DNA of 27,215 bases, from positions 1-27,215 of the forward strand of contig JAOZPP010000039.1 in NCBI GenBank assembly GCA_029932675.1, read 5' to 3'. The DNA comes from a bacterium. Lineage in GTDB: Bacteria > SM23-81 > DAOVCL01. Positions within the stretch are counted from its first letter, which is position 1, and each line of letters starts with the position of its first letter. This document shows positions 1 to 27,215 of this stretch, in pieces. Below the pieces are notes generated by a model. It was not told where the DNA came from and ran no database searches. It saw only the letters and a list, made by a program, of their open reading frames with translations. Position numbers and translations under genes: made by a program.

Positions 1-170
1 GACCCCCGCCCCCCCCACCCTGGTTACCATCTGCCTTCCCAGTACCATTTTTGAGGACCGCTCAATCAGCAGTCCCCTATTTCTGCCATGCTGATTGGTA
101 TTCATCAGTCAAACAAAATTGGTCTTCTCTCCCATCTTTTCCTTCTCTCTTGCCCCCCACGATTTTTGGC

Positions 171-199
171 TTGACTTTGGGGCTCAAGGGGGATATTTT
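171..199 (+). promoter_or_regulatory. Upstream sigma70-type promoter (P1) of tRNA-Pro
   Basis: The -35 box TTGACT (171-176) is followed by a 17-nt spacer and the -10 box TATTTT (194-199). It lies 58 bp upstream of a second, better promoter, and the two spacers share the string CTCAAGG followed by NGG just before the -10. The expected start of transcription is near 206. It could add a second start for the tRNA transcript. Confidence 0.45.
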
Positions 200-228
200 A
201 ACGACGGTTAGTGCAAAGGCATTTTAAC

Positions 229-257
229 TTGACAGATTACCCTCAAGGCGGTATATT
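229..257 (+). promoter_or_regulatory. Main promoter of tRNA-Pro(GGG)
   Basis: A consensus -35 TTGACA (229-234), a 17-nt spacer and -10 TATATT (252-257) are visible. The predicted transcription start (about 263-265) is only 3-5 nt before the first base of the mature tRNA, so the precursor would have a very short 5' leader. Confidence 0.8.
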
Positions 258-267
258 TAGGTTTGGT

Positions 268-344
268 CGGGGCGTGGCGCAGTCCGGTAGCGCACTAGCA
301 TGGGGGGCTAGTGGTCGCTGGTTCAAATCCAGTCGCCCCGACCA
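268..344 (+). tRNA. tRNA-Pro, anticodon GGG
   Basis: The cloverleaf closes fully. The acceptor stem 268-274 pairs with 334-340, the D stem is gcgc/gcgc, and the anticodon stem 295-299 pairs with 307-311 around a 7-nt loop with T at position 33 and GGG at 302-304. The T arm carries TTCAAAT. The discriminator is A341 and CCA is encoded (342-344). It reads proline codons CCC/CCU. It stands alone between its own promoter and terminator. Its last 26 nt (316-341) are identical to those of the second tRNA-Pro at 3130-3155. Confidence 0.97.
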
Positions 345-348
345 TGGG

Positions 349-371
349 GAGCAGTAAACCTGCTCTTTTTT
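349..371 (+). terminator. Intrinsic terminator after tRNA-Pro(GGG)
   Basis: A 6-bp stem (349-354 with 360-365), a 5-nt loop and a run of six T (366-371) follow immediately after the encoded CCA. This makes the tRNA a monocistronic unit. Confidence 0.85.
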
Positions 372-443
372 AATTGAAGGATGGGTCAGCTCTGTATTTA
401 GCAGGGGGAAAATAGGAACTGTAGTTTTTCAAGAGCGGTAAGT

Positions 444-1100
444 TTGAGGTTTGTAGTGTTAATACCTGCCTGTAATGCTCAGGCCAGAATCGGGCAGATC
501 ATCTCTCAGTTAAGGGAGAGAAGCCTTGATGTGGTGGTGGTGGATGATGGCTCCGAGGATGAAACGGCAACAACCGCTCAAAGGTTAGGGGCCAAAGTCA
601 TCAGACATCCCCGGAATTTAGGAAAAGGAATGGCTCTGCGCACAGGATTCGAGTATGTCCTGAAATCCAAGTATGATGGAGCGATTACTCTGGATGCCGA
701 TGGTCAACATGACCCTTCGCATATCCCTCTTTTCTTAAAGGTAGCAGAGGGGGCGGATTTGGTCATTGGCTCCCGGATGGATGCGCGGGAGGGGATGCCT
801 TGGCCAAGGGTATTGAGCAATAGACTTACCTCTGTTGTCATTTCTGCCCTCACCAATACCAAGGTGAGGGACAGCCAGTGTGGATATAGGCTCATCAAAA
901 GGGAAGTTATGGAAAGGGTCAAATTAGATACCACCCGTTTTCAAACGGAATCTGAACTTCTTATTAAGGGGTTAAAAGCAAACTTCAGATTGGGTTGGGT
1001 GCCGATAAATACTGTATATGAGGAGGAAAGATCATTGATTAACCCGGTCTTAGACACAATTCGTTTTATGATCTTGGCCTTTAGGGCCCTCTTCTGGTAA
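444..1100 (+). CDS. Family 2 glycosyltransferase (dolichyl/undecaprenyl-phosphate sugar synthase-like)
   Basis: This 218-residue protein has the GT-A fold signature of GT2 enzymes: an N-terminal VLIPACNA strand, VVVDDGSEDET near residues 32-42, NLGKGMALRTG, and the metal-binding DAD (D84, D86) within LDADGQHDP. The SQCGYRLIKRE block and the absence of long membrane helices fit the short DPM1-like branch, which moves a sugar from a nucleotide donor to a polyprenyl phosphate at the inner membrane face; the exact donor cannot be read from sequence. The start is TTG at 444; no ATG lies in frame upstream without a stop (the ATG at 381 runs into TAG at 399). The stop is one base before surE, so co-transcription is likely. 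A weak promoter-like pair (TTGAAG 374, TATTTA 395, 15-nt spacer) lies upstream. Confidence 0.85.
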   Translation: MRFVVLIPACNAQARIGQIISQLRERSLDVVVVDDGSEDETATTAQRLGAKVIRHPRNLGKGMALRTGFEYVLKSKYDGAITLDADGQHDPSHIPLFLKVAEGADLVIGSRMDAREGMPWPRVLSNRLTSVVISALTNTKVRDSQCGYRLIKREVMERVKLDTTRFQTESELLIKGLKANFRLGWVPINTVYEEERSLINPVLDTIRFMILAFRALFW

Positions 1101-1101
1101 G

Positions 1102-1866
1102 ATGCTTATCCTACTAACCAATGACGATGGGATCAATGCCGAAGGGTTGTGGGCTCTTTATAGGGGGTTGGAAGGGTTGGGTAGGAGGGTAGTGATAGCC
1201 CCTATGGAGGAACAGAGTGCCAGCTCCCACTGCCTCACCATTCAATATCCGATAAGGGTGGAAAAGAGAGGGGAGGACATCTGGGTCGTGGAGGGCACCC
1301 CTACAGATTGTATCACCTTAGGGGTAAATAAGCTCTTAGATGAGGAGCCTTCTTTAGTGGTCTCTGGAATAAACCATGGGGCAAATGTGGGTGACGACGT
1401 CTCCTATTCAGGGACTGTAGCAGCAGCCCTGGAGGGAATGCTCTTTGGAATTCGATCTCTGGCCATCTCGGTAGCTCGGAGGAGACCACAGAACCTGAAG
1501 CATGCAGCTTCCTTCTCCCGGCATATCTGTAAACTTGTCTTAGAGAGAGATCTCCCCCCAAATGTTATTCTAAATGTCAACTTCCCTGATCTCCCCCCTC
1601 CCCAGATTAAAGGGGTTCAGGTGACCAGATTGGGGAAGAAGGCAAAGAGGGGACTCAACATAGAGAAGATTGAGGGAGACCATTCCCTCTATAGGATCGG
1701 GGAGGAAAACCCCCTTTGGAATGGGGGAGTGGATACGGATGTAAATGCGGTGAGGGAAGGATGGATTTCGCTCACTCCTCTTCATTTGGATCTAACCCAT
1801 TACCCAGCAATATCGGAAGTTAAGGGCTGGGATTTCGGCTTCAAATCAGGGGTTTGGACTTCTTAA
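1102..1866 (+). CDS. surE: 5'/3'-nucleotidase SurE
   Basis: SurE is a metal-dependent phosphatase that removes phosphate from nucleoside 5'- and 3'-monophosphates and is linked to stationary-phase survival and nucleotide scavenging. The sequence begins with LLTNDDG (metal ligands D8 and D9), has the S-A-S-S-H loop near residue 39 and the hallmark SGINHGANVGDDVSYSGTV block at about 89-107, followed by AAALEG. At 254 residues it is normal length. The ATG is one base after the glycosyltransferase stop, and its last 13 bases overlap pcm. The surE-pcm pair is a classic neighbourhood in many Gram-negative bacteria, suggesting a joint repair/salvage role. Confidence 0.97.
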   Translation: MLILLTNDDGINAEGLWALYRGLEGLGRRVVIAPMEEQSASSHCLTIQYPIRVEKRGEDIWVVEGTPTDCITLGVNKLLDEEPSLVVSGINHGANVGDDVSYSGTVAAALEGMLFGIRSLAISVARRRPQNLKHAASFSRHICKLVLERDLPPNVILNVNFPDLPPPQIKGVQVTRLGKKAKRGLNIEKIEGDHSLYRIGEENPLWNGGVDTDVNAVREGWISLTPLHLDLTHYPAISEVKGWDFGFKSGVWTS

Positions 1867-2489
1867 TTGCTCGCCAAAGGATGGTCTCTACTCAGCTTCC
1901 TGGCATTAGGGATGAGAGGGTCCTGGAAGTGATGAGTAGAGTTCCTCGCCATAGGTTTGTTGATCCTGCCCTTTGGCCGCAGGCTTATAGTGATTACTCT
2001 CTGCCCATCGGGGCTGGCCAGACAATATCTCAGCCATATATGGTTGCCCTAATGACCGAGAGCCTGCGGTTAAGTGGTGGGGAGAAAATACTGGAGATTG
2101 GGACTGGATCGGGCTATCAGACGGCTATATTAGCTGAATTCTCCGCGCGTATCTTCTCCATAGAGAGGGAGCCTAGTTTAGCCCAAAGGGCAAGGGAGAT
2201 CCTTTCCGAGCTTGGGTATGAGAATGTAGTGATTATGGTGGGAGATGGCAGCAAGGGATGGAGACAGTTTTCTCCCTATGATCGGATATTAGTAACCGCC
2301 TCGGCACCGGAGGTGCCATATTCCCTTGTTGAGCAGCTCAGCGACAATGGATTGCTGGTGATCCCGGTGGGGGAAAGGGATCATCAAGTATTGAAGGTCA
2401 TCGAGAAGAAAGGGCGGGAAGTGGTAGCCGATGATATCTGTGGTTGCAGTTTTGTTCCCTTGATTGGTGAGGAGGGTTGGCCAGGGTGA
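1854..2489 (+). CDS. pcm: Protein-L-isoaspartate O-methyltransferase
   Basis: PCMT methylates isoaspartyl residues in aged proteins with S-adenosylmethionine so that they can revert to normal aspartate. The family order is clear: RQRMVSTQL at the N-terminus, VPRHRFV, the substrate-side block PIGAGQTISQPYMVALM, then SAM motif I ILEIGTGSGYQTAIL (about 80-94), acidic E in SIEREP, and GDGSKGW with YDRILVTAS further on. The 211-residue length is typical. The start is TTG at 1854, inside the end of surE, so translation is probably coupled. Its TGA is overlapped by the start of the next gene. Confidence 0.96.
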   Translation: MDFLIARQRMVSTQLPGIRDERVLEVMSRVPRHRFVDPALWPQAYSDYSLPIGAGQTISQPYMVALMTESLRLSGGEKILEIGTGSGYQTAILAEFSARIFSIEREPSLAQRAREILSELGYENVVIMVGDGSKGWRQFSPYDRILVTASAPEVPYSLVEQLSDNGLLVIPVGERDHQVLKVIEKKGREVVADDICGCSFVPLIGEEGWPG

Positions 2490-2953
2490 TAATGGGTCTT
2501 CCCAGGGAGCTTTATACAATGCTTATCGCTATGGTGCCCATCTCTGAGCTCCGGGGGGCCATCCCTTGGGCTCTCACCTCAGGAGGCCTGGGGTGGGAGA
2601 AAGCGTATCTTTTCTCCTGCTTGGGTAATTTCCTTCCAGTTATTCCTCTGCTCCTCTACCTCGATCCGGTATCAGGGTGGCTGATGAGGAGGTCCTCCCT
2701 TATGCGCCGCTTCTTCCATTGGCTCTTCGCCCGCACCCGCAGGAGGAGTAAGGTGGTGGAAAGGTATGAGGCACTTGGATTGATTATCTTTGTGGCCATA
2801 CCCTTACCGGTCACCGGTGCCTGGACAGGAACAGTAGCCGCCTTTCTCTGCGGTATTAGGTTCTGGTATGCCCTTCCCGCCATAGCCAGTGGTATCCTCT
2901 TGGCCGGTGTTGTGGTTACCTTAGCTTCCTTAGGGGTGATAAGCATAATTTAA
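2486..2953 (+). CDS. COG2426 / small multidrug export family membrane protein
   Basis: This is a small polytopic membrane protein of about 155 residues. Recognisable family features are the N-terminal VPISELRGAIPWAL segment, a helix around GNFLPVIPLLLYL, an arginine-rich cytoplasmic loop (FARTRRRSK) and the block FVAIPLPVTGAWTGTVAAFL followed by two more helices. The family (PF06695, COG2426) is annotated as putative small multidrug export protein, but I know of no firm biochemical function, so transport is only a label. I prefer GTG 2486, which overlaps the pcm stop as GTGA and has GAGGAGGG at a suitable distance; TTG 2477 and ATG 2492 are alternatives. It ends the surE-pcm cluster. Confidence 0.85.
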   Translation: MIMGLPRELYTMLIAMVPISELRGAIPWALTSGGLGWEKAYLFSCLGNFLPVIPLLLYLDPVSGWLMRRSSLMRRFFHWLFARTRRRSKVVERYEALGLIIFVAIPLPVTGAWTGTVAAFLCGIRFWYALPAIASGILLAGVVVTLASLGVISII

Positions 2954-2999
2954 CAGTTTTCACTCATTGATTATCAGAAAGTTATAGAAGCAGAACGAG

Positions 3000-3023
3000 C
3001 CGTCAGAACCCCTGTTCTGACGG
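3000..3023. repeat. Perfect 10-bp inverted repeat with 4-nt loop
   Basis: Bases 3000-3009 are the exact reverse complement of 3014-3023, with loop CCCT. There is no T-run on either side, so it is not a standard terminator. It lies between the COG2426 gene and tRNA-Pro(CGG) and could be an RNA-processing or mRNA-stabilising hairpin, or a copy of a genome-wide palindromic repeat. Confidence 0.7.
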
Positions 3024-3027
3024 TGCA

Positions 3028-3051
3028 GGGACAGAAGAGGGCTTCTGCCCC
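3028..3051. repeat. Second imperfect hairpin upstream of tRNA-Pro(CGG)
   Basis: The 6-bp stem CAGAAG/CTTCTG with loop AGGG extends by three G:C pairs beyond one A-C mismatch. It follows the first hairpin by four bases, giving a tandem pair in the space before the tRNA. Confidence 0.5.
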
Positions 3052-3081
3052 CTCAAGGATTTTGGGCGAACTAAGTTTAAG

Positions 3082-3155
3082 CGGGGCGTAGCTCAGTTCG
3101 GTAGAGCGCCACGTTCGGGACGTGGAAGCCGCTGGTTCAAATCCAGTCGCCCCGA
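3082..3155 (+). tRNA. tRNA-Pro, anticodon CGG (CCA not encoded)
   Basis: The acceptor stem 3082-3088 pairs with 3148-3154 and the anticodon stem 3109-3113 pairs with 3121-3125, with loop TTCGGGA and anticodon CGG at 3116-3118. The T arm is the same as in the first tRNA-Pro. A3155 is the discriminator; the following bases are TTA, so CCA must be added after transcription, unlike the copy at 268-344. No convincing promoter precedes it. Only 26 nt separate it from the next start codon, so tRNA and mRNA are probably made as one precursor. Confidence 0.97.
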
Positions 3156-3181
3156 TTACCTTAGTATTTGGGGATAGATCG

Positions 3182-3646
3182 ATGGCTAAACCAAGGATAG
3201 GAGTCATTGGGGGGGCTAAATGCACCCCTGAAGTGGCCAAGCTGGCGGAGGGAGTGGGGAGGGGGATTGCTGAACGGGGAGGGATTCTCCTCTGTGGGGG
3301 TTTGGGGGGGGTTATGGAGGCGGCTTGTCGGGGGGCGAAATCAGCAGATGGTTTTACAGTAGGGATTCTTCCTGGAGGCAGTGCGCAGAAGGCAAATCCC
3401 TGGGTTGACCTTCCCATCGTCACCAATTTGGGAGAGGCTCGCAACATAATCATCGTCAGATCCTCTCAGGTTTTAATCGCCCTGCCGGGTGAATATGGCA
3501 CCCTTTCCGAGCTCTCCTTTGCCCTTAAGCTCGGTCTCCCTGTTGTGGGGCTTTCCACCTGGGATATCTCTCCCCTTATCCATAAGGTAGAGACGTGGCG
3601 GGAAGCGGTCGATTTGGCCTTTAGACTAGCTCAAGGGGTCCAGTGA
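3182..3646 (+). CDS. TIGR00725 family protein (LOG/DprA-like Rossmann fold)
   Basis: This 154-residue protein has the nucleotide-binding fold of the lysine decarboxylase-like LOG group. It shows GVIGGAKC at the N-terminus, a GGLGGVMEAACRGA block (the LOG G-G-x-x-G-x-M region) near residue 40, GILPGGS, and ALPGEYGTLSE near 100, equivalent to the PGGxGTxxE substrate motif. LOG proteins release cytokinin-type bases from nucleotides, but TIGR00725 members are uncharacterised and hydrolase activity is not assured. ATG 3182 is the right start: a longer reading frame begins inside the tRNA and its first residues are antisense-free translation of tRNA sequence. Its TGA overlaps the acylphosphatase GTG, and apt follows, a context of nucleotide and phosphate metabolism. 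Confidence 0.85.
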   Translation: MAKPRIGVIGGAKCTPEVAKLAEGVGRGIAERGGILLCGGLGGVMEAACRGAKSADGFTVGILPGGSAQKANPWVDLPIVTNLGEARNIIIVRSSQVLIALPGEYGTLSELSFALKLGLPVVGLSTWDISPLIHKVETWREAVDLAFRLAQGVQ

Positions 3647-3918
3647 GGGTTAATGTCACCATCTTAATTAGGGGGCTTGTGCAGGGAGTGGGCTTTAGGT
3701 TCTTTATCGACCGTAAAGCCAGGGAGTATGGGCTCTGTGGCTGGGTAAGGAATTTGTCCAATGGGGAGGTGGAAGTGGAAGTGGAGGGGGAAAGGGGGCT
3801 GTTAGAGGATTTTATTAAGGAGGTAAAGATTGGCCCGCGGATGGCCAAAGTTGCCGGGATTGTGGTAAGGTGGAATGAAGACCTCAAAGGTTATGAGGAT
3901 TTTAGGATAAGGTTTTGA
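3643..3918 (+). CDS. acyP: Acylphosphatase
   Basis: Acylphosphatase hydrolyses carboxyl-phosphate bonds, for instance in acetyl-phosphate or carbamoyl-phosphate. The 91 residues carry both family signatures: GLVQGVGFRFF with the phosphate-binding R19, and GWVRNLSNGEVEVEVEG with catalytic N37. The ferredoxin-like alpha/beta fold length is complete. The start is GTG 3643, overlapping the previous gene's TGA (GTGA), and its own TGA overlaps a possible TTG of apt, so it sits in the middle of a coupled operon. Confidence 0.96.
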   Translation: MRVNVTILIRGLVQGVGFRFFIDRKAREYGLCGWVRNLSNGEVEVEVEGERGLLEDFIKEVKIGPRMAKVAGIVVRWNEDLKGYEDFRIRF

Positions 3919-3929
3919 GAGAGGAGCAA

Positions 3930-4454
3930 ATGGAAGATTGGAAGGATTTGATTAGAACTGTTCCTGATTTCCCGCGAAAAGGGATACTTTTCCGGGATGT
4001 AACAACCCTATTGAAGGATGGGGAGGCGTTCAGGGGAGTGATTGAGAGCTTCTATAAGAGATATGTCTCCAACCAGGTTGATCTGGTGGTGGGGGTCGAG
4101 TCCAGAGGGTTTATCCTGGGAGGGGCCCTTGCTTATCGGTTGGGGGTCGGTTTTGTTCCGGTGCGTAAACCAGGTAAACTTCCTGCTCAGACCATAAGGG
4201 TGGAGTATGAATTAGAATATGGAAGGGACGCCTTGGAGATTCATCGGGATGCCATAAGGCCGGGGGATAAGGTCTTGGTTTTGGATGACCTTTTAGCTAC
4301 TGGCGGTACAGCGTCAGCTACTTGTCAGTTGGTAGAGAAACTGCAGGGGATTGTGGTGGAGGTGGCCTTCTTGATAGAGCTGCTCGGCCTCAAGGGGAGG
4401 GAGAAGCTTGAGGGATACAAGGTTTTTTCCATGATTAGCTATGAAGGGTCTTAA
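3930..4454 (+). CDS. apt: Adenine phosphoribosyltransferase
   Basis: APRT converts adenine and PRPP to AMP in purine salvage. Visible landmarks are VPDFPRKGILFRDVTTLL at the N-terminus, GVESRGFILGGALAY, VPVRKPGKLP, and the PRPP-binding loop VLVLDDLLATGGTA. I choose ATG 3930, giving 174 residues beginning MEDWKDLIRTVPDFP, because it aligns with known short APRT N-termini and has GAGAGGAG just upstream; TTG 3915 would overlap the acyP stop but adds residues the family lacks. Together with surE upstream it suggests local grouping of nucleotide salvage genes. Confidence 0.95.
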   Translation: MEDWKDLIRTVPDFPRKGILFRDVTTLLKDGEAFRGVIESFYKRYVSNQVDLVVGVESRGFILGGALAYRLGVGFVPVRKPGKLPAQTIRVEYELEYGRDALEIHRDAIRPGDKVLVLDDLLATGGTASATCQLVEKLQGIVVEVAFLIELLGLKGREKLEGYKVFSMISYEGS

Positions 4455-4518
4455 ACAGAGGTGGGTTCCATTGCCTAAGTTTCAACTTTCATAAGTCTGT
4501 TGATGAAAGGAGGGAGGT

Positions 4519-5313
4519 ATGCTTAGAAGGATGGTATCGGGGCTTTTGGCGGCATTGCTCATAGCGGTTCTTGTTGTTCCCTCTCCTGCAGCGGAGCGCC
4601 CCAGGGAAGCTGCTGAGAAAAGGGCCGCTTCACAACAAATATCTGCAGTGGAGGGAATGCTCAGCCGGGTGATGGAGGCAATGGGAGGGGAGAAGGCCAT
4701 AGAGGGAATAAGGAATATGGTCATTGATTTAGAGGTAAGTATCCAGGGTCCTCAAGGAAATATGGGGATGTCAATTACCCGCTATCAAGTTCTGCCGGAC
4801 AAAATTAGGCAAGAAATTAGTTTCCCCACTGGCCGGATGGTTCAGGTCTTTGATGGCCAAAATGGTTGGATGGAGGGACCACAGGGGGTTATGGATCTCC
4901 CCCCGCAACAGGTGAATCAGCTTAAGGAGGAGATATCCCGGAATAATTTGAACCTGCTGAAGAGTTGGCGAGAGGGGAAGGTGGATGTAGAGGCCCTTCC
5001 TTCCGAGGAATTCCAGGGGAAAGAAGCCTTGACCCTTCTCCTTCAGTTTCCATCTGATAGCTTAGGGGGAATGGACAGCGTAAAGGCATATGTTGATCCT
5101 ACATCTTATCGGATCATCGGCCAGTCCTACTCCGGGGGGTCCCCTATGGGTCGAGGGGAAATCGTTGTTACCTTCTCCGATTTCAGAAAAGTGAAGGGGG
5201 TTATCTTCCCATTCCAGGGGAGAACGACCTTTGAGGGGAAGGAGATCTCCAAATACAAGATAACGAATCTGGAGGTAAATACAGAGATTGACCCCTCCCT
5301 CTTTCAGAGATAG
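4519..5313 (+). CDS. Secreted LolA-like / outer-membrane lipoprotein-sorting-like protein
   Basis: The 264-residue product has a signal peptide (MLRRM, hydrophobic core of about 17 residues, then PSPAAERP; likely cleavage after the AA near residue 25). The mature part resembles the COG2834-type fold also found as a C-terminal domain beside M16 peptidases: AMGGEKAIEGIRNM, RYQVLPDKIRQEI, VFDGQNGWM, and the late VTFSDFRKVKGVIFPF strand pair with ITNLEVN near the end. Such proteins bind lipids or lipoproteins in the periplasm, but the actual ligand here is unknown. A very good Shine-Dalgarno AGGAGGGAGGT precedes ATG 4519. It is 64 nt after apt, so it may be the last gene of that operon or have its own start. 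Confidence 0.65.
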   Translation: MLRRMVSGLLAALLIAVLVVPSPAAERPREAAEKRAASQQISAVEGMLSRVMEAMGGEKAIEGIRNMVIDLEVSIQGPQGNMGMSITRYQVLPDKIRQEISFPTGRMVQVFDGQNGWMEGPQGVMDLPPQQVNQLKEEISRNNLNLLKSWREGKVDVEALPSEEFQGKEALTLLLQFPSDSLGGMDSVKAYVDPTSYRIIGQSYSGGSPMGRGEIVVTFSDFRKVKGVIFPFQGRTTFEGKEISKYKITNLEVNTEIDPSLFQR

Positions 5314-5360
5314 GCCGAGAGGGCCTTTCCCCCTTTCGGGGCCATACGCCTAAGCTCTAT

Positions 5361-5400
5361 GAACAATAACTCCCGCAGGAAGCTGCGGGAGTTATTGTTC
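5361..5400. terminator. Bidirectional terminator-type hairpin, 18-bp perfect stem
   Basis: Bases 5361-5378 are the exact reverse complement of 5383-5400 with loop GAAG. The stem has a GC-rich top and AT-rich feet (AACAATAAC / GTTATTGTT), so each strand offers a U-rich 3' arm. It lies between convergent genes (stops at 5313 on plus and 5426 on minus) and could end transcription from both sides. Confidence 0.75.
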
Positions 5401-5425
5401 TAATCGCACTATGAGAGGGTTTCAC

Positions 5426-5920
5426 CTACTCTCCTAAGAGAGCTCTTATATCTTCCTCGAAGACCGACCTCTCCCGATAGCCGATATATTTTTTGTATAT
5501 CTCGCCTTTTTTGTTCAGGACATAGGTGGTCGGTATGCCTCGACAGCAAGCATAGGCCCGGAGGATCTCCTTTGTGGCGATGAGAACGGGGTAGTTTATC
5601 CCCTTTTCCTGCATAAATTCCTTAACCGCCCCTGGTCCCTTTCTCCCCAAGGCAATCCCCACCATCTGGAACCCCTTGTCCCTGTATTGGGAATAGAGGT
5701 CGATGAAGTCTGGTATCTCCATCTTACAAGGGGGACACCAGGTGTCCCAGAAATCGAGGATGATCACCTTGCCTTGGAAAGTAGAGAGCTTGACCTCTTT
5801 ACCGTCCACATCTTGGAGAACAAAATTTAACTTTGCGCTCCCCGCGTCCTTCTGATGGAGGCAGGAAACAGAAAGTGCTATGGCCAAGAGTACTAAAGGA
5901 AGCCCAACCTTTGCTTTCAT
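5426..5920 (-). CDS. TlpA/ResA-family thioredoxin-like lipoprotein
   Basis: The 164-residue protein has a type II signal peptide with lipobox LSVSC (C20), so it should be anchored to a membrane and face the periplasm. The thioredoxin fold begins NFVLQDVDGKEV, carries the active site WCPPC (C62, C65) after IILDFWDT, and ends with the cis-proline loop GIPTTYVL. WCPPC with low-potential context is typical of proteins that keep apocytochrome c or other exported thiols reduced. It lies directly downstream of ccdA on the same strand (18 bp apart), its natural electron donor. An unusual extra Cys pair, C125-C126, sits just before the cis-proline. GGAGATACTTA provides the ribosome site for ATG 5920. 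Confidence 0.93.
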   Translation of the reverse strand: MKAKVGLPLVLLAIALSVSCLHQKDAGSAKLNFVLQDVDGKEVKLSTFQGKVIILDFWDTWCPPCKMEIPDFIDLYSQYRDKGFQMVGIALGRKGPGAVKEFMQEKGINYPVLIATKEILRAYACCRGIPTTYVLNKKGEIYKKYIGYRERSVFEEDIRALLGE

Positions 5921-5938
5921 TAAGTATCTCCTTTCCTT

Positions 5939-6637
5939 TTAGAATATGCCGGTAAGCCTCTGTAGTCCGCCAAAAAAGATGAGGACCCCTACAACTACTA
6001 ATAGACCTCCGCTGATTATCTCCACCCATCTAAAATGTTTTTTCAAACGGCCGAAGATAGCAAAAAATCTGTTTATTCCTACTCCAGTGAGGATGAAGGG
6101 GATACCCAACCCCAGGGAATAGCTGGAGAGAAGAAATATCCCTTGTCTGACTGTTTCCTGGGTGCTAGCCACTGCCAAGATGCCAGCTAAAATGGGGCCC
6201 ACACATGGTGTCCAACCAAAGGCAAAGGCCAGTCCCACCACAAAGGAACTTAGGGGGCCAATCCTCTTCTTGGACTGGAACCTTCTCTCATAGTTGAGGA
6301 ACCTGATTTTGAATAATCCCGCGGTATGAAGGCCAAAGATGACTATGATCACCCCAGCTACCTTTGCCAGGAGATCCATCTTGGAGAGGAGGAATTGTCC
6401 CACCAAGGTGGCCGATGCCCCTAAGCCGATGAAGATTAAGGAAAAACCGGCCACAAAGAGGACCGAGTTGAGTAGTACCCCCTTTAATGCGCGCCTTTTC
6501 TCTTCCCCTTGGGTAAGTTCCTGGATGGAGAGGCCAGAAATAAAGGAGATATAGGCTGGAACCAGGGGGAGAACACAGGGGGAGATAAAGGAGATTATCC
6601 CGGCAAAGAAAGCAGCCAATATGGAGATATTCTGCAT
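5939..6637 (-). CDS. ccdA: CcdA/DsbD-type transmembrane thiol-redox protein
   Basis: CcdA carries electrons from cytoplasmic thioredoxin across the membrane to periplasmic thiol proteins such as ResA/TlpA, supporting cytochrome c maturation. The 232 residues form six apparent membrane helices with the two redox cysteines in their family motifs: C21 in ISPCVLPLVPAY and C145 in FGWTPCVGPILAG. The size matches the short CcdA form without the DsbD periplasmic domains. It is the first gene of a two-gene unit with the TlpA-like lipoprotein. ATG 6637 is preceded by GAGGT and by a clear promoter about 30 bp upstream. Confidence 0.95.
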   Translation of the reverse strand: MQNISILAAFFAGIISFISPCVLPLVPAYISFISGLSIQELTQGEEKRRALKGVLLNSVLFVAGFSLIFIGLGASATLVGQFLLSKMDLLAKVAGVIIVIFGLHTAGLFKIRFLNYERRFQSKKRIGPLSSFVVGLAFAFGWTPCVGPILAGILAVASTQETVRQGIFLLSSYSLGLGIPFILTGVGINRFFAIFGRLKKHFRWVEIISGGLLVVVGVLIFFGGLQRLTGIF

Positions 6638-6664
6638 TAGAGACCTCGATGTTTAAGTTAAAGC

Positions 6665-6693
6665 AAGATAAAGAAGACTTCTTTTCTTGTCAA
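6665..6693 (-). promoter_or_regulatory. Promoter of the ccdA operon
   Basis: On the minus strand TTGACA (6693-6688) is followed by exactly 17 nt and TATCTT (6670-6665). The predicted start near 6658 leaves a leader of about 20 nt containing the GAGGT ribosome site of ccdA. The same two hexamers with the same spacing occur upstream of gmhA. Confidence 0.75.
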
Positions 6694-6880
6694 GGGAGAA
6701 AATCGTGGCCTATGGAAAATTGTTGCTCATCTGGCCTTGGAAGGCTCAACCTTTTAAATAGATCAATTTGTCAATATGGCCGCAGTCCCCACAATAAGGG
6801 CAAGGGAGATATTGGGGAAGGGATTTTTGGGTTGACCTGAGAGGGAAAAGATATTACCATTGGGAGTTGGAGGTCAAAGT

Positions 6881-9394
6881 ATGAAGGCTGTGATTATGGC
6901 CGGAGGTTTGGGAACAAGGCTCCACCCGCTTACCGTGAATCTGCCCAAGCCTCTGGTTCCCATCGTAAACAAACCCCTGTTGGAACATTTGATCCTCTAT
7001 CTCAAAGGGCAGGGAATTACTGAATTGATCCTTCCCCTCTTTTTTGAGCCGGAGAAGATAAAGGGATGCTTGGGAAATGGGAGGAGGTTAGGGGTAAGGG
7101 TTAGCTATCTGGAGTTCCAGGAGGATTATGGCACTGCCGGATGTGTGAAATGTGCGGAGGATCTTTTAGAGGGCACATTCCTCGTAGTCAGCGGTGACCT
7201 CCTCACCGACTTTAACCTCAGGGAAGTAATCTCCTTCCATAAAAGGAGGGGATCTGGGTTCACCCTTGCCTTGACCAGGGTTGAGGACCCCCTTTCCTAT
7301 GGGGTGGTAACCACCAATAAGTTAGGTAGGGTTATCCAATACTTAGAAAAGCCCTCTTGGGGTGAGGTGTTCAGTGATATGATAAACTGTGGCATCTATG
7401 TTGTGGAACCAGAGGTTTTGGATAAGGTGCCCTCCCATCAATTTTTTGATTTCAGCAACGATCTCTTCCCCCTACTCCTTCAAGCCGGTTTCCCCCTCTA
7501 TGGCTTCGTATGCACCGGTTACTGGAGGGATGTGGGAAACCTTGATGATTTCAGGTTGGCAAATTGGGAACTCCTCGCGGGAAAAGCCCAATTGCCTATA
7601 GGGGGAAGGTCTATCCACCAAGGGGGAGCAGATATCTGGATGGCTGAAGGGGTAAGGGTTGAGGGGGGGGTTGAGTTTAGGGGAAAGGTGGTGTTGGGGG
7701 AACAAAGCCAACTTGGGAGGGGGGTCAGGATTACCTCTTCGATTATCGGGCCTATGTGCCAAATAGAGGATGGGGTAGAGATAGAGAAATCTGTTCTTCT
7801 CCCCCAGGCAAAGGTGAGGAGAGGGGCAGAGCTGAGGGGAACGATCTTGGGCTTCCGAGCAGAGGTGAAGGCAAGGGCTATCCTCTCCCACTTCTCTGTA
7901 GTAGGCGACGGCTGCGTCATTGGCCAAGGGGCCCAGATAAGGGAGAATGTAAGGATATGGCCCGCGAAAAAGGTGGAGGCTGGTTCCACCCTTTCTTCAA
8001 CCTTGGTCTGGGGCCAGGGGTGGAACAGGGAGCTATTCACCGAGGCCAAGGTGAGTGGAATTGCCAACTCAGAGCTCACCCCGGAATTCTCTTCAAAGTT
8101 GGGTGCAGCAACCGGGGCATTCTGGGGCAATGGCCGCCGTGTGGCCATTTCTCATGATCCAGGCAATTCTTCCCAGATGATTAGTAGGGCTCTAACCAGC
8201 GGGCTCCTCTCCTCAGGGGTGATAGTGGAGGAGTTGGGAATCGTACCACTTCCCTTGCTGCGGTTCGAACTGAGGTGGGGAGGGGAAAGCGCTGGGGTAC
8301 ACATCCGCCAATCTCCTTATGAGGAAAAGATGGCGGACATCATCTTCTTTGAAGAGGGGGGGAAGGACCTCTCCGTGCGGCGGACAAAGTCCATCGAGCG
8401 ACTCTTCTATAGGGAGGACTTCCCGCGCCCATCCTTTGAAGGGATTGGAAGGTTAGAACATTCCAACCGGGTGCAGGAATTATATAGGGAGAAGTTTCTT
8501 CAGGCCATCGATCCTTCCCCCTTGGCCTCTAATAAGCCTAAGGTAGTGATAGACTACTCCCATGGATCCGCGGCCGCCATCTTCCCTCCGATCTTAGGGA
8601 CCTTGGGATGTGAGGTTGTCTCCCTCAACGCTGACCTGGATCCTCAAAGGCTTACCCGGAGCCGAGAGAGCTTCGATAAGTCCCTAAAGCAGCTTTCCTC
8701 AATTGTGACTTCTCTAAAGGCTGAGGCTGGATTCCTTTTGGATGTCGTGGCCGAGAAGCTCTATATCGTTGACTCCTCAGGTCAACTTCTGAGCAACGAT
8801 ATGGCCCTCCTCCTGGTAACCTCGCTTTTCCTGGAGGTTGATAAACCAAGGAGAATTGCTGTGCCCATTACCGCTTCCCAAGAGGTGGAAAGGATGGCTG
8901 AGGAGAGGGGGGTGGAGGTGATCAGGACAAGGGATGATCACCGGGCGATGATGGAGGCCGCTGAGTTGGAAGGGGTAGGATTTGTTGGGGGGACGAGGGG
9001 GGGGTTCATCTATCCCGATTTTCAGGTGGGATGTGATGCTATGTTTGCTACAGCTAAGCTATTGGAACTTTTAGCCAAATCAGGGAAAACGGTGAGGGAA
9101 TCGGTGGGAAGGATAAGGGAGTCGAAGTTGATAAAGAGGGAGGTCTTCTGCCCCCGGGAGAGGAAGGGAAAGGTGATGCGTGGCCTAATGAGGGAGACAG
9201 AGGAGATCTCCAGGGAGCTTATTGATGGGATAAGGCTGCACTACCCAGGGGGATGGGTTCTTTTGCTGCCCGATTCCCGCCGCCCCTATTTTTGGGTATT
9301 AGCTGAGTTTGATGATCCCCAAAGAGGAGAGAGGTTGGCTGCAGATTATATGGAGAGGATTAAGAGCCTCCAGGAGAAAGGGGGTGAGGATTGA
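6881..9394 (+). CDS. Nucleotidyltransferase / left-handed beta helix / phosphomannomutase-like fusion
   Basis: This 837-residue protein joins three parts. Residues 1-230 are a sugar-1-phosphate nucleotidyltransferase (MAGGLGTRLHPLT, PKPLVPIVNKPLLEH, VVSGDLLTD, GYWRDVGN), most likely making GDP-mannose or a similar NDP-sugar. About 245-375 is a hexapeptide-repeat beta helix. About 385-837 follows the alpha-D-phosphohexomutase layout, ending in LPDSRRPYFWVLAEFDD. In the mutase part the usual phospho-serine motif T-A-S-H-N-P reads HIRQSP (S478 the only serine), and the metal loop D-x-D-G-D-R reads LDVVAEKLYIVD (D621), so mutase activity is doubtful. The start is ATG 6881 with GGAGGT nearby, rather than TTG 6860. 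Its TGA overlaps the ugd TTG, placing it in a nucleotide-sugar operon. Confidence 0.88.
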   Translation: MKAVIMAGGLGTRLHPLTVNLPKPLVPIVNKPLLEHLILYLKGQGITELILPLFFEPEKIKGCLGNGRRLGVRVSYLEFQEDYGTAGCVKCAEDLLEGTFLVVSGDLLTDFNLREVISFHKRRGSGFTLALTRVEDPLSYGVVTTNKLGRVIQYLEKPSWGEVFSDMINCGIYVVEPEVLDKVPSHQFFDFSNDLFPLLLQAGFPLYGFVCTGYWRDVGNLDDFRLANWELLAGKAQLPIGGRSIHQGGADIWMAEGVRVEGGVEFRGKVVLGEQSQLGRGVRITSSIIGPMCQIEDGVEIEKSVLLPQAKVRRGAELRGTILGFRAEVKARAILSHFSVVGDGCVIGQGAQIRENVRIWPAKKVEAGSTLSSTLVWGQGWNRELFTEAKVSGIANSELTPEFSSKLGAATGAFWGNGRRVAISHDPGNSSQMISRALTSGLLSSGVIVEELGIVPLPLLRFELRWGGESAGVHIRQSPYEEKMADIIFFEEGGKDLSVRRTKSIERLFYREDFPRPSFEGIGRLEHSNRVQELYREKFLQAIDPSPLASNKPKVVIDYSHGSAAAIFPPILGTLGCEVVSLNADLDPQRLTRSRESFDKSLKQLSSIVTSLKAEAGFLLDVVAEKLYIVDSSGQLLSNDMALLLVTSLFLEVDKPRRIAVPITASQEVERMAEERGVEVIRTRDDHRAMMEAAELEGVGFVGGTRGGFIYPDFQVGCDAMFATAKLLELLAKSGKTVRESVGRIRESKLIKREVFCPRERKGKVMRGLMRETEEISRELIDGIRLHYPGGWVLLLPDSRRPYFWVLAEFDDPQRGERLAADYMERIKSLQEKGGED

Positions 9395-10698
9395 GGAGGA
9401 TAACAGTCATTGGGACAGGATATGTCGGCTTAGTCACTGGAACCTGTCTGGCCGATTTCGGGAATAGGGTTCTCTGTATAGACAACGACCGCCAGAAGAT
9501 CGAGCATCTGAAAAGGGGTGCTATTCCCTTCTTCGAGCCAGGGCTGGAGGAGATGGTAAGGATAAATGCCTCCAAGGGGAGGCTGGATTTCTCCCTTGAT
9601 CTTGCCTACGGGGTGAGGGAGTCAGAGGTGATTTACCTTGCCGTAGGGACCCCTCCCCGTCCAGATGGAGGGGTTGACTTGAGTAGCTTCCTCGGTGTAG
9701 TGGAGGAGGTTTCCCCTTTGATTAATGGGTATAAGGTTATTGTGGACAAGAGCACGGTTCCTGTGGGGACAGCTCGCCGGGTAAAGGGGATCCTGGAGAA
9801 GGGGGTGAGGGAGGGGATAGAGTTTGATGTGGTCTCCAACCCAGAGTTCTTGAGGGAGGGATCGGCGATTGGAGACTTTATGCGGCCCAATCGGGTGATC
9901 ATTGGGGCGGAAAGCGAAAGGGCTATGGAGATAATGGCGGAGATTTATAGGCCCCTATATCTCCTGGAAACGCCGATAATCAAAACCAACTGGGAGACAG
10001 CCGAGCTGATAAAGTATGCCTCCAATGCCTTCTTGGCTACTAAGATCTCCTTTATAAATGAGATGGCTAACCTCTGTGAGAGGGTAGGGGCAGATGTGCA
10101 GGTTTTGGCCAAGGGTATGGGGTTGGATGGGAGGATAGGGACAAAATTTCTCCACGCTGGACCTGGGTTTGGTGGTTCCTGTTTTCCCAAGGATACCATG
10201 GCCTTGGCCTCAATTGCCAAGGAGGTAGGTATGGAGGCGCGGATCGTTCAGGCGACAATCGAGGTCAATCTCGCACAGCGGAGAGGGATGGTGCAGAGGG
10301 TGAGGGAAGCCTTGGGGGAGGTCGAGGGGAGGAGGATCGCCATCCTCGGCCTGGCCTTCAAACCAAACACTGACGATGTGAGGGAGTCTCCTTCTTTATA
10401 CCTAATTGAGGAGCTTATAAAGTTGGGAGCAAGAGTAACCGCTTATGATCCCATGGCGATGAAAAACGCCCGTAATAGCCTCAATGATGAGGTAGTATTT
10501 GCCCCGGATCCCTACTCAGCCTGCCGAGGGGCTGACCTTGCCGTGATTATGACCGAATGGAATGAACTTAGAGAACTTGATATGGAGAGGTTAAAGGACC
10601 TTTTGCGCACGCCCGTTCTTCTCGATGCCAGGAACATCTATGAGCCTATGGCGATGAGGAGGTTAGGGTTTACTTATTATTCCATAGGAAGGGGGTGA
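9391..10698 (+). CDS. ugd: UDP-glucose 6-dehydrogenase
   Basis: This enzyme oxidises UDP-glucose to UDP-glucuronate with two NAD+, supplying acidic sugars for surface polysaccharide. The 435 residues show the NAD-binding [12 protein letters not shown] at the N-terminus, [38 protein letters not shown], the central helix with [17 protein letters not shown], and the catalytic cysteine C264 in [10 protein letters not shown]; the C-terminal domain has [18 protein letters not shown] related UDP-N-acetyl-mannosamine dehydrogenase is less likely given these motifs. The start is TTG 9391, overlapping the upstream TGA. deoC begins one base after its stop. Confidence 0.95.
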
Positions 10699-10699
10699 G

Positions 10700-11467
10700 A
10701 TGGAAGAGGCGCAGATCAAGGGGATTAAAGATGAGGTTGCGCGACTCCTTCAGTCAGCGGGGCTCGAACCCGTCAATCGAGCAAAACCCAAGCTTACCCC
10801 CCTTACTGTAGGTACCAGATCGGAGATGGCCAGGCTGATAGACCATACCCTGCTTAAGCCCCAGGCTACCAAGGAGGCCGTGGAAAAGCTCTGTGAGGAG
10901 GCGAGGAGATTTGGTTTTGCTACAGTCTGTGTGAACCCCTGTTATATTTCCCAATGCGTTAGTAGTTTACGGGATACGGGGATAAAGGTTTGTTCAGTGG
11001 TTGGCTTCCCCTTGGGAGCAAACCTTTCCCAGGTTAAGGCCTGGGAGGCGAGGAGGGTAGTTGAGGAAGGGGCAGGGGAGGTGGACATGGTGATGAATGT
11101 GGGAGCGCTAAAATCCGGCGATCTCATCGGTCTTGCTCGGGATATGGAGGCTGTGCGCAAGGCCGTAGGACCAGAAGCCCTGCTGAAGGTGATCATTGAG
11201 GCTGCCCTTCTCACCGATGAGGAGAAGGTGGAAGCCTGTGTGGTTGCTCAGTGGGTGGGAGCTGACTTCGTGAAGACATCCACTGGCTTTGGCCCTGGTG
11301 GTGCTACAGTCTTCGATGTGGCCTTGATGAGGAAGACCGTTGGTTGGGGGATGGGGGTGAAAGCGGCAGGAGGGATAAGGGATTTCCAGACAGCCGTTCA
11401 AATGGTGGAGGCTGGTGCTAACCGCATCGGGACAAGCTCAGGCGTTAAAATCGTTGGAGGGGAATGA
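10700..11467 (+). CDS. deoC: Deoxyribose-phosphate aldolase
   Basis: DeoC splits 2-deoxyribose-5-phosphate into glyceraldehyde-3-phosphate and acetaldehyde in deoxynucleoside breakdown. The (beta/alpha)8 core starts at about residue 45 with [14 protein letters not shown] and includes [29 protein letters not shown], the Schiff-base lysine K192 in DFVKTSTGF, and VKAAGGIRD with the second active-site lysine. The first 44 residues are an extension not needed for the barrel; similar N-terminal extensions occur in some bacterial DeoC. ATG 10700 follows GGGGGTGAG closely after the ugd stop. Its last codons overlap the ATG of a decayed methyltransferase gene. Confidence 0.95.
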
Positions 11468-11835
11468 GGGAGAAAGCATGGACACCGGATGAGGTTTATG
11501 AGGGTTCAGGGCTACTCTGGGGTGAAACCCGACAGGGTGCTGACCGATTATGCAGGGTTTGTCCCTGCAGGTAAGGTCCTCGATCTTGCGGTTTTCTCAA
11601 CGGAGGATCCCGGATATGAAAGGTCAAAGGGGAGTCTTAAGCCAGGGGGCAAGGATACCTTTTATTCCCCTTGCCAGGAGATCCCCATCCATTACTTCAC
11701 CAAGGGGGGGAGATTCAGTCCCTATTACCCAAATTCAAGATCATCTCCTTTACCGAAGGCTTTAAGCTGGATATAAACCATGGCCAACCCCATTACCAAG
11801 GATTTATAGTCTGTTTGGGGCGGAGGCTGGCTTAA
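11464..11835 (+). pseudogene. Remnant of a TehB-type SAM-dependent methyltransferase
   Basis: Three pieces of one protein family can be read across two frames. From ATG 11464 (overlapping the deoC stop) frame 1 gives [20 protein letters not shown]; near the GGGG at 11518-11522 it shifts to frame 2, giving GVKPDRVLTDYAGFVPAGKV and LDLAV. Instead of the glycine-rich SAM loop that should follow, the sequence jumps to a C-terminal-like FSTEDPGYE and IPIHYFT. A run of seven G (11704-11710) then shifts back to frame 1 for EIQSLLPKFKIISFTEGFKL, DINHGQPHYQGFIVCLG and TAA 11833-11835. At about 120 codons versus roughly 190-200 for intact relatives, the SAM-binding core is lost. I recognise the family from the order of motifs; the exact substrate is unknown. 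Confidence 0.75.
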
Positions 11836-11866
11836 ATATTTGAATTCCGCTTTATAGGGAGAAGAC

Positions 11867-13273
11867 ATGGAGATAAAGCTCAGTTTTTTGGGCGCGGCCC
11901 AGAACGTTACCGGCTCCAAATATCTTTTGGAGACTGATGGTTGCAAGCTTTTGGTGGATTGTGGGCTCTATCAGGAGAGGCATTTAAAGGGAAGAAATTG
12001 GGAGCCCTTTCCCATTGATCCCGGAACGATAGATGCAGTCCTTTTGACCCATGCACACCTCGACCACTGCGGTTATCTACCAAAGCTAGTCAGGGAGGGA
12101 TTTGCGGGGAAGATCTACTCTACTCCGGCCACAAAGGAGATATCTCAGATCGTGCTCTTGGATTCAGCCCATCTCCAAGAGGAAGATGCTGAATTCAAGC
12201 GGAGGAGGCATGAAAGGGAGGGCAGAAGGGGGAAATACCCTGAGGTTCCCCTCTATACAACCGATGAGACGAGGGACTCCTTTCCCCTTTTCTCCCCAGT
12301 GGGATATGAGGAACCCCTTCAGATAGCCAATGGGGTCGAAGCGACCTTCTATGATGCTGGTCACATCCTTGGTTCCTCTATGATAAAGGTCAAGGTGAAA
12401 CGGAATGGGATGGAAAGGTCCATCCTATTCTCCGGAGATGTGGGGAGGTGGAACAAGCCCATCCTGCGCGATCCTACCCTATTTGATCAAGCGGACTATG
12501 TAGTGGTAGAGTCCACTTACGGCGATCGGATCCATAAAGATCAGGAGGACATAGATGTGACGCTCTCCGAGGTGATAAATTCTGCCGAGAAGGCTGGGGG
12601 AAACATAGTTATACCCAGCTTTGCCGTGGAGCGATCACAGGAAATACTTTATCATCTCAACAGCCTATTGTTGGATGATCGTATTCCTCATCTGATGGTC
12701 TTCTTAGACAGTCCAATGGCCATAGGGGTAACTGAGGTCTTTGAGCACCATCCCGAACTCTTTGATGAGGAGATGATGAACCTGATCCGCAAGAGGGAAT
12801 CACCATTTGATCTTCCCGGACTGAAGGTAACCAGAACTGCGGAGGAGTCTAAGGCCATAAATCACATAAAGGGGACAGTGATCATCATCGCCGGTTCAGG
12901 GATGTGCACCGGCGGCCGGGTAAAGCACCATCTAGTCAATGAGATCTCCCGGCGGGAAAGCGTTATACTCTTCGTGGGCTATCAGGCAAGCGGAACCCTG
13001 GGTAGGGAGATCGTTGAAGGGACCAAAGTGGTGAGGATATTGGGAGAGATGTATAGGGTGCGGGCGAGGGTGGTTCAAATCCACGGCTTCTCAGCCCATG
13101 CGGATAGGGATGAGCTCCTTAAGTGGTTGTCCAGTCTCCAAAAGCCGCCCAAGCACCTTTTTGTCACCCATGGGGAGGCTGATGCCGCCCACCATTTCGC
13201 GGATTTCCTGAAGGAGAGGCGGGGATGGCCGGTTTCCGTGCCCAGCTATAGGGATGAGGTTATCTTGGATTAG
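11867..13273 (+). CDS. Beta-CASP metallo-beta-lactamase RNA nuclease (COG1236-type)
   Basis: The 468-residue protein belongs to the CPSF73/Ysh1-like RNA-processing nucleases that use two zinc ions. Metal motifs appear in order: LTHAHLDHCGYLPKL (motif 2), DAGHILGSSM (motif 3) and FSGDVGRW (motif 4), then ESTYGDR. The beta-CASP cap follows with PSFAVERSQEILY and DSPMAIGVTEVFE, then AGSGMCTGGRV, HGFSAHADRDELL and the late VTHGEADAA. No KH domains are present, so it is the short bacterial type. It probably acts in cytoplasmic RNA maturation or decay. ATG 11867 has AGGGAGA at good distance; the 31-bp gap after the pseudogene allows readthrough from the ugd-deoC operon. Confidence 0.93.
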   Translation: MEIKLSFLGAAQNVTGSKYLLETDGCKLLVDCGLYQERHLKGRNWEPFPIDPGTIDAVLLTHAHLDHCGYLPKLVREGFAGKIYSTPATKEISQIVLLDSAHLQEEDAEFKRRRHEREGRRGKYPEVPLYTTDETRDSFPLFSPVGYEEPLQIANGVEATFYDAGHILGSSMIKVKVKRNGMERSILFSGDVGRWNKPILRDPTLFDQADYVVVESTYGDRIHKDQEDIDVTLSEVINSAEKAGGNIVIPSFAVERSQEILYHLNSLLLDDRIPHLMVFLDSPMAIGVTEVFEHHPELFDEEMMNLIRKRESPFDLPGLKVTRTAEESKAINHIKGTVIIIAGSGMCTGGRVKHHLVNEISRRESVILFVGYQASGTLGREIVEGTKVVRILGEMYRVRARVVQIHGFSAHADRDELLKWLSSLQKPPKHLFVTHGEADAAHHFADFLKERRGWPVSVPSYRDEVILD

Positions 13274-13348
13274 CCATAAGTACCAGGAATTAACTCCAAC
13301 CAGGGACTTTTTGGGTAACAAAAGTATTTTTCTTTACCAATTAGCAAA

Positions 13349-13374
13349 GCAGGTTTTGACCCCAGGGAACCTGC
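13349..13374 (-). terminator. Hairpin downstream of the DUF1573 gene
   Basis: A perfect 7-bp stem (13349-13355 with 13368-13374) and a 12-nt loop lie 12 bp past the DUF1573 stop. On the minus strand it is followed by TTTGCTAATT, a weak U-tract. It lies between convergent genes; termination is plausible but not strong. Confidence 0.4.
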
Positions 13375-13385
13375 GGTTTGAGACC

Positions 13386-14432
13386 TCAGTGGATAAACCC
13401 CTCAAGGGTTACATCGAGAACCGGCCATTTTTTATCGTTTGTGTAAAGGTGGAGTTTTTCCTTGAATGATCCTACCGGGGCATCGGGCTTGACCTGCACT
13501 TCGATCTGGTATTCCTGATGCAATTTCTCCTTTTTGAGGAGGGACACCTTAGTGGTCACCCATCCCAGTTCGTCCTCTGCCCTTAATATCTTAAACTCTT
13601 GTCTCTTCCCTACGTTTACCGTAAGCTTAAGGGTTCTCTTGTGGCCGCGGTGGCAACCGAAGACCAGTTCCTGGGGAGATGTCCAAACACCTCCTCTAAC
13701 AGTTCCAATTATGGGGATGGAGATCACCGCCTGTTTCTTGCTGTTGGTATATATCTTTAGGCTCTCCGATAGTTTCCCCTCCGGAGCCTGGGGGGAGAGG
13801 AGAAGGGTTATTCCCACCCCAGGTTTGCCCTCAATGGCCTTTTCCTCCTGGTGGGCAGTTAGATAAGGAGATGATAACTCTACCCTTTTCACCTCCAGCC
13901 TCTTCAGCTTCATCGGAAAAAGGTCGATTACCTTTTGGTGTGGTTCTCCCAGCATAACCTGGCCGAAGTTGACTCGTCGGGGGTTTACCCCAATATCTAC
14001 TAAGACCATCCCAGCAATCTGGAGGGCTATCGTCGGTTGATCGGGATCGTTGGACTGGACATAGATGGCCTTACGCACCCAGCCCATATAGTTCTTGGAG
14101 TCGAAGACGGCCTTTATCTCCCCGGACTCTCCTGGTTTGAGTTCTCTCTTAGCGGCCACAGTGGCGATACAACCGCAGGTGCTCCCCACTTTGATTATCT
14201 TCAGCAGGGAATCCCCTCTGTTTTTGAATTTGAAACTATGGACGACCTTTTCCCCCTCGTCTACCTCTCCAAAGTCGAAGGCCCTTTCCTTGAAGTAGAT
14301 ATCAGGTCCATGAGAGAACTTAACGGTTGTAGTGCCCTGATTGGGGAGACGCTTGTGGGTGAAATGGTTGACCAAGAGGAATATAAGGACGAGGGAAATG
14401 CCAGCGTAGAGGAGATAAAGCCACTTTTTCAT
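13386..14432 (-). CDS. DUF1573 protein, membrane-anchored and periplasmic
   Basis: The 348-residue protein starts with one hydrophobic helix (about residues 4-22) that may be an uncleaved anchor or a signal sequence. It then has an immunoglobulin-like DUF1573 domain: FDFGEVDEGEKVVHSFKFKN, the GSTCGCI cysteine pair near residues 84-90, LKPGESGEI and VQSNDPDQP. A second, more divergent repeat starts near NPRRVNFGQVMLGEP and a third near SPQELVFGCHRG. These domains are usually exported and act in adhesion or protein binding; no enzyme motif is seen. The ATG lies one base after the stop of the radical SAM gene, so it is the third member of the queF operon. Confidence 0.85.
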   Translation of the reverse strand: MKKWLYLLYAGISLVLIFLLVNHFTHKRLPNQGTTTVKFSHGPDIYFKERAFDFGEVDEGEKVVHSFKFKNRGDSLLKIIKVGSTCGCIATVAAKRELKPGESGEIKAVFDSKNYMGWVRKAIYVQSNDPDQPTIALQIAGMVLVDIGVNPRRVNFGQVMLGEPHQKVIDLFPMKLKRLEVKRVELSSPYLTAHQEEKAIEGKPGVGITLLLSPQAPEGKLSESLKIYTNSKKQAVISIPIIGTVRGGVWTSPQELVFGCHRGHKRTLKLTVNVGKRQEFKILRAEDELGWVTTKVSLLKKEKLHQEYQIEVQVKPDAPVGSFKEKLHLYTNDKKWPVLDVTLEGFIH

Positions 14433-14433
14433 C

Positions 14434-15750
14434 CTAATAGGCCTTTCCCAAGTTCCTTAAGTAACCCAGGAACCTTCCATTTAGCCTCCTCCACCTGTTG
14501 AGGAGGTAGCGGGCAGCGATGAAGGTCTTTATATTATGGCCAAGGGAATAGAACCTTTTCCAAGCCCAGAGATAGAGCCGCTGGAGCTCCAAGGGTTTCA
14601 TCTTCTTTGGTTTGAAGACCACATGGGTGCCGTCGTATAAGGACCAATCCTTGGTGAAGATCCTCCCTTCTGATTCCAGGATATCATAAAGCCTGGTTCC
14701 GGGAATGGGGAAGAGGATGGAGAATTGGGCGGTATCTAAATTGAACTTGTGACAGAAGTCAACGGTCTGCTGAACCGTTTGCGGGTCATCCTCGTCTGAG
14801 CCCAAGACGAACATACCGTGCACCCTCATATTGTTGGCCTTCACCTTTTTGATGCTCGTTTGTATATCATCCAGGGTTTGCCTCTTGTTGTAACTGAGAA
14901 GCGTTTCCGGGCTTACCGATTCCAACCCTAAGAAGAGGCACAGGCAACCAGCTTGGGACATAAGCTTAAGGAGTTCATTGTCTTTGGCCACGTCCACCCT
15001 CGTCTCCGCCGACCAGGTGAACCTATAACCCTTCCTCAACAGGCTCTCCAACATAACCTTTGTCCCCTCCTGATTGGCAGCGAAGTTGTCATCGTAGAAG
15101 AAGAACTTGTGATAGCCAGAGCGGATGCGATAGCCGATCTCGTCTACTATTGCCTCCGGACTACGAAAGCGGTACTTCCGACCGAACATCTTGGTCACCG
15201 AACAGAAGGTACAATCGTAGGGACATCCCCTGGATGTAGAAATCGGCACATAACGAAGCTTTGAATCGACCTTTTCCAAAAGGGAGAGATCCGGGACCGG
15301 AAGGGCGTCCAAATCGTCAATCGGTGCTCCTTTTACAATTCTGTCGCTTACATTGCCCTCCACCACATCAACTATTTGGCCCTCCGCTTCGCCGGTGATC
15401 ACGGTATCCACATATTCTAAGGCCTCCTCTGGCCTAAAGGTAGCATGGGGTCCACCCATCAGGAGCTTTACATCTGGTCTCTGCTTCCGGATAGCCCTGG
15501 CTATCTGGTAGCCTCGGTTCACTGTTGAGGTCATAGAGGAGATGCCAACGACATCTGCGTCTAAGATGGCTGGATGGAGTCTATCCTTCCTTTCATCATA
15601 GGCGGGGGTGTAGTTCTCGGTGATGACCTTTACCTCATGCCCCCTTCTTTTCAAGATGGTCCCCAAGTAGATGGGCCCTAAGAGGGGGAGCTTGAAGTAG
15701 CCATAGGCATTGAAGATGCCCCTGGGCTCGATAAAGACAACCTTACTCAT
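14434..15750 (-). CDS. B12-binding-domain radical SAM protein
   Basis: The 438-residue protein has an N-terminal cobalamin-binding-like Rossmann domain (PLLGPIYLGTILKRRGHEV, VGISSMTSTVNRGYQIA, LMGGPHATFRPEEAL) and a radical SAM barrel with the cluster motif CPYDCTFC (C176, C180, C183), followed by FFFYDDNFAAN, GLESVSPETL and GMFVLGSDED. The DxHxxG cobalamin ligand is not obvious, as is common in this class. Members include methyltransferases and ring-forming enzymes such as BchE and the hopanoid enzymes HpnJ and HpnR, so the reaction cannot be assigned. It overlaps queF by 8 bp and is followed at once by the DUF1573 gene. Confidence 0.9.
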   Translation of the reverse strand: MSKVVFIEPRGIFNAYGYFKLPLLGPIYLGTILKRRGHEVKVITENYTPAYDERKDRLHPAILDADVVGISSMTSTVNRGYQIARAIRKQRPDVKLLMGGPHATFRPEEALEYVDTVITGEAEGQIVDVVEGNVSDRIVKGAPIDDLDALPVPDLSLLEKVDSKLRYVPISTSRGCPYDCTFCSVTKMFGRKYRFRSPEAIVDEIGYRIRSGYHKFFFYDDNFAANQEGTKVMLESLLRKGYRFTWSAETRVDVAKDNELLKLMSQAGCLCLFLGLESVSPETLLSYNKRQTLDDIQTSIKKVKANNMRVHGMFVLGSDEDDPQTVQQTVDFCHKFNLDTAQFSILFPIPGTRLYDILESEGRIFTKDWSLYDGTHVVFKPKKMKPLELQRLYLWAWKRFYSLGHNIKTFIAARYLLNRWRRLNGRFLGYLRNLGKAY

Positions 15751-16165
15751 TAGTCCTTTCCTCCTCTTTCCTGTATTCAGCCTTTACCTTGGCTGTGATC
15801 CCGCCGCGGGGGGAGAACTCCCCGATGATCTCCATCCACTTGGGATTAACTGCCGAGACGAGGTCCTCCAAGATTTGGTTGAGCAGGTGTTCATAGAATA
15901 TCCCCACTTGACGATACTGAAGGAGATAGTATTTCAGGGATTTTAACTCTATGATCAGCTCTTCAGGGATATATCGTATGGTTAGCTTTCCAAAGTCAGG
16001 GAGGCCGGTGCGTGGGCAGAGGGAGGTAAACTCCGCACAGACGATTTCCACCTCGATCTCCCTCTTCCCTTGGTAAGTATAGCCAACTGCCTCCAAGATC
16101 GTTGGATCGACTTCCTGAAATGGCACTATTTTCTCCTTTAGTTTTCGACGGAATTCCTTTTCCAT
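15743..16165 (-). CDS. queF: NADPH-dependent 7-cyano-7-deazaguanine (preQ0) reductase QueF
   Basis: QueF reduces the nitrile of preQ0 to the aminomethyl group of preQ1, a step in making the tRNA nucleoside queuosine. The 140-residue single-domain (type I) protein has the catalytic cysteine C50 in EFTSLCPRTGLPDF with D57, the QueF motif ELKSLKYYL at about 73-81 and the FYEHLLNQI helix with E92 and H93, ending in FSPRGGI. The ATG at 16165 lies only about 10 nt after a perfect -10 box and has no Shine-Dalgarno sequence, pointing to a leaderless message. It is the first gene of an operon with a radical SAM and a DUF1573 gene; no preQ1 riboswitch fits in the leader. Confidence 0.95.
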   Translation of the reverse strand: MEKEFRRKLKEKIVPFQEVDPTILEAVGYTYQGKREIEVEIVCAEFTSLCPRTGLPDFGKLTIRYIPEELIIELKSLKYYLLQYRQVGIFYEHLLNQILEDLVSAVNPKWMEIIGEFSPRGGITAKVKAEYRKEEERTNE

Positions 16166-16173
16166 TGTAGCTA

Positions 16174-16202
16174 ATTATACAAAATAGGGTTCAACCGGTC
16201 AA
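16174..16202 (-). promoter_or_regulatory. Promoter of the queF operon (apparently leaderless)
   Basis: On the minus strand TTGACC (16202-16197), a 17-nt spacer and the consensus TATAAT (16179-16174) are seen. The predicted transcription start falls at 16165-16168, on or within 3 nt of the queF ATG. Confidence 0.85.
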
Positions 16203-16493
16203 GGGAATTTATTAACGACCCATTTACGATGGAGGGTTTTTTAAGTGATAAGGGGATTTAAACCCGGTATTCATAGATTTTCAACTACAAATGACTCTCC
16301 TATAATCACCCTCTCCTTAGTCCTCCCCCATCGAGGGGGAGGGGGGTAGAATGTATGGTTGAGGGTAACGAGTCACGAGCTACGAATAACGATTCACGAT
16401 GATTCTTTGGGCGCGGCTTTTGCAATGCTGTGAGGATCTGCTTCTACCCGCGGTCTATGAGTATTCGGGTAAAACCAAGTTCCGAATAGGGCT
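16203..16493. other. Intergenic region between the TonB receptor and queF
   Basis: I see no gene here. It holds an 8-bp perfect GC hairpin (16322-16329 with 16335-16342, loop ATCGA) that could help end the receptor transcript, and a five-fold ACGANNN repeat (16368-16402). The rest is AT-rich near queF and without recognisable signals. Confidence 0.6.
16368..16402. repeat. Five tandem 7-bp ACGANNN units
   Basis: Units ACGAGTC, ACGAGCT, ACGAATA, ACGATTC and ACGATGA follow each other without gaps. The first four bases are invariant and the last three vary. It lies in non-coding DNA, so the period is not codon-driven. Confidence 0.7.
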
Positions 16494-18515
16494 TTAGTGG
16501 CGAATGGTTAAACCGACCAAAAAGTTTCTCCCAGGCATAGGTCCGTTCCCCTCGTCATAGTCCTTGTCAGTGAGGTTCTTTACGGAGAGGAAGGCTTCTG
16601 TGGGTAGTCTAAATGGAAGTGTGAAACTTTTGGTTAACCTGGCATCCAGCAATAGATAGGGAGGAATTCTTCTGGTAGATAGGGTTTTTTCAACGAAGGA
16701 ATAGTCATATTGACTTCCCACATAGGTTGCCCCGAGGGTGAGGGTAGAGCCGAAGAAGAGGGGGCCGTGGAGGTCCAAATTGAGTTTATGGCTGGGCCTG
16801 TTTTCCAAAGTTCTATCGTTTTGCTCATCCCGAGCGGAGAGATAGGTGTAGTTAACTCCCAACCAAAGGCCCCAGGGAACCCCCAATTTCAAGCCCATTT
16901 CTACGCCCTGAATTATGGCTGAGCCAATGTTTGCATAGATCTTTTTCCCCTCAGCATCTTCCACCCTTTGGATCAGATCCTGGACATCGTTGTGGAAGAG
17001 GGATATCCGATAGTTTATCTTCCTGCCTAATTCGGTTTCCCCTCCCATTTCATAGGCAATGGTCCTTTGAGGCTTCAGGTCAGGGTTCCCTCCAGCGTGG
17101 GTGCTGTATAGCTCCTTCAGATGAGGGAACCGCGTCTTCTTTCCCAAGGAGATATGTAATAGGGTATTGGTGGCGATATTATAAACTAATCCCGCTTGTG
17201 GATTTATCGTCTCGATGCTGCCTGGAGTAGGTACATCTCCGGATCTTAAAGGGTTGAAGTAGTCATAACTTAAGCCCAAAACGAGGGAGAGCTTTTCTAT
17301 TGGTTTGCTTTCCTCCTCTAAGCCAAGGGTATAGGTATCAGCCTCATAAATCATCTCCTCTCCCCAACCCGGAGTGGTTATCTCCCCCCTCCTGTTCTTA
17401 GCGTTATACTCCCTTTGCTTATTTTTATCTTTTACATAGCCAATCCCGATCTTCAGGAGGTGGGACCTCCAAAGGTTGATCCGAGAATGTAATTCTCCAC
17501 CAACCGTGTAATCTTTATAGAGGGACCTATCAAACCAGGATTCCCCTCCTTGGCTTATGGTTCGTTGGGCATCATCGGTAAGTTCATCTCGATGGTAGAG
17601 CCAGAAACCCCTAACCTTAACTGTACTGAGCTCCCTCAGCCTCCTTTCCCCAACCAAATTGAGGAGGGATTGGTCCCATTGGGAAAACCACCAGTAACGG
17701 TTGCGTTCCACTGGACACCCCCGCTCGTTGTGGTAATAGTCGAAGGAAAGGCAAAACTGAGTGGGTTTATTGGGTTGATAACCGATTTTGATGTTTAAAG
17801 TCCGCTTCTGATAATTGCTCAGCTCCCTCTTTCCCCCGTCTTCGTGATATTCAGAGTTCTCTCCCACCCACTTGCTTCCTGGATCAAAATTAGCAGACAG
17901 CCTATACCCAGCTGACTTTCGGTACCCATAGGTGAGGAATAAGTTGCACCTCCCCACCTTGCCCCCATAGTTGAGGCTATAGTTCTGTGTGCCATAATCG
18001 CCAAAGGAAGTGGAGACTTGAGCCAGCGGTTCATTGCCACCGGGTTTGGTAATGATGTTGATCACTCCACCCATAGTATTCACCCCATAGAGAACGGAAG
18101 AGGCGCCTTTGGTCACCCTAATCTTGGCTATAGACTCCACCGGGATGGCTGAAAGGTCAAAAATCCCGGAGTAACATTCGTGGAGGGGAACACCGTCGAG
18201 AAGGATTTTCACATCTCCCGCTTCAAACCCACGAATTTTGACCAGGGATTGGCCTTTCCCCCCTTTTTGCACATCGATGCCCGCAAGGAGCTCCAATGCC
18301 TCACCCACGGTTTGCACACCCCTCCTCCTCATCTCTGCTGCAGTTACTTCGCTGAAGGTAGTGGCCAGGTTGACCCTCTCCCCAATCACTACTATCTCCC
18401 CAAGCTTGAATGCAGGGGTTTTCCTCCTTCCCAATTCATCTGCCCCAGCGCTGGTTATAGCCAATGACAAAAGAAGAGTAACGAAGATTGAGAAAGGTTT
18501 TTCAGGCTGAGTCAT
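16494..18515 (-). CDS. TonB-dependent outer-membrane receptor (BtuB/CirA-like)
   Basis: The 673-residue protein has a signal peptide (about 1-25, ending SAGADE), a TonB-box-like GEIVVIGER near 38-46, a plug domain with VGEALELLAGIDV, VKIRGFEAGDVKILLDGVP, SIAKIRVTKGASSVLYG and MGGVINIITKPGG, and then a 22-strand-type barrel that ends with TEAFLSVKNLTDKDYDEGNG and a last strand FLVGLTIRH. It imports a scarce ligand across the outer membrane using TonB energy; size and plug resemble cobalamin and siderophore receptors, but the ligand is unknown. No TonB, ExbB or ABC genes are nearby, and no cobalamin riboswitch is seen upstream. GGAAAGGA precedes ATG 18515. A terminator hairpin separates it from the gene upstream. 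Confidence 0.92.
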   Translation of the reverse strand: MTQPEKPFSIFVTLLLSLAITSAGADELGRRKTPAFKLGEIVVIGERVNLATTFSEVTAAEMRRRGVQTVGEALELLAGIDVQKGGKGQSLVKIRGFEAGDVKILLDGVPLHECYSGIFDLSAIPVESIAKIRVTKGASSVLYGVNTMGGVINIITKPGGNEPLAQVSTSFGDYGTQNYSLNYGGKVGRCNLFLTYGYRKSAGYRLSANFDPGSKWVGENSEYHEDGGKRELSNYQKRTLNIKIGYQPNKPTQFCLSFDYYHNERGCPVERNRYWWFSQWDQSLLNLVGERRLRELSTVKVRGFWLYHRDELTDDAQRTISQGGESWFDRSLYKDYTVGGELHSRINLWRSHLLKIGIGYVKDKNKQREYNAKNRRGEITTPGWGEEMIYEADTYTLGLEEESKPIEKLSLVLGLSYDYFNPLRSGDVPTPGSIETINPQAGLVYNIATNTLLHISLGKKTRFPHLKELYSTHAGGNPDLKPQRTIAYEMGGETELGRKINYRISLFHNDVQDLIQRVEDAEGKKIYANIGSAIIQGVEMGLKLGVPWGLWLGVNYTYLSARDEQNDRTLENRPSHKLNLDLHGPLFFGSTLTLGATYVGSQYDYSFVEKTLSTRRIPPYLLLDARLTKSFTLPFRLPTEAFLSVKNLTDKDYDEGNGPMPGRNFLVGLTIRH

Positions 18516-18573
18516 TCAAAATCCTTTCCCCTTGTGTCGAAGTAATGAGAGCGTCAGCCTAAGCTGAAGAAAA

Positions 18574-18608
18574 GGGAGAACCCTCAGAACACCTTTGTGG
18601 GTTCCCCC
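18574..18608 (-). terminator. Terminator after the first DUF3857/transglutaminase gene
   Basis: On the minus strand a 10-bp stem with one mismatch (18608-18599 with 18583-18574) and a 15-nt loop is followed by TTTTCTTC. It lies about 34 bp past the stop at 18642 and 59 bp before the TonB receptor start, so it can separate the two units or act as an attenuator. Confidence 0.55.
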
Positions 18609-18641
18609 TTTCCTTTACTCTCTGGAGGGAAATACTCCCCT

Positions 18642-20606
18642 CTATGTGGTCTCCTTCTCCAATATAATCAGCCTTGTCTGTGGTTTGGCCAGCTTGTCAA
18701 ACATTGACTTTAGGTTTCGGTATTCCCCCCTCTCCACCTTCTTGCTTCTTAGGGCAAGCTTCCTGGTGTAGACAACCTGGCCGTCCCTTTCCTGGCAGCT
18801 AAGGGTGAATTCCCCCACTGGTTTTTCGATCTTCATCTCCTCCGGGAGATGGGCCACCCTATAGCCAGAGGGGATCTTAATTATAACCCTCTCCTCCATA
18901 ATCATTGGGGAAGGGATGATCATATCATATTTTCTGAAGGGAAGGGTGGGGAAGAGGCCATAAAAGGTGAGGGGGTTGGAGGGGACCTCAAAGAGCATCA
19001 TCTCCCCCTCTAAGATAGCATACTGGGGGGATTTGAAGGATAGCCTAATTTCCGCAGGGGTTTTCAGGTCCTTTAGATTAGTGAGGGTATCCGCAACGAG
19101 CTCAGTTCCCTGGGAGATACGGTTTGCTGCCTCCTGGAAGAACTTCTCCCGCTCCTGAGGCGTCTTGTCCTTCAGCAAAGCCCTGGCCACCTGATCGGTG
19201 AATCCCTTTAATCGATTGGTCACTACCCCAGACAGGTTGCCATCCGAGGCGAGATCGAGTTTCATCAAAGCAAACGATCTATTCTCCTCTGGGAGAAGTA
19301 AGGGAATCTTAACTATCTCTCCGCCATCTGGTTTGACCACCAAAGCCTTAGTTCCCTGCTCTTCAGGGGGAAGATAACCCCAAGGGGAGTTTTCCGCCGC
19401 TGGGTCAAGCCAGATGTAACCCCCCTTGGTTCGAGGAACCGCCACAATTAGGTCATTAAACTGTCCGGGAGAAGGTAGGTCCTCATCTATCTCTACCTCG
19501 GAATGGTTGACGAGAGCTGGATAGGCTTCTATTCCCGCCCCCTGGAGTAGAGAGACTAAGAGGACAGCTTTGTCCCGACAATCTCCGTATCTGTTCTCCA
19601 AGACCTTGGGGGCAGGGTGAGGCTTGTAACCAGCCTGGCCCAAGGGAAGGTGGACGGTCCTAATCTCCCTGACCACCCAAAGGAATATGTTCCTTATCTT
19701 CTCTAACTCCGTGATAGCACCAGAGGTAAGCGCGGAAGCCTCCCCCTCTATCTGGCCCGTAACCTTGACCTGGGGATAAAACCCTTTGGCAAACCATTTC
19801 CCCACATCAGTCCAGCTATTAAAGGTGGTGAGGAGAAGGCGAGGGGCAATCTGGTCCAAGGGGGGCATATTGGGCTCTTCAATTATCTGTCCCATATCCT
19901 TTGCCTCCCAGGTGTATACCACCCTCTTTCCTACCTCCTTCTTCATCGGGGATATTTCCCCGTGCAGGATAACTGGTTTGAGTTTAAGATCTGCTGGAGC
20001 ATCGATGGTAAACCTCTTCTCTAAGATTGGGTCAGTTGACCGAAATTTGGTCCCAGTCCAGAAGTTCCTTTTCTGTTTTCCTTTCAGCCAACCAAAAAGC
20101 TTAGAGAAGAGACCACCCCCTTTCTTAACCGACCTGATCTCCCATTGGTAATCTATAATTGAACCCGGTTCTAAGCCAGCGAAGGAGACGACCTTCATCA
20201 TTGCATTGGAGTAAGCTGAGGCCCACTGCACCTCAGGTGCGCTTACATCGGAGATGGCATCCGGGGGGGGCTCAACCACCGAACCATCCGGTTTGAATGT
20301 TCTGGCTACCTCTGTCTCCACCTTCTGATGGGATTTGTCATATCTCTGTTTTATATCCCCCCACTTTTCAATCCCCCTCTTCTTAAAGAGTTTGACCAGA
20401 AGATGTCTTTGGGTTGTGCTTCCCCCATCGGTAAGGATGACCTTGGTATCATCTAGCAGGATGAGGGCACCGGCCTGAGGATAGTCCGAGGCAGGAGGGG
20501 AGTTTTTGACCATATCCTCTGTGCTTTCCCCAATAGCCACTCCCTGTATTCCTCCTCCAATGAGCAGACAGAAGAAAGCAGTGGCAAAGCAGATTTTCCT
20601 CCACAT
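18642..20606 (-). CDS. DUF3857 / transglutaminase-like exported protein, catalytic His replaced
   Basis: The 654-residue protein has an N-terminal signal peptide (hydrophobic segment within residues 5-25). A DUF3857 domain follows (VKLFKKRGIEKWGDI, GLEPGSIIDYQWEIR), then a transglutaminase-like domain around residues 300-430 with cysteine C343 in NRYGDCRDKAVLL and aspartate D401 in YIWLDPAAEN. The position of the histidine is D385 in QFNDLIVAV, where the neighbouring paralogue has H374 in QFNHAIVA. The C-terminal third is beta-rich. It is therefore likely a non-enzymatic or altered member, perhaps a binding partner of its paralogue. It starts 9 bp after that gene's stop with AAGGGGGAAAA as ribosome site. 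These proteins act in the envelope; the substrate is unknown. Confidence 0.88.
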   Translation of the reverse strand: MWRKICFATAFFCLLIGGGIQGVAIGESTEDMVKNSPPASDYPQAGALILLDDTKVILTDGGSTTQRHLLVKLFKKRGIEKWGDIKQRYDKSHQKVETEVARTFKPDGSVVEPPPDAISDVSAPEVQWASAYSNAMMKVVSFAGLEPGSIIDYQWEIRSVKKGGGLFSKLFGWLKGKQKRNFWTGTKFRSTDPILEKRFTIDAPADLKLKPVILHGEISPMKKEVGKRVVYTWEAKDMGQIIEEPNMPPLDQIAPRLLLTTFNSWTDVGKWFAKGFYPQVKVTGQIEGEASALTSGAITELEKIRNIFLWVVREIRTVHLPLGQAGYKPHPAPKVLENRYGDCRDKAVLLVSLLQGAGIEAYPALVNHSEVEIDEDLPSPGQFNDLIVAVPRTKGGYIWLDPAAENSPWGYLPPEEQGTKALVVKPDGGEIVKIPLLLPEENRSFALMKLDLASDGNLSGVVTNRLKGFTDQVARALLKDKTPQEREKFFQEAANRISQGTELVADTLTNLKDLKTPAEIRLSFKSPQYAILEGEMMLFEVPSNPLTFYGLFPTLPFRKYDMIIPSPMIMEERVIIKIPSGYRVAHLPEEMKIEKPVGEFTLSCQERDGQVVYTRKLALRSKKVERGEYRNLKSMFDKLAKPQTRLIILEKETT

Positions 20607-20615
20607 TTTTCCCCC

Positions 20616-22565
20616 TTATAGGTTTTGTTTGGCGACAAGTATGATCTTTCCCTTGGCGGATCTCTCCACCCCTTGGAGCATCTCCCTCAGATCCCCATAT
20701 TCATTGAGGTTGATCTCCGGCTGGTGATAGAGGACCTGCTTGCTAAAGAGAACCTTTTCCCCTTGGGGTTGATAGGAGGCATGAAAGGAGAAGTGCGGGT
20801 AGGACTTCTCTATCGGTGAGGGGACAGCCTTGAGGGTAAAACCTGGGGGAAGGCTGATCTCCTCATCGACCTGGGAGCCAAAAGTAGTTCTGATGTTCAA
20901 AGGGTATCTCCTCTGAGGGAGATTGGCTCCTCTTAGGAAGGCAAAGGAGAGAAAGTCGAACGTCCCCACTGCGGTGGGTGCAGAAAAGAGGTAGTAATCA
21001 CCAGCCTTCATCCAATAGTCAGTCACCGAATATTCTATCTCTACCGTAACCGGAGTATAGAGATCGCTAAGATCTGAGATCTTTAAATCCTTTACTGTGG
21101 CCCCTGGAGAGACCGATTGCAGGAGGCCTTGAAACATCATATTCCTCTGCATCGGAGGCATCTGTTTTAACCAAGAACGGAAGACGACATCATAGCACCC
21201 GTTTGCTTCTATTATTACCTGGCCATCCAAGACCCCTTCAGGGTTTAGGTGGGAGATCGCCTTTATGTGGGCCATCCCATTGGTAGGTGGCACTATGGGG
21301 GTAAACTCCAGATCCTCACCCCTCTCATCGCAGACCAGTACCGCCTTATCTTGCTCAAAGGGGGAGAGGAATTCCCTGGTATTCTCAAAGGTAGGATCGA
21401 TATACCAGAACTTTCCCCCTCGGTCCTTTATGGCCACTATAGCATGATTAAACTGATCCACTGGAAGGTCCCTCTCCACGCGGATGGCCGGGTTGGTGAG
21501 GACGATGTAGGCATCGACTCCCAAGACCTTAAGCATAGAGACTAAGAGGGCAGCCTTATCCCGGCAGACCCCAAACTGTTGTTTGAAGGTCTTGGGAGCA
21601 GGGAAGGGCTTATGGCCGGCCTTCTTCCCAGACATAGAAGTGCCCACATACCTTATCTTCTGGGAGACGAAGTAGTAGAGGGCCCTGATCTTCTCCTCCT
21701 CTGTTTGTAGATCAGAGGTCAATTCGGCAACCTTATCCCTAATGGCCTGATCAGCCTCAAAGGTGGGGCTGGCCAATTCGTAGTACCACCTCGACCATTC
21801 CTTCCAAGAGGGAACAGTGGTGACCAGTAGCTTCGTGGCCACATCGGAAAGCGGTGGCATACCTGGTTCCCTGATGACCCTCGGGACATCCCTTGCTACC
21901 CAGCGGTAGATCACTTTATCCCCTTTGCTCTCCCGGGAGAAATCCAGCCTCACATTCTCATTCTTTACCAGATATCTGATCTTCATCCCCTGGGGGACGA
22001 TGAGCTCAAATACTTGGCAGGAGATGGGGTCCATCCCCTCAAAGAGAAGGAAAGTATCGAAGTTATTCTCCATTGGGGGGTTTCTCATTATATCCTTGGT
22101 GGCAAACTCTATGGAGGAGCCAAGCACTAAATTGGGGAAGGTGATGATCTTCTCCCGCACATGGGGTAGGAAGAACTTCCCAAAGGCGGGAAGGGGAATG
22201 TCCTTAATCTGGTTTGCAGGGATATCTACTATGGTCCCTCCTCTACCAATCACCCTGGCCATAGTTACTAACACGGTGTCATAGGCAGAGAAATAACCGG
22301 TTTTGGCCTCGCTGTAGTTTTCCTTCCCCTGTGCAGTGAGTATCTTCACCAACTTGTGCTCTCTCTGGACATATTTCCCTGATCGTTGGAGGTCAACTCT
22401 AATGCTATCGAAGACGACCACTGCGTTGGCATCAGGATATTTCTCAGCCTGGATCTGATTTAAGGTCTGGACGAGTCCCCTCTGAACTACCTGCCTTTGA
22501 GCGGCACATCCCCATATGAGAAGGCTTAACAGAAGAGGGAAAAGGACAAACCAAAGCTTTTTCAT
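20616..22565 (-). CDS. DUF3857 / transglutaminase-like lipoprotein with intact Cys-His-Asp
   Basis: The 649-residue protein has a lipoprotein signal with lipobox LIWGC (C20), so it is likely anchored to a membrane. It contains a DUF3857 domain (EHKLVKILTAQGKENYSE, LVLGSSIEFATKDI) and a transglutaminase-like domain with C334 in QFGVCRDKAALLVSML, H374 in QFNHAIVAIKD and D390 in FWYIDPTFEN; the distances (40 and 16) match the family triad. The last 200 residues are beta-rich. It is the upstream member of a tandem paralogous pair, with GGAGG before ATG 22565. Transglutaminase-like folds can act as cysteine peptidases or amidases; the actual reaction is not known. Confidence 0.9.
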   Translation of the reverse strand: MKKLWFVLFPLLLSLLIWGCAAQRQVVQRGLVQTLNQIQAEKYPDANAVVVFDSIRVDLQRSGKYVQREHKLVKILTAQGKENYSEAKTGYFSAYDTVLVTMARVIGRGGTIVDIPANQIKDIPLPAFGKFFLPHVREKIITFPNLVLGSSIEFATKDIMRNPPMENNFDTFLLFEGMDPISCQVFELIVPQGMKIRYLVKNENVRLDFSRESKGDKVIYRWVARDVPRVIREPGMPPLSDVATKLLVTTVPSWKEWSRWYYELASPTFEADQAIRDKVAELTSDLQTEEEKIRALYYFVSQKIRYVGTSMSGKKAGHKPFPAPKTFKQQFGVCRDKAALLVSMLKVLGVDAYIVLTNPAIRVERDLPVDQFNHAIVAIKDRGGKFWYIDPTFENTREFLSPFEQDKAVLVCDERGEDLEFTPIVPPTNGMAHIKAISHLNPEGVLDGQVIIEANGCYDVVFRSWLKQMPPMQRNMMFQGLLQSVSPGATVKDLKISDLSDLYTPVTVEIEYSVTDYWMKAGDYYLFSAPTAVGTFDFLSFAFLRGANLPQRRYPLNIRTTFGSQVDEEISLPPGFTLKAVPSPIEKSYPHFSFHASYQPQGEKVLFSKQVLYHQPEINLNEYGDLREMLQGVERSAKGKIILVAKQNL

Positions 22566-22676
22566 CTTTGCCTCCTGGTAGAAAGCTTATCGCATTTTTT
22601 CTCACGCCTCAGAGTAGTCCATAGGCAGTTCTCCTCTCTAATACATCTACTGGTTAAGCATTGTAGCTTTTGAGCA

Positions 22677-22695
22677 CCTTCCCCCACTGGGAAGG
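22677..22695. repeat. Short hairpin between ppdK and the transglutaminase pair
   Basis: A perfect 7-bp stem (22677-22683 with 22689-22695) with loop CCACT lies 64 bp past the ppdK stop. Neither side has a U-tract, so it is only a possible processing or termination element. Confidence 0.35.
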
Positions 22696-22758
22696 GAAGA
22701 ATAGAATCCTCGCCTTTAGTGAAAAAAGAATGGCCCCCCAGATCTGCCTTCAGTCGGT

Positions 22759-25425
22759 TTATTTCCCCTTAAGGGCTGCATGGGCGGCAGCTAACCTGGC
22801 GATGGGCACCCGGTAGGGGGAACAACTTACATAATCCAAGCCTACCCGATGGCAGAACTCCACCGAATTGGGTTCCCCTCCGTGCTCACCACATATACCT
22901 ATCTTCAGATCTGGCTTAGTTTTTCTTCCCTTCCTCACTCCCATCTCTACCAGTTGTCCCACTCCCTCCTGATCAAGGATCTGAAAGGGATCATGGGGGA
23001 GGATGCCTTTCTCCACATAAAAGGGGAGGAAGACTCCAGCATCATCCCGGCTATAGCCGAAGGTCATTTGGGTGAGGTCATTTGTGCCAAAGGAGAAGAA
23101 CTCAGCGACTTGGGCGATCTGATCGGCGAGGAGGCTGGCCCGAGGGATCTCAATCATTGTCCCTACCTTATAATCAACCTCAACCCCCTGTTCGGCCATT
23201 GTCTCCTTTCCTACCCTATCCACAACCTCTTTCTGCAGGCGCAGCTCGTTTACATCACCAACTAAGGGGATCATAATCTCGGGGAGAACTTTTATCCCCT
23301 CCTTGATGGCTTGACAGGCGGCCTGGAATATAGCCCTTGTCTGCATCTCAGTTATCTCCGGATAGACGATACCTAACCGACAACCGCGGTGGCCCATCAT
23401 TGGGTTGGCCTCGCTCAACCCCTCCACTTTGGCCTTTAATTCATCAAATGAAACCCCCATCTGGGATGCTAAAGCTGAAATTTCCTCATCGGCCTTAGGG
23501 AGGAACTCGTGTAGAGGTGGATCAAGGGTGCGTATTGTCACCGGTAGTCCGTCCATAACCTTGAAAATGCCCAAAAAATCTTCCCTCTGCATGGGTAATA
23601 GATGGTTGAGAGCTTCCTCCCTTCCCTTTTTATCCCCGGCTAAGATCATCTTGCGAACCCAGTCAATTCTATCTCCTTCAAAGAACATATGTTCTGTGCG
23701 GCAAAGCCCGATTCCCTCTGCCCCAAATTCTCTGGCTACTTTAGCATCCTTAGGCTGATCGGCGTTTGTCCTTACCCCTAACCGGCGGAACGAATCTGCC
23801 CAATCCATTAGAGTCTTAAAATCCCCAGAGAGGCTGGGAGTGATGGTGCGCACCTGGCCCAAGATTACCTTTCCACTTGTTCCATCTAAGGTTATGTAAT
23901 CCCCCTTCTTTACCACAACATCCCCCACGGTAAAGAGCTCCTTCCCATAATCGATCTTCAGATCTCCACAGCCAACCACACAGCACTTACCCATCCCCCT
24001 GGCCACTACCGCTGCATGGGAGGTCATCCCCCCGCGGGCAGTAAGGATGGCCTGGGCGGCATTCATCCCTTGGATATCCTCAGGTGAGGTCTCTATTCTC
24101 ACCAAGATGACTTTCTCCCCCCCCTGGCTCAGTTCAACTGCATCTTCAGCGGTAAAGACCACCTTACCTGTTGCTGCCCCAGGGGAGGCAGGAAGCCCGC
24201 GAGCCAGAATCCGTACCTCCACCTGGGGGTCGATCATCGGATGGAGGAGTTGGTCGAGTTGATTTGGCTCTACCCTTAACACGGCGGTCTCCCGGTCGAT
24301 AAGCCCTTCGCCCACCATATCCACTGCTATCTTTACCGCGGCAGCGGCGGTCCGCTTGCCGGTTCGGGTCTGGAGCATCCACAGCTTTCCCCTTTGGATG
24401 GTAAACTCGATGTCTTGAGTGTCCCGATAATGCCTTTCCAACTTCTCCCTGATTTCGGAGAGCTGCTTATAGACATCGGGCATTGCCTCCTCCAAGGAGG
24501 TCTGCTCGGGTTTCTTCTTGCTGGCTCGATTTAAGGGCTGTGGTGTCCTTATACCAGCAACAACGTCCTCTCCTTGGGCGTTGATCAGGTACTCCCCATA
24601 GAATATGTTCTCCCCGGTGGCTGGATTACGGGTGAAGGCTACTCCAGTGGCTGAATCAGAACCCATATTACCGAAGACCATGGCCTGCACGTTAACGGCT
24701 GTCCCCCAATTCTCCGGAATATGATGTATCTGGCGATAGGACTTTGCCCGGGGGGTGTTCCAGGAACGGAAAACAGCTCCAATTGCCCCCCAAAGTTGAT
24801 CCAAGGGTTCTTCAGGGAATTTGCCTCCGCTCCTTTCCGCAATGATTTCCTTGAAACGATAAACGAGTTCTTTCAAATCTTTTGGGCCCAACTCGGTGTC
24901 CTGGGTGATGCCTTTCTCCCTTTTCTTTTCCTCTATGGCCTGCTCAAAGGGGCTTATCCCCTCAGATTTTATTCCCATAACTACTTCCGCATACATCTGG
25001 ACAAACCTTCGGTAACTGTCCCAACCCACCCTCTCGTCATTTGTCCCCTTGATGAAACCTGCAACCGTGGAGTCATTCAGACCTATGTTTAGGACGGTAT
25101 CCATCATCCCCGGCATAGAGACCCTTGCCCCTGACCTGACTGAGACCAGAAGGGGGTTTTCCCTATCCCCGAACTTAGCCCCCATAATCTTCTCCACCCT
25201 TCCCAGAGCCTCCCCGACCTGTTCTTCTAGGCCAAGAGGGTATTTGCCCTTGTTCTCAAAATAAAGGACACAAACTTTGGTTGTTATGGTAAACCCAGGG
25301 GGCACAGGGATCCCCAAGTTGGTCATTTCGGCGAGGTTTGCCCCTTTACCCCCTAAGAGTTCCCTCATAGTAGCATCGCCTTCTGCCTTTCCATTACCGA
25401 AGAAATAGACATACTTCTCTTCCAT
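22759..25425 (-). CDS. ppdK: Pyruvate, phosphate dikinase
   Basis: PPDK interconverts pyruvate + ATP + phosphate and PEP + AMP + pyrophosphate, serving gluconeogenesis or PPi-linked glycolysis in many anaerobes. The 888-residue protein starts [16 protein letters not shown] and has the ATP-grasp region ([32 protein letters not shown]), the phospho-histidine domain with H470 in [21 protein letters not shown], and the PEP/pyruvate barrel with [42 protein letters not shown], and [15 protein letters not shown] with the catalytic-region [12 protein letters not shown] at the end. I choose ATG 25425 with GGGAAGGATAG upstream; an earlier TTG (25458) would overlap gmhA. It begins 4 nt after the gmhA stop, in one operon. 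Confidence 0.97.
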
Positions 25426-25429
25426 TTTT

Positions 25430-26026
25430 CTATCCTTCCCTCTTGAAAGCTTTCTCAATAAGACCGCAGATTATGTGTCCAGCCATCATATACCCTTCCT
25501 GAATCCCCTGAGTATCCTGGGAAGGGATGATCAAGGGGAAGTCCACCACGGAGGAAAGCTTCTTACCCCCCTCTCCGGTAAAGCCCACCACTTGCAGACC
25601 GATCTCTTTGGCCCTCTGAGCGGCGCGGATCACGTTCTCCGAAGATCCACTTGTACTGATGGCCACCAAGACATCCCCCTCTTTACCTAAGGCCTCCACC
25701 TGACGGGAGAAGGCTTCTGCAAAACTCAGGTCATTGGATATCGCCGAGAGGATAGGAGGGTTGCTGGAGAGGGCCAAAGCAGGTAGAGCCCTCCTCTTCT
25801 CTTTTAACTTCACTACCAGTTCACAAGCCAGATGTTGCGCATCGGCTGCACTTCCCCCGTTGCCACAAATAAGGACTTTGCCTCCATCTCGAAAGGTTCT
25901 TGTCAGAAGTTCGGCAATCCTCAATATCTGCTGAGAGCAGTTTACCTTCATCTCCTCTACAAGCTTTGATCTATCCGAGATCTGTGCCAAGATAAAGGTG
26001 AGGTTATCATCCCTTTCTCTCTGCAT
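25430..26026 (-). CDS. gmhA: Sedoheptulose-7-phosphate isomerase
   Basis: GmhA turns sedoheptulose-7-phosphate into D-glycero-D-manno-heptose-7-phosphate, the first step to ADP-heptose for the LPS core. The 198-residue SIS-domain protein shows [20 protein letters not shown] (glutamate near residue 69), a [13 protein letters not shown] region, [11 protein letters not shown] and the C-terminal [16 protein letters not shown] helix with the family histidine. An SIS protein of another pathway is possible but this motif set is typical. ATG 26026 has GGAGAATCGGGGAG upstream. It is the first gene of the gmhA-ppdK unit driven by the promoter at 26078-26106. Confidence 0.93.
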
Positions 26027-26077
26027 CTCCCCGATTCTCCTTGGTTAAATCCTCTATTTGTTGGTAACTTGATGTCC

Positions 26078-26106
26078 AAGATAATATCCTGGTTGATAGT
26101 TGTCAA
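26078..26106 (-). promoter_or_regulatory. Promoter of the gmhA-ppdK operon
   Basis: On the minus strand TTGACA (26106-26101), 17 nt, then TATCTT (26083-26078). The predicted start near 26071 gives a 45-nt leader with a good ribosome site. The hexamers and spacing are identical to those of the ccdA promoter. Confidence 0.75.
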
Positions 26107-26182
26107 GCCAAACTTGACCTCTTGCTGGCTGATGACCCCACATGGTAAACCATCCTGAATAGATTCTCTCTCTTCTATCCAA

Positions 26183-26215
26183 GCAGACCTGTCTGCCGTG
26201 GCCCAGGCAGGCAGA
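26183..26215. repeat. Imperfect palindromic GC-rich element beside the transposase end
   Basis: GCAGAC-CT-GTCTGC (26183-26196) is a perfect short palindrome, overlapped by a second hairpin CTGCC/GGCAG (26193-26197 with 26206-26210, loop GTGGCCCA) and a repeated GGCA. It looks like a short mobile palindromic repeat placed at the end of the transposase remnant. Confidence 0.5.
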
Positions 26216-26220
26216 AGCTG

Positions 26221-27132
26221 GTCAACGATTACGGGAGCAAGATTAAAGACCTCAGGGGATATCCCTTTATGGGGTAGCTCCCCAAATATCTCCAGTGGCG
26301 CCTTCCTCCCCCTGTGCCTATTCTTCCTCTTGTAGTTGAACCAAAGCTGATAAGCCCAAGCCTTCCCCATAAACTCCTCTCTACCTCTGTACTCCTCAAT
26401 CTCATAAAACTCATCCTCAATCAGCCCATGAAATGCTTCTACATCACTATTCCAAGTGGGTGATGAGGGAGGTATGCGCACCCCCTTTACCCCAAAGCTC
26501 TCCAATACCTCCTGAAAACATTCTTGCCCCCCTTCAACCGATTACTAATAAATTAGCCCCATTATCTATCTGAAATATCACCCGGGCCACCTCTACACCA
26601 CATCCCTTAAATACCAGGCAAATAAAGCAGCATTAGTAGCTGGCTTCTCCTGGGCATAGGCAGACCAACTTTCACCTATCCTTACACCTCGCGCCGAGAG
26701 CTGATAGCGGGGAAGCTCTAACCTCCTCATCTGGGGCCAATACCTCTCTATATCCACTAGGTCCTTGGTGTCTAACTGGATAAGCTCCAGAACCCTCAGC
26801 TTCTCCTTCTGTTCCCTTAAATCCCTCCTTTTCCGCCATCTCTTCTTTCTCCCCTTGGTTAACCCCGCCTGCCTGATTATCCGGGCTATGGTCTTGGGAG
26901 ATATGGGGAGGTCAAACTCCAGCTTTAACTGCTCCGCCCCCCAGGTAGGATAACTTCTGTGTAGCTCAATCACCCTTTCCTTTATTTCCTTGGCCGTCTT
27001 GTGGGGTATCCTCTGGGGTGCTCGGGAGCGCTCCTCAAGCCCCCTTAATCCCTCCTGCCTATATCTTTCCTTCCACTTGCGCACAGTGCTTCTGATAGTC
27101 CTATACTCCCTGGCGGTCTGGCTAATTCCCAC
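26221..27132 (-). pseudogene. Broken IS481-type (DDE) transposase
   Basis: The N-terminal part (27132-26593) reads as two helix-turn-helix regions (QTAREYRTIRSTVRKWKERY; YPTWGAEQLKLEFDLPISPK) and the start of the rve catalytic domain with the first aspartate in LIQLDTKDL. It stops at TAG 26593. The second aspartate lies in another frame at about 26590-26540 (VIFQIDNGAN), which ends in TGA beside a GGGGGG run. The third frame then gives SPTWNSDVEAFHGLIEDEFY with the glutamate, NYKRKNRHRGRKAPLEIF and FNLAPVIVDQLLP near 26230. The D-D-E order is thus preserved over at least two frameshifts, so it is inactive. Coding may continue upstream toward the window's right edge. Terminal inverted repeats were not found. 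Confidence 0.85.
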
Positions 27133-27172
27133 CTGCTTTACCTCTCTACCATCTACAGCCTTAACTAAACTA

Positions 27173-27192
27173 CTACCGCCTAAAGGCGGTAG
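27173..27192. repeat. Perfect 8-bp inverted repeat with 4-nt loop at the transposase 5' side
   Basis: CTACCGCC (27173-27180) and GGCGGTAG (27185-27192) flank TAAA. It lies about 40 bp upstream of the first transposase start candidate, inside the extended reading frame. No U-tract follows on either strand. Confidence 0.6.
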
Positions 27193-27215
27193 GTTTATGG
27201 GGTAGCCATAGAAAA

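Follow-up and report, generated by a model that had tools for sequence, protein, structure and literature searches.

Pairs consisting of a working enzyme and a catalytically dead paralogue have been described in trypanosomes. AdoMetDC is activated in a heteromer by a dead paralogue known as prozyme (PMC5201418), and deoxyhypusine synthase is also activated in a heteromer by a dead paralogue (PMC3663545). The two bacterial proteins considered below, A and B, resemble them in that one copy has an intact active site and its paralogue is catalytically dead. However, the trypanosome enzymes are unrelated to A and B and belong to eukaryotic parasites, whereas the A/B pair is bacterial, exported, phylum-spanning, sometimes fused and known here from sequence.

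A different kind of likeness exists with the BTLCP family (HvyA, LapG), which has, as A does, a periplasmic transglutaminase-like fold with Cys-His-Asp; function in the periplasmic HvyA of Caulobacter depends on both Cys and His (PMC4241560). Nevertheless, this is a family other than that of A and B. It is without DUF3857, and no dead twin appears in the description of HvyA to the extent cited here (PMC4241560). BTLCP is absent from the Pfam matches of A and B at E 0.001. Closest to B is 3KD4, the only solved structure of the DUF3857/DUF3858 family, which represents BDI_1141 of Parabacteroides distasonis and was named a putative protease by its depositors. The literature searched, to which subscription papers did not belong, contained no paper on 3KD4 or BDI_1141 and no description of an intact/dead pairing of DUF3857-transglutaminase proteins; DUF3857 itself is mentioned there in a single paper, and only a single time.

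The A and B genes of the window

The window, meaning the whole stretch of DNA that was analysed, is 27,215 nucleotides long. The original prediction placed tandem DUF3857/transglutaminase paralogues at 18642-22565, and both open reading frames are found there with both domains in Pfam. All features of the pair lie on the minus strand, with A first and B 9 bp downstream of it. On the evidence of its reading frame, Pfam matches and alignment, A (20616..22565) is a lipoprotein-type DUF3857-transglutaminase-like protein of 649 aa with a full Cys-His-Asp triad. B (18642..20606), for which a structure model is considered as well, is a periplasmic-type DUF3857-transglutaminase-like protein of 654 aa and a predicted pseudoenzyme. 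The 9-bp spacer between the stop of A and the start of B (20607..20615) contains a purine-rich AAGGGGG ahead of the ATG of B, a possible ribosome-binding site; A and B are probably co-translated.

The DUF3857 domain (PF12969; curated cut-off 24.6) spans residues 62-229 of A (21879..22382; 93.3 bits) and 60-238 of B (19893..20429; 109 bits). The transglutaminase-like core (Transglut_core, PF01841; curated cut-off 23) spans residues 279-391 of A (21393..21731; 45.4 bits) and 292-361 of B (19524..19733; 34.2 bits), so that both proteins exceed the curated cut-offs for the DUF3857-transglutaminase family. The core match in B ends ahead of the His position. B also matches DUF3858 (PF12970) with 39.9 bits (cut-off 27), and A has no such match at E 0.001. 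Neither protein matched in an NCBIfam search. The distinction originally drawn between a lipoprotein and a soluble-type copy holds at the N-termini: A begins with a lipobox-like LLIWGC, of which the I-W-G-C part (Cys20) lies at 22506..22517, whereas B has a signal-peptide-like segment without a lipobox.

The central difference concerns the active site. In A the triad is complete, with predicted catalytic Cys334 (codon at 21564..21566), His374 (21444..21446) and Asp390 (21396..21398), and all 22 intact rows of alignment A4 carry identical residues in these columns. B has Cys343 (TGT, 19578..19580), a residue that is gone in nearly all of its relatives, and Asp401 (19404..19406), and its His is missing. 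In the full alignment Asp385 of B (GAC, 19452..19454) faces His374 of A, within QFND and QFNH, respectively. The residues read from the sequence at the outset are therefore borne out by both codons and alignment.

The predicted fold of B is intact (pLDDT 93.5, pTM 0.90). Its model, which shares domain architecture and fold with 3KD4, can be aligned with it along the chain (499 residues, Z 33.8, 19% identity). The next structural matches are transglutaminase-like cysteine enzymes at a Z of about 10. Erythrocyte protein 4.2 and axonemal nexin-dynein linker proteins, which have transglutaminase-like folds, also match at a Z of only 9-11; they are eukaryotic, unlike the bacterial A and B. Protein 4.2 is a non-catalytic relative of transglutaminases with a structural role. 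We know of no adjacent intact paralogue with which either protein 4.2 or the nexin-dynein linker proteins are paired.

A TonB receptor is encoded at 16494-18515, 126 bp past the B stop. The original prediction had remarked on its position beside the pair. It does lie downstream, but it is not a conserved neighbour: the most frequent other family beside the pairs reaches only 9 of 143 loci. With no third gene conserved there, the receptor after B is probably incidental. Near the pair, an Rfam search returned two tRNAs only and no riboswitch or other RNA, and promoter and terminator scans gave no excess over shuffles.

Intact and dead copies in other genomes

The window's own genome provides a first comparison. 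A DUF3857 search finds seven such proteins in it. Six of them form three tandem pairs, and the seventh, which stands alone, is intact. In each pair the Cys-His-Asp is intact in the first gene and not in the second. The lesions differ. Window B has His replaced by Asp with the Cys kept, in one other second gene (L019:3733-5646) Pro replaces the Cys and Gly the His, and in the remaining one (L021:3289-5193) Ser replaces the Cys and the His is lost. Because two further intact-then-dead pairs occur in the same genome, the difference between window A and B is beyond chance. The third pair is also present in a sister genome (G001). There, a 95-bp remnant of the 3' end of B remains and an A of the window type was not found, in an assembly that is about 90% complete; both genes of the window pair thus seem to have been lost together.

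A contig scan queried with intact copies returned 80 loci; queried with B alone it gave no matches. At every unfused locus of the intact-copy scan with enough flank, a dead paralogue adjoins the intact copy. Unfused pairs were seen in Cloacimonadota, WOR-3, TA06, Calditrichota, Zixibacteria, UBP14, Bacteroidales and deltaproteobacterial bins. In addition, A and B are fused in proteins of ~1250-1340 aa from Verrucomicrobiota, Lentisphaerota, Planctomycetota and others, each half of which matches the whole profile. Their N-terminal half is intact and their C-terminal half dead in every readable case. Each readable C-terminal half has lost its Cys, and all but one have lost the His as well. One natural fusion (1200 of the 1244 residues of the L067 protein) gave a single-chain AlphaFold2 model with pLDDT 87.6 and pTM 0.68.

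Could this pattern be a product of how the loci were chosen? The loci L024-L103 were picked by an intact motif, so only their B state is informative. As a control for bias, genomes from four phyla were drawn by DUF3857 alone, without motif selection, and the residues were read afterwards. These samples give the same one-intact pattern as the motif-selected loci. In a de-duplicated tally of readable cases, exactly one copy is intact in 134 of 134 multi-copy arrangements: 58 pairs with the intact gene first, 8 with the dead gene first, 65 intact-dead fusions and 3 triples. Outside the tally the rule extends to the window, 13 Bacteroidales pairs, L309 and the G055 cluster, which ends in an intact copy, for a total of about 150. 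Two intact copies in one arrangement were found in none of the roughly 150 read, from many phyla. One locus (L136) was left out of the tally since its intact copy is split over two frames, and at two others (L135, L143) there are second copies that defied alignment in the catalytic region. The solitary intact copies that were tallied include second views of paired ones (e.g., L184, L193). Intact copies of other subfamilies do stand alone (e.g., L020, L191).

The original prediction raised the possibility that tandem pairs with an H-to-D copy recur. Pairs with one dead member do recur across phyla, but H-to-D is not general. Most dead copies have lost the Cys, and His to Asp is the lesion of window B only; a Cys kept without the His is seen in window B and L044. 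Many different residues stand in for the Cys and the His, among them P, S, T, V, N, E, L and D. Gene order varies too, at least in the part of the Bacteroidota places matched by the DUF3857 search that was sampled: the dead gene is often first, or two dead genes are present. WOR-3 carries a second pair type, made up of a GYGDCTDK copy and a dead copy. In this type the lipid anchor is on B, and in the window pair it is on A. By a crude lipobox test, 29 of 56 unfused pairs have a lipobox on neither copy. Where dead copies are unlinked, an intact copy is present elsewhere in the same genome in 10 of 10 cases (e.g., G103, G091, G191, G154, G208).

The Bacteroidales loci bring 3KD4 into the same picture. 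3KD4 reads YGTPLEIAQLL where window A reads FGVCRDKAALL; in other words, Cys has become Pro, and 3KD4 is hence a dead copy. In a genome (G629) that matches 3KD4 at 100% over the part of its sequence used in the search, its gene is found 13 bp downstream of an intact paralogue that carries the motifs GVCKD, DHFNH and PLDPT. The same layout, a 3KD4-type dead copy next to an intact paralogue, recurs in 13 of 15 Bacteroidales loci. The other two are chimeras that join the N-terminal part of an intact copy to a dead core. No intact copy was found elsewhere in the two genomes that bear them, and they are the only exceptions to a dead copy having an intact copy in its genome.

Descent and conservation of the two clades

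A tree of 323 sequences, computed with the Cys and His columns removed, separates intact from dead copies, and three state changes suffice to account for their distribution. In type 1 the dead copies form one side of a branch with an SH-aLRT of 100. A single origin of all dead copies has an AU p of 0.29, with 3 changes on the tree. The about 150 pairs share descent and stand for no more than one to three independent origins. It is clear that the missing His is not a property of most homologues of both copies, the outcome which the original prediction regarded as fatal to its idea. The whole A clade keeps both Cys and His, and no member of the B clade has the two together.

The two copies also diverge in step. 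A mirror-tree comparison over 66 unfused pairs gives r 0.88 (shuffled mean 0.00), a correlation of A and B distances that is due in part to shared descent. B is somewhat the faster of the two, with a median pair distance of 4.7 versus 3.8 for A. In dead type-1 copies the structural, fold-bearing columns retain 92-96% conservation, whereas four active-site residues, each at 100% in intact copies, drop to 0% (Tyr), 1% (Cys), 8% (His) and 30% (Asp). DUF3857 also has two columns, 92-95% conserved, that are specific to B and not shared with A. Between two genomes of the genus, B3 has a dN of 0.24 versus a dS of 2.1, the latter being saturated and a rough guide. In short, dead copies are homologues without the conserved catalytic residues that have been retained over evolution; in the window the dead copy is linked in tandem to its intact paralogue, and in PVC-type phyla the two are fused.

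Possible roles of the dead copy

What, then, might B be? That it is a decaying pseudogene of A is hardly credible. Its somewhat faster divergence and the 95-bp remnant in the related genome would fit, but the reading frames are full-length in nearly all pairs, the dN of B3 is well below its dS even as a rough guide, and a dead clade that spans phyla contradicts decay by its long-term conservation. It is also very improbable that B is catalytically active through a rebuilt site, in which Cys343 would be joined by H368 or some other His, or by Asp385. H368 sits just past a core strand in the B model, Cys343 and Asp401 are kept, and variant triads are used by other transglutaminase-like families, such as the Cys-His-Ser of vasohibins (PMC4866520). 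However, the position of H368 is occupied by N, S, G, T, A or P in dead relatives, most of which are also without the Cys, and no other conserved His that would fill the site was found by sequence; a substitute His had been named originally as a point against the pseudoenzyme idea. Moreover, HvyA lost function when its Cys or His was changed (PMC4241560).

Two further explanations accept that B is non-catalytic. Perhaps B makes no contact with A and is an adaptor, inhibitor or structural envelope protein with a target of its own, the operon being kept by a shared process. Such a role would suit the conserved DUF3857 signature that B has and A does not, the two Bacteroidales chimeras with a dead core and no intact partner, and the few genomes in which A and B are unlinked. 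It is nevertheless unlikely, given that fusion to A recurs and that B is almost never seen without A. Alternatively, a homodimeric enzyme may have been duplicated into a heterodimer of which one subunit lost its active site and gained no regulatory role, a neutral ratchet. Drift from homodimer to heterodimer after duplication has been modelled (PMC11066126), and the diverse replacements at the Cys and His positions are consistent with relaxed constraint. This is quite doubtful, as B has conserved residues of its own that are not shared with A and the dead state appears stable across phyla. The ratchet, too, predicts a physical complex, and differs from the pseudoenzyme-partner view only in the role of B.

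The explanation that we favour, with some confidence, is that B would be a pseudoenzyme partner of A in the cell envelope. Recurrent pairs, fusions and co-divergence support the enzyme and pseudo-enzyme idea with which the analysis began, and from them we infer that the partnership is physical. A may be active as a papain/transglutaminase-fold hydrolase or acyl-transferase, with a protein or peptide of the envelope for its substrate. A and B would form a complex in the envelope, in which B, as a non-catalytic subunit bound to A, might stabilise it, switch it or present its substrate. The analogy is with the dead paralogue that activates trypanosome AdoMetDC. If A and B do form one complex, one anchored partner would be enough, with the anchor on A or B according to pair type. 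Since the combination of an intact and a dead copy recurs across many phyla and is sometimes fused, the working enzyme probably depends on its dead twin as a partner. What weighs against this view is the shared descent of the pairs, the two chimeras with a dead core and no intact partner, the intact copies of other subfamilies that stand alone, and the 29 of 56 unfused pairs with a lipobox on neither copy. Whether the family as a whole amounts to an undescribed, phylum-spanning, two-subunit cysteine enzyme of the envelope is evenly balanced on the present sequence comparisons. Its intact subunit would work only with its dead twin, in tandem or fused, the dead state would possibly have been reached up to three times, and the sole crystal structure would be that of the dead subunit.

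The family is widespread, gut Bacteroidales included, and uncharacterised. What began as a lone His-to-Asp observation becomes a general rule of one intact and one dead copy, in tandem or fused, and 3KD4, the reference structure labelled a putative protease, is shown to be without the catalytic Cys. The rule predicts a heterodimer as the functional unit, which would explain why expression of a single copy may show no activity. This hypothesis is directly testable on the natural fusions and on the two-gene locus of Parabacteroides distasonis, a culturable gut commensal.

Exceptions to the pairing rule

Among the arrangements surveyed, the rule of exactly one intact copy (one that keeps the Cys and His of the Cys-His-Asp triad) per arrangement is broken only by two chimeric genes of Bacteroidales. 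Each gene (L306:1799-3679 and L307:3278-5146) couples N-terminal sequence from an intact copy with a dead transglutaminase core. A separate intact copy was looked for in both genomes and none was found.

Three Bacteroidota loci (L155, L165, and L308) encode proteins of about 1250 aa in which the C-terminal core is intact, while the N-terminal half has no match to the family profile. Possibly, this half is a very divergent dead half.

Neighbors of the pairs

The most common extra neighbor of type-1 pairs is a lipoprotein-like family of about 270 aa, found at nine loci (L024, L030, L031, L032, L034, L036, L037, L040, and L131). In each of the two genomes of the genus, the third pair is preceded by a gene for a conserved exported protein of 692 aa that looks DUF3160-like by eye (L021:7446-9524 and L022:4068-6146); this protein is also present near L035. 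Genes resembling those for menaquinone biosynthesis (MenB-, MenC-, and MenE-like by eye) lie directly upstream of the pair or chimera in Bacteroidales L286, L293, L306, and L307. Upstream of four WOR-3 pairs of the second type (L124, L133, L134, and L141) is a prolipoprotein diacylglyceryl transferase-like gene. In the same pairs the lipobox tends to be on the dead copy rather than the intact one.

The window and its sister genome

Two minus-strand ORFs at 25957-27132 of the window resemble the helix-turn-helix and integrase portions of an IS-type transposase that has been broken. There are two tRNA genes (268-341 and 3082-3155), the second of which is overlapped by a 159-aa minus-strand ORF that is probably spurious.

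The last ~31 codons of window gene B, the dead copy, have an 84% identical 95-bp remnant in sister genome G001 (L023:4464-4557), flanked on one side by a gene for a zinc-ribbon protein and on the other by a helicase-restriction-like gene. The remnant seems to be the trace of a pair copy since lost from G001.
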